This document shows, one piece after another, positions 1 through 64,000 of a stretch of DNA of 64,000 nt. Position 1 is the first letter of the stretch; the number at the start of each line of letters is the position of its first letter. Under the pieces are notes generated by a model, which saw nothing but the letters and a program-made list of their open reading frames with translations, searched no databases and was not told the DNA's origin. Source of the stretch: an uncultured Eubacteriales bacterium (GTDB lineage: Bacteria; Bacillota; Clostridia; Peptostreptococcales; Anaerovoracaceae); NCBI GenBank assembly GCA_902773835.1, contig CACYFZ010000009.1:1-64000 (forward strand), in the 5' to 3' direction. A program made the translations under genes and the position numbers.

Positions 1-124
1 TGTCAACAGTGTTATATAACTGCTGAAACACATTGCCTATGAGCATAGGTATCATGAATTTGACGATCTGGCTTACCGGATCGCCCTGAGTCATATCTAC
101 AGGTTCAAATAGCTTTTTCCACAT
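1..124 (-). CDS. MATE family efflux transporter, N-terminal fragment
   Basis: Only the first 41 codons lie in the window; the gene runs off the left edge. Translation from the ATG at 124 gives a short cytoplasmic start, then the first membrane helix with the run IPMLIGNVFQQLYNTVD. That pattern is typical of the first helix of MATE (multi-antimicrobial extrusion, NorM/DinF-like) transporters, which export organic cations or metabolites using Na+ or H+ gradients. It lies 33 bases downstream of the alcohol dehydrogenase on the same strand and could be co-transcribed with it. The substrate cannot be judged. Confidence 0.85.
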   Translation of the reverse strand, partial: MWKKLFEPVDMTQGDPVSQIVKFMIPMLIGNVFQQLYNTVD

Positions 125-157
125 TATCAGTAACCGTGAATGCCGTATAAGCAAGTC

Positions 158-1375
158 TTACCAGCATTCTTCATATATCTCTAAAATTTCTTCTTTCGTC
201 AGCGGTCTGAATGCACCCTGAGAAATAAAGCAGGATTCTGCGATCTCCGGAAGCATTTCGTGTTCCTCATTGCCAAAGCCGAGTTCACGCAGTGTTGAGG
301 GCAGGCCCACTTCCTTTATGAGCGATGCAAGCTCTTCGATCCCCGCAAGAGCAATTGCTTCGTCGCTTTCATAGTTTTCATGGCTGAGTCCCCAGACCCT
401 CTCCGCAAATCTCACGAACTTCCCGAGGCCGTCTTTATAAATATGCCTGTAATATGCGGGATGAAGAACAGCAAGTCCTTCGCCATGGTTGCAGTCCGTG
501 TATGCCGAGAGCTGGTGTTCCATGTTGTGGGCCTGGAAGTCCTTGGTCTTTCCGGTCTTGATGATCCGGTTCTCTGCCAGGGATGCCGTCCACATAATAT
601 TGCTTCTCGCCTGATAGTCATCAGGGTCTTCGACTGCTGTTCTGAAATCCCTTATTAGCCCTCTCATCAGGCCTTCGGACACATCATCCGCAGGATTGTC
701 CTCTACAGGATAGCTGAAGTATGTTTCCATTATATGAGACAGGATGTCGAAAGTGCCTGCTCTCAGCTGCCGTACCGGCATAGTAAGCGTGTATGACGGA
801 TCCATGAGCGCAAATACCGGATTCATCTCAGGATAGTCTCTGTCGGTCTTTATATGTGTGTCCTCGTTCGTAAGTACGGCACAGCCATTTACTTCGCTCC
901 CGGTCGCAGGCATGGTCACTACTACTCCACACGGAATCACATCATGTGTCATAGGCTTTCCCTGCATCCAGAAATCCTCCCATGCATCGCCGTCATAGCC
1001 GGCCTGCACTGAGATAGCCTTGCAGCAGTCCATTACAGAACCGCCGCCTATTCCAATCACCAGCCCTACGTCCATCTGAGCAGCCAGCTCAGCCCCTTCA
1101 CGCATCCTTCTCAAAGTAGGATTTGACATAATACCCGGGAACTCAACTATGAGATTGCCCTCCGTTGCTTTGCCGTCCCTGCTGTATCCCAGTGATTCCA
1201 GCCCGCTTATGACATCATCATAAGCGCCGTTTCTTTTGACAGAACCGCCGCCGTAACCAATCATGATATTACGTCCCGGCAGGGCAAACTCTTTTACAAA
1301 GTCTGCAAGATGCTCTTTTACGCATCCTTTACCGAACTTTACTTTTGTTCTGCATTCCCAGCTGAAATCATTCAT
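158..1375 (-). CDS. Iron-containing (group III) alcohol dehydrogenase, butanol dehydrogenase-like
   Basis: A 405-residue cytoplasmic NAD(P)H-dependent dehydrogenase that reduces aldehydes to alcohols, or the reverse. The Rossmann-like cofactor segment GIGGGSVMD is at about residues 108-116. The expected metal ligands are Asp210, His214, His283 and His297, in the family pattern D-x3-H and H-x13-H. Length and order match BdhA/YqhD-type enzymes. I place the start at the ATG at 1375 rather than the GTG two codons upstream, because GAGGG lies seven to eight bases before it. A sigma-A-like promoter is at 1417-1446. The actual aldehyde is not deducible; in a fermenter it would serve redox disposal. 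Confidence 0.9.
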   Translation of the reverse strand: MNDFSWECRTKVKFGKGCVKEHLADFVKEFALPGRNIMIGYGGGSVKRNGAYDDVISGLESLGYSRDGKATEGNLIVEFPGIMSNPTLRRMREGAELAAQMDVGLVIGIGGGSVMDCCKAISVQAGYDGDAWEDFWMQGKPMTHDVIPCGVVVTMPATGSEVNGCAVLTNEDTHIKTDRDYPEMNPVFALMDPSYTLTMPVRQLRAGTFDILSHIMETYFSYPVEDNPADDVSEGLMRGLIRDFRTAVEDPDDYQARSNIMWTASLAENRIIKTGKTKDFQAHNMEHQLSAYTDCNHGEGLAVLHPAYYRHIYKDGLGKFVRFAERVWGLSHENYESDEAIALAGIEELASLIKEVGLPSTLRELGFGNEEHEMLPEIAESCFISQGAFRPLTKEEILEIYEECW

Positions 1376-1416
1376 AGGCACACCCTCTATTATTGACGCT
1401 TACTGTTAACCATATA

Positions 1417-1446
1417 AGTATACGCTGTTTCCATATGGCCGGGCAA
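1417..1446 (-). promoter_or_regulatory. Promoter of the iron alcohol dehydrogenase
   Basis: On the minus strand TTGCCC (1441-1446) and TATACT (1417-1422) are separated by 18 bases. The start codon is about 40 bases downstream. Confidence 0.5.
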
Positions 1447-1453
1447 TATAAAT

Positions 1454-1480
1454 CGGAGGCACCCTATGCGAATGCCTCCG
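1454..1480 (-). terminator. Hairpin after the PrdA-like gene
   Basis: An eight-base perfect stem CGGAGGCA/TGCCTCCG with an 11-base loop lies 35 bases after the stop of the PrdA-like gene. The following minus-strand sequence is T-rich but not a clean T run, so termination strength is uncertain. Confidence 0.5.
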
Positions 1481-1515
1481 TAACTCAGCAGGTAAACTGA
1501 TATTATCTGTCCTGA

Positions 1516-1932
1516 TTATACCGGAAACTCGATTGCGATGTCTTTACCCTCAGCGATGTAAAGTTTAACAACTCCACCGCTGATCTGTATCTGTGTTCCT
1601 GCAGGTACTGCCATTGCAGGAGCTGCTGCAACATCTGTGCTCTCAGCAGCATCGTCTGCCGCTTCGTCGTCTGCTGCGTTTGCATCCTGAATGTTGTCTA
1701 CGATTTCCGGTGTGAGTGGTGTCAGTGAATCGCATGTCTCTTTAAGAGTTGCGCCAATGCACTGGCCGATTGTCAGGCAGTCGTCCAGTTTGAGAAGTCC
1801 CGTATCTACCAGATCCGGGAAGATTGCAGGATCTTCGAGGTTGTGGTGGCTGATTTCACCAGGCTCCATTCTGCAGCAAAGTACTGCGGGGTCGTTCTTA
1901 TGTTCCAATGCATATTCCAGTTCAATTGACAT
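1516..1932 (-). CDS. Small protein resembling the N-terminus of D-proline reductase proprotein PrdA
   Basis: A 138-residue acidic protein. Residues 1-70 hold the run NDPAVLCCRMEPGEI, the segment LEDPAIFPDLVDTGLL, and CLTIGQCIGATLKET. From memory this matches the start of PrdA, the processed proprotein of Stickland D-proline reductase, and the PrdD/PrdE-like accessory proteins; this was not checked by search. An Ala/Asp-rich linker at about 80-105 leads to a short beta-like tail ending in IEFPV. The pyruvoyl-forming part of PrdA is absent, as are prdB, prdC and prdF in this window. A strong ribosome site AGGAGG precedes the ATG. It could be a Prd accessory or a stand-alone paralogue of unknown role; D-proline reductase activity should not be assigned. 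Confidence 0.5.
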   Translation of the reverse strand: MSIELEYALEHKNDPAVLCCRMEPGEISHHNLEDPAIFPDLVDTGLLKLDDCLTIGQCIGATLKETCDSLTPLTPEIVDNIQDANAADDEAADDAAESTDVAAAPAMAVPAGTQIQISGGVVKLYIAEGKDIAIEFPV

Positions 1933-2059
1933 ATCTTTTTCCTCCTGTTTGCACTAGTGTTTGCCTATTAATCATCCACTTTTTGAATGAAAATGACAAT
2001 ATTTGACGCTATTGATAATGCTTATATCTCTTGCGGATTAAAAAAGTTTCGTCTATCTG

Positions 2060-3571
2060 CTACACTGAGTAAAGGTTATTGCCCGAGAACTCAGGATTGG
2101 ATGTTATGTCGATTCCGAGAGCCTTGACCGCCTGCTCGTCCTTGTCCGAGAGTATGGCTGTGCAGTGCGCAACGCATCCGTTAAGATTAGGGATCTCGCG
2201 AAGAGCGAGCTCCGCAAACGGATTTGTCAGCTTAGTCAGAGTTAAAGCCATAATAACCTCTTCCAAGTTGAGACTGCTCTTATCGTGGAGCACGTCCGCT
2301 TTGGTGCCGGACATACTGTCAAAAATAGTCGGAGAGATGATGAGCATGTCGTCCTGAATACCCGCAAGTTTCTTAATTGCGTTCAGCACCATTGCAGCAG
2401 TAGCTACCATTCTTCTGGATGATCTTCCGGTCACGATACTTCCGTCAGGAAGCTGCATGGCAGATACTACTACGTTTTCATATCTGTCCGGATCCTGTCT
2501 TCTTTTTACTTCTACGTATTCCTCTGCGGCCTGGACTGCGGGTCTGTCATATCTCGTAGCACCGACCTCTTCCATGAGGAGTTTGCAGCGCTCCAAGGTG
2601 GCAGCATCTACGGTTCCTTTTCTGTATGCGCATTCCGATATAAGGTATCGACGGATTACCTCCTGCTTCGCAGCCTCACGGCAAGCCTCATCATCCGTGA
2701 TAGCAAAACCCGCGCGGTTTACCCCCATATCCGTCGGAGATTTATATCCCTCCGTAGACCCTGTAATCGCCTGAAGTATCCTGCTGAGAACAGGGAATGC
2801 ATCAATATCTCTGTTGTAATTGACCGCGGTCTCTCCATACGCCTCGAGGTGGAACGGGTCGATCATGTTAACGTCCTTGAGGTCTGCTGTTGCTGCCTCA
2901 TAAGCAATATTTACCGGATGCTTCAGCGGCAAATTCCAGATCGGGAAGGTCTCGAATTTAGCATAGCGAGCCTTGCGCCCGAGTTTGTATTCATGGTAAA
3001 CCTGCGAAAGCGACGTAGCCAGCTTTCCGGAGCCTCCCCCCGGTCCGGTTACGACGATAAGCGGTTTGCTGACTTGTATATACGGGTTCGCACCATAGCC
3101 TTCTTCGGAAACGATGGTATCTACGTCTGTAGGATAACCTTTTGTAAATTGATGTGTATATGTCTTAATGCCTCGACGCTCCAGTTTGGCTATAAACTGG
3201 TTTACAGCCGGCGCATCTTCATATCTTGTAACAACTACCGAATTGACTTCAAGGTCATAGCTTCTGAACTCATCGATAAGTCTCATGACCTCCAGGTCAT
3301 AAGTGATACCGAAGTCCTGACGAGTCTTGCTCTTTACTATATCCCCCGCATAAATGCAGATTATAATTTCAGCCTGATCGCTCATTCTTTGGAGCAGCTT
3401 AATCTTGGCGTTCTCATCGAAGCCCGGCAAGACTCTTTTGGCGTGCTTATCCGCCACAAGCTTGCCGCCGAACTCGAGATAGAGTCTGCCTTCTCCGCTT
3501 TGGATTCGCTCCAAAATGTACTTAGTCTGCTCTTCGATATATTGCTCTGCGCTGAAACCTTCTTTTTTCAT
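2060..3571 (-). CDS. DUF1846 family protein
   Basis: A 503-residue protein of the DUF1846 family, conserved in anaerobic Firmicutes and some Actinobacteria, with no established function known to me. The motif GPGGGSGK at about residues 176-183 resembles a nucleotide-binding P-loop and is followed by a conserved stretch containing FETFPIWNLPL. No signal peptide or membrane segment is visible, so it is cytoplasmic. I choose the ATG at 3571 because AAAGGGGA precedes it at normal spacing; an in-frame start eight codons earlier lacks a good site. It follows the DUF1934 gene by about 33 bases and is probably co-transcribed with it. Confidence 0.88.
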   Translation of the reverse strand: MKKEGFSAEQYIEEQTKYILERIQSGEGRLYLEFGGKLVADKHAKRVLPGFDENAKIKLLQRMSDQAEIIICIYAGDIVKSKTRQDFGITYDLEVMRLIDEFRSYDLEVNSVVVTRYEDAPAVNQFIAKLERRGIKTYTHQFTKGYPTDVDTIVSEEGYGANPYIQVSKPLIVVTGPGGGSGKLATSLSQVYHEYKLGRKARYAKFETFPIWNLPLKHPVNIAYEAATADLKDVNMIDPFHLEAYGETAVNYNRDIDAFPVLSRILQAITGSTEGYKSPTDMGVNRAGFAITDDEACREAAKQEVIRRYLISECAYRKGTVDAATLERCKLLMEEVGATRYDRPAVQAAEEYVEVKRRQDPDRYENVVVSAMQLPDGSIVTGRSSRRMVATAAMVLNAIKKLAGIQDDMLIISPTIFDSMSGTKADVLHDKSSLNLEEVIMALTLTKLTNPFAELALREIPNLNGCVAHCTAILSDKDEQAVKALGIDITSNPEFSGNNLYSV

Positions 3572-3604
3572 CAATTCCCCTTTTACTGACTGCAACTTCG
3601 GATT

Positions 3605-4081
3605 TTACGACGGCATTACTTCAATTTCGAGAATGTTTCTCCTGCTGTAGAATCTGTCGAATTTGATTTTGTAATCGACGGAAATAGTACCGTATCCGTC
3701 TTCATCAAGAGTGTCCTCCAGTTTATTTGTATAAACCTCAAGATCGAGAGAGGCCATCTGCGGCACCTGATATCTGGTGATATTCAGGACTCCCGGCTCC
3801 AAGGTCATATCCATGCTGTCATCCTTGCTTTTGCTGTCATACCTTCTGATTCTGACACTTTTTCCGTCGAGTTTTACCAGGGTATGCGTATCCTCAAGAC
3901 CCGCATCCGTGGATTCGTCGTAGCTGATGTACCTGGCATTATTTTTGGAATACAAAGTGCCCTCGGTCATGATTTCGAGGGAGTCTTCCATCTCGAGTTC
4001 GCGGAGGAATGCTTCTCCGCTCGGCTTGAGATTTTCCACGTACTGTTTGCTTGTAATCTTCAGATTGACCTGCTTTTTCAT
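3605..4081 (-). CDS. DUF1934 (YwiB-like) beta-barrel protein
   Basis: A 158-residue cytoplasmic protein matching DUF1934/YwiB, a calycin-like small beta-barrel family found next to argS or other housekeeping genes in Firmicutes; the function is unknown. The conserved pattern of a Glu/Asp-rich first strand, ARYISYDE at about residues 49-56 and the final VDYKIKFD strand is present. There is no Shine-Dalgarno sequence before the ATG, and the -10 box ends only eight bases upstream, so the mRNA is probably leaderless. An inverted repeat at 4105-4121 overlaps the -35 region. Confidence 0.85.
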   Translation of the reverse strand: MKKQVNLKITSKQYVENLKPSGEAFLRELEMEDSLEIMTEGTLYSKNNARYISYDESTDAGLEDTHTLVKLDGKSVRIRRYDSKSKDDSMDMTLEPGVLNITRYQVPQMASLDLEVYTNKLEDTLDEDGYGTISVDYKIKFDRFYSRRNILEIEVMPS

Positions 4082-4089
4082 AATGACTA

Positions 4090-4118
4090 ATTTTATACTT
4101 TTAACTCTTGTGACACAA
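4090..4118 (-). promoter_or_regulatory. Promoter of the DUF1934 gene, probably giving a leaderless mRNA
   Basis: On the minus strand TTGTGT (4113-4118), 17 bases, TAAAAT (4090-4095), and then only eight bases to the ATG at 4081. Transcription should begin at or within a base or two of the start codon. Confidence 0.5.
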
Positions 4119-4121
4119 GAG
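4105..4121. promoter_or_regulatory. Inverted repeat over the DUF1934 -35 box
   Basis: A perfect 7+3+7 palindrome, CTCTTGT-gac-ACAAGAG, lies between the divergent DUF1934 and htrA promoters and covers the -35 element of the first. This is a plausible repressor site; the regulator is unknown. Confidence 0.4.
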
Positions 4122-4129
4122 CGACTGAT

Positions 4130-4157
4130 TTGAAAAAAAGGCTATTTCGTGTACAAT
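4130..4157 (+). promoter_or_regulatory. Promoter of the htrA-like gene
   Basis: TTGAAA (4130-4135), 16 bases, TACAAT (4152-4157). The predicted leader of about 85 bases holds a hairpin GGTGC/GCACC at 4218-4236. Confidence 0.55.
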
Positions 4158-4252
4158 TAAACGTACTTTATTTAAGGTTTATTTTAGTTTTCTTCTATAT
4201 AGATATATGTGGAAAGGAATGGTGCGACTGATCAGCACCCAAGGAAAACAGT

Positions 4253-5794
4253 ATGGACGATAAAAACAATGTATTTGATTTCAATCTCGATGAAATTAAA
4301 GATAGCGCTAACGCTGTAAAAGAACAGGTGTCGCCTGATTCTGACAGGCTCAATTTCGAATTAAAACCTGAGCTTGCAGAAAAGCCGAAGATTGAGGGCG
4401 AGGGTTTTACTATGACTCCGAGCGCCAAGGAAGATGTTTCAGAGTCACTGACGAGGGATTTTGATAAGCTTGATAAGTCTTCCGGAGTTGAAAGAGCATC
4501 TTTCGAATATGACAAGGCGCAAGATGAGGCTGCCGGAATAAGGGCCTCTACTACAGTCGTAGGCGGAGATGCTCCGAGGCCTGCCGCAAGCAGCAGCACA
4601 GGAACAATCAGAGGAAATCACTATGCGCAGCCTGTAAAGCCTGTGAAGCCGAAGAAAGAAAAGAAGTATGTAACACGCGGTACGCTTATAGCCTGCATGA
4701 TACTCACAATGCTTCTAAGCACATTCCTCGGAGGCCTTATAGCCGGAGGTTTCAAATCTATCAATAATTCCGGCAATTATAATGATGACAACAGAAAAGG
4801 AAGAGATGATTCTAAACTCTCCGAACTTAACCTGAGCGATGCGACGGGAAGTGAACTAACGGTTGCGGAAATCGTAGATAAAAACGAAGACGCTGTTGTA
4901 GAGATAGTTGTATCCGGAACCACACAGGGCATGTGGGGGCAGATGCAGCTCACAGAGGGTGCCGGCTCCGGCGTAATCATCCGCGAAGACGGCTACATCG
5001 TTACCAACCACCATGTTATTCAGGGTGCCAATAAAGTCGAGGTTACTCTGCACAACGGAAATGTGTACTCAGCCAGCATCGTCGGGAGTGACCCTTCCAA
5101 CGACGTTGCCGTAATAAAGATTGATGAGAAAGGTCTTAAGACTGCAGAGATCGGAGACAGCAGCACGGTTGATGTCGGCGATCTGGCAGTTGCCATCGGA
5201 AACCCTCTGGGGCAGCTCGGCGGTTCTGTCACAACAGGTATTATAAGTGCTCTTGACAGAGTGCTTACAGTGGAAGGAACTACTCTGACTCTCTTCCAGA
5301 CGGATGCAGCCATTAACGGCGGTAACTCAGGCGGCGGACTCTTTAACGCCAGAGGCGAACTCATCGGCATAGTCGAATCCAAAGCTTCTGCCGTAGGCGT
5401 AGAGGGACTCGGATTTGCCCTTCCTATAAATACGGTAGCCGAAATAATCAACGACATTATTGAAAGCGGCGGAAATGTCAGCGGGCAGACCGCGGGCACG
5501 CCTGCAGTAGGAATCGTCATAAGCGATGTTTCGGAAGAGCAGTCCGAATACTACGGACTTGATTCTCCGGGGGTATACGTCGCACAGGTAACAGGTCAGA
5601 ACGCACAGCAGGCCGGCTTCCAAGAGCAGGACAGAATCGTTTCGTTCAACGGAACCACGGTAAATAACAGCAGTGAGTTTATCAGCCTGGTAAGGAAGTG
5701 CAAGGTAGGCGACACCGTAACGGTAGTCGTAAGCAGGAACGGACAGGAAATAGAAATAAAGACCGTTCTCGAAGAACTACAACTCCAGCAATAA
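4253..5794 (+). CDS. Membrane-anchored HtrA/DegP-type serine protease
   Basis: A 513-residue S1C protease that degrades or chaperones misfolded proteins outside the membrane. Residues 1-140 form a charged cytoplasmic arm. A single membrane helix follows at about 144-166, then a trypsin-like domain at about 205-400 with the triad His254 (TNHHVI), Asp284 (SNDVAVIKI) and Ser359 (GGNSGG). One PDZ domain sits at about 415-505. The 140-residue arm is long for HtrA/YkdA-type proteins and may receive intracellular signals. AAGGA lies at good spacing before the ATG. The gene is flanked by its own promoter and a bidirectional terminator. Confidence 0.95.
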   Translation: MDDKNNVFDFNLDEIKDSANAVKEQVSPDSDRLNFELKPELAEKPKIEGEGFTMTPSAKEDVSESLTRDFDKLDKSSGVERASFEYDKAQDEAAGIRASTTVVGGDAPRPAASSSTGTIRGNHYAQPVKPVKPKKEKKYVTRGTLIACMILTMLLSTFLGGLIAGGFKSINNSGNYNDDNRKGRDDSKLSELNLSDATGSELTVAEIVDKNEDAVVEIVVSGTTQGMWGQMQLTEGAGSGVIIREDGYIVTNHHVIQGANKVEVTLHNGNVYSASIVGSDPSNDVAVIKIDEKGLKTAEIGDSSTVDVGDLAVAIGNPLGQLGGSVTTGIISALDRVLTVEGTTLTLFQTDAAINGGNSGGGLFNARGELIGIVESKASAVGVEGLGFALPINTVAEIINDIIESGGNVSGQTAGTPAVGIVISDVSEEQSEYYGLDSPGVYVAQVTGQNAQQAGFQEQDRIVSFNGTTVNNSSEFISLVRKCKVGDTVTVVVSRNGQEIEIKTVLEELQLQQ

Positions 5795-5806
5795 GAAGAA
5801 CGTAAA

Positions 5807-5838
5807 AGGAACGGCTCATCTGAGCCGTTCCTCTTTTT
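5807..5838. terminator. Bidirectional terminator between htrA-like and gntR genes
   Basis: A 12-base perfect stem AGGAACGGCTCA/TGAGCCGTTCCT with a two-base apex (opening to a larger loop in practice) is followed by TTTTT on the plus strand. It sits between two convergent genes. Confidence 0.8.
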
Positions 5839-5849
5839 CAAGGATAATT

Positions 5850-6533
5850 CTACTCCGTTTCGTCAGCAGATGACATCTTCTTGCCGAGTTCGAATACGAA
5901 TTCTTTAAGTGCTTTTACGTGAGCATCCGCTTCTTTTCTGGCCTCTTCAGACCTTCCCTCGCAGATCGCATCCATCAGTCTGTGGTGCTGCTCCGCAGTG
6001 GATTCATATAAGGAGAAGTCATTGTAATAGAGATATCTGAATCTCAGCGACAGTTCCTGTACGTATTTTACCAGCTCACTCAGAGTTTCATTTCCGCAGC
6101 AGTTTACTATGAAGTTGTGGAATTTCTCATCAAGTTCGATAATGTTGTCTTTGTTTTCCGGTGAGACAAGAGCTGCATCATACTCTGCCGCTATCTTTCT
6201 GAGCTCTTCCTTCTGGCTCTCCTCGATTCTCTCAGCAGCCAGCTTAGCTACGAAACCTTCCATATCTTCTCTGACCTCAAACACATCCAGCATGTCCTTT
6301 ATAGATATGTTGGCTACGTAGGCCCCTCTTCTCGGAACGATTTTTACAAGTCCGTCATCGGCCAGTTTTTTAATAGCCTCTCTGATCGGTGTTCTGCTTA
6401 CGTTCATCTTCTCGGAAAGATCGATTTCCATAAGTCTGGTCTGAGAAACTATCTCTCCTGTAAGAATCTTATGTTTCAGTTCCAAATATACTAAGTCTTT
6501 TAAAGGTTTCTGTACTTTGAGCTGAATCTCCAT
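5850..6533 (-). CDS. GntR family regulator (FadR/FCD subfamily)
   Basis: A 227-residue DNA-binding repressor or activator. A winged helix-turn-helix lies at about residues 10-72, with the family signature SRTPIREAIKKL at 46-57. A helical FCD ligand domain follows, with candidate metal/ligand residues Asp135, His139, His183/184 and His205. FCD regulators sense small organic acids, but the ligand cannot be told here. The ATG at 6533 is chosen because AGGAGG precedes it; the longer frame begins inside ispE. It follows ispE by eight bases and is likely co-transcribed with it. Confidence 0.9.
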   Translation of the reverse strand: MEIQLKVQKPLKDLVYLELKHKILTGEIVSQTRLMEIDLSEKMNVSRTPIREAIKKLADDGLVKIVPRRGAYVANISIKDMLDVFEVREDMEGFVAKLAAERIEESQKEELRKIAAEYDAALVSPENKDNIIELDEKFHNFIVNCCGNETLSELVKYVQELSLRFRYLYYNDFSLYESTAEQHHRLMDAICEGRSEEARKEADAHVKALKEFVFELGKKMSSADETE

Positions 6534-6541
6534 TGTGTTTT

Positions 6542-7522
6542 TTATGCCTCCTCTTGCTCTATGCCGGTAGCACTGAGCCATATTCTTAGTCCGCTGAATG
6601 ATGCCTCCTCATCTTTCATGAGTTCAGCATCTTCTTCAGCTTTCTCTTTTTTCTTATAGTAAGCGGCGATAGTCGGTCCGCTTCCACTCATGAGAACCTC
6701 ATCCGCAGAGAGTTTCTCTTCCATTACAGCCTTCAGCTTTGAAGCCTCAGGATAATTGGCGAGTGTATATTTTTCCAAATCGTTGACGAAAAGTTTCCGC
6801 TCTTTTTCTGCTTCTTTACCTGCAAAGCCGATTTCGTCTATAGCCTTGTATGCCTCGGGAGTCGAAACGCTTATGCCCGGGTTGGCCATTATCACGTAGC
6901 GCGGTACGGGGTCTGCCTTCTCCACTACGTCTCCTATTCCGCTTATCCAGGCAGCGTCACTCGATTCTTCGATTCCCGGCAATTCCGCCAGCACTTCTTT
7001 GTTGCGCTGCGAATTCATATACAGCGAGAACGGTACGTCGGCTCCTACAGAAGTGCCTATGGACATGAGCTCTCTGAGAGAGAAAGGGCTTCCCATGATT
7101 GCATTCAGTCCCAGCATTGCGGCTGCCGCATTTCCGGAACCCCCCGCGATGCCTGCGGCTACCGGAAGCCTCTTATCGATTTGAACCAGAAGCTCGGAAC
7201 AATCTTCAAGGCGCCCTTCGCAAGCGTCAATCTTGTCTTTTGCTGCAAGAAGCACTGCCTCAATTCCCTTTAACGCCAAATTATTCATATCTGTCGGAAT
7301 TGTTTTTTCGTCCGTACATAAATATACAACATGGCCACAGATAGTGCAATGAGGCAAATTGTATTTTGTTCCATTTTGAGCACATTTTTTTACAACAATA
7401 AGGTCACTGAGGCCGATCCCCTGCATCAGTGACACTATATTGTGGTATCCGTCTTCTCTGCGTCCCACAACTTCGAGTGAGAGATTCAGTTTTGCATGCG
7501 CATTTAATCTGATTTCTTCCAT
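6542..7522 (-). CDS. ispE: 4-diphosphocytidyl-2-C-methyl-D-erythritol kinase
   Basis: A 326-residue GHMP kinase that phosphorylates CDP-ME in the non-mevalonate (MEP) isoprenoid pathway. The N-terminal NAHAKLNLSLEV strand, the ATP loop PVAAGIAGGSGNAAAAM (GGSGNAAA instead of the commoner GGGSSDAA) and the C-terminal MSGSGPT motif are all present. Compared with typical IspE of about 280-300 residues there is an insertion at about residues 46-65 carrying several cysteines (HCTICGH); whether it binds metal is unknown. It is followed by the GntR gene with eight bases between. Confidence 0.93.
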   Translation of the reverse strand: MEEIRLNAHAKLNLSLEVVGRREDGYHNIVSLMQGIGLSDLIVVKKCAQNGTKYNLPHCTICGHVVYLCTDEKTIPTDMNNLALKGIEAVLLAAKDKIDACEGRLEDCSELLVQIDKRLPVAAGIAGGSGNAAAAMLGLNAIMGSPFSLRELMSIGTSVGADVPFSLYMNSQRNKEVLAELPGIEESSDAAWISGIGDVVEKADPVPRYVIMANPGISVSTPEAYKAIDEIGFAGKEAEKERKLFVNDLEKYTLANYPEASKLKAVMEEKLSADEVLMSGSGPTIAAYYKKKEKAEEDAELMKDEEASFSGLRIWLSATGIEQEEA

Positions 7523-7530
7523 TGCTCTTA

Positions 7531-7556
7531 TTAAAGAGGGGAGCCAAGCTCCCCTT
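7531..7556 (-). terminator. Terminator after the Ig-like surface protein gene
   Basis: The stem AGGGGAGC/GCTCCCCT with loop CAA is followed on the minus strand by CTTTAAT. It separates the surface-protein gene from ispE. Confidence 0.7.
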
Positions 7557-7576
7557 CTTTATATTTCTATATATTT

Positions 7577-8401
7577 CTATTTCTTTTTAGCTTTTCCTTT
7601 AGATCCGCTCTTCTTGTTCGCAGCCCTCATGGCTTCGATGGATCTGTCGGCATGATTGGTCGGTGCCGGAGCATGAACATGATATACATTGTTCAGAAGT
7701 TCTGCGCAGTTGTCGATTTTCTTCTCCTGCTTGTCCTCATCCTTGGCCTTGCGCGCTTTCTTTCTGGCTGCTCTGGCTTCTTTTTTGGCCTGAGCTGCCT
7801 GAATCTCCTCTACCGATTTTCCCGTGCGCTTAGCTTCCTTATAAGGGTTAAAGGCTGATTCCTTAACAACTTCTTCAGTCTCCTCTTCTTCGTTCTTGAG
7901 ATTCTGTCTCATAGTGAAGAACATGAGTCCTCCGAACATAACGAACATCATCGCCATATTAACCATGGTATTTGCCTTCTGGTTATATGTCGTGAAGGTA
8001 ATCGTCTTAGCCTGGTCCATTGTATTTCCGTCATTGTCTACCAGGCCGGCATCTATAATTAGTTTGTATTCGGAGTTATTCTTTACTTTGTATCCTTCAT
8101 CTAAAAGTGACAGAACCAAAACGAGCCCGTCATTTTTTTCGCTGAAGAGCACCTGTGTAGGCACTACTGTGCCGTCTTCATCGACGATTTTGAATTTACC
8201 CTCATCGACTTTCTTGGCTTCCTCCGAATTAATCGGATGATTGAATGTCAGTTTTACACCGAGATTCTCTATGGATGTATTTTCCTGTTTGTCTTTCGGA
8301 TAGGACTCCACAAGTTCAAGTCCTCCTGCGGCAAATGTCGAAGCCGCACTTATCATTACCATGAGTGCCGCCAGAACGGCTACAAGGCTCAGCCTTTTCA
8401 T
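7577..8401 (-). CDS. Secreted Ig-like domain protein with membrane anchor and basic C-terminal tail
   Basis: A 274-residue protein. The signal peptide occupies about residues 1-24 (hydrophobic core then TFAAG). Residues about 30-130 resemble a bacterial Ig-like (SbsA/Big_5 type) domain: it begins with a VESYP-type strand, contains LTFNHPI, and ends in TITFTTYN. One membrane helix at about 143-161 is Met-rich. The final 110 residues are highly charged, Lys/Ala/Glu-rich and presumably cytoplasmic. A domain outside joined to a basic tail inside suggests a link between envelope and cytoplasm, but no function is known. It follows tadA by 16 bases. Confidence 0.75.
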   Translation of the reverse strand: MKRLSLVAVLAALMVMISAASTFAAGGLELVESYPKDKQENTSIENLGVKLTFNHPINSEEAKKVDEGKFKIVDEDGTVVPTQVLFSEKNDGLVLVLSLLDEGYKVKNNSEYKLIIDAGLVDNDGNTMDQAKTITFTTYNQKANTMVNMAMMFVMFGGLMFFTMRQNLKNEEEETEEVVKESAFNPYKEAKRTGKSVEEIQAAQAKKEARAARKKARKAKDEDKQEKKIDNCAELLNNVYHVHAPAPTNHADRSIEAMRAANKKSGSKGKAKKK

Positions 8402-8417
8402 CTAAATCTTCCTCCGT

Positions 8418-8891
8418 CTATCTTCTGGCCTTGAAGAAGTCCTTCAGCAATCTGCTGCACCCTTCTTCAAGTACGCCTTTTTTTATTTCTATTTTATGGT
8501 TGAGAGCATCGCTCCCCGCTATGTTGAAAAGCGAACCGCAGGCTCCTGTTTTGGGGTCTGACGCGCCGATTACAAGTCTGTCCAGCCTGGACAGTACCAT
8601 GGCGCCTGCGCACATGCTGCATGGCTCAAGCGTAACATACATCGTGCATCCAGAAAGCCACTTGGCTCCGAGCACAGCTTCCGCTTCTTCAATCGCCAGC
8701 ATCTCCGCATGGGCGGATGAGCGCATGTCGGTCTCAATTCTGTTATGGGCTCTGGCGATGACCTCTCCGTCCTTGACCACAACAGCTCCGACGGGAACTT
8801 CCCCGTCTTTTGACGCTGCTTCAGCCTCTTTCAGTGCCTCCAGCATAAAGCGTTCGTCATCATTTGCAATTGCAATCTCTTCAAAAGCCAT
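8418..8891 (-). CDS. tadA: tRNA-specific adenosine deaminase
   Basis: A 157-residue zinc deaminase that converts the wobble adenosine of tRNA-Arg(ACG) to inosine. The zinc and proton-shuttle motif HAE is at residues 61-63, and PCSMC supplies Cys91 and Cys94. The length is normal. It lies between cvpA and the Ig-like protein on the minus strand. Confidence 0.95.
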   Translation of the reverse strand: MAFEEIAIANDDERFMLEALKEAEAASKDGEVPVGAVVVKDGEVIARAHNRIETDMRSSAHAEMLAIEEAEAVLGAKWLSGCTMYVTLEPCSMCAGAMVLSRLDRLVIGASDPKTGACGSLFNIAGSDALNHKIEIKKGVLEEGCSRLLKDFFKARR

Positions 8892-8931
8892 AGCGCCGAT
8901 ATTCTACCACAACGAGTGCTTCCGATTCAAC

Positions 8932-8955
8932 AAAAAAGAGCCTTGCGGCCCTTCT
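8932..8955 (-). terminator. Terminator after cvpA
   Basis: The minus-strand stem AGGGCC/GGCTCT with a GCAA loop is followed by six T residues. Confidence 0.75.
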
Positions 8956-8966
8956 CTCTTTCGAAG

Positions 8967-9620
8967 TTATTTATATCCGATCACGTTTTTAAGCGCAACC
9001 AAGAGCGGATTCAGGTCGTATATCATTTTGGTCAGCTGTGAGTGCTGCAGAGCGCTTAACATTTCCGAGGATTTGTCAGGGGCGAAGAGCGCAGTGCCCG
9101 GGACCAAAGCCGCCACGAATATGCAGGCTACTATTACACCTTTTACTATTCCGAGGGCCAGTCCGAGAAGGCTGTCCGTCCCGCCTATAATCAGTGAGCG
9201 CTTTCTTCCTCTCTTAAGCAAAGCCCTTATAATAAACGCCGTAAACCAAACAGCGATTACTATGGCAACGAAAGCTATTACGCCCATCAGAGATTCCGTC
9301 GCCTTCTCCGCCGCAGCGGCTGCCGCCTTATTGGCTGCATCATCCGCAACACTTCCCAGAGCGCCGGGCAGAGTCTTGGACATATTATCCTGCTCCGGCC
9401 TCATGATAGTGAACACTCTTGTGTAAACAGTGTTTTTAAACGGCGTCTTCATTAGATAGTCTGAGAAGTCGCTCCCGTACATGACAGCAAGAATCAGGCC
9501 GCCCGCCAGTCCGAGCAGTCTGATGATGGTATCTCCCACGCCCCTCTTCATGCCTATCAAGGCAGAGATCAGAACTATGAGAATTACTATTCCGTCCAGC
9601 ATCCACCATTCGATTTTCAT
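8967..9620 (-). CDS. CvpA family membrane protein
   Basis: A 217-residue protein with an N-terminal DGIVILIVLISALIG helix, then GMKRG and two further hydrophobic segments at about 25-45 and 105-130, plus a fourth near 160-185. This order fits the CvpA family, named for colicin V production but with a poorly defined role in envelope integrity. An Ala-rich amphipathic stretch lies at about 83-105. It has its own terminator downstream. Confidence 0.85.
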   Translation of the reverse strand: MKIEWWMLDGIVILIVLISALIGMKRGVGDTIIRLLGLAGGLILAVMYGSDFSDYLMKTPFKNTVYTRVFTIMRPEQDNMSKTLPGALGSVADDAANKAAAAAAEKATESLMGVIAFVAIVIAVWFTAFIIRALLKRGRKRSLIIGGTDSLLGLALGIVKGVIVACIFVAALVPGTALFAPDKSSEMLSALQHSQLTKMIYDLNPLLVALKNVIGYK

Positions 9621-9661
9621 ACCTTCAATATTATACAGATAAGAGCCTTTTCTCTCAACGT

Positions 9662-9694
9662 AAAACCCGAGGCTATGAAGCCCCGGGCTTTTTT
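9662..9694. terminator. Terminator after gcvT::glyA
   Basis: The stem CCCGAGGCT/AGCCCCGGG (one G-T type pair) with an ATGA loop has T/A runs on both sides, so it may act in both directions. Confidence 0.75.
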
Positions 9695-9725
9695 CGTATT
9701 GTTCGGGTTCTCCGACGATCCCGCC

Positions 9726-12392
9726 TTAGAATCCGATCTTTCCTGCGAACTCTTCAAGTGCATCGAGGAATTCTTTGTCCTTGAAGCAGAACTTCATTTC
9801 CGTGTAGTCGGCTCTTAGCTTGCTTACATCTTCCGAGACGTCTTTGTTTCTCAGGATGCAGTCTGCCATAAGTGCGGCGAGCTTCTTGAACTCTGCCTCT
9901 CCGAATCCGAATCTGGTCATCTCACTGACACCCATTCTCAGAGCGCCGGATGCCGTGAATCCCTCTTCATCAGGAGTTGCCTGATAGTTAACAACAATAT
10001 TGTTGTTTTCAAGTCTCTCGGCAACTTCAGGACCTTCTCCGTAGCCTACGCTTACGAGCACCTGATGTGTCTCGGTGTAGTCGTTGGCAGGGTCTCCGCA
10101 GACGTTCAGTCCTTCAGCCTTGAGTGCCTTAGCGAAGCTCTTGGCGTTGTTGATAACAGCCTTCTGATACTCATCCTTAAACTCATTCATCTCGAGGGCT
10201 GCCATATAGAGTCCGAGCTGCGTTCCGAGATGATGGTTTGATACGCTGCCCGGGAACGCTCTTCTCTCAACAGTCTCCCAGAGTCCGTACTTGAGGTCAT
10301 CCTCATCGTAGTTCATGGCTACGAGACCCCTCTGAGGTCCGAAGAAGGTCTTATGTGTGGAACCTGTTACGATCTCGGCACCTTCTTCGAACGGCTTCTG
10401 GAAGTAGTCACCTGCGATACCCAGAACGTGAGCCATATCGTACATAATGGTTGTGTCGAGGCCCATATCATCTACATATTTTCTGATCTCAGCCACAGGC
10501 TCTTTATGAATTACCATCGACTTACCGAAGATGATGAATTCAGGTTTGTACTCGTCGATTACCTTCTTGGTCTCTTCAACGTCAATCTTGAAGATATTGT
10601 CCTTAAGGACAGGGAAGTTGACGATTGCGCTTCTCTCTGTCTTAGGGTCAATTGCTACGTAATCGTGCAGAGCTCCCATCGGCTGCGCGGAAAGATGTCC
10701 GCCCTTGATGATGTGGTTGTTCAGAATGTATCCGAGTCTCAGCGGAGTCTGCTTTCTGTTCAGTCTGTTCTTCCAGTCCATCAGAGCTGAGAATGCGCAG
10801 ACGTTGGACATCTGTCCGGAGATTACTCTGGTCTCAACTTCAGTACATCCGAAGTATTTCTTCAGCTCATCCACACCGCGCTGCTCAACCTCATCAATGA
10901 ATTTCGTTCCCTGATAATAGAAGATGTCCTTATCGTAGAAGGATTTAACCTTCTTATGCTCTGCGTAACGAGCACTAGGGTCTGAAGCGGACAGCATCTG
11001 AACTGCCTTACTCGGCGTGTTCTCAGACGGAATCAGGTTGATGCACTTCTTCTGTCTCCAAAGGTGATTATCTTCTGCCTTCTTAATGAGATTGAGTGCC
11101 TTCGTGGCTCTAGGCTCGTCGCCTATCTCCATCTCGCTGATCTCAGTTCCGTAAATCATCGGACGCGCATAAGGAGGTGCCATTGTATCGAGATGTTTGT
11201 CCACGATAACGGCTTTTACTCTCTTACCTCTTACATCTACCTCAACCTCATCATCCGGAAGTAGGTCGCAGTCGATGTAGCAAAGACCGATGGATCTCTT
11301 AACAACTTCATCCGTGATTACGCTCTCAAGGCCTTCTCCCTCTGCTTTATAGTAAGGAACCATTGTTCCGGATGTAGTGAATCCGACGAGCTTTCCGTCC
11401 TTGTATACGTCCATGCCTTTACGAAGTACGCCTCTGTCTGTCAGAGCGATAGGCATAACTCGTCTAGGGAGAACATCACTCATGCTGTAGTCTCTGTTCT
11501 GAACCTTGTCGAATGCTTCTTTCTGCTTGGCAAGTGCCTCGCGGCCGATGTAGTCTCCCTTTCTGTCCGAGAAGGATACGGCAAATTTAGCAAGGGAAAC
11601 CGCAAAAATCGGCATTGCGATATCGTCAGGTCCCGGTTCATCGCCAGGCTCATAGTACATCTCATGTCCGTATAGAGGCATGCCTGCTTCAAGTCTCAGA
11701 GTGTCACGAGCTCCGAGTCCTGCAGGTTTGGCTCCCAGCTCTTCCATTCTCTTCCAAAACCACTCAGCGTCTCCTGATTTAACGAATACTTCGTATCCGA
11801 GAGGCTCGCCTGTGTATCCTGTCTTGGCCACGTAAGCTTCGTGTCCTTCGAGATCGAGATGATTAAGCGCGTTCTTCTCAGGCTCTGTTACGGCAGCGCC
11901 GCCCGCAAGCTTTGTCATGAGCTCTTTACTCTTAGGGCCCTGTACAGCTATGGAAGCCCATTCGCCTGTAATATTTGTGAGCGTGCAGTTGAATTTCTTA
12001 ATCTCTTTATTAAGATGCTCTAAGTCTTTCTCGGTGTTGCCCGCATTTACGATCAGCAGGTACCGATCTTCCGAGAAACGATAGAGATAAGCATCGTCGA
12101 TTGCCTCTCCCTTTTCGTTAGGGATGATACAATACTGAGCTTTTCCGACAATAAGTGATTCAACGTTGCTTGTCAGTACGTGCTGCAGGAATTTAACCAT
12201 GTCCGGTCCTTCAACGATGAGTCTTCCCATGTGGGATACATCGAAGATGGAGCAGAAATGTCTGGTATAGAGGTGCTCTGAAATGATGCCTTCGGGATAC
12301 TGGATAGGCATTTCCCATCCGCCGAAGTCCACCATAGTGGCGCCCTCTGCGACGTGAACGTCGTAAAGTTGTGTGCGTTTTAGCTCTGCCAT
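9726..12392 (-). CDS. gcvT-glyA: Fusion of glycine-cleavage T-protein and serine hydroxymethyltransferase
   Basis: An 888-residue cytoplasmic fusion. Residues 1 to about 420 are GcvT (aminomethyltransferase): FGGWEMPIQY near 23-32, DVSHMG at 51-56, and the folate-binding region with RDTLRLEAG at 229-237. It releases NH3 from the lipoyl arm of GcvH and makes methylene-THF. Residues about 428-888 are a divergent PLP-dependent SHMT with LIPSEN near 453-458, DMAH at 652-655 and the PLP lysine Lys681 in GSTHK. SHMT interconverts serine and glycine with methylene-THF, so the fusion joins two enzymes sharing both glycine and the C1 folate. GcvT carries an extra segment around 246-275. A strong AAGGAG precedes the ATG. 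The frame is open throughout, so this is a real fusion and not two genes. Confidence 0.93.
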   Translation of the reverse strand: MAELKRTQLYDVHVAEGATMVDFGGWEMPIQYPEGIISEHLYTRHFCSIFDVSHMGRLIVEGPDMVKFLQHVLTSNVESLIVGKAQYCIIPNEKGEAIDDAYLYRFSEDRYLLIVNAGNTEKDLEHLNKEIKKFNCTLTNITGEWASIAVQGPKSKELMTKLAGGAAVTEPEKNALNHLDLEGHEAYVAKTGYTGEPLGYEVFVKSGDAEWFWKRMEELGAKPAGLGARDTLRLEAGMPLYGHEMYYEPGDEPGPDDIAMPIFAVSLAKFAVSFSDRKGDYIGREALAKQKEAFDKVQNRDYSMSDVLPRRVMPIALTDRGVLRKGMDVYKDGKLVGFTTSGTMVPYYKAEGEGLESVITDEVVKRSIGLCYIDCDLLPDDEVEVDVRGKRVKAVIVDKHLDTMAPPYARPMIYGTEISEMEIGDEPRATKALNLIKKAEDNHLWRQKKCINLIPSENTPSKAVQMLSASDPSARYAEHKKVKSFYDKDIFYYQGTKFIDEVEQRGVDELKKYFGCTEVETRVISGQMSNVCAFSALMDWKNRLNRKQTPLRLGYILNNHIIKGGHLSAQPMGALHDYVAIDPKTERSAIVNFPVLKDNIFKIDVEETKKVIDEYKPEFIIFGKSMVIHKEPVAEIRKYVDDMGLDTTIMYDMAHVLGIAGDYFQKPFEEGAEIVTGSTHKTFFGPQRGLVAMNYDEDDLKYGLWETVERRAFPGSVSNHHLGTQLGLYMAALEMNEFKDEYQKAVINNAKSFAKALKAEGLNVCGDPANDYTETHQVLVSVGYGEGPEVAERLENNNIVVNYQATPDEEGFTASGALRMGVSEMTRFGFGEAEFKKLAALMADCILRNKDVSEDVSKLRADYTEMKFCFKDKEFLDALEEFAGKIGF

Positions 12393-12431
12393 ATCAACTT
12401 CCTTTCTCCTTACAAATTAAAAAAGGCGGAA

Positions 12432-12560
12432 TCAGCCGATAACAAAATAAGACACAGCAGGCCCCATGCCCACCATGTCTATATTATTATCTGAGAAATC
12501 ACGGCCAGTATCTTTCATAAACACTTTACCCACCGATACAATTCCACCTATTGTTAACAT
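12432..12560 (-). CDS. Possible 42-residue leader ORF upstream of gcvT::glyA
   Basis: An ATG lying four bases after the -10 box opens a 42-codon frame (beginning MLTIGGIVSVGKVF) that ends 39 bases before gcvT::glyA. It has no Shine-Dalgarno and would need leaderless initiation. It matches no family known to me. It could be a regulatory leader peptide or chance; otherwise this stretch is a leader of about 165 bases with no riboswitch consensus that I can recognise. Confidence 0.25.
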   Translation of the reverse strand: MLTIGGIVSVGKVFMKDTGRDFSDNNIDMVGMGPAVSYFVIG

Positions 12561-12564
12561 ATAA

Positions 12565-12594
12565 AGTATAACACCCGGCGCCGATTTCGGTCAA
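12565..12594 (-). promoter_or_regulatory. Promoter of gcvT::glyA
   Basis: TTGACC (12589-12594), 18 bases, TATACT (12565-12570) on the minus strand. The -35 box almost touches the thyA terminator-like stem, which is placed on the other side of it. Confidence 0.7.
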
Positions 12595-12596
12595 CG

Positions 12597-12617
12597 AAAA
12601 AGGGGCTTGCGCCCCTT
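12597..12617 (-). terminator. Terminator after thyA
   Basis: The minus-strand stem AAGGGGC-GCAA-GCCCCTT runs into T residues directly after the thyA stop. The gcvT::glyA promoter follows at once. Confidence 0.8.
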
Positions 12618-12634
12618 GATTTCGTATAGCTTTT

Positions 12635-13483
12635 TTATATCCCGAGTTCAAATTTCAACTGAGGCTGCATCGGTTCATAGTCGACTATTTCAAAGTCCTC
12701 AAGTGTTATATCCGTAAAGTCGCAACCCGCCTCTTTGTTAAGCAGTAATTTCGGAGCAGCAACGCTTCCTGAAGCTTCATCCTCCTTGGCGCGCCGCAGC
12801 ATCTCCTCAGCATTTTCCATATGGCGATCGTAAATCTGCTCATTAGCCACAAAGTGAGTGAAAACACCCTCTTTCAGCCCGCAAACTCTGGCAATCATCA
12901 TCAGAAGTGATGCATACTGGATCTCGTTAATACCGCCCGCACCGGACGCAGTAAGCATATCTCCCGAACGCTGAACGAGAACCATGTCCAGATACTCACC
13001 GCGAACATTCCAAATTGTCAGAAATGCGCACGGAGGAAGCCCCTCTGTTTCTCTGAGATCAGTCTCCTGCCAAAGCGATACGATTTTACGACGTCCGTAA
13101 GGGTCTTTCTTTATGTCTTCAATGAGATTGTTCATGAGATCGTAACGCTTTACCGTCGCTCCGTATCTCTGGCCGATAGTTCCGTCGCCTATATCCCACG
13201 GGTCCCACCATGTAACCCCCATGTCCCGCATTTCCGAAAGAACATTCGTGGACTTCTGATAAATCGTAAATATCTCACGGATGCCCGTCTTCCAAGCCTG
13301 ACGTCTGAGAGTGCAGATAGGAAACTCCCCCTTGGAAAGATCGTACTTTCTCATCACATGATTGACGCTTATTGTGTGCGCCGGAGTTCCGTCCTCATAC
13401 TTCGGGCGAGGATTCTCATCCTTATATCCGTTGTCTAATATATTGTGAATGTCTTCTACCAGGTATTTATCAGCCTTTGTCAT
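12635..13483 (-). CDS. thyA: Thymidylate synthase, divergent ThyA type
   Basis: A 282-residue enzyme that methylates dUMP to dTMP with methylene-THF. The nucleophile is Cys152 in LPPCAF, followed by the dUMP-phosphate motif QRSGD at 171-175, and Asn186 probably aligns with the pyrimidine-binding Asn. The canonical stretch after this Asp, LGxPFN, is replaced by MLTASGAGGIN, and Ala153 stands where His is usual after the catalytic Cys. These changes suggest an uncommon ThyA subgroup; a hydroxymethylating relative cannot be excluded by eye. Its place beside folC, folT and gcvT::glyA fits folate use. Confidence 0.85.
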   Translation of the reverse strand: MTKADKYLVEDIHNILDNGYKDENPRPKYEDGTPAHTISVNHVMRKYDLSKGEFPICTLRRQAWKTGIREIFTIYQKSTNVLSEMRDMGVTWWDPWDIGDGTIGQRYGATVKRYDLMNNLIEDIKKDPYGRRKIVSLWQETDLRETEGLPPCAFLTIWNVRGEYLDMVLVQRSGDMLTASGAGGINEIQYASLLMMIARVCGLKEGVFTHFVANEQIYDRHMENAEEMLRRAKEDEASGSVAAPKLLLNKEAGCDFTDITLEDFEIVDYEPMQPQLKFELGI

Positions 13484-13577
13484 CTCTCACCTCTCCTCCG
13501 TAATATCATTTTTCATGCTTCTTTTGCAGAATCGTGTGCGCATTATGTTGAATAGCGCGTATGTTTTGCAATGTGTT

Positions 13578-15401
13578 TTAGCGGAACAATCTATATAACT
13601 TTAGCTCCGTTGCAACTGCGTCTACCGGCTGATCATGTTCTTCGATCGGTAGTTTTTCGCTTTTCTGGACTTCATATGCGGCTGCTATTACTTTTGCGTT
13701 CTTACACCTCGGAACATAGCAATCATAGAACGCACCTCCCATGCCGAGTCTGTTAAGATACTCGTCGAACGATGTGCATGGAGCCACGATGAGATCTATT
13801 TCTTCCGGGTCTACGACAGTGCCCTTCTCCAAAACAGGTTCCACTATTCCGCAGAATCCGCAGTCATCCCATGCGTCTTCCCCCTCTCCCGGCTCAATCA
13901 CATCCATAATGGCAGTATCCACACGCTTCGGATATACCGCTCTCTTTCCGTCTGCAGCAGCCCTTTCTTCGAGCTTATCGAGTTTTACCTCTCCGTATAT
14001 GCACTTGTACATGAATATAGTATGTGCAATTTTATACTCTTCCGTCTCCGCTATTCTGTCGCAAATCACTTCCGAAAAGGCAATTCTGTCAGCTTCCGCA
14101 AGTCCTTCTCTGGCCGCAATCTTGGCAACCCTAATCCTTTTCTTCAGAAGATTTCTGTATGCCCTCCTTACATCCCCGGCCATATACAGCGATCCGAACG
14201 CAAGAGCACTTTCCCTGTTTACAAAGCATCTCTCGACCGCCTCTTCTGCGGAGCTGAACGCCTCAGCCTCTACACCCTTTGACCTTATTATCTCTGCTAA
14301 ATCTTCCGCGTAAATCGCCCTGTTGCTGTCAGGTGTCAGGCAGTAGCATTTGCTTGCATAAGGCAGCAATATGTCCAGTGCATTTTCGTAATCTTTGTCT
14401 CTGAGCATACCGATGACGAACGTCAATTTCATATCCGGCATGTATCTGTCCAATGATTCGGCAATTGCGGCAGCGCACTGAGAGTTGTGCCCTCCGTCAA
14501 GTATAAACGCCGGGTTGGCTCCGAGGAGTTCGAATCTGGCGGGCCACTTAACGGACGCCATTCCGTTCATAATATCTTCTTCACTTATCTTCCATCCTTT
14601 TTTCTGAAGAATCTCTATGACAGTGAGCGCCAGCGCTGCATTTCTCATCTGATAATCTCCGAGGAGGGATAGCTTTATCTTCTTCCCATCCCAGGCGAAT
14701 GTCTGTCCGCTTATCTTTGTATCCAAAGGCTCCATGCGCTTGAAGTCAGCTATGGTCAGCTCACAGCCTCTCTCGGCGCATATTTCCGAAACGACATCCG
14801 TTACTTCGGCTACGTTCGGATAAAGGACCACCGGCGATCCGCTCTTTATTATGCCGGACTTTGTCCTCGTGATTTCCTCAAGTGTCGTTCCGAGGTAATC
14901 TGTATGGTCAAATCCGATATTTGTCAGCACGGATACTTCCGGCGCCTTGATAATATTAGTGGCATCGAACTCCCCTCCGAGGCCGACTTCAAGGACAACG
15001 ATGTTGCATTTCATCTCACTGAAATAAATCATGCCTATGGCAGTGACGATTTCAAAGTGGCTCGGCTCATCTTCCATTGTATCTGCTGCCGCCTTTACTT
15101 TCTCTGTAATTCGACAGAGATCAGTTTCGGAAATCTTCTTTCCGCCGACTCTGATCCTTTCCCTGAATTCTTCCAGATACGGCGACGGAAAGAGTCCGGT
15201 TTTATACCCGGCATTACGCAGGACGGACTCTATCATGGCAGATGTGGAGCCTTTGCCGTTGGTTCCGCCTATATGGACAAACTTGAGCTTATCCTGCGGA
15301 TCACCCAGCATATGAAGAAGCTCGCGCGTCCTAGACAGCCCGAGCTTCCATTGATTGAGTCTTACTGAATTGATATAGTCCAGAGTTTCTTTGTAAGTCA
15401 T
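13578..15401 (-). CDS. folC: Fusion of folylpolyglutamate synthase and 5-formyl-THF cyclo-ligase
   Basis: A 607-residue fusion. Residues 1 to about 415 are FolC: P-loop GTNGKGS at 46-52, GFDHTDYLG near 168-176 and the ligase C-domain with LDGGHN. It adds glutamates to folates and retains them in the cell. Residues about 420-607 are a 5-formyltetrahydrofolate cyclo-ligase (MTHFS/YgfA) with the substrate motif NRLGMGGAFYD at about 550-560, where GGGYYD is commoner. That enzyme returns 5-formyl-THF, a by-product of SHMT, to methenyl-THF using ATP. The frame is continuous across the join. The stop codon of folT (TAG) directly abuts its ATG, so the two are translationally coupled. Confidence 0.92.
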   Translation of the reverse strand: MTYKETLDYINSVRLNQWKLGLSRTRELLHMLGDPQDKLKFVHIGGTNGKGSTSAMIESVLRNAGYKTGLFPSPYLEEFRERIRVGGKKISETDLCRITEKVKAAADTMEDEPSHFEIVTAIGMIYFSEMKCNIVVLEVGLGGEFDATNIIKAPEVSVLTNIGFDHTDYLGTTLEEITRTKSGIIKSGSPVVLYPNVAEVTDVVSEICAERGCELTIADFKRMEPLDTKISGQTFAWDGKKIKLSLLGDYQMRNAALALTVIEILQKKGWKISEEDIMNGMASVKWPARFELLGANPAFILDGGHNSQCAAAIAESLDRYMPDMKLTFVIGMLRDKDYENALDILLPYASKCYCLTPDSNRAIYAEDLAEIIRSKGVEAEAFSSAEEAVERCFVNRESALAFGSLYMAGDVRRAYRNLLKKRIRVAKIAAREGLAEADRIAFSEVICDRIAETEEYKIAHTIFMYKCIYGEVKLDKLEERAAADGKRAVYPKRVDTAIMDVIEPGEGEDAWDDCGFCGIVEPVLEKGTVVDPEEIDLIVAPCTSFDEYLNRLGMGGAFYDCYVPRCKNAKVIAAAYEVQKSEKLPIEEHDQPVDAVATELKLYRLFR

Positions 15402-15962
15402 CTACTCTTTCTCCGCTTTTCTTCCGCCGAGTCCGTTGCCCGTATACTTTGCGAGGGCCTTCAGCACCGGCTGAGAGATGGCGCCGAGCACTATGCCTTT
15501 GGCAAGTGCCGTGCCGAATCTTATAAGAAGCATGCCCGCTACGATTCCAGGATAATAGTATCCGTATATCTTTGAGTCTGCATAGATGGCACCGCTGTTC
15601 AGCGCCCATATGATGAGCTCGCAGACTATGAAGATGATTATCAATTCTTTTCTGTTGTTGTTGAAGTTAGCACGCTTTGCATAAAGCCCTGCTGCCAAGC
15701 CCGCTGCGACAAACGGAATAATCCAGAGTACCGTTGTGGCGGTTATGCCGTAGCTCAGAAGCTGATACAGGAATATTCCCACGACTGCGACTATCATGCC
15801 GTCAACGGGTCCGTACATCAAAGCTGCGAATATCACCGGAAAATCTTCAAGCGATATCTTCATTATATTGCCTATCCTTACGGACATGAATCCGAGTGCC
15901 ACGGCCATGGCAGCCAGCATCGCGTCCGTAACAAGTTGCTGAGTTCTATTTCTTGTACGCAT
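15402..15962 (-). CDS. folT: Folate ECF transporter substrate-binding membrane subunit
   Basis: A 186-residue membrane protein with about six hydrophobic segments. The pattern ISLEDFPVIFAALMYGPVDG at about 36-55 is characteristic of ECF-transporter S components for folate. It captures folate and hands it to the shared EcfAA'T module, which is not in this window. The start overlaps the end of the FNT channel gene by 17 bases and its stop touches folC, so it sits in an operon devoted to folate. Specificity for folate rests mainly on this context. Confidence 0.85.
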   Translation of the reverse strand: MRTRNRTQQLVTDAMLAAMAVALGFMSVRIGNIMKISLEDFPVIFAALMYGPVDGMIVAVVGIFLYQLLSYGITATTVLWIIPFVAAGLAAGLYAKRANFNNNRKELIIIFIVCELIIWALNSGAIYADSKIYGYYYPGIVAGMLLIRFGTALAKGIVLGAISQPVLKALAKYTGNGLGGRKAEKE

Positions 15963-16710
15963 AATAATATGCTCCCGGCACTATCAGTGCCCCTCCTATC
16001 AGATTTCCTATGGTGACCGGCAGCAAGTTATTGATGATAAATGCTCCCCAGCCCACCTCTGCTCCGAGGAAAATACCCATAGGGATGTATGTCATATTGG
16101 CAATGCTGTGCTCAAAACCCGCGAATACGAAGAGCATAATCGGGAACCAAATGGCGAATATCTTTCCGATGAGTTCCTTGGCGCCCGCCTGCATCCAGCA
16201 CGCGAGGACTACGAGCATATTACAGAGAATGCCTCTGATAATTGCCGCATCAAAAGGCATATTGCTTTTGGCTGTTGCTATAGCTACCGCTCTTTCGGCA
16301 AATGCATCTATCAAAAGTCCGCTCTTCGCAAAGAGAGCGGCAACCAGGACAGAGCCTATAAGATTTCCTATGTATACGACGCCCCAGTTCTTTAGCATCT
16401 GAGCTGCCGTTATCTTCTTATCCATAAGAGCCAATGTCATGAGGTTGTTACCGGTAAAGAGTTCTGCTCCGCAGAGTATTACCATCATGAGTCCTACCGG
16501 AAAGAGCGATGCTCCGATAAGCTTCCCGATTACGGCCTGGTATGCGTCCGTGATTCCTGAAGTCGCAAGTACGAAAACAAAAGAACCGAAGCCGATAAAT
16601 GCTCCCGCCATAATTCCCAGCACCAACATCTTTCCGATTTTAAGATTGGCCTTATTTACTCCGTTATTAATCCAAATATCCGTGATTTCTTTAGGTGTGT
16701 TAACTCCCAT
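15946..16710 (-). CDS. Formate/nitrite (FNT) family channel, probable formate exporter
   Basis: A 254-residue integral membrane protein with about six helices. The FNT hallmarks are visible: GAFIGFGSFVFVLATSG near 36-52, GAELFTGNNLM near 81-91, an AGFEHSIANM segment near 197-206 and a final GNLIGGAL helix. FNT pentamers carry formate, nitrite or hydrosulfide. Placement between fchA and folT, downstream of fhs, argues for formate. It is 39 bases after fchA and overlaps folT by 17 bases. Confidence 0.92.
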   Translation of the reverse strand: MGVNTPKEITDIWINNGVNKANLKIGKMLVLGIMAGAFIGFGSFVFVLATSGITDAYQAVIGKLIGASLFPVGLMMVILCGAELFTGNNLMTLALMDKKITAAQMLKNWGVVYIGNLIGSVLVAALFAKSGLLIDAFAERAVAIATAKSNMPFDAAIIRGILCNMLVVLACWMQAGAKELIGKIFAIWFPIMLFVFAGFEHSIANMTYIPMGIFLGAEVGWGAFIINNLLPVTIGNLIGGALIVPGAYYYAYKK

Positions 16711-16749
16711 AAAAACCCTTCCATTATTAGTTCTAAGTATAGAAATTAT

Positions 16750-17361
16750 CTATTTATTGTAGTAGTCAGTGAATACTTTTTCTGCGCGGGCGCAGTAGGC
16801 TTCAAGCATTCTGTCTGCCTTCACATCCATATCCTCTGCATAAATCCTGTCCTTCATAAGGCGCGTGTTTACCTTTACGTTTACGGCCGCTCCCATCAGG
16901 GCTCCTTTGCAGAGTGCCGCTCCGGTAGCAGCATCGGATGTGACCATCCTGGATCCTTTACGCGCAAAATCTTCCAAAAGTTCCACGGCCTTGCAGCAAA
17001 GCTCCATTATCTCAAAAGGCGTGGCCGCGGCGTCTCTGAGGCACTTTTCCAAAGTCTCATCCCTTCCCGGATCATCCTTCGGGATGCCGTAAGCCTCGGC
17101 AAGCGGTGCGAACATCTCCGCATCCTTATTGATGCAAGCCGTCAGTTCATTTGAGATTTTAGTCATCTCCTCCATCATAGCCTTGATTTCCTCTTCCACA
17201 TCGGCATACTTCTTTTTACCGACGGTCAGAGATCCGACCATGTTTCCGAGCTCAGCCGCAATGGCTCCGGCCAGAGCAGATGCTCCGCCTCCTCCCGGGA
17301 ACGGTTCTGATGATCCGAGTTTATCCAAAAACGTATTTATCTTCAGTTTATGCATATCCAT
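16750..17361 (-). CDS. fchA: Methenyl-THF cyclohydrolase / formimino-THF cyclodeaminase family protein
   Basis: A 203-residue all-helical protein of the FTCD_C family. The N-terminal motif SSEPFPGGGGASALAGAIAA near 16-35 is the folate-binding signature. In this family FchA converts methenyl-THF to formyl-THF, and homologues release NH3 from formimino-THF. No glutamate formiminotransferase lies nearby, while folD is 29 bases upstream and lacks its cyclohydrolase residues. The hydrolysis of methenyl-THF is therefore the likely role (inference). Confidence 0.9.
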   Translation of the reverse strand: MDMHKLKINTFLDKLGSSEPFPGGGGASALAGAIAAELGNMVGSLTVGKKKYADVEEEIKAMMEEMTKISNELTACINKDAEMFAPLAEAYGIPKDDPGRDETLEKCLRDAAATPFEIMELCCKAVELLEDFARKGSRMVTSDAATGAALCKGALMGAAVNVKVNTRLMKDRIYAEDMDVKADRMLEAYCARAEKVFTDYYNK

Positions 17362-17390
17362 TGTTTTCCCTGCTGTCCCTTTTCAACCCA

Positions 17391-18236
17391 TTACTTCTTG
17401 GCGGCTTCTGCCACATGTTTCATCAATACGCTGGTAGTGACCGATCCGACGCCTGCCGGAACAGGAGATATGGCTTTTACCGCAGGCTCTACCGCATCGA
17501 AATCCACATCTCCTGCGATGCCCTGCTTTTCCTCGTCCCAGTTGATTCCGACGTCTATTACCACCTGATTCGGATTTGTGAATTCGGGAGTAACAGATCT
17601 GAGCCTTCCTGCCGCAGCTATAAGTATGTCCGCCTCTCTTGTTACGGCCGGAACATCAACTGTGCCCGTATGGCAGTTGGTCACTGTAGCATTTTCATGC
17701 ATAAGCATCATGCCAACCGGCCTTCCGATTACAAGAGACCTTCCGATTACGGCCGCTTTCTTTCCTTTTATATCTACTTTGTAGAAATGAAGCATTTCCA
17801 TGGCAGCCTCTGCCGTGCACGGCGGAAAGCCTACTTTAGTATTCGTAAACACCCCGGCCATTGATGCCGAAGTGCATCCGTCCACATCCTTTTCAGGGGC
17901 TATCATCTCGCGCGCCACCGCTCCGTCTATCTGTTTCGGAAGTGGCTGCATCATAAGTATGCCGTGGACTTTCTCATCTTTATTAAGGTCATCAAGCTCC
18001 GCGAAGAACTCTGCTTCCGGGATGTCTGTCGGGAAGACTTTGTTTACGACAGCCACTCCGCATTTCTCAGCCCTCTTCATCGCGGCGCGCTCATATGCCA
18101 TGTCGTCCGGGTTATCCCCGACTCTTACTATGGCCAGTGTAGGGATTACGCCCCTTGCTTTAAGCTCTTCCACATCTGCTGCGAGAGCTTCCGTTATTGA
18201 AGCCGCTACGGGAGCGCCTTTCAAAATATGTTCCAT
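17391..18236 (-). CDS. folD: Methylene-THF dehydrogenase FolD with altered cyclohydrolase site
   Basis: A 281-residue two-domain FolD. The NAD(P) motif GRSLVIGRP and the segment ATVTNCHTGT are intact, as is KDVDG. The catalytic pocket differs from bifunctional FolD: in the canonical Y-x3-K-x-K motif the first Lys (Lys56 of E. coli and human numbering) is Ala52 here (Tyr48 and the second Lys54 are kept), and GILVQLPLP is GILMMQPLP, which shifts the conserved Gln. Lys56 is needed for cyclohydrolase but not dehydrogenase activity in the human enzyme. This FolD is therefore probably a dehydrogenase only, with FchA completing the reaction. It lies 51 bases after fhs and 29 before fchA. Confidence 0.93.
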   Translation of the reverse strand: MEHILKGAPVAASITEALAADVEELKARGVIPTLAIVRVGDNPDDMAYERAAMKRAEKCGVAVVNKVFPTDIPEAEFFAELDDLNKDEKVHGILMMQPLPKQIDGAVAREMIAPEKDVDGCTSASMAGVFTNTKVGFPPCTAEAAMEMLHFYKVDIKGKKAAVIGRSLVIGRPVGMMLMHENATVTNCHTGTVDVPAVTREADILIAAAGRLRSVTPEFTNPNQVVIDVGINWDEEKQGIAGDVDFDAVEPAVKAISPVPAGVGSVTTSVLMKHVAEAAKK

Positions 18237-18287
18237 ATATTAAAACCTTTCAAGTAAGCCTTCTGTCAATTGTCAGGACAATTCCTC

Positions 18288-19964
18288 TTAGAAGAGTCCG
18301 CTGATCTTTCCTGTCTCGTCCACGTCAATCTTTTCTGCCGCAGGTACCTTAGGGAGACCCGGCATGGTCATAATCTCTCCGGTAAGAGCAACGATGAAGC
18401 CCGCTCCTGCGGATACCTTTATGTCGCGCACCGTCAGAGTGAAGTCCTTCGGCGCTCCGAGGAGTTTAGGATCGTCAGAGAAGGAATATTGCGTCTTAGC
18501 TACGCAGATAGGCATGCTGCCGAAGCCGAGCTCTTCCAGTTTGGCAGCCTTCTTCTTGGCAGCCGGAAGGATGTTGACGTCCTTGGCGTGGTATACCTTC
18601 TGTGCTATGGCCGTGAGCTTTTCTTCTATTGAAAGATTGTCATCATATGCGAACTTGAAGTCAGCAGGTTCTTCGCAGAGCCTTACGACTTCCTCGGCGA
18701 GTGCGACTCCGCCTTCTCCGCCCTTGGCCCATACTTCAGACAGGCAGGCGTTTACTCCGAGCTCCCTGCACTTTGCTTCTACAAGATCAAGCTCTTCCTT
18801 CGTATCCGTCGGGAAAGCGTTGATGGCAACTACGCAAGGAAGTCCGTATACGTCCTTTATATTCGAAACATGTTGCAGAAGATTCGGGAGTCCCTTCTCG
18901 AGGGCATCCAGGTTCTGCTCGTTGAGATCATCTTTGGCAACTCCGCCGTGGTATTTAAGAGCGCGCACGGTGGCTACTACAACAACCGCATCCGGTGCAA
19001 GCCCCGCCATACGGCACTTGATATCAAAGAACTTCTCAGCTCCGAGATCTGCGGCAAAGCCGGCCTCTGTCACAACGTAGTCTCCGAGCTTAAGAGCCAT
19101 ACGCGTGGCTGTTACCGAGTTGCAGCCGTGAGCGATGTTGGCGAAAGGCCCGCCGTGTACAAATGCAGGCGTGTGTTCCAGAGTCTGAACCAGGTTAGGT
19201 TTAAGAGCGTCTTTCAGAAGTGCTGCCATAGCGCCGTCCGCCTTAAGGTCGCGGGCCGTAACAGGCTTTCCTTCATATGTGTATCCTACGATGATATTTC
19301 CGCATCTCTTCTTAAGATCCGTAATGTCCGACGAGAGGCAAAGCACTGCCATTACTTCCGAAGCTACGGTGATATCGAATCCGTCCTCACGAGGCACACC
19401 CTGGAGGCGGCCACCGAGTCCGTCCACTATATTTCTCAGCTGACGATCGTTCATATCGACAGCTCTTTTCCATGTTATCTGCTTCGGATCTATGCCGAGG
19501 GAATTGCCTTGCTGAATGTGGTTGTCCAGCATTGCGGCAAGAAGGTTGTTGGCTGCACCGATGGCGTGGAAGTCACCCGTGAAGTGAAGATTTATATCTT
19601 CCATAGGAACCACCTGAGCATATCCGCCGCCTGCTGCTCCTCCCTTGATTCCGAATACAGGTCCGAGCGAAGGCTCACGCAAAGCCACGACTACATTCTT
19701 GTCTATCTTTCGAAGACCGTCGGCAAGTCCGACCGATGTCGTTGTCTTGCCCTCACCTGCGGGTGTCGGCGTAATGGCCGTTACCAGAATAAGCTTTCCG
19801 TCCGACTTATTCTGATTATCCTTCAGGAAGTTATAGTCAATCTTAGCTTTGTAGTTTCCGTACTGCTCGATATATTTCTCTTCAATGCCGAGTTCGGCTG
19901 CGATTTCCGAAACTCTCCTTGGCTGATTTTCCTGTGCAATTTCTATATCTGTCTTATACTTCAT
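18288..19964 (-). CDS. fhs: Formate-tetrahydrofolate ligase
   Basis: A 558-residue ATP-dependent ligase that joins formate to THF, or in reverse makes ATP from formyl-THF. The P-loop [13 protein letters not shown] is at about 67-79, and the conserved [25 protein letters not shown] and [14 protein letters not shown] segments are all present. First gene of the minus-strand C1 operon, with its own promoter at 20007-20035. In a glycine fermenter it would run towards formate and ATP. Confidence 0.97.
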
Positions 19965-20006
19965 CTTTATCTCCTCTCGGCCGGCGCATAAAGCCGCACC
20001 GTTACT

Positions 20007-20035
20007 ATCATACCAAATTCACGCCTTCTGTTAAA
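20007..20035 (-). promoter_or_regulatory. Promoter of the fhs-folD-fchA-FNT-folT-folC operon
   Basis: TTTAAC (20030-20035), 17 bases, TATGAT (20007-20012) on the minus strand; the leader is about 35-40 bases with GAGGAGA before the ATG. Confidence 0.55.
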
Positions 20036-20171
20036 GAAAATCACCCCTTCTTTCGCCCCTTAATTAATGCTTTCACAAACTTATTTTCAAATGTGCTTTT
20101 GTCCTTGATTGTATTTTTTTATAGAGTCCTGCACCCCACTGTTTGCAAGGCTCTCACAAAGGTTTATATCG

Positions 20172-20201
20172 TTGACGGTTTGGCTCTTCGGGTGCTATTA
20201 T
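20172..20201 (+). promoter_or_regulatory. Promoter of gcvH
   Basis: TTGACG (20172-20177), 18 bases, TATTAT (20196-20201). The leader of about 50 bases is too short for a glycine riboswitch, and none of its conserved loops is seen. Confidence 0.65.
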
Positions 20202-20257
20202 TAATTCATCATCAATATGTTACTTTTTTTACGTTTTATGTAAAGGAGATTAGAACA

Positions 20258-20626
20258 ATGATTGATCCTAAAGATTTAAAGTACAGCAGAGACGATGAAT
20301 GGGTGCGCTATGACGGCGATGCAGTTTATGTAGGCATCACCGATTATGCTCAGAGCGAACTCGGCGACCTCGTATTCGTAAACCTCCCTGAGGTAGACGA
20401 TGAGGTTATCGCAGGAGAGCCTCTCGGCGACGTTGAGTCTGTTAAGGCTGTAGCCGATGTTATCTCGCCTGTTTCCGGTATTGTTCTGGAAGTCAACGAA
20501 GAGCTTCTCGACGACGCTTCGCTGATTAACAACGATCCTTACGGCTCATGGTTTGTAAAGGTCGGGAATGTCACTGACGAAGCCGAGCTTATGACCGCTG
20601 ACGAATATGATGAATACAGAGGATAG
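20258..20626 (+). CDS. gcvH: Glycine cleavage system H protein
   Basis: A 122-residue lipoyl carrier that shuttles the aminomethyl group between GcvP, GcvT and Lpd. The lipoylated residue is Lys63 in ESVKAV. An open frame extends far upstream, but the ATG at 20258 with AAAGGAG eight bases before it gives the standard GcvH length and N-terminus. A terminator-like hairpin separates it from gcvPA, which would let it be made in excess of GcvP. Confidence 0.97.
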   Translation: MIDPKDLKYSRDDEWVRYDGDAVYVGITDYAQSELGDLVFVNLPEVDDEVIAGEPLGDVESVKAVADVISPVSGIVLEVNEELLDDASLINNDPYGSWFVKVGNVTDEAELMTADEYDEYRG

Positions 20627-20658
20627 ACTCTGCGATTAGGCTGAATGCTGATTAACGC

Positions 20659-20688
20659 GGGGCGCCGCTCTCACGCGGTGCCCCTTTT
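20659..20688 (+). terminator. Intercistronic terminator/attenuator between gcvH and gcvPA
   Basis: The stem GGGGCGCCGC/GCGGTGCCCC with a six-base loop is followed by TTTT. gcvPA begins only 24 bases later and no strong promoter is seen between, so partial read-through is expected. Confidence 0.75.
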
Positions 20689-20712
20689 CAATTGAAGGAA
20701 GGAGGAATCAAA

Positions 20713-22029
20713 TTGGGCACATTTATTCCTAATACCAAGGAAGAGCAATTGAAGATGCTCAAGGAGATCGGCTACAAAGACTTCGATGATCTGTTTAAAG
20801 TCATCCCTGACGAAGCCAAGGTTAAGGGCGAGCTCAATCTGCCTGAGGGCATGAGCGAGATCGAAGTAGACCGCAAGGTTCAGGGCTTGGCTGACAAGAA
20901 CGTAGTCTTCCGTTCGGTCTTCCGTGGCGCAGGCGCGTACAATCATTATGTACCGTCCGCAGTAGACGCCATTGCCAACAAGGAAGAATTCCTTACGGCA
21001 TATACGCCATACCAGGCTGAGATCAGCCAGGGTATTCTCCAATCCATCTTCGAATATCAGACAATGATAGCTGAAATCACGGGCATGGACATAGCAAACG
21101 CATCGCTTTATGACGGTGCATCCGCTGCCGCTGAGGCGTGCTGGATGTGCAAGGACAGAAAGCACAGCACCATCTATGTATCCGGCGCCGTTGATGGGAG
21201 AATCCAAGAGGTAATCAACACTTATTCATTCGGAAGAGAAAGCAAGGTTGTAGTAGTTCCGGAAAAAGACGGAGTTACGGATGCGGTCGCTCTAAAAAAG
21301 CTTCTTTCTGACGATCCTGAAGCATCCTGCTTCCTCGTACAGTATCCTAACTTCTACGGTGTAATCGAAGACGTAGATGAGCTCTGCAAGATTACGCATG
21401 ATGCAGGTGCTAAGTTCATTATGTACTGCCAGCCTCTCGCACTCGGCGCTCTCAGAAGCCCGGGAGAGATTGGCGCAGACATCGCAGTCGGAGAAGGCCA
21501 GCCTCTCGGACTCGGTCTTGAATTCGGCGGGCCGTACCTCGGCTACCTTTCAACGAAGGAAGAAAATATGAGATCGATTCCGGGCAGACTCATCGGAGAG
21601 ACCGTAGACACAAGAGGAGAAAGAGGCTTCGTTCTGACCATCCAGGCCAGAGAGCAGCACATCAGACGTGAGAAGGCAAGCTCCAACGTCTGCTCCAACG
21701 AAGCATGGTGCGCGCTCCGCGCCGGCATCTATCTTTCAACCATCGGCCCTAAGGGATTCGAGGATGTAGCTACTCTTTGTTCATCCAAGGCTCACTACCT
21801 GGCAGATGAACTTGAAAAAATCGGAATGAAGCGCGTATACAAGGGCGAGTTCTGGAACGAATTCGTTACCACATGCCCTGATGCGGAGAAGCTGAATAAG
21901 GCACTTGAAAAGAAAGGCATCCTCGGCGGACTTCCTGTCGAAGGCGGAAACATCCTCTGGTGCTGCACCGAGCTTAACAGCAAAGAAGACATCGATGAAG
22001 TAGTAGCTATCGCAAAGGAGGTGTTCTAG
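20713..22029 (+). CDS. gcvPA: Glycine dehydrogenase (decarboxylating) subunit 1
   Basis: A 438-residue subunit of the two-part P-protein that decarboxylates glycine and loads the aminomethyl group on GcvH. The family start FIPNTKEEQLKMLKEIG, the segment AYNHYVPSAVD and LYDGASAAAEA match GcvPA. I choose the TTG at 20713: AAGGAGG ends seven bases before it, whereas an earlier TTG lies inside that ribosome site. The PLP lysine is in the partner GcvPB, one base downstream. Confidence 0.95.
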   Translation: MGTFIPNTKEEQLKMLKEIGYKDFDDLFKVIPDEAKVKGELNLPEGMSEIEVDRKVQGLADKNVVFRSVFRGAGAYNHYVPSAVDAIANKEEFLTAYTPYQAEISQGILQSIFEYQTMIAEITGMDIANASLYDGASAAAEACWMCKDRKHSTIYVSGAVDGRIQEVINTYSFGRESKVVVVPEKDGVTDAVALKKLLSDDPEASCFLVQYPNFYGVIEDVDELCKITHDAGAKFIMYCQPLALGALRSPGEIGADIAVGEGQPLGLGLEFGGPYLGYLSTKEENMRSIPGRLIGETVDTRGERGFVLTIQAREQHIRREKASSNVCSNEAWCALRAGIYLSTIGPKGFEDVATLCSSKAHYLADELEKIGMKRVYKGEFWNEFVTTCPDAEKLNKALEKKGILGGLPVEGGNILWCCTELNSKEDIDEVVAIAKEVF

Positions 22030-22030
22030 G

Positions 22031-23449
22031 ATGAAATTGATTTTTGAAAAGAGCATTCCGGGCAGAGGACAAGATATATTCCCTGCATGCGATGTACCTG
22101 TCAAGATGCCTGATGTAAAAGCTAAGAAAGTAAAGGCCCGTCTTCCTGAGATTTCGGAAAACGAAATGGGCAGACACTATACGGCACTTGCCAAGAGAGC
22201 GCACGGAGTAAACGACGGCTTCTATCCGCTCGGCTCCTGCACGATGAAACACAATCCGAGAATCAACGAGAAGATGTCTAATCTTCCGGGATTTGCCAAG
22301 CTCCACCCTCTCCAGCCTGCAGAGACTGTTCAGGGTGCTAACGAGCTCATCAATGAGCTGGAGGAATTCCTCTGCGAGATTACGGGCATGGACGGTGTTA
22401 CCTTCCAGCCTGCAGCAGGTGCTCACGGAGAATTCACGGGACTTCTCCTGATTAAGGCTTATCACCATGACAGAGGCGATGATGAGAGAAACGAGATCAT
22501 CGTTCCGGATGCTGCACACGGAACCAATCCGGCGTCAGCTACGATGGCGGGGTATAAGACGATCGTTATCAAGTCCAATGAAAACGGTACGGTAGATATC
22601 GATGACCTCAAAGCACACCTCGGTCCTAAGACAGCGGGCCTGATGCTGACCAACCCTAACACGGTAGGTCTCTTCGACCCTAACATCATGGAGATTACCA
22701 AGCTCGTACATGAGGCCGGAGGTCTCAACTACTATGACGGTGCTAATCTCAACGCCGTAATCGGAATCGTACGTCCTGCAGACATCGGATTCGATGTAAT
22801 CCACATGAACCTGCATAAGACATTCTCGACTCCTCACGGCGGAGGCGGTCCGGGATCAGGCCCTTGCGCATACAAGGATTTCCTCGCACCATTTGCACCG
22901 GGACTTGTTTGCAAAGACGGCAAGAATTACACAAGAGCAGAGAAGTCCATCGGTAACGTAACAGGTTTCTACGGAAACTTCCTCGTAATGGTCAAGGCAT
23001 ACACATACCTTCTGACCATCGGCAAGGATGTTCCTACGCTGGCACAGAACGCCGTTCTGAATGCCAACTACATGCAGGAGAAGCTGAAGGATATCTATCC
23101 TATCGCATTCGACACCACCTGCATGCACGAGTTCGTAATCGGTCTGGATCCTGTTTACAGAAAGACTCATGTATCGGCTCTGGACGTAGCCAAGGCTCTC
23201 CTCGACTACGGTATCCATCCGCCTACAATCTACTTCCCTCTGATCGTTCACGAGGCCCTCATGATAGAGCCTACCGAGACAGAGACGAAGGAGACTCTGG
23301 ACGAAGCCATTACGGCTTTCCGCGAGATCTACGACAGGATCTTCAATGCGCCTGAGTCAGTACAGCAGGCACCTCAGACCACACCGGTACTGAGACTGGA
23401 TGACACCAAGGCTGCGAGAGAGCCTCATCTCAGATACACCTGGGATTAG
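22031..23449 (+). CDS. gcvPB: Glycine dehydrogenase (decarboxylating) subunit 2
   Basis: A 472-residue PLP-containing subunit. The cofactor lysine is Lys263 in HMNLHKTFSTPHGGGG, and a glycine-rich loop follows. Overall length and C-terminal RYTW ending match GcvPB. The ATG follows the gcvPA stop by one base, with AAAGGAGG in the gcvPA 3' end, so the subunits are translationally coupled for equal amounts. Confidence 0.97.
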   Translation: MKLIFEKSIPGRGQDIFPACDVPVKMPDVKAKKVKARLPEISENEMGRHYTALAKRAHGVNDGFYPLGSCTMKHNPRINEKMSNLPGFAKLHPLQPAETVQGANELINELEEFLCEITGMDGVTFQPAAGAHGEFTGLLLIKAYHHDRGDDERNEIIVPDAAHGTNPASATMAGYKTIVIKSNENGTVDIDDLKAHLGPKTAGLMLTNPNTVGLFDPNIMEITKLVHEAGGLNYYDGANLNAVIGIVRPADIGFDVIHMNLHKTFSTPHGGGGPGSGPCAYKDFLAPFAPGLVCKDGKNYTRAEKSIGNVTGFYGNFLVMVKAYTYLLTIGKDVPTLAQNAVLNANYMQEKLKDIYPIAFDTTCMHEFVIGLDPVYRKTHVSALDVAKALLDYGIHPPTIYFPLIVHEALMIEPTETETKETLDEAITAFREIYDRIFNAPESVQQAPQTTPVLRLDDTKAAREPHLRYTWD

Positions 23450-23500
23450 TCTTTCGAAATTGAATAACGCACACGAAAATGCGCGCCTTCAAAAACCAAC

Positions 23501-23524
23501 AAGCGGGAGTTCAAACTCCCGCTT
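23501..23524 (+). terminator. Terminator after gcvPB
   Basis: An 11-base perfect stem AAGCGGGAGTT/AACTCCCGCTT with a short apex; the T run is brief. Confidence 0.65.
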
Positions 23525-23622
23525 TAGTCATTATTCTTACGCACAAAATGATTGATAATTAATCCTCCCCAATGGTAAAGTTTCAGTATGAAATGCTTTT
23601 TCGGTTTACGCGGAGGCGTCAA

Positions 23623-23766
23623 ATGAAATTCAAACGTACTGCTTGTATAGAATCGCTTTATACTGAAAACAGCGAGACTTTGGACATTTTCGAACCTGCC
23701 ATGCACAATCTCTTCGACTGCGGAAGCATAATTACAGATAAGATGTTGGACGGACAATTCTTATAG
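23623..23766 (+). CDS. Possible 47-residue protein of unknown function
   Basis: A short frame whose ATG is preceded by GGAGG at six bases, a strong ribosome site. A weak promoter TTGATA-18-TAAAGT lies at 23552-23581. The product contains two cysteines and no membrane segment or known motif. It occupies the otherwise empty 358-base stretch between gcvPB and the lipoprotein. It could be a chance frame. Confidence 0.3.
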   Translation: MKFKRTACIESLYTENSETLDIFEPAMHNLFDCGSIITDKMLDGQFL

Positions 23767-23807
23767 TTCGTTTTGACATATAAACACATTCAAAGGAGGT
23801 TAACGTA

Positions 23808-24371
23808 ATGAAAAAGTTTTTTGCCATCTTTATAACCATCATCATGGTTCTCTCCTTGGTATCTTGCGGAGGTGGTAATGGCGGCGATGAGGAAGAAACA
23901 GTTCCTCCGGAAGAAACAATCGAAGAAGAGGTAACTCCGGAAGATGAAGGTATAGACCCGACTGAAAGCAATACCCAGACGTATAAAATAGGCGAAACCT
24001 GGACAGTTGACGGGGAATGGAATTTCACAGTTGATTCAGCTGAAATCACCGATGAGAGAAGTCCTTACTTTGACGAGAATCCTGAATATGTCGCCCTGAT
24101 TAAATATCACTATGATAATCTGGGATATAAAGATCCGGACGGCTTGCTGGACGGACTGCTTATAATGCCAATGGTGGTCACGGATGATGAAGGAAACAAT
24201 CTTGACTGGTATCTTATCGGAGAAGCCCCTGAGGAAATCTCCGAAGGCGAAAGCACGGAAGGAAGCAGCGGCTATATTCTGAAAAAAGGCAGCGGTCCTC
24301 TTTACTTTACGATACAACAGTTTGATAGTAATAACAATCCGCACGAAGCCAACTTTGAGATCGACTTATAA
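23808..24371 (+). CDS. Lipoprotein with DUF4352-like immunoglobulin-type domain
   Basis: A 187-residue lipoprotein. The signal peptide ends in the lipobox LVSC, with Cys20 as the lipidation site, followed by a Gly/Glu/Pro-rich linker to about residue 55. The rest reads as a beta-sandwich similar to DUF4352/DUF5067 lipoprotein domains (opening YKIGETWTVDGEWNFTV, near 57-73). It would sit on the outer face of the membrane. Function is unknown. AAAGGAGG precedes the ATG. Confidence 0.8.
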   Translation: MKKFFAIFITIIMVLSLVSCGGGNGGDEEETVPPEETIEEEVTPEDEGIDPTESNTQTYKIGETWTVDGEWNFTVDSAEITDERSPYFDENPEYVALIKYHYDNLGYKDPDGLLDGLLIMPMVVTDDEGNNLDWYLIGEAPEEISEGESTEGSSGYILKKGSGPLYFTIQQFDSNNNPHEANFEIDL

Positions 24372-24390
24372 TGATTACAGTAGCGAATGC

Positions 24391-25566
24391 TTAATTATTG
24401 AGCACTTTCTTTAATGAAGTAAGTGCTCTTTTTATTTCTTCATCGTTTATTGTAAGTGGCGGGAGGAGTCTGAGCCTGTCTCCTGCAGGTATGGCCAGGA
24501 CTCCTTCTTCCAGAAGCTTGGCTACAGCATCCGCTCCGTTCATACCGTCAAGGTCTATTCCTATCATGAGGCCGAGTCCGTCAAGGCCTGTAACGCTCTC
24601 CATCTTAAGAAGTTCTGAGCGAATCTTCTCGGACTTTTCTTTTACGCTCTCAAGGAATTTATCATCCAAGGTATCGAGAACAACGCAAGCACCCGCACAT
24701 GCCACGGGGTTCATTCCGAAGGTAGAGCCGTGATCTCCGGGAACCAGAACATCGCAGGTTTTAGGTCCGCAGATAATACCTCCTATCGGAAGACCTGCGC
24801 CTATGCCCTTAGCGAAGGAAACTATGTCCGGTTCGATTCCGTACTGTTCGTATGCGAAAAGCGTACCCGTCCTGCCGATACCCGCCTGAACCTCATCATC
24901 AATGAAGAGAATATCTTTTTCGGCGCAAAGCTCAGCAGCCGTCTGAACATACCCCTTGTCCAGTGCGTGTACTCCGCCTTCTCCCTGCACCAGTTCCATC
25001 AGGAATGCGCAAGGATCGTATTTCTCTGCGAGTTCCCTCAATTGTTCACTGTTATCTACTTCCGCATGAACAAAGCCCGGCATAAGAGGCTCAAAGACTT
25101 CCTTCGCTTCGGCCAGACCCGTCGCAGTGACTGTGGCCATAGTACGTCCGTGGAAGGATTTCTTCAGTGAGATTATCGTATTCTTCTTATGATCTGTGAG
25201 AGTATTTCCGTACTTTCGCGCAGTCTTAATAGCGGCTTCGTTGGCCTCTCCTCCGGAGTTGGCGAACCAAACCTTGCACAGTCCGCTTCTCTTTGCCAGC
25301 TTCTCCGCCAGCATTACTCCCGGCTCCGTGTAATACAGATTGGATATGTGTTGCAGCTTATTAAGCTGTTCAGTAACGGCTGAAAGCCAGGCCTCATTTG
25401 CATAGCCGAGGGAATTGGCTCCGTAGCCGCTGCATAGATCCACATATTCCTTTCCGTTTACGTCAGTCACTATGCAGCCTTCTGCGCGGTCTGCAACTAT
25501 GTCATATCGATTGTAGGTGTGAACTATATACTCATTATCTTTTGCTTTGATTTGATCCCGGTTCAT
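24391..25566 (-). CDS. argD: Acetylornithine aminotransferase
   Basis: A 391-residue class-III PLP aminotransferase for the fourth step of arginine synthesis, with glutamate as amino donor. NSGGEANEAAIK is at about 103-114 and the PLP lysine is Lys253 in SFAKGIGAGLP. Its ATG overlaps the argB stop (TAATG). Last gene of the argCJBD operon. Confidence 0.95.
   Translation of the reverse strand: MNRDQIKAKDNEYIVHTYNRYDIVADRAEGCIVTDVNGKEYVDLCSGYGANSLGYANEAWLSAVTEQLNKLQHISNLYYTEPGVMLAEKLAKRSGLCKVWFANSGGEANEAAIKTARKYGNTLTDHKKNTIISLKKSFHGRTMATVTATGLAEAKEVFEPLMPGFVHAEVDNSEQLRELAEKYDPCAFLMELVQGEGGVHALDKGYVQTAAELCAEKDILFIDDEVQAGIGRTGTLFAYEQYGIEPDIVSFAKGIGAGLPIGGIICGPKTCDVLVPGDHGSTFGMNPVACAGACVVLDTLDDKFLESVKEKSEKIRSELLKMESVTGLDGLGLMIGIDLDGMNGADAVAKLLEEGVLAIPAGDRLRLLPPLTINDEEIKRALTSLKKVLNN
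24400..24434 (+). terminator. Terminator of the lipoprotein gene inside the 3' end of argD
   Basis: GAGCACTT/AAGTGCTC with a 13-base loop is followed by TTTTT on the plus strand. It is contained in the last codons of the convergent argD gene, so the sequence is both coding and regulatory. Confidence 0.65.
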
Positions 25567-26471
25567 TACTCAGTCCCTTCCGAATCTCCCTTATAGTACT
25601 TTACATTATCTTTCATTATTACGGTTCCGACTCCGCGGTCAGTAAATATTTCAAGGAGAACACAGTGTGGTATTTTACCGTTAAGAATATGCACACGGTT
25701 TACTCCGTTCTCAATTGAGTGGCAGCAATTCCTAACCTTAGGAATCATTCCGCCGGATATAGTGCCGTTTGCAATAAGGTCTTCCGCTTCATCTACCCTG
25801 AGTTCGGAAATAAAAGAATCAGGATTATCCGGATCCGTAAGCACTCCGTATGTATCCGTAAGGAATGCAAGTTTATCGGCCTTCAGCGCCTCTGCAATTC
25901 TGGCAGCTGCGTGGTCACCATTAATATTGTATGACTGTCCTTCCTCATCCATGCCGATAGGATAGACAACCGGCAGGAAGTCGTTATCCAAAAGGTCCAT
26001 GATTATCTTGGTGTCCACATGAATAACTTCTCCCACATATCCTATATCCTGCCCTTCAGGTGTGGCCTTCTTAACTTTAAGAAGTTTTCCGTCTTTTCCG
26101 CTGATTCCGCAGGCACGGATTCCGAGCTGCTGTGCCAAAGTAACGAGATCGCTGTTGACTTTTCCGAGAACCATTTCGGCAATCTCCAGCGTATCTGAAT
26201 CCGTTACTCGCAGGCCGTCTACGAAATTCGGTTCTATGCCCGTCTTCTTCATCCAATGGCTGATATCGTTTCCGCCGCCATGAACTATGACCGGTTTAAA
26301 TCCTACCAGTTTTAAAAGAACGGCGTCCTCTATAACATGCTTCATCAGGTCGCCATCCAGCATGGCGCTGCCTCCGTACTTAATAACAATTATCTTTCGG
26401 TTGAACCTCTGTATATACGGAAGCGCCTCTATGAGGACATTCGCTTTTTCCATGTATTTTTCGTTTATCAT
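25566..26471 (-). CDS. argB: Acetylglutamate kinase
   Basis: A 301-residue amino-acid kinase that phosphorylates N-acetylglutamate. KYGGSAM (about 31-37), VHGGGNDIS and the C-terminal NGTISGGMIPKV motif for substrate and ATP binding are present. An N-terminal helix of about 20 residues precedes the first strand, a feature associated with arginine-inhibited hexameric forms (inference). It overlaps argD by one base. Confidence 0.95.
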   Translation of the reverse strand: MINEKYMEKANVLIEALPYIQRFNRKIIVIKYGGSAMLDGDLMKHVIEDAVLLKLVGFKPVIVHGGGNDISHWMKKTGIEPNFVDGLRVTDSDTLEIAEMVLGKVNSDLVTLAQQLGIRACGISGKDGKLLKVKKATPEGQDIGYVGEVIHVDTKIIMDLLDNDFLPVVYPIGMDEEGQSYNINGDHAAARIAEALKADKLAFLTDTYGVLTDPDNPDSFISELRVDEAEDLIANGTISGGMIPKVRNCCHSIENGVNRVHILNGKIPHCVLLEIFTDRGVGTVIMKDNVKYYKGDSEGTE

Positions 26472-26522
26472 TTTCTGCCCTGCTCCTTGATTATGAATTC
26501 TATAAAGACAAGATCATCTTAA

Positions 26523-27740
26523 TTAAGAGCGATAAGCTCCGTTAATCTTTACATAGTCGTAAGTGAGGTCGCAGCCCCAGGCATAAGCCTCTTCATCACC
26601 GTCATGAAGGTCGACTTCAACCGTGACGTATTCCTTTGACAGAATCTCCGTCGCAAAGTCGTCATTAAATTCCACAGATGCCGATGCCTTGCAGACGAGA
26701 ACCTCCCCGGCTTCAGACTTCACGCTTACATCTATGTCGGTCGCGTCGAATTCCGCGTCGGTATATCCTATAGCGCAGAGGATTCTCCCCCAGTTGGCAT
26801 CTGATGCGAATACAGCCGCTTTGAAAAGAGAAGAGCAAATGATGCTCTTGGATACGAGCCTTGCAGTCTCTTTGTCCGGAGCGCCTGCCACGTGCGCCTC
26901 GAGAAGTTTGGTGCAGCCCTCCCCGTCTCCGGCGATCTTCTTGGAAAGCTCCACGCTTACAATATGAAGAGCCTCGCAGAACACATCATAGTCATCGCCT
27001 TCAGATGTGATTTCCTCATTGCCGGCCAAGCCGTTTGCCATAAGAACTACTGTATCGTTGGTTGAAGTGTCTCCGTCCACACTTACCTGGTTATAACTGT
27101 CGGCGATCTCATCATGAAGAGCCTTATCCAGCATCTTCTGAGAAATGGCGCAGTCTGTCGAAATGAAGCTGAGCATCGTCCCCATATTAATGTGAATCAT
27201 TCCGCTTCCTTTGGCTATACCGCCGAGCTTACAGGTCTTTCCTCCTGCCTCAAATTCCACGGCATACTCTTTGATGTATGTATCGGTGGTGAGGATGGCG
27301 AGAGCTGCATCCAAAGAGCCGCTCTCGGAAAGAGATGCCGCAAGATCCGGAATCGCTTTTTCAAAAGGTTCTATAGGAAGAGGCACGCCGATAACACCTG
27401 TAGCTGCCGGAAGCACGTCGTACTTGTCTATCCCGAGCGCATCGGCTGCAAGAGCGCACGCCTTCTCGGCTATTTCCTCTCCGTCTGCCGTGCAGGTGTT
27501 GGCATTGCCGCTGTTGCACAGAACGGCCTGAGCCTTGCCGTCCGCAAGGTGTCTCATCGTAACCGGTATGTGCGCTGCCTTAACTTTGTTTTTCGTATAT
27601 ACTGCAGCCGCGTTGCATAACGCGTCACTTGCAATAAGCGCCAGGTCTGTCTTGCTGGCATTATTTCTGATTCCGCTGTAGATACCGCCTGCCTTAAATC
27701 CCTTAGCCGCGGTTACTCCGCCTTCGACATGTTTAATCAT
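26523..27740 (-). CDS. argJ: Glutamate N-acetyltransferase / amino-acid acetyltransferase
   Basis: A 405-residue Ntn-hydrolase-like enzyme that transfers the acetyl group from acetylornithine to glutamate, recycling it. The self-cleavage site is before Thr188 in NMGTMLSF (the usual context is NMATMLAF), and PAATGVIG lies at 111-118. Its presence instead of argA/argE indicates the cyclic arginine pathway. Position two in the operon after argC. Confidence 0.95.
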   Translation of the reverse strand: MIKHVEGGVTAAKGFKAGGIYSGIRNNASKTDLALIASDALCNAAAVYTKNKVKAAHIPVTMRHLADGKAQAVLCNSGNANTCTADGEEIAEKACALAADALGIDKYDVLPAATGVIGVPLPIEPFEKAIPDLAASLSESGSLDAALAILTTDTYIKEYAVEFEAGGKTCKLGGIAKGSGMIHINMGTMLSFISTDCAISQKMLDKALHDEIADSYNQVSVDGDTSTNDTVVLMANGLAGNEEITSEGDDYDVFCEALHIVSVELSKKIAGDGEGCTKLLEAHVAGAPDKETARLVSKSIICSSLFKAAVFASDANWGRILCAIGYTDAEFDATDIDVSVKSEAGEVLVCKASASVEFNDDFATEILSKEYVTVEVDLHDGDEEAYAWGCDLTYDYVKINGAYRS

Positions 27741-27770
27741 TAATTCTCTCCTCTTGCTTCATTTCCTTCT

Positions 27771-28700
27771 TTACATCAAACCCGTGTACTCATCAGTCCC
27801 GAGCAGTATATTCAAATTCTGCACGGCCGCCCCGGATGCGCCTTTTCCGAGATTGTCATATGATGCCATGAGCAGTATTCTGTCTTCATTCCCGCTCACG
27901 TACATCTGCATTCCGTTACTCCCTGCCATAGGATTGGAATACATAAATCCATCAGCCGGTATATTATCCGAAACAGTTAGCAATTTTTCTCCGGCATAGC
28001 GCTTCTTCAGCACTTCTCTTATCTCATTCGTCCCGGCGCTCTTATTAAGCTGTGCTCTGTGCAGCGGAACCGTCATTACCATTCCTCTTGGGAAATCTCC
28101 CACAATCGGGCTGAAGCATGGAGCATTCTTTATGCCCGACATCTTTATCATCTCCGGAAGATGTTTATGCGTCTGCCCCAGTGCATACTGGGCAGGAGAA
28201 TCGAGCTCGCTCGGTCTGTCCGCAGTTTCATATCTTGCTATCATCGACTTGCCTCCACCGGAATATCCCGTTATGCAGAACGCACTCAGAAGAGCATCTT
28301 CGCTGAGAAGCCCCGCATCCACCAGAGGTCTTATAAGAAGAATGAAGCCACTGGCATGGCACCCCGGATTGGATATCCTCTTACTGCTTATTATCTTAGC
28401 TCTCTGATCTTCAGCAAGTTCCGACATTCCGTAAGTCCACTCATCGTCAGTCCTGTGTGCACTCGATGTGTCTATAAGGACTGCATCCTTAGGTGCTGCG
28501 GCGGCAATCTCCTTGGCCGCATCATCCGGAAGGCATAGTATGCTTACGTCTGCCTCGCTTATGCAATCAAGCCTTGCCGTTATGTCCTTGCGTTTTTCAG
28601 AGTCGATTTCAATAAGCTCTAAATCGTCTCTTTTGCATATATATTCATGAATTATCAGGCCCGTCGTTCCATGACCGCCGTCTACAAAAACCTTTTTCAA
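27771..28700 (-). CDS. argC: N-acetyl-gamma-glutamyl-phosphate reductase, type 2
   Basis: A 309-residue NADPH-dependent reductase. The cofactor motif GGHGTTGLI is at 8-16 and the catalytic Cys114 lies in SNPGCHASG. The short form of about 310 residues is the type-2 class, less common than the 345-residue type. Initiation is at TTG (28700) with AAAGGATGA upstream. First gene of argCJBD. Confidence 0.93.
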   Translation of the reverse strand: MKKVFVDGGHGTTGLIIHEYICKRDDLELIEIDSEKRKDITARLDCISEADVSILCLPDDAAKEIAAAAPKDAVLIDTSSAHRTDDEWTYGMSELAEDQRAKIISSKRISNPGCHASGFILLIRPLVDAGLLSEDALLSAFCITGYSGGGKSMIARYETADRPSELDSPAQYALGQTHKHLPEMIKMSGIKNAPCFSPIVGDFPRGMVMTVPLHRAQLNKSAGTNEIREVLKKRYAGEKLLTVSDNIPADGFMYSNPMAGSNGMQMYVSGNEDRILLMASYDNLGKGASGAAVQNLNILLGTDEYTGLM

Positions 28701-28729
28701 TATATCTCATCCTTTCTGTACTCCTATTA

Positions 28730-28758
28730 ATAATAGTGTAATATCTGTGCTTCTTCAA
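28730..28758 (-). promoter_or_regulatory. Promoter of argCJBD
   Basis: TTGAAG (28753-28758), 17 bases, TATTAT (28730-28735) on the minus strand. Confidence 0.65.
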
Positions 28759-28762
28759 GTAT

Positions 28763-28782
28763 ATTTATGCATTTTTATAAAT
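28763..28782. promoter_or_regulatory. AT-rich palindrome upstream of argC, possible ArgR site
   Basis: ATTTAT and ATAAAT are arranged as an inverted repeat eight bases apart, immediately upstream of the -35 box. ArgR operators are AT-rich palindromes of about 18 bases, but this one lacks the clear TGAAT core, so the link to ArgR is tentative. Confidence 0.3.
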
Positions 28783-28810
28783 AATTTATCGTTTTTGCAG
28801 TTTTTTATCT

Positions 28811-28836
28811 GAAAAAAACGGGAGCATAAGCTCCCG
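28811..28836 (-). terminator. Terminator after the 28-residue peptide gene
   Basis: On the minus strand a perfect stem CGGGAGC/GCTCCCG with a four-base loop is followed by seven T residues. Confidence 0.85.
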
Positions 28837-28882
28837 CCTCTTCCGATGGTCATTTATGACAATCCGATTTCTTCGCTAATAT

Positions 28883-28969
28883 TTATTTCTTGCCGGCATA
28901 CTTGGAAAAAAAGCTCCATTTAGCTACAAGAACACCAATAAATGCGATAGTGATAATTACGTTTACCAT
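28883..28969 (-). CDS. 28-residue single-helix membrane peptide
   Basis: A tiny gene starting at ATG 28969 with a near-perfect AAAGGAGG seven bases before it and followed after 46 bases by a strong terminator. The product is a hydrophobic helix from residue 2 to 16 (VNVIITIAFIGVLVA) with a basic tail ending in two lysines, a pattern of small membrane peptides that modulate larger membrane proteins or act as toxins. No family is recognised. A possible promoter TTGCAA-17-TTTTAT lies upstream. It fills part of the gap between argC and the CPBP protease gene. Confidence 0.6.
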   Translation of the reverse strand: MVNVIITIAFIGVLVAKWSFFSKYAGKK

Positions 28970-29122
28970 AGTATGCCTCCTTTCAATTTCGGCCTGAATC
29001 TTATAAAATAACCAAAGATGACTCTTTGCAAGGTCATTGTACGTCTCGACATATAATGAGTAAAGTTAAAAGAATTTAAAAGAGTCTTAAATTGCACTTA
29101 ATATAATACAAGGGGTGTTTTT

Positions 29123-30061
29123 ATGGAAAGTCAATCATTTATAGAGAAGTATAAGATAACGGATCGCATCATTTGGATATGTCTGGTTTTCTTTTTCTGG
29201 TATCTGATAGTCGGAGACGGATTTATAGGCATGCCGATTGAGGCTTTCTTCAAAAGTCTCAAGGTATCTGACGCTATGAGATTTGTCTTTATGTATACAC
29301 AGACAATATGCGGCTGGATAGCCTTCCTCATTCTGTGCCTGTTTAAGAAAAACCGCGGAGACGTGCTTCATGACGTTCTCCCGAAAAAGAAACCCAACAG
29401 CTTCAGCAAGTTGCTCAAAGGCCTGCTCATAGGCTTTCTTATGAACTTCGCATGCATACTCTGCGCACTGATACACGGAGACATCAAGCTCTACTTCGAC
29501 TTCTCACCGGCCGGCATACCTCTTATGCTTTTCGCCCTGTTTTCGGTATTTATTCAAAGTTCCTGCGAGGAGATTTGGACTCGCGGCTTTATGTATGAAA
29601 GAATCAATGTGCACTATCCTCTGTGGGTGGCCATACTCATAAACGGAACCGTATTCGGCCTGCTTCATTCGTTCAATGACGGCATTACGCCACTGGCCAT
29701 GGCAGATCTTATCTTCTGCGGAATCGGCTTCTCGCTGCTCAAGTGGTACACCGGCAGCATATGGACTGCTTTCGGTGTTCATACTGCGTGGAACTTCACA
29801 CAAAATCTGATATTCGGGCTTCCTAACAGCGGCTTCGTATCCGAGACATCCATCTTCCACATGGATGCAGTCAATGCCCAAAGCAACCTGATCTATGATT
29901 ATACATTCGGAGTTGAGGGCGCCATCCCGGCCACGCTGCTGGACCTCTTCCTCGGATTGGGATGTCTGTATCTCGGATGGAAGGCCGGCAGAATCGGAGA
30001 GCTCTTCGAATCCAAAGAGCAGAAAAACGCTCCGCCGGAAGTAGATTTACTAACAGAATAA
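29123..30061 (+). CDS. CPBP family intramembrane glutamic endopeptidase
   Basis: A 312-residue membrane protein with about eight hydrophobic segments, belonging to the CAAX/Abi (CPBP) family. Motif 1 is Glu149-Glu150 with Arg154 (EEIWTRG), motif 2 has His182 (FGLLH) and motif 3 His220 and Asn224 (GVHTAWN); these line the active site. Members cleave prenylated or bacteriocin-type peptides or act in immunity to them. The C-terminal 30 residues are cytoplasmic and acidic. A TATAAT box lies about 20 bases upstream of the ribosome site. Confidence 0.9.
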   Translation: MESQSFIEKYKITDRIIWICLVFFFWYLIVGDGFIGMPIEAFFKSLKVSDAMRFVFMYTQTICGWIAFLILCLFKKNRGDVLHDVLPKKKPNSFSKLLKGLLIGFLMNFACILCALIHGDIKLYFDFSPAGIPLMLFALFSVFIQSSCEEIWTRGFMYERINVHYPLWVAILINGTVFGLLHSFNDGITPLAMADLIFCGIGFSLLKWYTGSIWTAFGVHTAWNFTQNLIFGLPNSGFVSETSIFHMDAVNAQSNLIYDYTFGVEGAIPATLLDLFLGLGCLYLGWKAGRIGELFESKEQKNAPPEVDLLTE

Positions 30062-30067
30062 CAACAA

Positions 30068-30105
30068 AAATGCGCATGAAAGCAAACAAGCTCTCATGCG
30101 CATTT
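30068..30105. terminator. Bidirectional terminator after the CPBP gene
   Basis: A 12-base perfect stem AAATGCGCATGA/TCATGCGCATTT between two convergent genes. Confidence 0.75.
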
Positions 30106-30120
30106 CTTTATGCTATACTT

Positions 30121-30570
30121 TTAGATTTCCAGCCCTGCGCGGATAGCCAGAATCTTTTCGAAGTTGGTGCCGTCTATGCGGTAAGCTGCGGGATCTCCCT
30201 CCATAACCTCTGCATCGGCAGCTCGGCAGAACTCCAGCAGCCTTTCAGCCGTATCTTCCTTATCGTCGACGGGTTCGCTTTCCAGCGTCTTTCCGGCATC
30301 ATATGAAATATCCCAATCCTTGAAAGTTTCGGCATCTGCGTAAATGTCTATATATTTTCCGTGGAAGCTGATATCGAACCAGTCAGTTCCGAATGTATAT
30401 GCTCCGCCCTGAAGGCCGCCGTCCTTTCTGAAGCATTCTCTGGCGAAGTAGCAATTATCTTCCTTGCTGAATCCGATCTTAACGAATCTGTCCTGTCCGA
30501 CGCAGAACCAAGCTCCGTCCTTCAATATTTTGTCCAGCATTTCTTTTCTGCGTGTATCTTTTTCTCCCAT
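30121..30570 (-). CDS. Uncharacterised cytoplasmic protein
   Basis: A 149-residue soluble protein beginning MGEKDTRRKEML. It is acidic, with aromatic-rich strands around residues 20-75 (WFCVG, YFARECF, WFDISFHGKYIDIY), and no signal peptide or membrane segment. I do not recognise a family. The ATG at 30570 follows GAGAGGTG, while an earlier in-frame start has no ribosome site. It lies 46 bases downstream of lpd and may be co-transcribed with it. Confidence 0.7.
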   Translation of the reverse strand: MGEKDTRRKEMLDKILKDGAWFCVGQDRFVKIGFSKEDNCYFARECFRKDGGLQGGAYTFGTDWFDISFHGKYIDIYADAETFKDWDISYDAGKTLESEPVDDKEDTAERLLEFCRAADAEVMEGDPAAYRIDGTNFEKILAIRAGLEI

Positions 30571-30616
30571 AATCACACCTCTCAGTATAAGGAACAAAAA
30601 CTAAATGCCTTACCGC

Positions 30617-31993
30617 TTACAGTCTTGCAGCCTCCATTATTGATTCGACAAATGAAGGATGCGGATGAATAATGTCACCGACTTCTTCCAATGTCATACC
30701 CTGTCCTATGGCAAGCGCAAGCTCTCCGATAAGATCGGACGCCCTTCCGCAAAGCAGATGCGCTCCGATTATAACGTGGTCATCCTCTCTTGCCACAAGC
30801 TTTACAAAGCCCCTGTCCAGTCCCGCGATTACAGTCTTACCGTTGGCGGACATAGGATACTTCTTGCTTACTACTTCTATCCCTGCCTCCTTTGCTTCAT
30901 CTGCCGTCATTCCGACTACGGCGATTTCAGGGTCTGTATAAATGCAGCTCGGAACGGTTTCCATATTTATGGTTGCGTCATCGCCCACCATCAGCGCCAC
31001 AGCGCTTCTTCCCTCCGCAGTTGCAGTATGAGCCAGCTGGATGCCGCCTATGCAGTCACCTATTGCATATACGCTTGGGCAGACAGTCTGATAAGTATCA
31101 TTGACGAGGATGAAACCCTTGGCATCCGTAATGCCGTCGTACTTGGCCAGGAACTCGTCGCTGAACACGCCTTCCGTGTTCGGTTTTCTGCCGACACACA
31201 TAAGTACCTTGTCAGCCTTAACCTGAACCTCTTCATCCTTTTTATTCTTAAGGGTAACAACCAGCTTGTCTCCCTCTTTTTCTATCTTCTGCACCGGAGA
31301 ACTTACATGAACATCCACACCCTTCTTCTCGAGTGTCATCTTTATGCTACGTCCGATTTCCTTATCTATAAGAGGAAGCAGTCTGTCCATTCCTTCGATT
31401 ACCGTTACGTGGTCACCGAGATCGGCATAGATGGTGGCAAACTCAATTCCGATTACTCCTCCTCCGATGATTACGAATTCAGGTATCTCTTCGCTTCCCA
31501 TATCGATGAGTTCCGTGCTGTCGATAACACCCGGAAGATCCGCTCCCGGTATAGGCGGAATGAAAGGCTCAGATCCGGTGGCCACCATTATTCTCTCCGC
31601 CGTGTATGTATCTGCACCTACCTTAACTTCGTGCTCTCCCGTAATAACGGCAGAACCTTCCAAAACATCAATCTTTTTCTTGGCGAGGAGGGCGGAAATA
31701 CCGTTTCTGAGAGTATCCAGAACCTCGTCTTTCCTCTCTCCCATTCTCTTCCTGTTAGACTTAAGACCGTTCACCTCAACTCCGACTTCCGCACCGTTTG
31801 CGGCATCTCTGTATACGTCAGAGGAATGCATAAGTGCCTTAGTAGGAATACAGCCTCTGTTCAGGCAGGTGCCTCCCAGTCTGTCCTTTTCCGCTACGGC
31901 AACCTTCATGCCTTCTTCCTGTGCCTCAAATGCTGCTTCGTAGCCGCCAGGACCTGCTCCGATTATCAGAAGATCATAATTATAATCGCTCAT
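30617..31993 (-). CDS. lpd: Dihydrolipoyl dehydrogenase
   Basis: A 458-residue FAD enzyme that reoxidises the dihydrolipoyl arm of GcvH and reduces NAD+. GAGPGGYEAA (12-21) binds FAD, GGTCLNRGCIPTKA holds the redox pair Cys43/Cys48, GGGVIG near 180 binds NAD, and HPHPSF near the C-terminus supplies the catalytic base from the neighbouring subunit. It has no N-terminal lipoyl domain. With no pyruvate dehydrogenase genes here, and lplA upstream, it most likely serves glycine cleavage. Confidence 0.96.
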   Translation of the reverse strand: MSDYNYDLLIIGAGPGGYEAAFEAQEEGMKVAVAEKDRLGGTCLNRGCIPTKALMHSSDVYRDAANGAEVGVEVNGLKSNRKRMGERKDEVLDTLRNGISALLAKKKIDVLEGSAVITGEHEVKVGADTYTAERIMVATGSEPFIPPIPGADLPGVIDSTELIDMGSEEIPEFVIIGGGVIGIEFATIYADLGDHVTVIEGMDRLLPLIDKEIGRSIKMTLEKKGVDVHVSSPVQKIEKEGDKLVVTLKNKKDEEVQVKADKVLMCVGRKPNTEGVFSDEFLAKYDGITDAKGFILVNDTYQTVCPSVYAIGDCIGGIQLAHTATAEGRSAVALMVGDDATINMETVPSCIYTDPEIAVVGMTADEAKEAGIEVVSKKYPMSANGKTVIAGLDRGFVKLVAREDDHVIIGAHLLCGRASDLIGELALAIGQGMTLEEVGDIIHPHPSFVESIMEAARL

Positions 31994-32067
31994 AGTTTGT
32001 TACCTCATGTTCAATTAATGCAATAACGTAAAAAGTCTTATACCCTCGTAATATTTCTCTGATGTAT

Positions 32068-33057
32068 CTATATGGATGTTACCACAAGCCTCAGTATCTC
32101 ATTAGCTGTTGCGGAAGTTCCGACAGGCGGCTTCAACGAGCCGACCTCGGCCCTGTCATACTTGCAGCCTCTGAGAAGGCCTTCCACCACAGAGAACACT
32201 TCCGTTTCCAAGGCATCTGAGTATATCTTTACATTCTTTATATACTTGCCCATCATGGAAAGCTGTATCTCTACCTCTCCCCATTCAAATCTGTGAATTA
32301 TGTCCTTTTCGAACGGAATCCTCGTTCCGAGGCGCCACTCCTCTGAGCTGTATTTATTAATCAACTCCTCCGGAGTCTTCGGTGCGACGGCAGAAAGAGC
32401 TTCCGTATCGTAGATCTTTTCCGCTGCCATGACCAAGGAGTTTTTCATTGCCTCTATCTGAACAGGCAAAGACTTTTCGGCAAGTTTTTCATCTTTGATA
32501 TATTCGCAAAGATTGGTCACTCTTGATCTGACGGATTCCACACCCTTGCTCTTAAGCTTCTCATCCGGAACATTCAGATACTTGCTTAAATCATCGGGAA
32601 CCACGTTCATCATTATGGTTCCGTGATGATAATTGCAGCCGCCGGTCGAAAAATATGCGTGCCCCGAGAACTTTTTCTCATCTACGGTTAAATCGTTTCT
32701 CCCCGTCTTCACGGCATTTATACCGAGCAGTCTGCAGGCAAGTAAAATAACATCAGTCTGCCTTTCAATGTCGAAGAGTCCGTCGCGTGCAATAAAGGTA
32801 AAATTGAGATTCCCCATGTCATGGTAAACCGCACCGCCTCCGCTCATACGCCTGGCGAGATAAATTCCGTCTCTGTTTATGGCTTCGACATCGCATTCGC
32901 GCCACGGATTTTGATTGCGTCCTATTACCACCGTATGTTCGTTCTGCCACAGATACAACAAAACCTCGTCCTCCTTGGCATTTAGTGTCAAATGCTCTTC
33001 GAGTGCGAGGTTTTCATACGGATTAGTGTTATCTGTTCTGATAATCTTAAGCTTCAT
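32068..33057 (-). CDS. lplA: Lipoate-protein ligase A
   Basis: A 329-residue enzyme that activates free lipoate with ATP and attaches it to GcvH Lys63. The lipoate-binding motif RRMSGGGAVYHD is at 69-80, GNLNFTF follows, and the KKFSGHA segment carries the catalytic lysine. The C-terminal domain of about 80 residues is complete. No lipA/lipB is seen in the window, consistent with lipoate salvage. The promoter overlaps a 19-base palindrome. Confidence 0.95.
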   Translation of the reverse strand: MKLKIIRTDNTNPYENLALEEHLTLNAKEDEVLLYLWQNEHTVVIGRNQNPWRECDVEAINRDGIYLARRMSGGGAVYHDMGNLNFTFIARDGLFDIERQTDVILLACRLLGINAVKTGRNDLTVDEKKFSGHAYFSTGGCNYHHGTIMMNVVPDDLSKYLNVPDEKLKSKGVESVRSRVTNLCEYIKDEKLAEKSLPVQIEAMKNSLVMAAEKIYDTEALSAVAPKTPEELINKYSSEEWRLGTRIPFEKDIIHRFEWGEVEIQLSMMGKYIKNVKIYSDALETEVFSVVEGLLRGCKYDRAEVGSLKPPVGTSATANEILRLVVTSI

Positions 33058-33101
33058 ATTTACTTCTTTTCACTTTCATAACTGCGTTATGCGTGCACTT
33101 A

Positions 33102-33131
33102 ATTGTACCAAAATTTGTTTGGTATTCTCAA
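33102..33131 (-). promoter_or_regulatory. lplA promoter overlapped by a palindromic operator candidate
   Basis: TTGAGA (33126-33131), 18 bases, TACAAT (33102-33107). Between and over them lies a perfect palindrome, TACCAAA-atttg-TTTGGTA (33106-33124), placed where a repressor would block polymerase. Confidence 0.6.
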
Positions 33132-33205
33132 TACGGGTAAACGAAAAGAGTTGAAACTCGGACGAAGAAAAAGCTCCCGTTTTCCGAGAAATAGGTTCAG
33201 AAAAC

Positions 33206-33234
33206 TTGACGCACGCAGTTAACAATGTTAAGAT
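33206..33234 (+). promoter_or_regulatory. Promoter of yfcC-pepD
   Basis: TTGACG (33206-33211), 17 bases, TAAGAT (33229-33234). The leader to the ATG is about 80 bases. Confidence 0.6.
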
Positions 33235-33253
33235 ATCAATGTCGTTTTAATAA

Positions 33254-33267
33254 TTTAGCGTGCTAAA
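33254..33267. promoter_or_regulatory. Operator-like palindrome in the yfcC leader
   Basis: TTTAGC-gt-GCTAAA is a perfect 14-base palindrome about 13 bases past the predicted transcription start, a common place for a repressor site. Confidence 0.4.
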
Positions 33268-33321
33268 GCAATAAAGCAAAGTGCTGATTATTGGAAATTT
33301 TTAAGGAAATTTGGAGGAACT

Positions 33322-34740
33322 ATGTTTAAGAAAAAGGGTAACGATGAAATCAAAGAAATCAAGCCGATAAACCCTATTATCATATTGGCTTGTATTATGC
33401 TGCTGGCAGCAATTATGACGTATATCATTCCTGCCGGTACCTTTGACAGAGTGGCCATTGAGGGCACTGAATACGAAAGAGTAGTCCCGGGGTCTTACCA
33501 CACGGTGGAAAGCAACCCAATCGGAGTCTTCGCCTTTTTTATGTCTCTCACAAAAGGGCTGCAGGAGGCTGCATATATTATCTTCTTCCTGCTCATTCTC
33601 GGAGGGGTGTTCAAGATAGTTGAGGCCACGGGAGCCTTGCACGCGGGCATTAACAATATGCTGAGGTTCACTGCCGGCAAAGAGATTATTCTCATACCGA
33701 TCTGTCTCATCATATTCTCGCTCATATCCGCATTCGCCGCATGCTGCGAGGAATATCTCGCCTTCATGCCGCTTATGTATATGGTATGCATGGCCTGCGG
33801 TTTTGATTCAATAATGGCGGTCTGTCTGCTCTTCTGCGCATCCGCTGTCGGTTATGCAGGCGGTATGACACAGGCTTTCTCAGTAGGAGTTGCCCAGACC
33901 ATAGCTGAGCTTCCGCTCTTCTCCGGCATTCAGTACAGATACGTTGTCTGGGCCGTTCTGGTGCTGGCTACTATCATCTACGCTATGTGGTACGGCGTAA
34001 AAATCAAGAACAATCCTGAGTCCGCTTACAATTATGAAGTGGATCAGAAATATAAAAAGGACATGGACCTCGATGCGATTACTGACGTGGAGAAGATCAC
34101 AGGTCGTCAGATTGCCGTTCTTGTTATCTTCTTCGGTGCATTCATCTTCGTCCCTTTCAGCGTAATCAAATGGGGATTCTACATCGATGAGATGGCAGGG
34201 ATTTTCGTAATCGTAGGCCTACTCGTATCCCTCGTCGGTGGTCTCAAGGTCAATGACGTAGCAGATAATTTTGTTGAAGGTGCCAAGGACCTTGTCTGGG
34301 CGGGCCTTATTATCGGAATGTGCTATGCCGCTACCACCATGATGAAAGAAGGCCAGATCATGGACACGATCGTAAATGCCATGGGTACTTTGCTCGGCGG
34401 AACCAGCAGCGGAGTAGCCGCATCCGGCATGTACATCTTCCAGGATCTCTTTAACTTCCTGGTTCCGTCAGGTTCGGGACAGGCAGCCATCACGATGCCT
34501 TTCATGGCTCCGCTCGCAGACATCCTCGGAATTACGAGACAGACTTCGGTACTGGCATTCCAGCTCGGAGATGCATTTACGAACGTAGTTGCACCTACTT
34601 CCGGGGAAATTATGGCGGCACTTGCCATCTGCCACGTACCTTATAAAAAATGGTTCAAATTCATCGCACCTCTTTGGGGAATTTGGAGTGTGCTGGCCAT
34701 CATATTGCTGGTTACGGCCGTCGCCATCGGCTACGCTTAA
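33322..34740 (+). CDS. YfcC family (C4-dicarboxylate/amino-acid type) membrane carrier
   Basis: A 472-residue secondary transporter with about 11-12 hydrophobic segments. The start PINPIIILACIMLLAAIMTY, the extracellular PAGTFDR loop and the segment PSGSGQAAITMPFM near 393-406 place it in the YfcC/DUF ion-transporter group, often annotated as C4-dicarboxylate or basic amino-acid carriers. The substrate is unknown. Pairing with PepD 34 bases downstream suggests uptake of a peptide or of amino acids released from one. A strong GGAGG precedes the ATG. Confidence 0.88.
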   Translation: MFKKKGNDEIKEIKPINPIIILACIMLLAAIMTYIIPAGTFDRVAIEGTEYERVVPGSYHTVESNPIGVFAFFMSLTKGLQEAAYIIFFLLILGGVFKIVEATGALHAGINNMLRFTAGKEIILIPICLIIFSLISAFAACCEEYLAFMPLMYMVCMACGFDSIMAVCLLFCASAVGYAGGMTQAFSVGVAQTIAELPLFSGIQYRYVVWAVLVLATIIYAMWYGVKIKNNPESAYNYEVDQKYKKDMDLDAITDVEKITGRQIAVLVIFFGAFIFVPFSVIKWGFYIDEMAGIFVIVGLLVSLVGGLKVNDVADNFVEGAKDLVWAGLIIGMCYAATTMMKEGQIMDTIVNAMGTLLGGTSSGVAASGMYIFQDLFNFLVPSGSGQAAITMPFMAPLADILGITRQTSVLAFQLGDAFTNVVAPTSGEIMAALAICHVPYKKWFKFIAPLWGIWSVLAIILLVTAVAIGYA

Positions 34741-34774
34741 GAATAGATTCCCCTCGCTATTCAAGGGAGGATAA

Positions 34775-36202
34775 ATGATCACATATGAAGCTAACAGCAT
34801 CCTCGCGAACTTCGCGGACATAAGCAGGTTTCCGAGAAACTCGGGCTCCGAAAAGGCCGTAAGTGACTACATCAAAAAATGGGCTGAGGGCCTCGGCCTT
34901 GATGTTGCGCAGGATGAGCTCGGCAACTTAATTATTAAAAAAGCTGCATCTCCCGGTTGCAAAACCGGAGATGCAGTTATTCTGCAAGCACATATGGATA
35001 TGGTCTGCGAGAAGTCGCCGGGCAGCCCCCACGATTTCAGCAGAGATCCTATAAACCCCGTCATAGACGGTGATTGGCTTACCGCAGAGGATACATCCCT
35101 CGGCGCGGACAACGGCATCGGCGTCGCAATTGCCATGAGCATACTGGAAGCGGATAGCCTTAAACACCCTCCTCTTGAGGTAATCTTTACCGTTCAGGAG
35201 GAAACGACTTTCGAAGGTGCAGCCGAAGTGGATAAGTCAGGTCTTAAGGCTACTCGTATGATAAATCTGGACCACGCATGCGGGAGCGAAGTTATTATCG
35301 GAAGCTGTGGTGGCACCGGCGTGAACTTTGAGATGCCGATAGGGCGAGAGGCTTCAGTGTCGTCAGGATTTAAGGCATATAAGGTGACTCTTAGCGGTCT
35401 TGTAGGAGGACATTCAGGAGAGGACATCCACAGAGGCCGCGGGAATGCTATCTCTTTATTAATGCGATTTGTTGAGAAAACGAATCTTCCTCTCGTGAGC
35501 ATAGACGGCGGAAGCAACCGTCTGGCTATCCCGAGAGAAGCATCAGCCGTGATAATGACCGATGAATTGCCCGCCCTCGAAAAAATCATCAAAGAGTATG
35601 AAGACAGCTTAAAAGAAGAATACGTCAGTGCAGCTAAGCTGCGTATGGATATCGAAGAATCCGAGAATACTGCTCCTCCTTTGGATACGAAGTCATATAT
35701 GAAATTACGCCTTGTTCTGAGGGCATATCCGAACGGGATAATCCGTATGTTTGATGATATGGAAGGCATTGTGGAATCGTCGGATAATATCGGTATTATA
35801 GAGACCTCTGACGACAGCATACGCCTGGTATCTGAGGTGCGCGGATCTTATCAGGCTACGATTGACGATATACTGGAAACAATAAAACTCGTTGCAGACT
35901 TTGCCGATGCAAATATAGAGACGTTCTCAGCTTACTCTCCGTGGAAATCCGCAGCGGATTCCGAACTTAAAAGACTGTCTGTGGAGACATACAGAGAGCT
36001 CTTCGGGGAAGAAATGAATCCGGTAGCAGTTCATGCGGGACTCGAGAGCGCATTCTTTGCATCAGCTATGCCTGAGCTGGATATAATCTCCATCGGACCG
36101 GACTGTCAGAACTTCCACTCGACCGAGGAGCGCGTGAGTATCTCCTCTACGCTGAAAGTATACAAATTTCTTGTCGAGCTGCTCTCAAAGCTGACACTAT
36201 AA
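34775..36202 (+). CDS. pepD: Aminoacyl-histidine dipeptidase (PepD, M20C)
   Basis: A 475-residue di-zinc peptidase of family M20C that splits Xaa-His and other dipeptides in the cytoplasm. The metal and catalytic motifs are QAHMDMV (His, Asp near 73-75), SLGADNG near 108-114, QEETTFEGA with the catalytic Glu near 137-145, LDHACG, and a C-terminal FHSTEE. The family length is about 480. Co-transcribed with the YfcC carrier; a small hairpin GAATAG/CTATTC lies between them. Confidence 0.94.
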   Translation: MITYEANSILANFADISRFPRNSGSEKAVSDYIKKWAEGLGLDVAQDELGNLIIKKAASPGCKTGDAVILQAHMDMVCEKSPGSPHDFSRDPINPVIDGDWLTAEDTSLGADNGIGVAIAMSILEADSLKHPPLEVIFTVQEETTFEGAAEVDKSGLKATRMINLDHACGSEVIIGSCGGTGVNFEMPIGREASVSSGFKAYKVTLSGLVGGHSGEDIHRGRGNAISLLMRFVEKTNLPLVSIDGGSNRLAIPREASAVIMTDELPALEKIIKEYEDSLKEEYVSAAKLRMDIEESENTAPPLDTKSYMKLRLVLRAYPNGIIRMFDDMEGIVESSDNIGIIETSDDSIRLVSEVRGSYQATIDDILETIKLVADFADANIETFSAYSPWKSAADSELKRLSVETYRELFGEEMNPVAVHAGLESAFFASAMPELDIISIGPDCQNFHSTEERVSISSTLKVYKFLVELLSKLTL

Positions 36203-36256
36203 GATCATCACCGGAAAAAAGAGAGCAGCGTACAAAAATAAGCCTGAAAAGAGAAA

Positions 36257-36283
36257 AAAACAGGGAGCAATGCTCCCTGTTTT
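36257..36283. terminator. Bidirectional terminator between pepD and the structured intergenic element
   Basis: The stem AAAACAGGGAGC/GCTCCCTGTTTT has a short loop. The minus-strand T run is seven bases and the plus-strand run four, so it can end both the pepD transcript and a DUF937 transcript that carries the folded element. Confidence 0.8.
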
Positions 36284-36306
36284 GTCACTTTTTGAATTTC
36301 AGTATT

Positions 36307-36453
36307 CAACCAGGAGCGAAGCTCCATCAAGCTCGCTTGGTTGGAGCGAGCGACGCCGTCAACAGACGACGGGAGCTTCAGCTCATGAGATCGTCAGTCG
36401 AATATGGAACCCGCCGCCTACTCCGTTGAGGCGGGGGACATCCGGCGTCTGTT
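36307..36453. ncRNA. Folded intergenic RNA candidate
   Basis: An unusually GC-rich, gene-free stretch with many complementary segments: GGAGC/GCTCC (36313-36325); GCTCGCT/AGCGAGC (36331-36351), whose loop TGGTTG (36338-36343) complements CAACCA at 36307-36312; GACGA/TCGTC (36365-36395) around GAGC-ttca-GCTC; CCGCCT/AGGCGG (36414-36434) extended by CCC/GGG; and GACGCCG (36352-36358) closing with CGGCGTC (36443-36449). A competing pairing AACAGACG (36361-36368) with CGTCTGTT (36446-36453) shares the same 3' strand. The strand is undecided; on the minus strand it would be the 3' UTR of DUF937, ending at the terminator at 36257-36283. It could be a known Clostridial ncRNA that I cannot name by eye. 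Confidence 0.5.
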
Positions 36454-36473
36454 ATAACGCTTCGCTACAATTC

Positions 36474-36989
36474 TTATTTCTTAAGAAGTTTAACGATGTT
36501 GATTACGTCCTTAGCATCAATTCCGTCCATCAGACCGCCTACAACGCTGAGCATATCTGCAGATCCAACGTTCTGAGCTTTTGTCTTAGCGCTCTTACCC
36601 ATCTGGCTCATGAGGAAAGGTGCTGCGATAGCCATAATCTTCATGATTTTCTTGGCATCAAGTCCGCTCTTCTTCTGAGCCTTAGCAGCTACTTCCTCTG
36701 TCTGGTTTCCGAGAAGATGCTTTACAATCTTAGCGCCGTCTTCAGTGTCTACATTTTTCAGGAACCTTGTGAAGTCGCTTGTATCATCATTGCTGTGGTC
36801 ATTCAGAGCCTGAAGGAATCCCTGCTGAGTCTCCTTGTTTGTAGCCTGTCCCTGCATGCCTTTGATAAGCATTGGCAGAACTTCTTCGATAGCAGACGTA
36901 GCTTCTTGCTCGTTTACGCCGAGAAGCTGTCCCATCTGTCCGAGATTTCCGCTGTTAAGCATCATTTTCATTACATCATTCATATCCAT
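36474..36989 (-). CDS. DUF937 domain protein
   Basis: A 171-residue helical protein matching DUF937: repeated helices with QMGQLLGVNEQEATSAIEEVLPMLIKGM near the N-terminus and a Gly/Met-rich C-terminal half. It is predicted cytoplasmic with unknown function. Met content is high. A consensus-like promoter and a leader hairpin lie upstream, and AAGGAGG precedes the ATG, so expression is probably strong. The folded element lies directly downstream. Confidence 0.85.
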   Translation of the reverse strand: MDMNDVMKMMLNSGNLGQMGQLLGVNEQEATSAIEEVLPMLIKGMQGQATNKETQQGFLQALNDHSNDDTSDFTRFLKNVDTEDGAKIVKHLLGNQTEEVAAKAQKKSGLDAKKIMKIMAIAAPFLMSQMGKSAKTKAQNVGSADMLSVVGGLMDGIDAKDVINIVKLLKK

Positions 36990-37018
36990 AGTTTGCTTCC
37001 TCCTTGTGAGTTGAACGC

Positions 37019-37044
37019 GAGTCTGCGTTCTCCCCCACAGACTC
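37019..37044 (-). promoter_or_regulatory. Hairpin in the DUF937 leader
   Basis: A seven-base perfect stem GAGTCTG/CAGACTC with a 12-base loop lies in the 5' UTR, about 30 bases before the ATG. Confidence 0.45.
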
Positions 37045-37060
37045 TAAACCATACGCATAA

Positions 37061-37090
37061 ATTTTAACTTTTTACGGCATAAAATGTCAA
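37061..37090 (-). promoter_or_regulatory. Promoter of the DUF937 gene
   Basis: A consensus TTGACA (37085-37090), 18 bases, TAAAAT (37061-37066) on the minus strand. Confidence 0.7.
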
Positions 37091-37117
37091 CTAAAGCCTT
37101 TGTTTTCAAGCTCTTTC

Positions 37118-37573
37118 TTACTTAACTGCAACCCCGTATTCACGTGCCATAATCTTGGCAAATGAGCGTATGCATTCGTGAACGATGCCGGTGCAGTGAG
37201 TCTTGCGCTCGGGCTGCCCGAACTCGAAGTCTTTGATAAGTTCCGGGCAGAGGCTGCTGCCGTAAGCAGCGGCCAAGTCTTCGTTCAGCTCCCTGACCAG
37301 GGCGATGCATTTCTCGTATGCGGGATCGCCTTTTATCGTGCGGCCGAAGACTTTTCCGAGCGCCATCGTGGCGCCCGCAACAGCTCCGCAGACATTTCCT
37401 CCGTCTCCGAAGCCATACGGGAATCCCGTGGACATAGCTATGGCTTCTTCTCCTATCCCGAGCCCGTAGTGCCTGTTGAGCACATCCAGCACGGATTCCG
37501 AGCACATAAAGCCCGTAGTAAAATTCTCCGTCGCATCATCCAGCATCTTCTGAAGGTTTACTTCCTTTACCAT
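37118..37573 (-). CDS. C_GCAxxG_C_C family putative redox protein
   Basis: A 151-residue protein of the C_GCAxxG_C_C family, thought to be redox-active. Cysteines are Cys24 (FMCSESVL), Cys62 (VCGAVAG, the GCAxxG box), Cys89, Cys109, Cys127 and Cys134, in the family spacing. Partner and substrate are unknown. The ATG at 37573 has AAGGAGG within the prmA end, and the prmA stop is one base before it, so the two genes are coupled. The longer frame starts inside prmA and is not used. Confidence 0.88.
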   Translation of the reverse strand: MVKEVNLQKMLDDATENFTTGFMCSESVLDVLNRHYGLGIGEEAIAMSTGFPYGFGDGGNVCGAVAGATMALGKVFGRTIKGDPAYEKCIALVRELNEDLAAAYGSSLCPELIKDFEFGQPERKTHCTGIVHECIRSFAKIMAREYGVAVK

Positions 37574-37574
37574 A

Positions 37575-38561
37575 CTACTTCCTCCTTGCTGCGATGGCAC
37601 ACCACTCGCCATCGTGAAGCACTTCCTCTATCTCAAACCCGGCCTCTTTTACGGCCTCACTCACTACTTCTTCTTTAATATCCAAAATGCCTGAGCTTAT
37701 AAAAATACCGCCCGGTCTAAGCTCTGCAGCCGCGGCCGGCGTCAGCCTGATAACGAGATCCGCCATAAGATTGGCCACGATTATATCCGCATCGTAGTCG
37801 ACTCCTTCCATCAGGTCTCCTACGCGCACTTCAATACGAGATGACAATCCGTTTCTTTCGATATTATCAGCAGCTATCCTTACGGCATCCTCATCGATAT
37901 CTATTCCCAGGCAGTCATGTGCGCCGAGCTTCATTGCGGCTATTGCCAGTATGCCTGTTCCCGTTCCTACATCAAGAACCCTTGCCCCGGTATCCGATGA
38001 GTCTCTTGCAGCTTCTACAGGCTTAATCTTCTTTTCAAGAGCCTTGATGCACAGCGAAGTAGTCTCATGAAGTCCCGAGCCGAAAGCCATGCCCGGATCC
38101 ATTTCTATGACCAAATCGGTCGATTCAAGAACACAATCTTCCCAGCTCGGCTTCACGACTATGTTCTCCCCGATGCGCGTCGGCTTAAAATGTTCCTGCC
38201 ATTTGTACAGCCACTCGCTGTCGTCTCCGGTCATGCCGAGTGTCCAAGCGATACAATTCCCGTCTTTCTTCACGGCATCGGAATCTTTGAAATCCTGCAG
38301 CACTCTCTCGGCCCTCTCAGCCTCCGCGCGCCCCTCTTCATCGTTTGAAAAATACAAAGTAACAGTCGGAGTTTGCCCTTCTGCTGCCGCCAATTCTTCA
38401 TTTATATAATCATACTTGTACCACTCAGGGTGCTCCGCTATCTCCGCAAAGTCCGCAGGGTCGTCAATCATCAGCGACTCAAATCCCGCATCCGCCAGCA
38501 CATCTACCGCATCGTCCAGAATATCCTTATTCAGTTCTATCTTTAATTCCAAATATTTCAT
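37575..38561 (-). CDS. prmA: Ribosomal protein L11 methyltransferase
   Basis: A 328-residue SAM-dependent enzyme that trimethylates L11. Residues 1 to about 110 are the L11-binding domain starting MKYLELKIELN. The SAM motif VLDVGTGTGILAI is near 188-200, and VANLMADL near 252 is the NxP-type (here NLM) catalytic loop region. The ATG at 38561 aligns with known PrmA starts but has no ribosome site; the -10 box ends nine bases upstream, so the message is probably leaderless. Confidence 0.92.
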   Translation of the reverse strand: MKYLELKIELNKDILDDAVDVLADAGFESLMIDDPADFAEIAEHPEWYKYDYINEELAAAEGQTPTVTLYFSNDEEGRAEAERAERVLQDFKDSDAVKKDGNCIAWTLGMTGDDSEWLYKWQEHFKPTRIGENIVVKPSWEDCVLESTDLVIEMDPGMAFGSGLHETTSLCIKALEKKIKPVEAARDSSDTGARVLDVGTGTGILAIAAMKLGAHDCLGIDIDEDAVRIAADNIERNGLSSRIEVRVGDLMEGVDYDADIIVANLMADLVIRLTPAAAAELRPGGIFISSGILDIKEEVVSEAVKEAGFEIEEVLHDGEWCAIAARRK

Positions 38562-38570
38562 ACTGTGATT

Positions 38571-38581
38571 AGTATAGTATA
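38571..38581 (-). promoter_or_regulatory. -10 region of prmA
   Basis: Two overlapping TATACT boxes on the minus strand, 9 and 14 bases before the ATG. No good -35 box at 17 bases; TTGTGA at a 19-base spacing is the best candidate. Confidence 0.4.
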
Positions 38582-38622
38582 ATCGTATCAATAAAACCAT
38601 TCACAAAAATTCGGAGGACGGA

Positions 38623-38769
38623 ATGGAAGGAAAAAAGAAAAGAGTTGCACAGGTATTAATCTTCACAGCGGCTGTCTGCATGATTGCATTCGGCGTATAC
38701 CGAGGAGAAGTCAGTACGGTTTTTACCAAGGCTGTTAATGTCTGCCTTGAGTGCATAGGTCTCGGATAG
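38623..38769 (+). CDS. CD1871A-like CXXC micropeptide
   Basis: A 48-residue gene with GGAGG before its ATG, 21 bases upstream of the 4Fe-4S membrane protein. It has a basic start, one membrane helix at about 9-25 (VLIFTAAVCMIAFGVY) and a C-terminal Cys-Leu-Glu-Cys (about 41-44). This matches the small CD1871A family CXXC-motif proteins found beside such ferredoxin-like membrane proteins in Clostridia, from memory. The pair may pass electrons or handle metal at the membrane; function is not established. Confidence 0.75.
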   Translation: MEGKKKRVAQVLIFTAAVCMIAFGVYRGEVSTVFTKAVNVCLECIGLG

Positions 38770-38790
38770 ACCGAAAGGAATCACGCGAAT

Positions 38791-39621
38791 ATGAAACTTT
38801 CACATGAAGTAAAACGAAAGATAATACAAATAGCCGCATTCGGATTTTCCAACTCCTATCTCGGAAACCTCGCTTCCGGCAGACTCTATCAGGGCAAGTG
38901 GAAGAACTTCTGCAACCCGGGTATGAATTGTTATTCCTGCCCTGCGGCCCGCTTCGCATGTCCTATAGGCGCCATGGAGGCCGTCAGCACCAAACCCGGC
39001 TCTGCCGTAGGTTTTTATGCCCTCGGCTTCGTTCTGGCCATCGGAGTAATCTTCGGGCGTGCCATCTGCGGATTTGTCTGCCCATTCGGATTGATTCAGG
39101 AACTCCTGTATAAAATCTCGTCAGTAAAAAAGCGCATATATAAGCCTCTGACATATATTAAATATGCGCTTCTCGTCATATTCGTATTCCTGATGCCTGC
39201 TCTCGTAGTAAACAAATACGGAATAGGTGCGCCCTCATTCTGCAAATATATCTGTCCGGTCGGCACCATTGAAGGCGGAATCCCGCTCCTTCTGACCATA
39301 CCTAGCCTGAGAACTATGCTTGGCAAGTTATTTACAGTAAAAGCCGCCATCTTAGTAGGGACGATTATCTCTTGCGTAATCTGCAACAGGTTCTTCTGTA
39401 AAGTCATGTGTCCGCTCGGAGCCCTCTACGGCCTGCTTAATAAGATTAGCATATACAGCATGAAGCACGATGCCGAGAAGTGCATCTCCTGCGGGAAGTG
39501 CAGTGATGTCTGTCCTATGGATACAGACCCGGTCACCAAACCTAACTCTCCTGAGTGCATCAGATGCGGCCGCTGCGTTCACGCTTGCCCGACCTGCGCC
39601 CTCAGACAAGATTTCAAATAG
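38791..39621 (+). CDS. Membrane 4Fe-4S protein of the NapH/NosR-C/CcoG-like group
   Basis: A 276-residue membrane iron-sulfur protein. Cysteine clusters occur at CYSCPAARFACP (about 47-58), two CxxxCP(F/L)G motifs at about 93-99 and 203-209, plus KYICPVG near 155, and a C-terminal pair of 4Fe-4S motifs: CISCGKCSDVCP and CIRCGRCVHACP near 232-266. About four helices lie between them. It likely moves electrons across or along the membrane, from a ferredoxin or quinol pool to an unknown acceptor. Its only partner in sight is the CXXC micropeptide. Confidence 0.9.
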   Translation: MKLSHEVKRKIIQIAAFGFSNSYLGNLASGRLYQGKWKNFCNPGMNCYSCPAARFACPIGAMEAVSTKPGSAVGFYALGFVLAIGVIFGRAICGFVCPFGLIQELLYKISSVKKRIYKPLTYIKYALLVIFVFLMPALVVNKYGIGAPSFCKYICPVGTIEGGIPLLLTIPSLRTMLGKLFTVKAAILVGTIISCVICNRFFCKVMCPLGALYGLLNKISIYSMKHDAEKCISCGKCSDVCPMDTDPVTKPNSPECIRCGRCVHACPTCALRQDFK

Positions 39622-39625
39622 CAGA

Positions 39626-39653
39626 AAAGCCTGCGGAGCTGTCCGCAGGCTTT
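39626..39653. terminator. Bidirectional terminator between the 4Fe-4S gene and tyrS
   Basis: A 12-base perfect stem AAAGCCTGCGGA/TCCGCAGGCTTT with a GCTG loop, between convergent genes. Confidence 0.8.
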
Positions 39654-39668
39654 CACATTGTGTCTTCG

Positions 39669-41003
39669 TTATTTCATAACTATCTTCATAAACTTCTTCT
39701 TACCCTTTTGGAGTACCATCTCTCCGTCTTCGAAGTCCTTCTCTGATACGGAGTACCTCTTGTCTGTTATCTGGTCTCCGTTGATTCTGGCACCGCCGCC
39801 TTGGATGGTTCTGTATGCCTCGGAAGTGGATGGCTCGAGTCCGACTTCCTTAAGGAGTGCCGCCAGGCCCATACCTTCTCCTGCGAACACAGAAGCTTCC
39901 ATCTCTGTAGTAGGCATATCCTTGGACACTCCGCCGCCTGCGAATACCTCGCGGCTGGCATCGAGAGCTTTCTGTGCCTTTTCCCCACCGTGAACCAGCT
40001 TAGTAACTTCGTAAGCGAGGATTTCCTTAGCTTTATTGATCTCAGCTCCTTCGAGAGCCGAAAGTCTGTTAACTTCTTCCATAGGAAGGAAGGTCAGCAT
40101 GCGAAGGCAGGTATTTACATCTGCATCGTCTACGTTTCTCCAGTACTGGAAGAAATCATATACAGGAGTTCTTCTCTCATCCAGCCAAAGAGCTCCTCCT
40201 ACAGTCTTACCCATCTTCTCTCCGTCGCTCTTAAGAAGAAGAGAAACCGTAAGTCCGAACACTTCGTCTCCCATCAGCTTTCTTGTGAGCTCAACTCCGC
40301 CGATGATATTAGACCACTGGTCGTTTCCGCCCAGCTGAGCCATGAGGCCGAAGTCTCTGTGCATTACATAGAAATCGTAGCTCTGGAGCAGCATGTATGA
40401 GAACTCGAAGAAGGTGAGACCGGTGTCTCTCTCCATACGAGTCTTGAAGCAGTCTGCTCTGAGCATTGTGTTTACGTTAAACTGTGAGCCGATGAATCTG
40501 GCAAACTCAGTAAACTTGGCAGGTCTTATCCATTCCGCGTTGTTTACCGAAACTGCGTAACCCGGCTTAGGCTCACGGTTTTGGTGACCCGGAGTATATA
40601 CGCCTTCGTTGCCTTCATACTTCCACTCATCGTCGAAGTCGATATATTTATCGAAGAGTTTCTTGAACTGTCTGCAGTTCTCATCGATGGTGTCTATCGT
40701 CATTACCTGACGCATATCTGCCTTGCCTGAAGGATCTCCAACCTCTCCGGTTCCGCCGCCAAGCAGGAATACCGGTGTGTGTCCGTACTTCTGCATGTAC
40801 ATCATGGTAATCATCGGAATGAAGTGTCCGATGTGCAGGCAGTCTGCCGTCGGATCGAATCCGATATAGAATTTGATTTTCTCTTTTCCGAGCAATTCTC
40901 TGAATCCTTCCGGATTTGTGCACTGCGCGAGGAGACCTCTTTCCTCGAGGACGTCATATACGTTTGTATGCTTACTGACATTGTCAGGTATTAAGTTTTT
41001 CAT
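39669..41003 (-). CDS. tyrS: Tyrosyl-tRNA synthetase
   Basis: A 444-residue class-I synthetase. HIGH at 57-60 (CLHIGHF), the second signature KMGKTVGG instead of KMSKS, and a C-terminal S4 RNA-binding domain with GGARINGDQIT are visible. The ATG at 41003 with AAGGAGA is chosen; a longer frame starts within the promoter. No T-box leader is present: only about 35 bases separate the -10 box and the ribosome site. Confidence 0.96.
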   Translation of the reverse strand: MKNLIPDNVSKHTNVYDVLEERGLLAQCTNPEGFRELLGKEKIKFYIGFDPTADCLHIGHFIPMITMMYMQKYGHTPVFLLGGGTGEVGDPSGKADMRQVMTIDTIDENCRQFKKLFDKYIDFDDEWKYEGNEGVYTPGHQNREPKPGYAVSVNNAEWIRPAKFTEFARFIGSQFNVNTMLRADCFKTRMERDTGLTFFEFSYMLLQSYDFYVMHRDFGLMAQLGGNDQWSNIIGGVELTRKLMGDEVFGLTVSLLLKSDGEKMGKTVGGALWLDERRTPVYDFFQYWRNVDDADVNTCLRMLTFLPMEEVNRLSALEGAEINKAKEILAYEVTKLVHGGEKAQKALDASREVFAGGGVSKDMPTTEMEASVFAGEGMGLAALLKEVGLEPSTSEAYRTIQGGGARINGDQITDKRYSVSEKDFEDGEMVLQKGKKKFMKIVMK

Positions 41004-41032
41004 GTTCTTTCTCCTTGTCTGAAACTCCTCAA

Positions 41033-41061
41033 AATATAACATTTTAAGCAGATAATTTCAA
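41033..41061 (-). promoter_or_regulatory. Promoter of tyrS
   Basis: TTGAAA (41056-41061), 17 bases, TATATT (41033-41038) on the minus strand. Confidence 0.6.
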
Positions 41062-41077
41062 TCTGAGCTGATATCGT

Positions 41078-41112
41078 AAAAAAATGTGAGAGGGCACATT
41101 ATGTACCCTCTC
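41078..41112 (-). terminator. Terminator after the 1554-residue adhesin
   Basis: On the minus strand GAGAGGG pairs with CCCTCTC around a further ACAT/ATGT pairing, followed by a run of seven T residues. Confidence 0.85.
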
Positions 41113-41146
41113 ATCATATTAGTGTTTCTTGCAAGATAGCATTTTA

Positions 41147-44100
41147 CTATCTGTCTGTCTTTCTTCTGCGTCTCAGAACCAGGAGTCCTGCTGCAGAGAG
41201 TACTGCGAACGATCCGTAGAGGTATGGCAACGAAGCATCTCCTGTCTTTGTTCCCTTACTCTTGCTCTTTCCTGAGCCGGAAGCTGCTGTTTCCTCATCT
41301 GCTACTTCTTCCCAGACCGCCTCGTATCTGACGTTTACGAGATTGCCCTCTTCGTCGTACTCTTCGAACCTGTTCCACTTAACGAATCTGTAGCCATCTC
41401 TCTTAGGGTCCTTCGGTGGATCCGGCTCCGTATTCTCGTCGAGGAACGGTGTGGTCTTCATAATCGTGCGTCCTGTAGCAGGATCCACGTATGTTACCGT
41501 CGGCAGTTTCTTATATACCGGAGTAAACTCTACGTTACCGATTACCTCAATGCTCTTCGGATCATCGGTCTCGCCTTCTTCAATTACGTTTCCGTCCTTA
41601 TCCTTGATGACATACTTGTATGTACCGGTGAATTTGTATCCCTTATCCGGTTTAACTTTGTTGCCACCTTTAACCTTGTCTCCGTACGGAACGCCCTTCT
41701 GGTTACCCTTGCCGTCGCTCTTACCGTGGTCGCCGTCAAAGTAAGTTACTGTATAGTAGTCCTTCTTGTAGACGATTTTGTCGACTATGTCATCGTCGTT
41801 AGGATCTACAGTCTCTCCCTTGCTCTGCTTCTTGTCAGGAGAGTATCCGAGAACATCCGGTGCATCCCAGTCATCGAAGGTCTGCTCTTCCCATGTATCC
41901 CAAGTTATTTCGCCTGTATCAGGATCAACTTTGCCTTCTCTCTCGAAGACAAGTTCCATCTCTGTAACTATCGGATTTCCGTCCTTTCCGAGCACCGGAC
42001 TTCCGTCCTCATACTCATGAGTTATGGTCTTTTTCACAGTCTTCTTTTCAGTGTTTTCAACGCAGCTCGGAGTATATAATCCATCTGCTGTAGAGCCGTC
42101 TTCACATGTAGCTAATACCTTGGCCGGCGTAGGTGTTCCTACGAAGTCAGGGTCCGGCGTGAAAGTGACTTCGCCTGTAGCCTCGTCTATTGTATAGGTT
42201 CCCACAGGGTTGCCGTCACTGTCGTAGGCTGTAAGCTTATCCTTAGGATTGCCCTCATCGTCGACAAGCTCGAACTTCTCAAACGGAGATGATCCTTCCT
42301 TAAACGGAGGTGTTCCGCTCTGCGGCTCTCCCTTAGGGCCGAAGGTCTTCTTCTCTCCGCCCTCAGGTGGTTTGCTGTATACAACCGTAACGTCCTTAAC
42401 CTGGTCACGGTCCTCGTAAGTCAGATCAGGGAAACCTGTTACCACGTCACTTGATGGTTTCCACGTTCCGTCTCTCTTTGTATCCGGAGGACTTACAACA
42501 TCGGTAATTCCGTTGTCGGTAATCTTCCATGGGCCCCATTCGATTTCTCCTGTCTTAGGATCTACGCTGATAGCTTCGCGGGTGAATTTCGCTTCCTGAA
42601 CTACGTCTACGGCAACTTCTTCACCATCATCGACATAGATATAGTGAATGGTGCGCTTAACCGTATCCGTCTCACCACTATCAAGAACATGTGGCTTGTA
42701 CTCAGCATCGACTGATTTACCAAGCGCATCTGTGCCACGCAGCTTAGCCGGTACCGGATCTCCTACGAAATCTGCATTAGGCGTGAATGTTACACTACCG
42801 TCTTCATTAAGCGTATAAGTACCTATTACATTGCCATCAGCATCTTTGGCATCTATCGTTGTCGAATCAGTCGGATTTCCGTCTTCATCGAGGAACTGCA
42901 CCTTCTCTATTTCCGCAGTGCCTCCTTCGAAGCTTGGTCTACCCTTCTGAGGCTGTCCCTTCAGACCCCAGGTTTCATCATCCTTAGGAGTAGGTGGTTT
43001 ATATTCATTCTTTATCTCACCGCCCCAGGCAAAATCATCTTCGGTATTGAAAACTGACATGTATGCCTGGTCTTCTTCAGCCTTTTCAGGGATTGCACTC
43101 TTAGCAGCTTCATAGTCCTTGGTGGCTGCTTGTGCCCAATTGGAAAGATCTCCATCGCTTCCTTCCATATAGACTTCATTACGGCCTTCCGCTTCGGAAA
43201 TCTTACCGGCTGCTTCAGCATCATCGTTGCTGTACGACTCTTCAAAGCCTTTCGGAACCGTTTCTGTCACGAACCAGTAGATGCGCTCTACGTGATCAAC
43301 ATTGTGCGCATCAGGTTCGACTTCTACAGCGAGAGCAGGCCACTCAGCACCCTCATAACCCTCAGACGGATAAGAGACATTCCAAACCTTGTTGCCTTCA
43401 GAGTCAGTTTCTTCTGTTACATGGGCTTCGGAGGTGCTTTCGGCATCGTCCTTGGCAAGCGTAAATGTTACAGGATCACCCTTCTGTACAAAACTTTTAG
43501 TTTCTTCATCATATATGTACGGCGTCGCAGTCATTTCAAGATCTTGCGTTTTAACAACATTATCCAAGCCTACCCAGACTTTATGGAAGTTGAAATCTGT
43601 TGCAAAGTCTACGTGCACATGGCGCGGATCCTGCACGTCGGTTAAGATTACGTCATAGGTGCCGTCTCCATTATCTTCAATCTTGAGCTTCTTTTCTGTA
43701 TCCTCATATATGCCATCTGTAAACTCCAAATCCGCAATGTTGTAAACTACAGGATCGGAAAGGCCTGCGCCACCTACTCGGATGGTTTGAACTCGGTATC
43801 CGTCTTCCGGAACTGCAGTAACCGTGGCGTCAGCGCCCCTTCCCATTGTGACAACGCCTTCGTCACGAGCGGTTTCGCAGTTCTCAGTTGATATATCATA
43901 CGTCTCAATATACGCACCTCCACCCGTACCATGAGTAGGCTCTACATATGTGAAGAGAGTACTATCAAAGAGTGTAGTGAAGAGGTTAGCCCCTGTTCCT
44001 CTGGATCCCGACCACTGAATCGAGCTCTTCTTTGCATCCAGAAGAACTGCGAAACCACTGTCGAAACTCAGATCATCATCGTTTCGAGCGGCCTTCCAGT

Positions 44101-45811
44101 AATAGTTACCAATCCCCTCCCAGGCCATTTCCGGCTTGATATCCGTCCAGCTTGTAACACCCTCGGGAAGCTCGCCTGCTTTATTCAGCATGGCATAGAG
44201 TTGCTTCCTCACATCGTTGTTTGCATGAGTAGCAGTCTTATGATTAAGAATTTTATTATAATTACCGAGTTCAGGATCATATTTATTGACAATAATATTG
44301 TTACCTGCAGTCAATCCATCGCCCTGGTATGTGAGCAATTGTCCAGTCCTACCGTAGATCGCATCATTAAAGGTTCCATTTGCATCCCTCATGTTCGCAA
44401 GGAAGGGAGAAGCAAAGCGGACGCCATTAGCGAACTTGCCGTTTCCTTCTTTGGTTATCGTAAGCGCTCTTTCCAGAGGCTCTTCTCCGGGGCCTACCGG
44501 TAACCATCCCTCATCGCGGGTGATTGCATCCTGGTGATTATAGTTCGGCACCAATGCATAAGACTGGGAGCCGCTGACGATCTTCATGCCCTCACTGAAC
44601 TCATCGCCCAAGGTGCGTCCCCAGACATTCTGAACACTCTCAAAGTCCATATCGTGAGCCGCGTAGGCAATGGTTCCGTTTACGGGATTGCCTGCTGCAT
44701 CAGTGACCTCGATATCAAGGTCAAGCAGATTTCCCATTGCGTTACGAATGTACTTGTCGTTACTATCCCAACCATTCTCATCATACGGAATAACATCCGT
44801 ATCGACGTTCGGATCAGCGCTCGGAATCTTATTATCCGTTCCAGTAGGCAGGTTACTATTTATTTCAGTCAAGCGCGTCGCTGCTTCTGCTTTAGTCATG
44901 ACCACTGAGTGTTGTTGATTCAGCGGAAACCCCTCAGCGTCTTGGAAGCCATTGCCCGTATCATTCCCGAGCTGGTTTTCCTTTTGAATGATCATGATCG
45001 CTTTGGTATAGGAATAATCCGCTTTTATTTCCGGAGTATCCGAAGTGGCCGCAATGACCGGAGTGAATGGATTAGCTTCATTTACCGTGACCGGTGTTTC
45101 GATCTGGACCTTGGTCATGGTCAGCACCAGGTTTCCTTTGGTGCCGTCCGGAAGAGTCACTGCATTGAGGTATGTGATACGGTACAGATAAGGCGCCCCG
45201 CCCTTAGGTTCAATGACATTGGTATAACCGTCGTCATCTGTCTCATCAGTAATCTTCTCATGATAGCTCTGCAGGGGACCCACATAGAATATACCCCTTA
45301 CAGGATCTTTAACGCCGTCTTTCAGTTTAAGCGGTTTTGGGGTATCCAGTTTCATGGGGTCATTTGTAGATGTATGACCCTCTTTGTCTCGGAGTTGGTC
45401 TTCTCCTATGGTTACCCACTGGAAACGGTCGTCCTTGATATCTATAATGAAATTGGAAGGCGTATTCCAGTTCAGTTTGCTGACATCAATATAGGTATTG
45501 CCGTAGGGAAGAGGCTTGGCAAAGTCTGTCACATCCTGGTCAAGCTCTTTTCCGTCCGACTTTGAGTACGAATTTCCGCCACTAAATACCGCTCCGTCGA
45601 CTACTGTTGTATAATCGGTAGGCGGATTACCCTTTACAACATTATCACAGCCCTGTTTCTGGGTTTTGTTCTTTTCGTTTATGTCCCTGGCGTAAGCTTC
45701 CTGTGCACCGCCCAGCCACGGCGTAACGCCGGAAAGAAGCATAGAAAAAGACAGGAGCATAGTAAAGACTATGCGGCCTATCCGCTCTGAACTACTGTAA
45801 CCTTTCTTCAT
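41147..45811 (-). CDS. Cell-wall adhesin with CshA-type and InlB B-type repeats
   Basis: A 1554-residue surface protein. The signal peptide covers about residues 1-41 (ending AYA). A large N-terminal region to about 730 has no family I recognise. A Cna-B-like beta domain is at about 740-890. Two CshA-type fibril repeats, each opening with a GxPQxG segment and containing VTFTP(N/D)xDFVG, lie near 945-1045 and 1155-1255. MucBP- and InlB B-type repeats near 1050-1150, 1270-1345 and 1350-1510 include VTYVDPATG. The C-terminus has a Ser/Gly/Lys linker, KTGD near 1520, a hydrophobic helix and RRRRK, so a sortase recognising an x(K/N)TGD signal probably anchors it. The role is likely adhesion to host or other bacteria. 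It has its own promoter and terminator. Confidence 0.88.
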   Translation of the reverse strand: MKKGYSSSERIGRIVFTMLLSFSMLLSGVTPWLGGAQEAYARDINEKNKTQKQGCDNVVKGNPPTDYTTVVDGAVFSGGNSYSKSDGKELDQDVTDFAKPLPYGNTYIDVSKLNWNTPSNFIIDIKDDRFQWVTIGEDQLRDKEGHTSTNDPMKLDTPKPLKLKDGVKDPVRGIFYVGPLQSYHEKITDETDDDGYTNVIEPKGGAPYLYRITYLNAVTLPDGTKGNLVLTMTKVQIETPVTVNEANPFTPVIAATSDTPEIKADYSYTKAIMIIQKENQLGNDTGNGFQDAEGFPLNQQHSVVMTKAEAATRLTEINSNLPTGTDNKIPSADPNVDTDVIPYDENGWDSNDKYIRNAMGNLLDLDIEVTDAAGNPVNGTIAYAAHDMDFESVQNVWGRTLGDEFSEGMKIVSGSQSYALVPNYNHQDAITRDEGWLPVGPGEEPLERALTITKEGNGKFANGVRFASPFLANMRDANGTFNDAIYGRTGQLLTYQGDGLTAGNNIIVNKYDPELGNYNKILNHKTATHANNDVRKQLYAMLNKAGELPEGVTSWTDIKPEMAWEGIGNYYWKAARNDDDLSFDSGFAVLLDAKKSSIQWSGSRGTGANLFTTLFDSTLFTYVEPTHGTGGGAYIETYDISTENCETARDEGVVTMGRGADATVTAVPEDGYRVQTIRVGGAGLSDPVVYNIADLEFTDGIYEDTEKKLKIEDNGDGTYDVILTDVQDPRHVHVDFATDFNFHKVWVGLDNVVKTQDLEMTATPYIYDEETKSFVQKGDPVTFTLAKDDAESTSEAHVTEETDSEGNKVWNVSYPSEGYEGAEWPALAVEVEPDAHNVDHVERIYWFVTETVPKGFEESYSNDDAEAAGKISEAEGRNEVYMEGSDGDLSNWAQAATKDYEAAKSAIPEKAEEDQAYMSVFNTEDDFAWGGEIKNEYKPPTPKDDETWGLKGQPQKGRPSFEGGTAEIEKVQFLDEDGNPTDSTTIDAKDADGNVIGTYTLNEDGSVTFTPNADFVGDPVPAKLRGTDALGKSVDAEYKPHVLDSGETDTVKRTIHYIYVDDGEEVAVDVVQEAKFTREAISVDPKTGEIEWGPWKITDNGITDVVSPPDTKRDGTWKPSSDVVTGFPDLTYEDRDQVKDVTVVYSKPPEGGEKKTFGPKGEPQSGTPPFKEGSSPFEKFELVDDEGNPKDKLTAYDSDGNPVGTYTIDEATGEVTFTPDPDFVGTPTPAKVLATCEDGSTADGLYTPSCVENTEKKTVKKTITHEYEDGSPVLGKDGNPIVTEMELVFEREGKVDPDTGEITWDTWEEQTFDDWDAPDVLGYSPDKKQSKGETVDPNDDDIVDKIVYKKDYYTVTYFDGDHGKSDGKGNQKGVPYGDKVKGGNKVKPDKGYKFTGTYKYVIKDKDGNVIEEGETDDPKSIEVIGNVEFTPVYKKLPTVTYVDPATGRTIMKTTPFLDENTEPDPPKDPKRDGYRFVKWNRFEEYDEEGNLVNVRYEAVWEEVADEETAASGSGKSKSKGTKTGDASLPYLYGSFAVLSAAGLLVLRRRRKTDR

Positions 45812-45831
45812 TTTTCCTCCTAAACATCGTT

Positions 45832-45849
45832 CCGCTTTCCTTTAAGCGG
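45832..45849. promoter_or_regulatory. Hairpin in the adhesin leader
   Basis: CCGCTT/AAGCGG with a short loop lies about 20 bases before the adhesin start, next to the ribosome site AGGAGG. It could affect translation. Confidence 0.35.
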
Positions 45850-45902
45850 ATTGTGAAATACATGTAACCAATACTGTTTTAAATACACAAATATACACAT
45901 TA

Positions 45903-45932
45903 ATTATAAGTTAAGAAATCAAAAGAAATCAA
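45903..45932 (-). promoter_or_regulatory. Promoter of the 1554-residue adhesin
   Basis: TTGATT (45927-45932), 18 bases, consensus TATAAT (45903-45908) on the minus strand; the leader is about 85 bases. Confidence 0.7.
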
Positions 45933-46000
45933 GGTATATTATGCTTGCTTTCTTAAAAAACTTTAAGGGTTTATTCCCTTTTCTCCGGGAATTCATGAAA

Positions 46001-46030
46001 TTGATTGCCTCTTATGTGTTCTGTTATACT
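46001..46030 (+). promoter_or_regulatory. Promoter of the glycosyltransferase cluster
   Basis: TTGATT (46001-46006), 18 bases, TATACT (46025-46030). It lies downstream of the first possible start codon of the next gene and so decides its true start. Confidence 0.6.
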
Positions 46031-46070
46031 TTCATCAAGCGAAAATCATTTGGAGGTTGCTCTTTCAACA

Positions 46071-47333
46071 GTGAGCGAAATAAGCGTTTCAGTCATACTT
46101 CCCGTATATAACGTAGGGCCTTGGATCGGCAAATGCATAGAGAGTCTGAAGAAGCAAACACTTCAGAATCTCGAGTTTATTTTCGTGGATGATCTGGGAA
46201 GTGATGATTCCATGAAGCAGGTCGAGGCCTGGGCGGCAGAAGATAATAGAGTGCGGATAATCCGAAATCAGAAGAATATCGGATCAGGCAGATCCAGAAA
46301 CCGCGGAATCGAAGAAGCCCGCGGCGAATACCTCTCTTTTGTTGATCCGGACGACCGAGTCGCTGATGATTTCTACGAGCTGTTATATGTGAAGGCGAAG
46401 GAGACGAGTGCAAATATAGTTAAAGGCATACGCGTACCGATTGACGGGGACGAGAGTGCGCCGCTTCCGAATGTCAATCCGAAAGAGCTTAATCGACGTA
46501 TCAGAGACACGCTAAGGAGAGGAAATCCTCTTTACTCCGTATTTACACATGAACATCAAAGCGCAATATACAAACGATCATTTCTGAAAGAACACGAGTC
46601 CGTCCGATACGGTACTTCCGCAAATGCACAGGATACAACTTTTCTGCTCAGGCTATGTCTGGAAACGAAAAGCATAGCATTTGAAAATGATGCTGAATAT
46701 TATTATTTGCAAAGAACCGGTGCCGCTACCGGAAGCTACACCTTAAAGAGAGCCTGGGGAGAGATCGATTCTCTTCGAGAAAAAATTGATACCATCCTAA
46801 ACTATCCGATTGACAAATATACGTACATATCGTTCGCAGGTAAAATTCAAGGGTACACTAACAATTACTATCTGGCGACTATAGCAGAAAATTTCACGCA
46901 AGAGGACAAAGCCTCATATATCGCTGCTGTTAAGGAGCAGATGTCCAGATTTCCCGATGAGAAAAAACTAATCAAAGAGAACGCTTGTCTTGCTGCAATT
47001 AATAGCTATAACGAGATTCTTCCGTCCCGTAAAGTACAGGGAGTAATGAGTTATCGCGATTGCATTCCTGCTTGGGTAGAGTTTTTTTCCGAGCATCCTA
47101 ATGCAGACATAAGTTTCGACAAGGCTTGTGCAGACCTGATAGCTAAGGCAATCGGCTCAGAGGTTCTGGCGCTTTTCAGGACACGAACAGAAAAGAGATG
47201 CGACAAAAAAAATGTCCGCGCTAAGCTTTCAAAGCTCAGACCAAAAAGAAGATTTCAAATACTGTTCTTTACACCAATATATCTCCTGATTGATACATGT
47301 ACGTATGTAAAATACAGAATTGAAAACTATTAA
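46071..47333 (+). CDS. Family 2 glycosyltransferase
   Basis: A 420-residue GT-A fold glycosyltransferase. VSVILPVYNVGPWIGKCIESL is the N-terminal nucleotide-sugar strand (about 5-24), the metal motif is SFVDPDD near 90-96 (DPDD instead of DSDD), and a basic C-terminal tail with a hydrophobic patch may lie on the membrane. It probably adds a sugar to a capsule or teichoic polymer. The GTG at 46071 is used because the promoter covers any earlier start; GGAGG is 14 bases upstream, longer than usual. Confidence 0.85.
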   Translation: MSEISVSVILPVYNVGPWIGKCIESLKKQTLQNLEFIFVDDLGSDDSMKQVEAWAAEDNRVRIIRNQKNIGSGRSRNRGIEEARGEYLSFVDPDDRVADDFYELLYVKAKETSANIVKGIRVPIDGDESAPLPNVNPKELNRRIRDTLRRGNPLYSVFTHEHQSAIYKRSFLKEHESVRYGTSANAQDTTFLLRLCLETKSIAFENDAEYYYLQRTGAATGSYTLKRAWGEIDSLREKIDTILNYPIDKYTYISFAGKIQGYTNNYYLATIAENFTQEDKASYIAAVKEQMSRFPDEKKLIKENACLAAINSYNEILPSRKVQGVMSYRDCIPAWVEFFSEHPNADISFDKACADLIAKAIGSEVLALFRTRTEKRCDKKNVRAKLSKLRPKRRFQILFFTPIYLLIDTCTYVKYRIENY

Positions 47334-47347
47334 ACACGCTTGACGAT

Positions 47348-48127
47348 ATGTTGAATAATAACGAAATAAAAATATCCGTAATAATCCCGATGTATAAATG
47401 TGCAGACTATCTGGACGGACTATTTGACATGGTTTGCAGGCAAAGCCTCAAAGACATAGAGATAATATGCGTCATCGACGGACCTGATGAAGCAATAAGG
47501 AGCATCGTGGACGAGCGAGCAAAGACAGATGAGCGGATAATCAGCATCGTGCAAGATCACAGGGGCGCCGGTGCTGCCAGGAACACAGGCTTGAAAGAAG
47601 CTCACGGAAAATACTTGCTTTTCCTGGATGCCGATGATTTGTTTGAAACACATATGTGTGAAAAGATGTATGGCGAGGCTCAAAAATGGGACGCCGACGT
47701 CGTAATGTGCACATATACGGAGACTAACGAATGGAAAAAAACAAGAACTGAAAACGTGGGATTTAATCTCTCACAGTTACCCCCTGGTTGCGTAATCAAC
47801 CCTTCAGAAGTGCCATATCTGCTATGCCGTGTTATCGGGGCTCCCTGGAACAAGTTATTCAAACACTCACTAATAAAAGAATACAATCTTAGTTTTTCCG
47901 AAACCAGAATGATGAATGATGAATTCTTCGTTTCAACAGCGATAGTCAGCGCAAAAAGGCTAGTCACAATTCACGAAGACCTGCTTACCGTAAGACGCTA
48001 TATTAACGATAAGTCGATATCCTCTAATCGTTCCGAATACACACAAGACTTCACCCCTGTTATGGAGCATCTTTACAATTGGATTGTATCAAACGGGAAA
48101 TGGGAGCTTCTTCAAGAAGGTTATTAA
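47348..48127 (+). CDS. N-terminal half of the split glycosyltransferase
   Basis: 259 residues with the GT2 start ISVIIPMYKCADYLDGL and the motif FLDADD near 97-102. The catalytic domain is nearly complete but ends at the premature stop before the helical tail seen in its relative. A truncated product may still fold. Confidence 0.75.
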   Translation: MLNNNEIKISVIIPMYKCADYLDGLFDMVCRQSLKDIEIICVIDGPDEAIRSIVDERAKTDERIISIVQDHRGAGAARNTGLKEAHGKYLLFLDADDLFETHMCEKMYGEAQKWDADVVMCTYTETNEWKKTRTENVGFNLSQLPPGCVINPSEVPYLLCRVIGAPWNKLFKHSLIKEYNLSFSETRMMNDEFFVSTAIVSAKRLVTIHEDLLTVRRYINDKSISSNRSEYTQDFTPVMEHLYNWIVSNGKWELLQEGY

Positions 48128-48232
48128 AAGAAGTTCCGAATTCTGCTGCACTATAATGCGAGCTATGATTACAACGAGAAATTTGCGGAAGGCGTAGCAT
48201 TTACTCTCAAGAATCTTGACCCTTGGAAGGAG

Positions 48233-49330
48233 ATGCGCTATTCAAAGCTCATGAAGCTCCTTCAAATGGATCGAAAAAGCATAAGGGATGCTTATAAGCA
48301 GTTGAAGTCTTCTTTATCTTCTGCACTTAATACTGATAATGAAGGTTTAAAAAACAGTCTTAAGATGCAAGAGAATAAGCTGTATGCATTTAGTAAGATC
48401 AAATCTTTTATGAGAAAACGTGCATCAAATTCTAAGATAAAAGTCTCTGTAATAGTTCCCGTATATAACGTCGGACCATATATAGAAAAGTGCTTGAAGT
48501 CAATTCAAAACCAATCGCTTCGTAAAATTGAAATAATTATCATAGACGATAAATCAACTGACAATTCCATGGAGATAGTGCGTAGCGCAGCAGAGTCTGA
48601 CTCTCGCATTCGAATCATAAAGAATGACCATAATATCGGGCCCGGCCCCTCTCGAAACAGAGGAATTGAGGAAGCTCGCGGAGAATATCTGTCATTCATA
48701 GATTCAGATGATTATATATCGCGTGATTTTCTAAAGAGGCTTTACTCTAAGGCTACCGAGCGCGGAGCATCTCATATGATATCCAAGGGAACAAGCATCA
48801 AGATTTTCCCTGATTCCGGTATTGAAAAACCTTCATCGCTGAACAAAAAAATTGCTAACTATTCAAGCGATAGCGCTCCTCTTTGGTCTGACTTTAATTC
48901 CGATCATTGGTCTGCTATATATCATAAACATTTGTTCCTTAATCCCATTGCGCGTTACGGTTCTACCAGAGTCTCCGAAGACGTGGTCTTCCTGCTTCGA
49001 GTGGGTTCGATAACAAAAGATATAGTTTTGGATAATAAAGCCAAGTACTATTATGTTCAGAGACCGAACTCCGCAACAAATACATATGACACCAAGAGAA
49101 TCTCTGAAATAATTGACGGCCTTGAAATCAAAAGAGATATACTCTCACAGTATTCCGACAGTATTTGTGTAAAAGAATACTTTGATCAACATATAGCATG
49201 GATTAACAAGGTAATAAGCAAATGTCTGGAAGGAGAAGATTCTAATAATCCGGAGGTGCAAGAACTGCTGGAAAGACTCTCAAAAGTTTATCGCAGTCTT
49301 CCCAATTACGATGAACACCATGAGCTATGA
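48233..49330 (+). CDS. C-terminal half of the split glycosyltransferase
   Basis: 365 residues from the first ATG after the stop: a coiled linker of about 65 residues, then a full GT2 domain (VSVIVPVYNVGPYIEKCL near 70-87, SFIDSDDY near 157-164). The ATG has AAGGAG directly touching it, too close for good initiation, so expression is doubtful. Its closest relative in the window is the glycosyltransferase at 46071-47333. Confidence 0.7.
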   Translation: MRYSKLMKLLQMDRKSIRDAYKQLKSSLSSALNTDNEGLKNSLKMQENKLYAFSKIKSFMRKRASNSKIKVSVIVPVYNVGPYIEKCLKSIQNQSLRKIEIIIIDDKSTDNSMEIVRSAAESDSRIRIIKNDHNIGPGPSRNRGIEEARGEYLSFIDSDDYISRDFLKRLYSKATERGASHMISKGTSIKIFPDSGIEKPSSLNKKIANYSSDSAPLWSDFNSDHWSAIYHKHLFLNPIARYGSTRVSEDVVFLLRVGSITKDIVLDNKAKYYYVQRPNSATNTYDTKRISEIIDGLEIKRDILSQYSDSICVKEYFDQHIAWINKVISKCLEGEDSNNPEVQELLERLSKVYRSLPNYDEHHEL

Positions 49331-49340
49331 AAGGTAAACC

Positions 49341-49595
49341 ATGATTGTTTCACTCACTTCATATCCCGCCAGAATGGAAACTATTCATCAATGTCTGGAT
49401 AGCATTTACGCACAATCAATGCAGCCTGATAAGGTTGTTCTTTGGCTTGCCGAAGAACAGTTTCCTAATCGCGAAAAAGATTTGCCTGACAGATTGCTTG
49501 AAGATCTTGATGCCGGAAAAATCGAGGTGTTTTGGTGTGATGATTTAGGTTCTCACAAGAAATATTTTTACACAATGCAGTGGAAGAAACAATAA
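49341..49595 (+). pseudogene. Truncated glycosyltransferase, N-terminal 84 residues
   Basis: The frame begins MIVSLTSYPARM and contains LWLAEEQFPNREKDLP and DDLGSHKKYFYTMQ, the usual start of a capsule-type glycosyltransferase of about 250-300 residues. It stops just before the expected DDD metal motif. A proper ribosome site GAAAGG precedes it. The homology ends near 49583, next to the equally truncated ugd on the other strand, pointing to a deletion junction near 49590-49626. Confidence 0.75.
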
Positions 49596-49625
49596 TTTAT
49601 CTTATTTAAGATTTCCTTGTATGAG

Positions 49626-50522
49626 TCATTTTTCACTTACAAATTCTTTGCGAATCTCATTTTCTTCTATTGCAGCATTTATTAGTTGCTCAGGAGTATC
49701 GGCTGCTTGGAAGTCTGCGACGAGTTGGCGGGTGTCTTTAGGGAGGCAGTGACCGCCGAATCCGGGCCCCGGGACGTTGTAGTAGTCTCCGATTCGAGGG
49801 TCTAAGCAGACTCCTTTGATTATCTTGTCTGTGCTTAGGCCTTTCACCTGAGCGAAGGTGTCGAGTTCATTAAAGAATGCCACTCGAAGCGCGAGGTATG
49901 AATTAGAGAAGAGTTTTATGGCCTCTGCCTCTGCTGTGCTTGTATAAAGAAGCGGGATATCTTTCTTATCGCTGCATGCAATCTGTGCCTCTGCAAATAT
50001 CTCTGCAGCCTCTTTTTCTCCGTCGCAGCCTACCACGATGCGTGTCGGGTTGAGAACATCTTCCATTACGGTCTTTTCTCTCAGGAATTCAGGGCTGAAT
50101 ATGAATCTGAAATCAGGAAATTCCTCCTGAAGTTTAGCTGTAAAACCTGTCGGAACTGTAGATTTTAGGATAACTGTAGGTGCCTTGGATTTGAATTGCG
50201 CTTTGCATATGGCATCAATTACATTGTAAATTGACGATGTGTCCAGGACATCTCCCGTCTCATTAAGTCTGGTGTCTGTGGCTATGAGGATGTAGTCTGC
50301 GTCTGAATATCCTCTTTTACGGTCTGTGGTCGCAGTCAGGCTACCGCTTCTTTCTTTGTTCAGGATTTCTTCCATCAAAGAGTTTCCGACAGGGGATATC
50401 TTTTCGTTTAATGCATCAACCCTGCTCTGATCTTTATCTACGGCAATAACGTCATGCTTTCTTGAAAAAAGCGCGGCATAAGCTGATCCCACATATCCTA
50501 AACCGACTATTGTAATTTTCAT
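49626..50522 (-). pseudogene. ugd: UDP-glucose 6-dehydrogenase lacking its C-terminal domain
   Basis: 298 residues: the NAD domain (IVGLGYVGSAYAAL, 5-18), the catalytic central domain with FGGHCLPKDTRQL near 256-268 (catalytic Cys in GGHCLPKD), and the dimer helix ending RKEFVSEK. The UDP-binding C-terminal domain of about 90-100 residues found in the 390-450-residue family is missing. Without it UDP-glucuronate formation is unlikely. The break faces the truncated glycosyltransferase at 49595. It follows the GT2 gene by seven bases. Confidence 0.8.
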
Positions 50523-50529
50523 ATCCCTA

Positions 50530-51702
50530 TCACAACCTCTGATTCTTTAATTTTCTGTATATTATTTCCAACGTTCCGACGAGACCTGCCTGTCTGATCT
50601 GAGCAAATCTCATTGTAAGATATGAATCTCTGCCCATATTTTTCCCGTATTCTTCGCTGAGTATTCTTCTAACCTCTTTGATGTTAGCTTCTTCAAGTCC
50701 TGATAACAGCGATTGATTTATATTCTTTTTAAACCGACGCGGTACGCCTGTATATATGAGTGCGTAATATCTGAGCTCACGGTCGCTCATGTTTCGCCAA
50801 GGTTCTTTTTTTGTCAGTTCGTCGACAATATCCCTTGCAAATTCTTCTCTGCTGCAACGTGCCGCATAGCTGTGAAAGGAAGCATTCCACTTTCTGAGAT
50901 ATGCCCTTCGATTGCGTTCATACAGGCCCTTATCCCTAAGCCACTCGAAGAGCTCTCTCGTGACACTCAGCATATCTGAAAGATTCTTATCTCTGTGTGA
51001 TGATATTGATTTCGGATTTGCATACACCCTGTAGTTATACAAATGGTCCGAAATTATAACGACCGAATTTGCACTCAGCAGAGCTGCCGACGAAAAGAAA
51101 AAGTCATTCAAACTATCCGTTTCCGAGAAATGCAAGCCGGCGGACATTACCATTTCTTTTCTGAAAATCTTATTATGCGGATAGTTTTCAATCACTTTTA
51201 TGGCATCTCGAATTGACTCAGGCGGAATCGCTTTGTCCTTAGGAGAGAAGAGACAATCGTATGCCATATATTTCTTTTCTGTTTTACTTCGGTAGTCAAT
51301 GCATGTAAACTGGCAGATTGCCAAATCCGCGTTATTGCTGTCTATAGCCTCATACATCCTGCTGATGTAGTTGTGAGAATACTCATCATCTGCGTCCGGA
51401 AACATGAGGTATTCGCCCTTAGCCTCAGATATTCCGTAATTTCTGGCAGCGCCCGCATTCTTGTGTTTCTGATGCAGGATTCGGATTCGAGAATCCTTCT
51501 TTGCATAAGACTCGAGGGCCGCGAGGGTGCCGTCTTTGGATCCGTCGTCCACGCAAATGATTTCGATATCGTAAAAGTCCTGCCCGCAAAGATTATCCAG
51601 TAGAGGTTCTACATAGTCCTCGCAGTTGTACATCGGGACTATCAGAGAAACTTTGGGAGCAGGTATCTCTTTTGTATTGACTTGTGGTGATGCTTCATTC
51701 AT
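50530..51702 (-). CDS. Family 2 glycosyltransferase
   Basis: A 390-residue GT2 enzyme: VSLIVPMYNCEDYVEPLLDNL near 19-39, metal motif FPDADDEY near 111-118, and a helical C-terminal region with WNASFHSYAA. It is intact and related to the N-terminal domain of the split gene at 47348. It starts four bases after the hydroxyacid dehydrogenase stop without a ribosome site, so translation is presumably coupled. It probably acts on the same surface polymer as the other glycosyltransferases. Confidence 0.88.
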   Translation of the reverse strand: MNEASPQVNTKEIPAPKVSLIVPMYNCEDYVEPLLDNLCGQDFYDIEIICVDDGSKDGTLAALESYAKKDSRIRILHQKHKNAGAARNYGISEAKGEYLMFPDADDEYSHNYISRMYEAIDSNNADLAICQFTCIDYRSKTEKKYMAYDCLFSPKDKAIPPESIRDAIKVIENYPHNKIFRKEMVMSAGLHFSETDSLNDFFFSSAALLSANSVVIISDHLYNYRVYANPKSISSHRDKNLSDMLSVTRELFEWLRDKGLYERNRRAYLRKWNASFHSYAARCSREEFARDIVDELTKKEPWRNMSDRELRYYALIYTGVPRRFKKNINQSLLSGLEEANIKEVRRILSEEYGKNMGRDSYLTMRFAQIRQAGLVGTLEIIYRKLKNQRL

Positions 51703-51706
51703 AGCT

Positions 51707-52672
51707 TTATGAGTTAACTACGTTAATAGGTTCTCCTTTTACATAGGATTCAATATTGTTCGCAGTTATGTCCATAATTCTCTGGCGTGCCTCTTTGGCG
51801 GCCCATGAGATGTGTGGCGTGATGATGGTGTTCTTGGCCTTGAGAAGCGGGTTGTCGCTTCTTATCGGCTCCGTTGAAACCACATCTACGGCTGCAGCAT
51901 ATACCTTGCCGGAGTTAAGAGCATCTGCGAGGTCTTGCTCAACTACAAGAGGCCCGCGGCTGTTGTTGATTATAATAACTCCGTCCTTCATCTTAGAGAT
52001 GCTCTCTTTGTTGATAAGCCCCTCGGTCTCAGGGAAGAGCGGACAGTGGAGGAAGATGACGTCAGACTTCGCATATAGCTCATCGAGGCTTACATACTCT
52101 GCGAGCTTTCTGCCTTCGTCATTTTCGAATCCGTCATGTGCCAATACTTTCATACCTATGGCTCCGAGAATTCTGGCTGTGGTCTTTCCGATGCGTCCGA
52201 GTCCGATGATGCCCGCCGTCTTTCCTGCGAGTTCTATCATCGGGAAATCCCAGAAGCACCAGTCCTGGTTCAGTTCCCACCTGCCGTCCTTTACGGCCTG
52301 GTCGTGATGACCGTAGTGCGAGCAGATTTCGAGAAGAAGCCCTACCGCATATTGGCCTACTATGTCCGTCCCATAGGTAGGGACATTCATTACGGTAACG
52401 CCTTTTTCATTAGCAGCTTCCATGTCTATGACATTATAGCCGGTAGCCAGTACTGCGACCGCCTTAAGATTAGGGCAGGCGTCCATCGTCGCCCTGCTGA
52501 CAGGAGTCTTATTCGTCACAACCACTTCGGCGTCCCCGATTCTCTCCGCTATGAGCGGCGACTCCTCGTAAGCAGTGCGGTCGTAAACAGTGAGTTCTCC
52601 CATTGTTTCAAGTCTCTCCCAGGAAAGATCTCCCGGATTCTCTGTATATCCGTCAAGCACTACTATTTTCAT
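51707..52672 (-). CDS. D-2-hydroxyacid dehydrogenase (glycerate/hydroxypyruvate reductase-like)
   Basis: A 321-residue NAD-dependent dehydrogenase. The Rossmann motif is GLGRIGKTTARIL near 157-169, the active-site triad Arg (NNSRGPLV), Glu (STEPI) and His (TPHISWA) is complete near 237, 267 and 287. The substrate range covers hydroxypyruvate, glyoxylate and related 2-ketoacids; a role in serine/glycerate turnover fits the C1 metabolism here but is inference. It lies 13 bases after rpiB. Confidence 0.92.
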   Translation of the reverse strand: MKIVVLDGYTENPGDLSWERLETMGELTVYDRTAYEESPLIAERIGDAEVVVTNKTPVSRATMDACPNLKAVAVLATGYNVIDMEAANEKGVTVMNVPTYGTDIVGQYAVGLLLEICSHYGHHDQAVKDGRWELNQDWCFWDFPMIELAGKTAGIIGLGRIGKTTARILGAIGMKVLAHDGFENDEGRKLAEYVSLDELYAKSDVIFLHCPLFPETEGLINKESISKMKDGVIIINNSRGPLVVEQDLADALNSGKVYAAAVDVVSTEPIRSDNPLLKAKNTIITPHISWAAKEARQRIMDITANNIESYVKGEPINVVNS

Positions 52673-52685
52673 AGCTATACTCCTT

Positions 52686-53123
52686 TTAGAAATCTAGGTC
52701 TTCTATTTCCGCTACTCTGCGCTCATGTCTGCCGCCTTCGAATTCAGTCTTCAGCCATTCATCCACCATGGCAAATGCCAGGTCTTTATCTACGATATTG
52801 GCTCCGAAGCAGAGAACGTTAGCGTTATTATGCTGTTTAGTCATATGTGCGGTATGAACGGAATGCACGAGTCCCGCTCTTACGCCCGGTACCTTATTGG
52901 CAGCCATGCTGATTCCGATTCCTGAGCTGCAAATAGCGATGCCGAGATCTGCATCTCCGTTTGCTACTGCTCTTCCCACTGCGTGGCCGTATTTAGGATA
53001 ATCTACGGAATCAGTTGAATCGCAGCCGCAGTCTATAACTTCATAACCGTCGTTGATAAGTTTTTCCTTTACTGCCAATTTCATTTCATATGCAGCATGA
53101 TCATTTCCGATTGCAATCTTCAT
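52686..53123 (-). CDS. rpiB: Ribose 5-phosphate isomerase B
   Basis: A 145-residue RpiB/LacA family isomerase linking ribulose 5-phosphate and ribose 5-phosphate. GNDHAAYEMK (6-15) and the active-site Cys65 in AICSSGIGISMAANK are standard. The conserved Firmicutes pairing with upp and tsaC is kept. Confidence 0.95.
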   Translation of the reverse strand: MKIAIGNDHAAYEMKLAVKEKLINDGYEVIDCGCDSTDSVDYPKYGHAVGRAVANGDADLGIAICSSGIGISMAANKVPGVRAGLVHSVHTAHMTKQHNNANVLCFGANIVDKDLAFAMVDEWLKTEFEGGRHERRVAEIEDLDF

Positions 53124-53154
53124 TTTCTGCCTCCTATCATCTTTTAAATCTTTA

Positions 53155-53208
53155 TCGGCGGAGCGAAGCCGACGGAGATCTGATTTTCCGTCATTACGGC
53201 AACGCCGA
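53155..53208. ncRNA. Structured upp-rpiB intergenic element
   Basis: In the 102-base gap TCGGCG (53155-53160) complements CGCCGA (53203-53208) and encloses GACGGA (53171-53176)/TCCGTC (53187-53192); an alternative TCGGC/GCCGA hairpin (53155-53172) competes. It carries the same GGAGCGAAGC word as the element at 36.3 kb. It may be an RNA processing or attenuation site in the upp-rpiB transcript. No T run follows, so it is not a plain terminator. Confidence 0.3.
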
Positions 53209-53225
53209 ATAATCCGATGGGGACC

Positions 53226-53855
53226 TTACTTGGTGCCGAAGATTCTGTCTCCCGCATCTCCCAGTCCCGGTACGATGTACGCGTTCTCGTTTAGCTTCTC
53301 ATCCTTAGCAGCGATGTAGATGTCTACATCAGGGTGCTTGGATGTGAGCGCCTCGATGCCTTCCGGTGCTGCGATGAGGAACATAAGGCTTATGTCCTTG
53401 GCGCCTTTTTTCTTTACGAAGTCAACTGCAGCGACCGCACTTCCGCCTGTAGCGAGCATCGGATCTACGATGATAACCCTTCTCTTATCTATATCCTCAG
53501 GAAGCTTACAATAGTACTCAACCGGCTCGTGAGTCTCAGGGTCTCTGTAAAGACCTACGTGACCCACCTTTGCATTCGGAATAATCTCCAGCATGCCGTC
53601 TACAAATCCGAGACCGGCTCTCAAGATTGGGATGATGGCTACGTCCAGCCCCTTCAGCATCTTTACGGATGTCGGGCATATAGGAGTCTCAATCTGAACT
53701 TCCTGTGTAGGAAGGTCTCTTGTTACCTCGAATGCCATAAGCATAGCCACTTCTCTGGCCAAATCTCTGAACTCCTTGCTCGTAGTGTTCTTGTCTCTCA
53801 TCATCGATACCTTGTGCTGAATCAGCGGATGATCGAATACCATTATCTTTCCCAT
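53226..53855 (-). CDS. upp: Uracil phosphoribosyltransferase
   Basis: A 209-residue salvage enzyme forming UMP from uracil and PRPP. The PRPP loop [10 protein letters not shown] is at 131-140 and the uracil-binding [12 protein letters not shown] ends the protein. GGAGGAA precedes the ATG. It heads the upp-rpiB-dehydrogenase-GT-ugd run on the minus strand. Confidence 0.97.
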
Positions 53856-53953
53856 AAGTTCCTCCTGTGTTTCTGTTTATTTACCTTCTATATTATATAG
53901 ATATTATTAGCTATTATGTGTTCAATTCGTTAAACTTTAGCAATCACTTTTAT

Positions 53954-54988
53954 CTACTTAACGATGTCATAGCCGGCGCTTTTAATCATGCGGTTCATAA
54001 CGCCGAAGCCCGCACCCTTGGTGTCTATGGCACGGATGAAGATTATGTCATAGCCCTGTCTGTCGAGTTCTCTGAGATCGGCAAACAGCTTATGAGCTGC
54101 TTTATTCGGATCGTTTCCGTACTCCAGTATCGCCGGTTTCAGGCCTTCTCTAAATGCCTCTACTCCGAGCTCCATGACCCTGTTGCCGAAGGTCTCATCG
54201 TCACCTGCGATAAGCCGAACCTTGGCCTTAGGAGAGTAATGAGTGTACTTCATCCCCGGAGATTTCGGCGCCGGTCCGCCTTGGTCCGGCGCAGTGCGCA
54301 TCGCTTCTTTTTCAGTGCCCTCATCGGTAACAAGTGCTTTATCATAATGCACCTCGCAGCCCAGAACACCCTCCAGCCATTCTTTGGTGACTATGCCGGG
54401 CCGCAGGATGACAGGCTCGTCGCCTGTCATGTCCACGACTGTGGACTCAATGCCGACATCGCATTGGCCTCCCATGATGACGGCATCTATGCGGCCGTCC
54501 ATGTCCTCCAGTACATCATATGCCGTGGTAGGGCTCGGACGTCCGGATTTATTGGCGCTCGGTGCAGCGACAGGCCTGCCTGCCGCTTCGATCAGGCTGC
54601 GGGCAGTCTCATCCATAGGCATCCTGATCGCGACCGTGTCTAAACCTCCTGTGGTCACGGTCGGCACCGACGCGCTCTTCTTAAGAACCATCGTCAGCGG
54701 ACCCGGCCACATCTGCTTAGCCAATATCTTCGCGTACGGAGAGATTCTGAAAGTACCTCCATCCACCAAATCATCCATATCTTCCATCTTTGCTATATGG
54801 ACTATCATCGGATTGTCCGACGGCCTTCCTTTTGCTTTATATACAGAAGCGACGGCCTCGGCATTCAGGGCGTCTGCCCCAAGTCCGTAAACCGTCTCCG
54901 TCGGGAAAGCAACAAGCCCGCCCGATCTGATAATCTCTCCGGCACGCCTGATATCTTCTTCATTTGTATTAAGTCGTATTGTGTTCAA
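53954..54988 (-). CDS. tsaC: Threonylcarbamoyl-AMP synthase, long Sua5 type
   Basis: A 344-residue enzyme that makes the precursor of t6A37 in ANN-decoding tRNAs. The YrdC domain (about 1-205) has FPTETVYGLGADA, KGRPSDNPMIVH and SANKSGRPSPT. The C-terminal Sua5 domain (about 240-344) follows a linker with GMKYTHYSPKA. Initiation is at TTG (54988), three bases beyond the lysR stop, using GGAGGAG in the lysR end. Confidence 0.94.
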   Translation of the reverse strand: MNTIRLNTNEEDIRRAGEIIRSGGLVAFPTETVYGLGADALNAEAVASVYKAKGRPSDNPMIVHIAKMEDMDDLVDGGTFRISPYAKILAKQMWPGPLTMVLKKSASVPTVTTGGLDTVAIRMPMDETARSLIEAAGRPVAAPSANKSGRPSPTTAYDVLEDMDGRIDAVIMGGQCDVGIESTVVDMTGDEPVILRPGIVTKEWLEGVLGCEVHYDKALVTDEGTEKEAMRTAPDQGGPAPKSPGMKYTHYSPKAKVRLIAGDDETFGNRVMELGVEAFREGLKPAILEYGNDPNKAAHKLFADLRELDRQGYDIIFIRAIDTKGAGFGVMNRMIKSAGYDIVK

Positions 54989-54990
54989 TT

Positions 54991-55863
54991 CTATTTAAAC
55001 TCCTCCATGGCGTAGGCCAGGAATTTCTGAGCAGCCTTTGAAAGCCTTTCCCTTGACGGAATTGCAATTCCGAATGTTATGAATTCGCGCGGCTCCAGAG
55101 GGAGCTTGGAGTAATGGCCTTCCCAGTACTGTGCACCGAGTTCATTTACCATGCTGATACCCAGCCCCATCCTGACCAATGCAACCGTGACGGGAATATC
55201 GTATGTGGTGTACTTTACGTTCGGCTTAACTTCATTTCTGTCGAGGATCTCGATGATCTCCCTTTCGTCACCCCAAGATCCCATGATGAAATCGTAGTTT
55301 TCGACTTCCTTAACCGGGAATGCTTCGGCATTTGCATAAGGATTATCCTCAGGCACTGCCGCCAGCATCTCCACTTCAGTCAGCGGGATCCATTCATAAG
55401 GCATCGGTTCCGAATACGCCAGTATAGCCATGTCAGCTTCGTTATTCTCGAGGTGCTCGAAAATATCCGAGCGAATGTTTTCTACTATATTAATATTGAT
55501 ACCCGGATAATCATTCTTAAAGCGTCTGATTATTCTCGGGAGCCAGGTTATGGCTGCACTCGGGTATGACGCGATGGAAAGGGTCCCCGCGGACATGCCC
55601 TTTAAATCAGCTGCAAGCTGAATCACCTCATCCTCGTCTGCGAGGCACTTTCTGATGACAGGCTCCATCTCTTTCCCTTCCGGAGTCAGATAGACTCCCT
55701 TTTGGGAACGGTTCAAGAGTTTAAGGCCCAAATCTCTTTCGAGTGAGCTCAAAAGCTGGCTTACGGCAGACGGCGTATATCCCAACGAGTCTGCAGCAGC
55801 CGTAACACTGCCTTTGTTAATGCATTCTATAAAAGCTTTGAATTTGCTGTTTTCCATTTTCAA
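54991..55863 (-). CDS. LysR family transcriptional regulator
   Basis: A 290-residue regulator: helix-turn-helix at about 1-62 (GSVTAAADSLGYTPSAVSQLLSSLE around 16-40) and a periplasmic-binding-like effector domain. The ligand is not deducible. It lies between prfA and tsaC where Firmicutes commonly carry prmC, with 19 and 2 bases of spacing, so it is embedded in a housekeeping operon. AGGA precedes the start. Confidence 0.92.
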   Translation of the reverse strand: MKMENSKFKAFIECINKGSVTAAADSLGYTPSAVSQLLSSLERDLGLKLLNRSQKGVYLTPEGKEMEPVIRKCLADEDEVIQLAADLKGMSAGTLSIASYPSAAITWLPRIIRRFKNDYPGININIVENIRSDIFEHLENNEADMAILAYSEPMPYEWIPLTEVEMLAAVPEDNPYANAEAFPVKEVENYDFIMGSWGDEREIIEILDRNEVKPNVKYTTYDIPVTVALVRMGLGISMVNELGAQYWEGHYSKLPLEPREFITFGIAIPSRERLSKAAQKFLAYAMEEFK

Positions 55864-55882
55864 ATCCTCCGCTAATCCGTCT

Positions 55883-56950
55883 TTATCCGAAGTCCTTCAT
55901 CTTCTCCGCCTGGTCGGCTGTTATAAGGCCGTCGACGGCTTCCTCTATATCTCCGTCCAGGAATTGATCAAGCTTGTACAGTGTCAGGTTGATTCTGTGG
56001 TCCGTGACTCTTCCCTGAGGGAAATTGTATGTCCTAATACGCTCCGATCTGTCGCCCGATCCGATCTGGCTTCTTCTGTCTGCAGAAATCTTATCGTTCT
56101 GCTCCTGAACCATCTTGTCGTGGAGTCTTGCCTTGAGAACCCTCATGGCTTTTTCCTTATTCATTATCTGATCTTTTTCATCCTGACAGGTAACAACTAT
56201 GCCGGAAGGGTGGTGGGTAATTCTTACGGCAGAGTCCGTCGTGTTTACGCACTGACCGCCGTTACCGGATGCTCTGAACACATCGATTTTGAGATCGTTA
56301 GGGTTGATCTCAACCTCTACGTCATCTACTTCCGGAAGGACCGCAACCGTAGCAGCTGATGTGTGTATCCTTCCCGACGACTCTGTCTCCGGCACTCTCT
56401 GCACGCGGTGCACTCCGGATTCGAACTTGAGTCTTGAATATGCACCTTTTCCCTTAATCATTACAACGGCTTCTTTGATGCCTCCGATACCGGTATCGCT
56501 GATTTCGATAATCTCGGATTTCCAGCGATGACGCTCGGCATACCTCAGGTACATCCTGAGAAGGTCGTTGGCAAAGAGAGCCGCTTCTTCTCCGCCTGTA
56601 CCGGCCCTTATCTCAACGATTACGTTTTTGTCATCGTTAGGGTCTTTAGGCAGCAGCAGTACTTTCAGATTTTCTTGTGCCTGCTCCATAGCGGACTCAA
56701 GTTCCTTGGCCTCTTCTTTGGCCAATTCCTTGACCTCTTCATCGTCTTCCATTTCAATCAGCTCCTTGGCATCAGCCAAGTCTGACTGCATCTTTCTGTA
56801 TTCCTCATATGCTTTTACCACCGGCTCGAGTTCAGACATTTCCTTCATATACTTCTGAAAACTCTTCTGGTCTGCTATGACTGCCGGGTCTGCCACCTTT
56901 GCGGACAGCTCATCGTATTTCTCTTGGATAAAATCGAGTTTATCGAACAT
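55883..56950 (-). CDS. prfA: Peptide chain release factor 1
   Basis: A 355-residue RF1 that recognises UAA and UAG. The stop-codon motif is Pro187-Glu188-Thr189 (a PxT motif) and GGQ is at 231-233 in [14 protein letters not shown] (Cys replaces the common His after GGQ). The Gln is the normal PrmC methylation target, but prmC is not next to it as it usually is. Confidence 0.96.
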
Positions 56951-57040
56951 CTTAATCCCTCTGTTTCTATATGTTTATTTTCTTAATATTCCAAGGCGTA
57001 TTTTATCATAACAGCGTTGAAATATCAGCCTATTTAGCCT

Positions 57041-57070
57041 AAAAAGAAAAGCCGGAACGTATCCGGCTTT
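57041..57070 (-). terminator. Terminator after rpmE
   Basis: Minus-strand stem AAGCCGGA/TCCGGCTT with a five-base loop, then TTCTTTTT. Confidence 0.75.
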
Positions 57071-57089
57071 GTGTCCTGATTCTGTATAA

Positions 57090-57287
57090 TTACAGGTTGT
57101 ACTTGTTCTTGAATTTCTCTACACGTCCGCCGCGGTTAGCAAACTTCTGCTGGCCTGTAAAGAACGGGTGGCATTCAGAGCAGATGTCTACTCTCATCTC
57201 TTCCTTGTCGGACTGAGTTGTAAATGAATTACCACATGCGCAAGTAACTTTACATTCCTTATACTCAGGATGGATTCCTTCCTTCAT
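57090..57287 (-). CDS. rpmE: 50S ribosomal protein L31, zinc-binding type
   Basis: A 65-residue L31. Cys16, Cys18, Cys36 and Cys39 (TCACGN, CSECH) form the zinc site of the C+ class, so it stores zinc on the ribosome. [11 protein letters not shown] is the family signature. Its leader carries a 14-base palindrome and a hairpin. Confidence 0.97.
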
Positions 57288-57324
57288 GTTGGTACCTCTT
57301 TCTGATTACTTGTGTTATAACTTG

Positions 57325-57338
57325 TGAAAACGTTTTCA
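57325..57338. promoter_or_regulatory. Cre-like 14-base palindrome in the rpmE leader
   Basis: TGAAAACGTTTTCA is a perfect palindrome matching the CcpA/LacI-family operator consensus TGWNANCGNTNWCA. It lies about 20-30 bases past the predicted transcription start. A nearby hairpin CTGTC/GACAG (57340-57354) adds structure to the leader. Confidence 0.5.
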
Positions 57339-57361
57339 TCTGTCTTTGCGACAGCTTGCAT

Positions 57362-57390
57362 ATAATATCACTGAAAGCGTTGTATTTCAA
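57362..57390 (-). promoter_or_regulatory. Promoter of rpmE
   Basis: TTGAAA (57385-57390), 17 bases, TATTAT (57362-57367) on the minus strand. Confidence 0.7.
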
Positions 57391-57430
57391 GGCTTTTTTG
57401 CAAAAAAACCGACATATTATCCGCACAATG

Positions 57431-57458
57431 GAAAAGAGGGGCGGTTATCCCCCTCTTC
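57431..57458 (-). terminator. Terminator after the Cna-B/SpaA adhesin
   Basis: The stem AGAGGGG/CCCCTCT with an eight-base loop, then TTTT, lies about 55 bases after the adhesin stop. Confidence 0.7.
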
Positions 57459-57513
57459 TCCGATCTCGTTACAGATCGTTACAGATTAACGCAGGTTACG
57501 CTGCTAATCTTGC

Positions 57514-60500
57514 TTAGTTAGTTTTGCGACGTCTGATGAATTTGATAGCTGCTGCAATCAGTGAGATCATCAGCATTCCTACCCAGATATATATGTTTGT
57601 TGCGTCGCCTGTGTTGACCTTTCGAGTTCCTCTGATGCTTGTTTCATCATCAGGTGTATCGCCGCTGTCCTTATCTTCGGTCTCATCCACATATTCCTCC
57701 TTAACCTTAGGAGCGTCCTTGAGGATGATCTTGTTGCCGATGAGAATTTCAATTTCTCCGTCGTTGTCTACCTTGGCAGTCTTGAGAGTTGCTTCTCCGT
57801 CCTTAACTTCGAAGTGCATCTCAGTTGTAACGCACTGGTATCCCTTAGGGGCGACCTTCTCGATAAGGATATACTCTCCGTCTACGAGGTTGAATAAATG
57901 CTCTTCCTTAGTGGATGTCCACTTGTCGATTACATTTCCTTCACCATCTGTCAGAACCATCTTTGCTCCCTCAAGTTCTTTACCCTCGAGGTTTTCCTTG
58001 CTGAATCTAACCTCTGTTGTCGGAGGTACTACAGTTACCGTATTGGACTTAACTTCATATGCCCATCCGTTGTCTACATTCAGTCCTACTACTGCAGACT
58101 TAATTCTGTAGCTTGAGTCGTTTGCGATACCTTCGTGGCTATCTGCTTCAGCTCCGCTGAATTCGTCAACCACATCTGCATCATCAATACACTCATTTTC
58201 TGTTACTGTCTTCCATACATCTCCGCCTGCAGCCTTGAACATCTCGATGCTCTTGTACTTGTCCTTGATCTTAGCATCGAATGTAATCTGCAGCCACTTG
58301 CCGTTAGGGTAGAGCTTAGGAGCGTCTTCAGCATCGCTGCCGATTGTCAGCACGAGCTTGCCCTTCTTCCAAGCGGCTTTGTCGATTGTGTAATCAACTG
58401 CCTCACCGGCCTTGGAGAGCTTAGGTGCTTCTGCCTTGCTCTGTCCTTCTCCGTCCTTAACAACTACTGCTGTAGGTTCGTCTCCTACGAACTCGAGTAC
58501 TTCCTTGAGCTCGTCAGTTACTTCTACGTATGTAGCATCAGCTGTGATGTATGCCTGGATGTCATATGTGTAAACTTCGTCGAATGCAGACAGATCTGTG
58601 TGAACTGTTCCGTCACGCTCTGTGTCTGAGAGATCGTCTGTCTTCTTGTTGACATACTTCTCGATTGCAGGTTTCTCAGGAGCATCCTCGAGGATTACGT
58701 GAGTCATATCCTCAACACGGACCTTTCCTCCGCCGTTAACCTCTGTTGTCTCGAGAGTTACCTTTCCGTCTTCTACGACGAATACCATTTCTGTAGTAAC
58801 TGTCTGGTATCCTTCAGGCGCTACAACCTCTGTCATGGTGTATGTGCCGTCAGGGAGGTGCAGTACATGGTCTTCCGTTGTGGATGTCCAGCTATCTACC
58901 TCTGTTCCGTCCTCTGTAACTACCTTGATGGTAGCTCCCGGAATTTCCTCCCCGCCGAGATCAGTCTTGCTGAATGTTACCTCTGTTGTCGGAGGGACTA
59001 CAGTTACTGTATTGGATTTAACTCCGTATGCCCACTCGTTGTCTACGTTTACGTTGAGTGAAGCATATTTGGACTTCATTCTGTAGCTTGAGTCATTAAC
59101 GATACCTTCATGTGCATCTGCCTCAGCTCCGCTGAATGTTGCGTTTACGTCTGCGTCGTCAATTTCCTCGTTTACAGTGATTTCCGTGAATACTCCGTCT
59201 GCAGCTTTGATAGCTTCAAGGGATTTGTATTTGTCCTTGATCTTAGCATCGAATGTAATCTGCAGCCACTTGCCGTTAGGGTAGAGCTTAGGAGCGTCTT
59301 CTGCATCGCTGCCGATAGTCAGGACGAGTTTGCCTTCATCCCATGCGTCTTTGTCGATTGTGTAATCAACGGCTTCTCCTGCCTTTGTCAGCTTAGGTGC
59401 AACTGCCTTGCTCTGTCCTTCACCGTCCTTAACAACTACTGATGTAGGTGCGTCTCCTACGAACTCGAGTACTTCCTTGAGCTCATCGTTTACTTCTACG
59501 ATTGTAGCGTCGGCAGTGATGTATGCCTGGATGTCGTATGTGTAAACTTCGTTGAATGCGGAGAGATCATAGTGAACCGTTCCGTCACGATCCTTTTCTC
59601 CGAGATTCTCATACTTCTTGTTGACATACTTCTCGATTGCAGGTTTCTCAGGAGCATCCTTAAGGATGATTGTTCCGTCTTCAAGCTGCTCCAGAACTCC
59701 GTCGATCTCTTCTACTGTGACCTTGCCGTCTGCGTCTACCGAGAACTGAATCTTTGTTTCAACGCACTGGTATCCGGCAGGTGCAACTTTCTCTTCCATA
59801 GTATATGTACCAGGATCGAGTTTAAGTGTGTGTGCGGTAGTCTCGGATTTCCAAGTCTCGTTAACTTCGTTTCCGGCATTATCCTTACCTGTTACGGTAA
59901 TTGTAGCGCCTTTGAGTTCTTCTCCGCCGAGGTCAGTCTTGCTGATCTTGACTTCCTTCTTAGGTGCATCCTCCAGAACTACAGTGTCTCCGTCTTCGTT
60001 TACGGAAATCTTTCCGCCTCCGTCTACTTCAGTAGTTACGATAGTGATGTTACCGTGATCATCAACCGTGAACTCAATTTCAGTAGTTACCTGAGTGTAG
60101 TCTGAAGGAGGTGTTACCTCTTTCAGTTTGTATGTTCCCGGAACTGCTGCGAATTCATATGCTTCTTCTGCGCTTGATGTCCACTCCTTAACTGTACCGT
60201 CAGGCATTGTGAGTGTCATCTTGGCTCCCTCGATTTCGGAACCGCCGAGTTCATTCTTGCTGATCTTGCGAATAGGCGTATCCTTGAGAACCATAGTTCC
60301 GTCCTTAAGCTGCTCCAGAACTCCGTCGATCTCTTTTACTGTTACCTTGCCGTCTGCGTCAACTGTGAACTCGATCTTCGTTTCTACACACTCGTAGCCT
60401 TCAGGTGCTACTGTCTCTTTGAATGTGTATGATCCCGGCTCCAGCATGAGATCGAATGTCTCATCCTTCTTGGATTCCCAAGATTTAACTACATTTCCTT

Positions 60501-63500
60501 CGCTGTCATATACAACGATTGTAGCGCCTTCGATTTCCTCTCCGCCGAGGTCTGTCTTGTTGATCTTAACCTCTACCTTGAGTTCGTTGCTTGTCTCGTG
60601 CTCGCCATCGCTTTCTCCTGCAACAACATCCTTAACGATTGTTGCGATGTAGTTAATGGCTCCGATTACGAGGTTGCCGGACTCTGCAGTTACTGAATCC
60701 TTTCCGTTCTTCGTAACCTTAATCTCTCTTGCACTGTATGTTACGCCTTCCAGTTTCTTAAGTGTGATGGTCTTGCTGTTATGCTCTGCATCAAGAACGA
60801 CTTCGTCGATCTTCTCGGACTGGCCGTCTTTGTGCTGGTAAACAGCGAATGTTACCTTAGTGTCTGTTGGGAAGAGTCTGTCTTTCCAGCTCTTCTTGAT
60901 CTTAAGCTCAACTGTCTTAGGCTCGATTGTTACAGTGTTGGTCTCAGGATTGAATTTTCCGTTGTTCTCTGTTTCAACGCTGTACTTAGCCTTGTTAGGA
61001 ACACCGTCGTGATTCTTTTCAATCTTAACTTTGAGGTTTTTGGAGATGTTCTCCCACTTACCGTCTACTGTATCAATTGCATTGTTTTCGCTTGCAGCCT
61101 TAGCGTCGATGTATGCCTTAACTGCATCATATGCACTTTCCTTGATCTGAGCGTTGAAAGTTACCTTTACCCACTCTCTTCTGAGGGCCTTAGCTTCGTC
61201 TCCGTCGAATACTACTTCGAGAGTATTATTCTCTGTGTCAACATTTGCAGTATATTTTCCTGCTGCTATGAGCTCTCCGTCTTTTGCAACTGTTGTGGCG
61301 TGGTCATTGTTTCTGCCCATCTTGAAGACTTTTACATCTCCGCCCTCTGCAAACTCGAGTGAGTCAACCAGCTCATCACTGATGGTGAACTTTGTTGCAT
61401 CGTGTGGCACGTATGCCATTACTTCATACTCGAATACCTGGTCGAAGTTGTCGAAGTCATATGTAACGTCGTTGTTTACATACTTCTCTACTTCAGGCTC
61501 TTTGTATGGCTCATCCTTGAGGACCATTGTTCCGTCGTCAAGCTGCTCCAGAACTCCTTCGATCTCGTCTACTGTTACCTTGCCGTCTGCGTCAACTGTG
61601 AACTCGATCTTCGTTTCTACACACTCGTAGCCTTCAGGTGCTACTGTCTCTTTGAATGTGTATGATCCAGGCTCCAGCATGAGATCGAATGTCTCTTTCT
61701 CTTTGGATTCCCAAGATTTAACTTCGTTTCCTTCGCTGTCATATACAACGATTGTAGCGCCTTCGATCTCCTCTCCGCCGAGGTCTGTCTTGTTGATCTT
61801 AACCTCTACCTTGAGTTCGTTGCGTGTCTCGTGCTCGCCATCTTCTTCGCCTGCAAACAGGTTTGTGATGATGTCCTTTATGTAGTTGATTGCTCCGATT
61901 ACGAGATTACCGGTTGTTGCGTCTACCTTTGACTCAACGCCGTTCTTTGTTACCTTAACTTCTTCAGCCCGGTATTTAACATTCTCGAGTCTCGGAAGTG
62001 TTACTGTCGTTTCAGTCTTATCGGAGTCGAGAGTTACCTCGTCTACCTTTTCAGCCTTTTGGCCGTTTACATATTTGTAAACAGCGAATGTTACCTTAGT
62101 ATCTGTAGGCCAAAGAATATTCTTCCAGCTCTTCTTAACTTTAAGATTAACTGTCTTAGGCTCTACCGTTACTGTATTTGTTTCCATCTCGGAGTTTCCG
62201 TTCTGGGATGTCTCCCAAGCATAATTAGCCTTGTTAGGAACTCCGTCATGCTCTGTATCTGTGAGAACTCTCAGGTTAACGTCGATGTTCTCCCACTGAT
62301 TTGCTGCTGTGGCAGCTGTGCCGTTCTCAGCCTTCTCAGCCAGCTTAGCCATTACAGCCTTGCGGGCGTCCTCAGTGATTCTGGCATCAAATGTTACCTT
62401 AATCCAGTGTTTGCGATATGGACTTACCTGCTCCTCGTCCATTACTACTTCGAGGTGCCTTCCCTCAACGGATGGGTTTACGCCTTCGATAAGCGTACCG
62501 TTAGCGGCAACCGTTCCGTCAACCTTGTGGTTATTCTCTGTTCCCATGTCGTAAACTTTTACGTTTCCGCCGTTTACGAACTCGAGGGAGTCTACGAGAT
62601 CATCTGTAATTGTCGCTTTGGTAGCATCGTATGGCACATATGCCATTACTTCATACTCGAATACCTGGTCGAAGTTGTCGAAGTCATATGTAACGTCGTT
62701 GTTTACATACTTCTCTACTTCAGGTCCCTTGTATGGTTCATCCTTGAGAACCATAGTTCCGTCGTCAAGCTGCTTCAGAACTCCGTCGATCTCTTCTACT
62801 GTTACCTTGCCGTCTTCATCAACTGTGAACTCGATCTTCGTTTCTACACGCTCGTAGCCTTCAGGTGCTACTGTCTCTTTGAATGTGTATGTTCCCGGCT
62901 CCAGCATGAGATCGAATGTCTCATCCTTCTTGGATTCCCAAGATTCAACTTCGTTTCCTTCGCTGTCATATACAACGATTGTAGCGCCTTCGATTTCATC
63001 TCCGCCGAGGTCTGTCTTGTTGATCTTGGTCTGTACGGAATCAACTTTGTTCTTTGCAGTGTACTCTGCTTTTTCATCATCATATGTCATCTCAACAACA
63101 TACTTAATCTTGTTGATAGCTTCGATGATAACAGCTCCGGCTTCTTTGGCGTCATCATATTCGATGTCTTTTCCGTTAATCCGGATTTCGCGAGCTGTGT
63201 ATTTAGCTCCGCTTACATATACAGGAAGTCCTTCAACTACAATTGTTGAATCCGGAGTGTCCTTATCCATCTCAACTGTTCTTACAGGAGATTCCTCTCC
63301 GTCGAGGAACACTCCGAAAGTAACCTTAGGGTTGTTTTTCGGCCACTCGCCGTTTGCCCAAGTCTTCTTAACTGTAAGCTTTGTTGTCTCAGGCTTAACT
63401 GTTACTGTATTGGACTCATCCTCATACTTAGCTTCGTTGTCGACTTCGATTATGTAGTTTGCGGTATTGTCAATTCCGTCATGCGCCTCATCTGAAAGCA

Positions 63501-64000
63501 CAGGTTCGTTTTTATTTGCGGAAATCTTAACGTTCTTCAGGTCTTCGATTTTCTTAGTTCCTGCAGCAATCTCTTCCTGCAGACTCTTCTTAATCTGTGA
63601 CTGGAATCCGACCTTAACCCAGTGTCCGCGAAGTGCCTTTACAGTAGCTTCGTCATCAAGAGTCACTGTAAGAGTTTGTCCGTTGATATTTGTCTTATGT
63701 GCTACGGTATTTTCTTCTGTTACGGCAGTTCCTACTGTTCCGTTATTTCCTGTAGCCTCACCGTTAACATCGTTATTAACCTGGTGATTGTTTTCCTCAC
63801 CAAGATCGATAACTGTTACTTCATCTGCCTTTGATACAAATTCAAGATCATCAACAAGAGTATCTGTGATAGTGACTTTATCTGCGTCCATCGTAACGTA
63901 TGCGAGGACGTCATAATTGAACACCTCATCAAGCTTAACGTCTTTGTGGACTGCCTGATTTACATATTTCTCTATTTCAGGTTCACTATCGTTTCCGATA
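57514..64000 (-). CDS. Giant Cna-B/SpaA-repeat surface adhesin, N-terminus outside the window
   Basis: At least 2161 residues are inside the window; the frame is open to the edge, and residues upstream of the first in-window start (EIEKYVN and onward) are clearly homologous to internal repeats, so the real start lies beyond 64000. Three long units each hold an isopeptide-forming fimbrial domain (opening EKYVN), a Cna-B domain (VKKSWK) and a SpaA-like prealbumin domain (KTDLGGEEIEGATI ... KETVAPEGY). Two further SpaA domains follow, then two units without the Cna-B domain, each closed by SpaA. That gives seven SpaA-like domains. The Lys and Glu pattern suggests self-made isopeptide bonds. The C-terminus has VNTGD, a hydrophobic helix and RRRK for sortase anchoring. 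The likely role is a stiff surface rod or pilus-like adhesin. Confidence 0.92.
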   Translation of the reverse strand, partial: IGNDSEPEIEKYVNQAVHKDVKLDEVFNYDVLAYVTMDADKVTITDTLVDDLEFVSKADEVTVIDLGEENNHQVNNDVNGEATGNNGTVGTAVTEENTVAHKTNINGQTLTVTLDDEATVKALRGHWVKVGFQSQIKKSLQEEIAAGTKKIEDLKNVKISANKNEPVLSDEAHDGIDNTANYIIEVDNEAKYEDESNTVTVKPETTKLTVKKTWANGEWPKNNPKVTFGVFLDGEESPVRTVEMDKDTPDSTIVVEGLPVYVSGAKYTAREIRINGKDIEYDDAKEAGAVIIEAINKIKYVVEMTYDDEKAEYTAKNKVDSVQTKINKTDLGGDEIEGATIVVYDSEGNEVESWESKKDETFDLMLEPGTYTFKETVAPEGYERVETKIEFTVDEDGKVTVEEIDGVLKQLDDGTMVLKDEPYKGPEVEKYVNNDVTYDFDNFDQVFEYEVMAYVPYDATKATITDDLVDSLEFVNGGNVKVYDMGTENNHKVDGTVAANGTLIEGVNPSVEGRHLEVVMDEEQVSPYRKHWIKVTFDARITEDARKAVMAKLAEKAENGTAATAANQWENIDVNLRVLTDTEHDGVPNKANYAWETSQNGNSEMETNTVTVEPKTVNLKVKKSWKNILWPTDTKVTFAVYKYVNGQKAEKVDEVTLDSDKTETTVTLPRLENVKYRAEEVKVTKNGVESKVDATTGNLVIGAINYIKDIITNLFAGEEDGEHETRNELKVEVKINKTDLGGEEIEGATIVVYDSEGNEVKSWESKEKETFDLMLEPGSYTFKETVAPEGYECVETKIEFTVDADGKVTVDEIEGVLEQLDDGTMVLKDEPYKEPEVEKYVNNDVTYDFDNFDQVFEYEVMAYVPHDATKFTISDELVDSLEFAEGGDVKVFKMGRNNDHATTVAKDGELIAAGKYTANVDTENNTLEVVFDGDEAKALRREWVKVTFNAQIKESAYDAVKAYIDAKAASENNAIDTVDGKWENISKNLKVKIEKNHDGVPNKAKYSVETENNGKFNPETNTVTIEPKTVELKIKKSWKDRLFPTDTKVTFAVYQHKDGQSEKIDEVVLDAEHNSKTITLKKLEGVTYSAREIKVTKNGKDSVTAESGNLVIGAINYIATIVKDVVAGESDGEHETSNELKVEVKINKTDLGGEEIEGATIVVYDSEGNVVKSWESKKDETFDLMLEPGSYTFKETVAPEGYECVETKIEFTVDADGKVTVKEIDGVLEQLKDGTMVLKDTPIRKISKNELGGSEIEGAKMTLTMPDGTVKEWTSSAEEAYEFAAVPGTYKLKEVTPPSDYTQVTTEIEFTVDDHGNITIVTTEVDGGGKISVNEDGDTVVLEDAPKKEVKISKTDLGGEELKGATITVTGKDNAGNEVNETWKSETTAHTLKLDPGTYTMEEKVAPAGYQCVETKIQFSVDADGKVTVEEIDGVLEQLEDGTIILKDAPEKPAIEKYVNKKYENLGEKDRDGTVHYDLSAFNEVYTYDIQAYITADATIVEVNDELKEVLEFVGDAPTSVVVKDGEGQSKAVAPKLTKAGEAVDYTIDKDAWDEGKLVLTIGSDAEDAPKLYPNGKWLQITFDAKIKDKYKSLEAIKAADGVFTEITVNEEIDDADVNATFSGAEADAHEGIVNDSSYRMKSKYASLNVNVDNEWAYGVKSNTVTVVPPTTEVTFSKTDLGGEEIPGATIKVVTEDGTEVDSWTSTTEDHVLHLPDGTYTMTEVVAPEGYQTVTTEMVFVVEDGKVTLETTEVNGGGKVRVEDMTHVILEDAPEKPAIEKYVNKKTDDLSDTERDGTVHTDLSAFDEVYTYDIQAYITADATYVEVTDELKEVLEFVGDEPTAVVVKDGEGQSKAEAPKLSKAGEAVDYTIDKAAWKKGKLVLTIGSDAEDAPKLYPNGKWLQITFDAKIKDKYKSIEMFKAAGGDVWKTVTENECIDDADVVDEFSGAEADSHEGIANDSSYRIKSAVVGLNVDNGWAYEVKSNTVTVVPPTTEVRFSKENLEGKELEGAKMVLTDGEGNVIDKWTSTKEEHLFNLVDGEYILIEKVAPKGYQCVTTEMHFEVKDGEATLKTAKVDNDGEIEILIGNKIILKDAPKVKEEYVDETEDKDSGDTPDDETSIRGTRKVNTGDATNIYIWVGMLMISLIAAAIKFIRRRKTN
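57970..59930. repeat. Two tandem DNA repeats of about 0.97 kb inside the adhesin gene
   Basis: The C-terminal fimbrial+SpaA units repeat at the DNA level; for example the same 30-odd-base stretch encoding NGKWLQITFDAKIKDKYKS occurs at about 58257-58315 and again about 0.97 kb later, and matching GCAGGTTTCTCAGGAGC words sit at 58667 and 59639. The repeat ends are approximate. Confidence 0.75.
60282..63990. repeat. Three tandem DNA repeats of about 1.23 kb inside the adhesin gene
   Basis: Units starting near 60282, 61511 and 62738 share long near-identical DNA, strongest across the SpaA segment (about 60410-60600, 61640-61835 and 62870-63030). Spacing between equivalent points is 1233 and 1227 bases. 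Each unit codes for fimbrial, Cna-B and SpaA domains, about 410 residues. Unit 1 continues to the window edge. Confidence 0.85.

Follow-up and report, generated by a model that had tools for sequence, protein, structure and literature searches.

The locus

The window is a stretch of 64,000 nucleotides (contig CACYFZ010000009.1, forward strand) from an uncultured Eubacteriales bacterium. The locus lies between an M20 peptidase gene and a DUF937 gene (PF06078; 36474-36989, minus strand). On the peptidase side there is a hairpin (AACAGGGAGC...GCTCCCTGTT, 36255-36295, assigned to neither strand) that has T-runs on each strand. Judged by its sequence, it is probably a bidirectional terminator; a permissive Rfam search gave weak sRNA-terminator-like matches only.

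Between this hairpin and the DUF937 gene, and excluding the hairpin, positions 36305-36451 are occupied by an internally deleted copy of a mobile, non-coding element, whose functional strand is the minus strand of the window. The full-length element is 174 bp (178-bp unit when ATAA is counted), too short for a transposase gene. The window copy retains 147 bp; the missing 27 bp belong to a large hairpin (hairpin 2), a deletion not visible to the earlier reader. That reader had described positions 36307-36453 as a gene-free, RNA-like element. All strands named in that description are present: CAACCA (36307-36312), TGGTTG (36338-36343), GACGCCG (36352-36358), AACAGACG (36361-36368) and CCGGCGTCTGT (36442-36452). 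The flanks, the DUF937 gene on one side and the hairpin with T-runs on the other, are also as described.

Ends, target and insertion

Read on the minus strand, this copy runs from 36451, its left end (CAGACGCC...), to 36305, its right end (...GGTTGAA). A family of repeats shares these boundaries, as seen in the end columns of 74 left ends and 144 right ends. The element starts immediately 3′ of ATAA, and its last bases are TTGAA or TTTAA. ATAA, usually preceded by T, is found in at least 72 of the 74 left flanks (36452-36455 in the window, TTAT on the plus strand); the right flank is unspecific (144 right ends). The two ends (CAGACG... and ...GGTTGAA) are not complementary and no inverted repeats are present. 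Target duplication is absent: ATAA is not repeated on the right (74 left and 144 right ends).

Two tandem insertions (L098 and L285) contain a copy placed exactly between ATAA and the left end of an older copy. ATAA is single in both and therefore belongs to the target. One empty site could be compared, at a fabG-like gene of a related genome (G003), relatives being too diverged at the copies of the window's own genome: the gene ends in ATA-TAA followed by the element, and in three other genomes (G009, G012, G027) the genes stop at the same codon and the element is absent. The TAA of ATAA is the stop codon of the upstream gene in 11 of 55 cases.

Conserved fold

The fold is stronger than that of dinucleotide shuffles on both strands (z = -3.7 plus and -4.6 minus for the window copy; -5.2 plus and -6.0 minus for the undeleted consensus), and the helices originally noted thus go beyond chance. 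The structure consensus was derived from an alignment of 18 relatives: a long stem, P1, encloses three hairpins, and a highly conserved right-end domain comes next.

In the window (all on the minus strand), P1 is formed by AACAGACGCCGG (36442-36453), whose AA forms the last two bases of the target ATAA, and CCGTCGTCTGTT (36361-36372), with one mismatch in this copy. It encloses hairpin 1 (CCCCGCC...GGCGGCGGG, with a GC bulge; 36410-36436), what remains of hairpin 2 (36389-36401) and hairpin 3 (GAGCTGAAGCTC, 36373-36384; defined from the 18-sequence alignment). The remnant of hairpin 2, delimited by comparison with full-length copies, is one arm and the deletion junction, at which there is a 3-nt microhomology (TCG). 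The right-end domain contains the right-end hairpin (GCTCGCTCCAACCAAGCGAGC, 36331-36351), whose loop, CAACCA, is complementary to the terminal TGGTTG, and a near-terminal hairpin (GGAGCTTCGCTCC, 36313-36325) located 8 nt from the end.

Among the 18 relatives, four of the 11 pairs of P1 (AACAGACG closure) are changed on both sides, and one single-base deletion is matched; hairpin 2 has two covarying pairs. Control values from shuffles and slid partners stay below this level of covariation. In remoter relatives P1 is retained with very different letters, e.g. AACGAGCGCCAG with CTGGCGCTC, and matched variants are many. In the right-end domain, the right-end hairpin helix is paired in 97.6% of cells and the near-terminal one in 98.9%, both nearly invariant. 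The pairing of loop and terminus is kept in 89.8% of cells, with zero two-sided changes.

The prediction of a conserved, covarying secondary structure is thereby borne out. Its two mutually exclusive closures fared differently: the strong covariation of P1 supports the one at 36361, whereas for the one at 36352 (GACGCCG) the 3′ strand is invariant, compensatory changes are absent and the pairing is broken in four sequences. Covariation shows selection on a folded strand and is compatible with RNA and single-stranded DNA alike. Wobble-type changes (pair counts, 18 sequences) gave no decision on which strand is structured. In Rfam, the element has no match at gathering score or at permissive thresholds (HEARO, raiA and other models); a known Rfam RNA family was rejected.

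Copies and distribution

When 361 bases spanning the locus were searched against the window's own genome, there were 38 matches. About 30-34 nearly identical copies of one unit are present in this 1.9-Mb genome; the exact number is uncertain because contig ends cut some copies. Other copies have private internal deletions and retain both ends. In the own-genome copies L038-L055, the deletions share one junction in hairpin 2, at element + position 93-97 (apex) or 80-84 (foot); the second junction differs between copies, in most cases with little microhomology. Longer variants, with an extra structured module of about 70 nt between the P1 and right-end domains, are found on RUG11951 contigs (L061:3496-3756, L150, L092).

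By DNA search the element is found in 14 of 36 genomes of the genus and in none of 24 outside it. Named contigs that carry it come from rumen and gut genomes labelled Mogibacterium, Ruminococcus or Clostridiales. With a covariance model, relatives are found in 26 of 394 genomes of the order (11 of 158 genera, several families). These distant members are shorter and share ATAA, the GATGTCCCCCGCCTCTATAGGCGGCGGG hairpin, hairpin 2 and the TTGAA/TTTAA end; since their bit scores are modest, homology at the family level is likely, not proven. Viral contigs, phages and plasmids gave zero matches to the element. Genes next to the copies are unrelated and no gene association recurs.

Orientation

The functional strand is the G-rich strand in 30 of the 33 copies examined in the window's genome (29 of 32 others plus the window copy), GC skew over short loci being partly set by gene direction, a confounder. 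Between convergent or divergent gene pairs, from which transcription provides no direction, skew is still followed in 26 of 30 cases. At the 14 "++" sites, where genes are opposite to the copy, the local skew is mostly opposite, and loci this short cannot split the two causes. In G213, a complete, single-contig relative whose skew changes sign near 0.45 and 1.7 Mb, all seven copies follow the skew, on both replichores.

Relationship to IS605-type elements

TnpB genes are present in the window's genome. The right ends of the TnpB elements carry a hairpin, CCCCACC...GGTGGCGGG, that has the form of hairpin 1. This form has 27 genome-wide pattern matches, 25 in the repeat and two at right ends of TnpB elements (control pattern: 0). 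A single common signal thus links the repeat with IS605-type elements, and the link does not extend to both ends: the repeat's right-end hairpin is unlike that of the TnpB elements, and blastn and nhmmer comparisons of transposase loci with the repeat found no similarity beyond hairpin 1. In IS608, a guide tetranucleotide at the foot of the hairpin matches the target. This rule fits the TnpB elements of the same genome; in the repeat, ATGT/GATGT before hairpin 1 does not match ATAA (comparison by eye).

No match to Y1 transposase (PF01797) is found in the window's genome (96% complete), and IS110 is absent from it. Within the genus, the occurrence of Y1, IS110, reverse transcriptase or TnpB families does not follow that of the element. 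Two side observations concern such genes. L236 and L262 (G000 contigs C17 and C28) carry a TnpB-only IS605-type element in which no tnpA was found; its right ends are identical over 99 bp, which suggests recent movement. L243:1402-5481 (G000 contig C7) carries two adjacent reverse transcriptases that match PADLOC Drt3a and Drt3b, a probable DRT3-type defence pair.

Comparison with known systems

The closest systems are the PATEs of Haloquadratum and the PATE-like element of Halanaerobium (PMC3119063, PMC7290912). PATEs are without inverted repeats or duplications and have near-terminal palindromes and a targeting sequence of 4-5 bp; their movement in Haloquadratum was reported though nearly all tnpA genes are disrupted (PMC3119063). 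The element described here is likewise short and non-coding, lacks inverted repeats and target duplication, has its short targeting sequence at one end only, undergoes frequent core deletions and does not need an intact tnpA in the same genome. The near-terminal hairpins of PATEs are related to IS605-type ends; here hairpin 1 matches such ends and the right-end hairpin does not. Unlike PATEs, the element occurs in bacteria, across an order of Clostridia, has a long-range covarying stem and extra hairpins, has two dissimilar near-terminal hairpins, and has an ATAA target that is frequently at stop codons.

IS200/IS605 elements have subterminal hairpins, a flanking target tetranucleotide and a lagging-strand template (PMC6006769). 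With this group (IS608, ISDra2; IS1341-type, TnpB-only) the element has in common that it inserts 3′ of a short fixed motif, carries subterminal hairpins and hairpin 1, and is biased in strand with respect to replication. Unlike these, the element has neither tnpA nor tnpB, follows no such guide rule and has a different right-end hairpin. REP/REPIN sequences with TnpAREP (PMC8266576, PMC3116915) are also dispersed, intergenic, non-autonomous palindromic repeats with supposed Y1 mobilisation; however, REPs are 21-65 nt long with a GTAG/GTGG foot, a feature not seen in the element, which is also not linked to any REP-type transposase. HEARO and IscB omega RNA (Rfam) are similar as structured, RNA-like elements tied to IS605-type mobility, but differ in that the element has no Rfam match.

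Interpretation

Since these features are those described for PATEs and IS200/IS605, the proposal is that the repeat is a non-autonomous, PATE-like element and that a transposase of the IS200/IS605 type, acting in trans, moves it in the form of single-stranded DNA (probability about 0.65). The enzyme would probably be a Y1 (HUH) transposase, of the class that should also move the TnpB-only elements sharing hairpin 1. It probably recognises hairpin 1 on the left and the small hairpin close to the right end, and P1 may bring the left end beside the right-end domain. The element would be joined 3′ of ATAA without target duplication, through a single-stranded DNA intermediate that would enter the lagging strand. 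Against this stand the lack of a Y1 transposase in the window's genome and of any tracking by Y1 in the genus, the differing right-end hairpin, the IS608 guide rule, which does not hold here, the dependence of short-locus skew on gene direction, and P1 itself, which is outside the usual two-hairpin description of such elements.

Movement by another mechanism (IS110/bridge-RNA-like, IS91-like rolling circle or reverse transcription of the structured RNA), with the fold acting as RNA, is possible though unlikely. The piece is structured and covarying over about 174 nt, pairing by the 3′ strand of P1 reaches into the AA of the target, IS110 transposases occur in part of the genus, and reverse transcriptases occur in the window's genome. 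However, IS110 is missing from that genome and does not track the element, the sole reverse transcriptases found there are the Drt3a/Drt3b-like pair, and hairpin 1 matches IS605-type ends, not those of IS110. That this unnamed family, spread over an order of Clostridia, chooses ATAA (often at stop codons) through pairing of the target end with P1, possibly as RNA, and not through an IS608-style guide, is quite improbable.

A domesticated intergenic RNA, under selection for mRNA processing, stability or attenuation between operon genes and mobile only formerly, is very unlikely. Structure is conserved, many copies directly follow a stop codon, and most copies lie between genes and are read with them, the neighbours being codirectional with each other at 44 of 88 copies. 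These points are opposed by the near identity of copies within a genome, many with private internal deletions, by unrelated gene contexts, and by an orientation bias that persists between oppositely pointing neighbours.

The single-locus switch or pseudoknotted regulatory RNA of the original prediction is hardly tenable: folding z-scores speak for it, but the sequence is a dispersed repeat inserted at ATAA in unrelated gene contexts and absent from orthologous sites of relatives, the alternative closure does not covary, and the window copy has lost most of hairpin 2. Among the readings of that prediction, the one named as its refutation, a degraded mobile-element end, comes closest: the sequence is that of a mobile element, although the family is intact and this is not merely a degraded end. 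Other candidates were rejected: riboswitch or cis-regulatory RNA (no recurrent gene association, unrelated neighbours), MITE (terminal inverted repeats and target duplication both absent), integron attC (boundaries need no G^TT, no cassette array seen), group II intron or IStron (element too short).

The repeat is thus an uncharacterised PATE-like family that extends across the order and has a conserved fold of unusual complexity. In Clostridia, base-level definition of small non-autonomous elements is rare; here the ends and the target are fixed, the strand is biased and the fold covaries, and single-strand transposition is therefore directly testable. The element explains strongly folded sequence in many intergenic spacers of these gut genomes, as well as assembly breaks at such spacers. 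Fold energy or covariation alone would mislead anyone naming such spacers novel regulatory RNAs.
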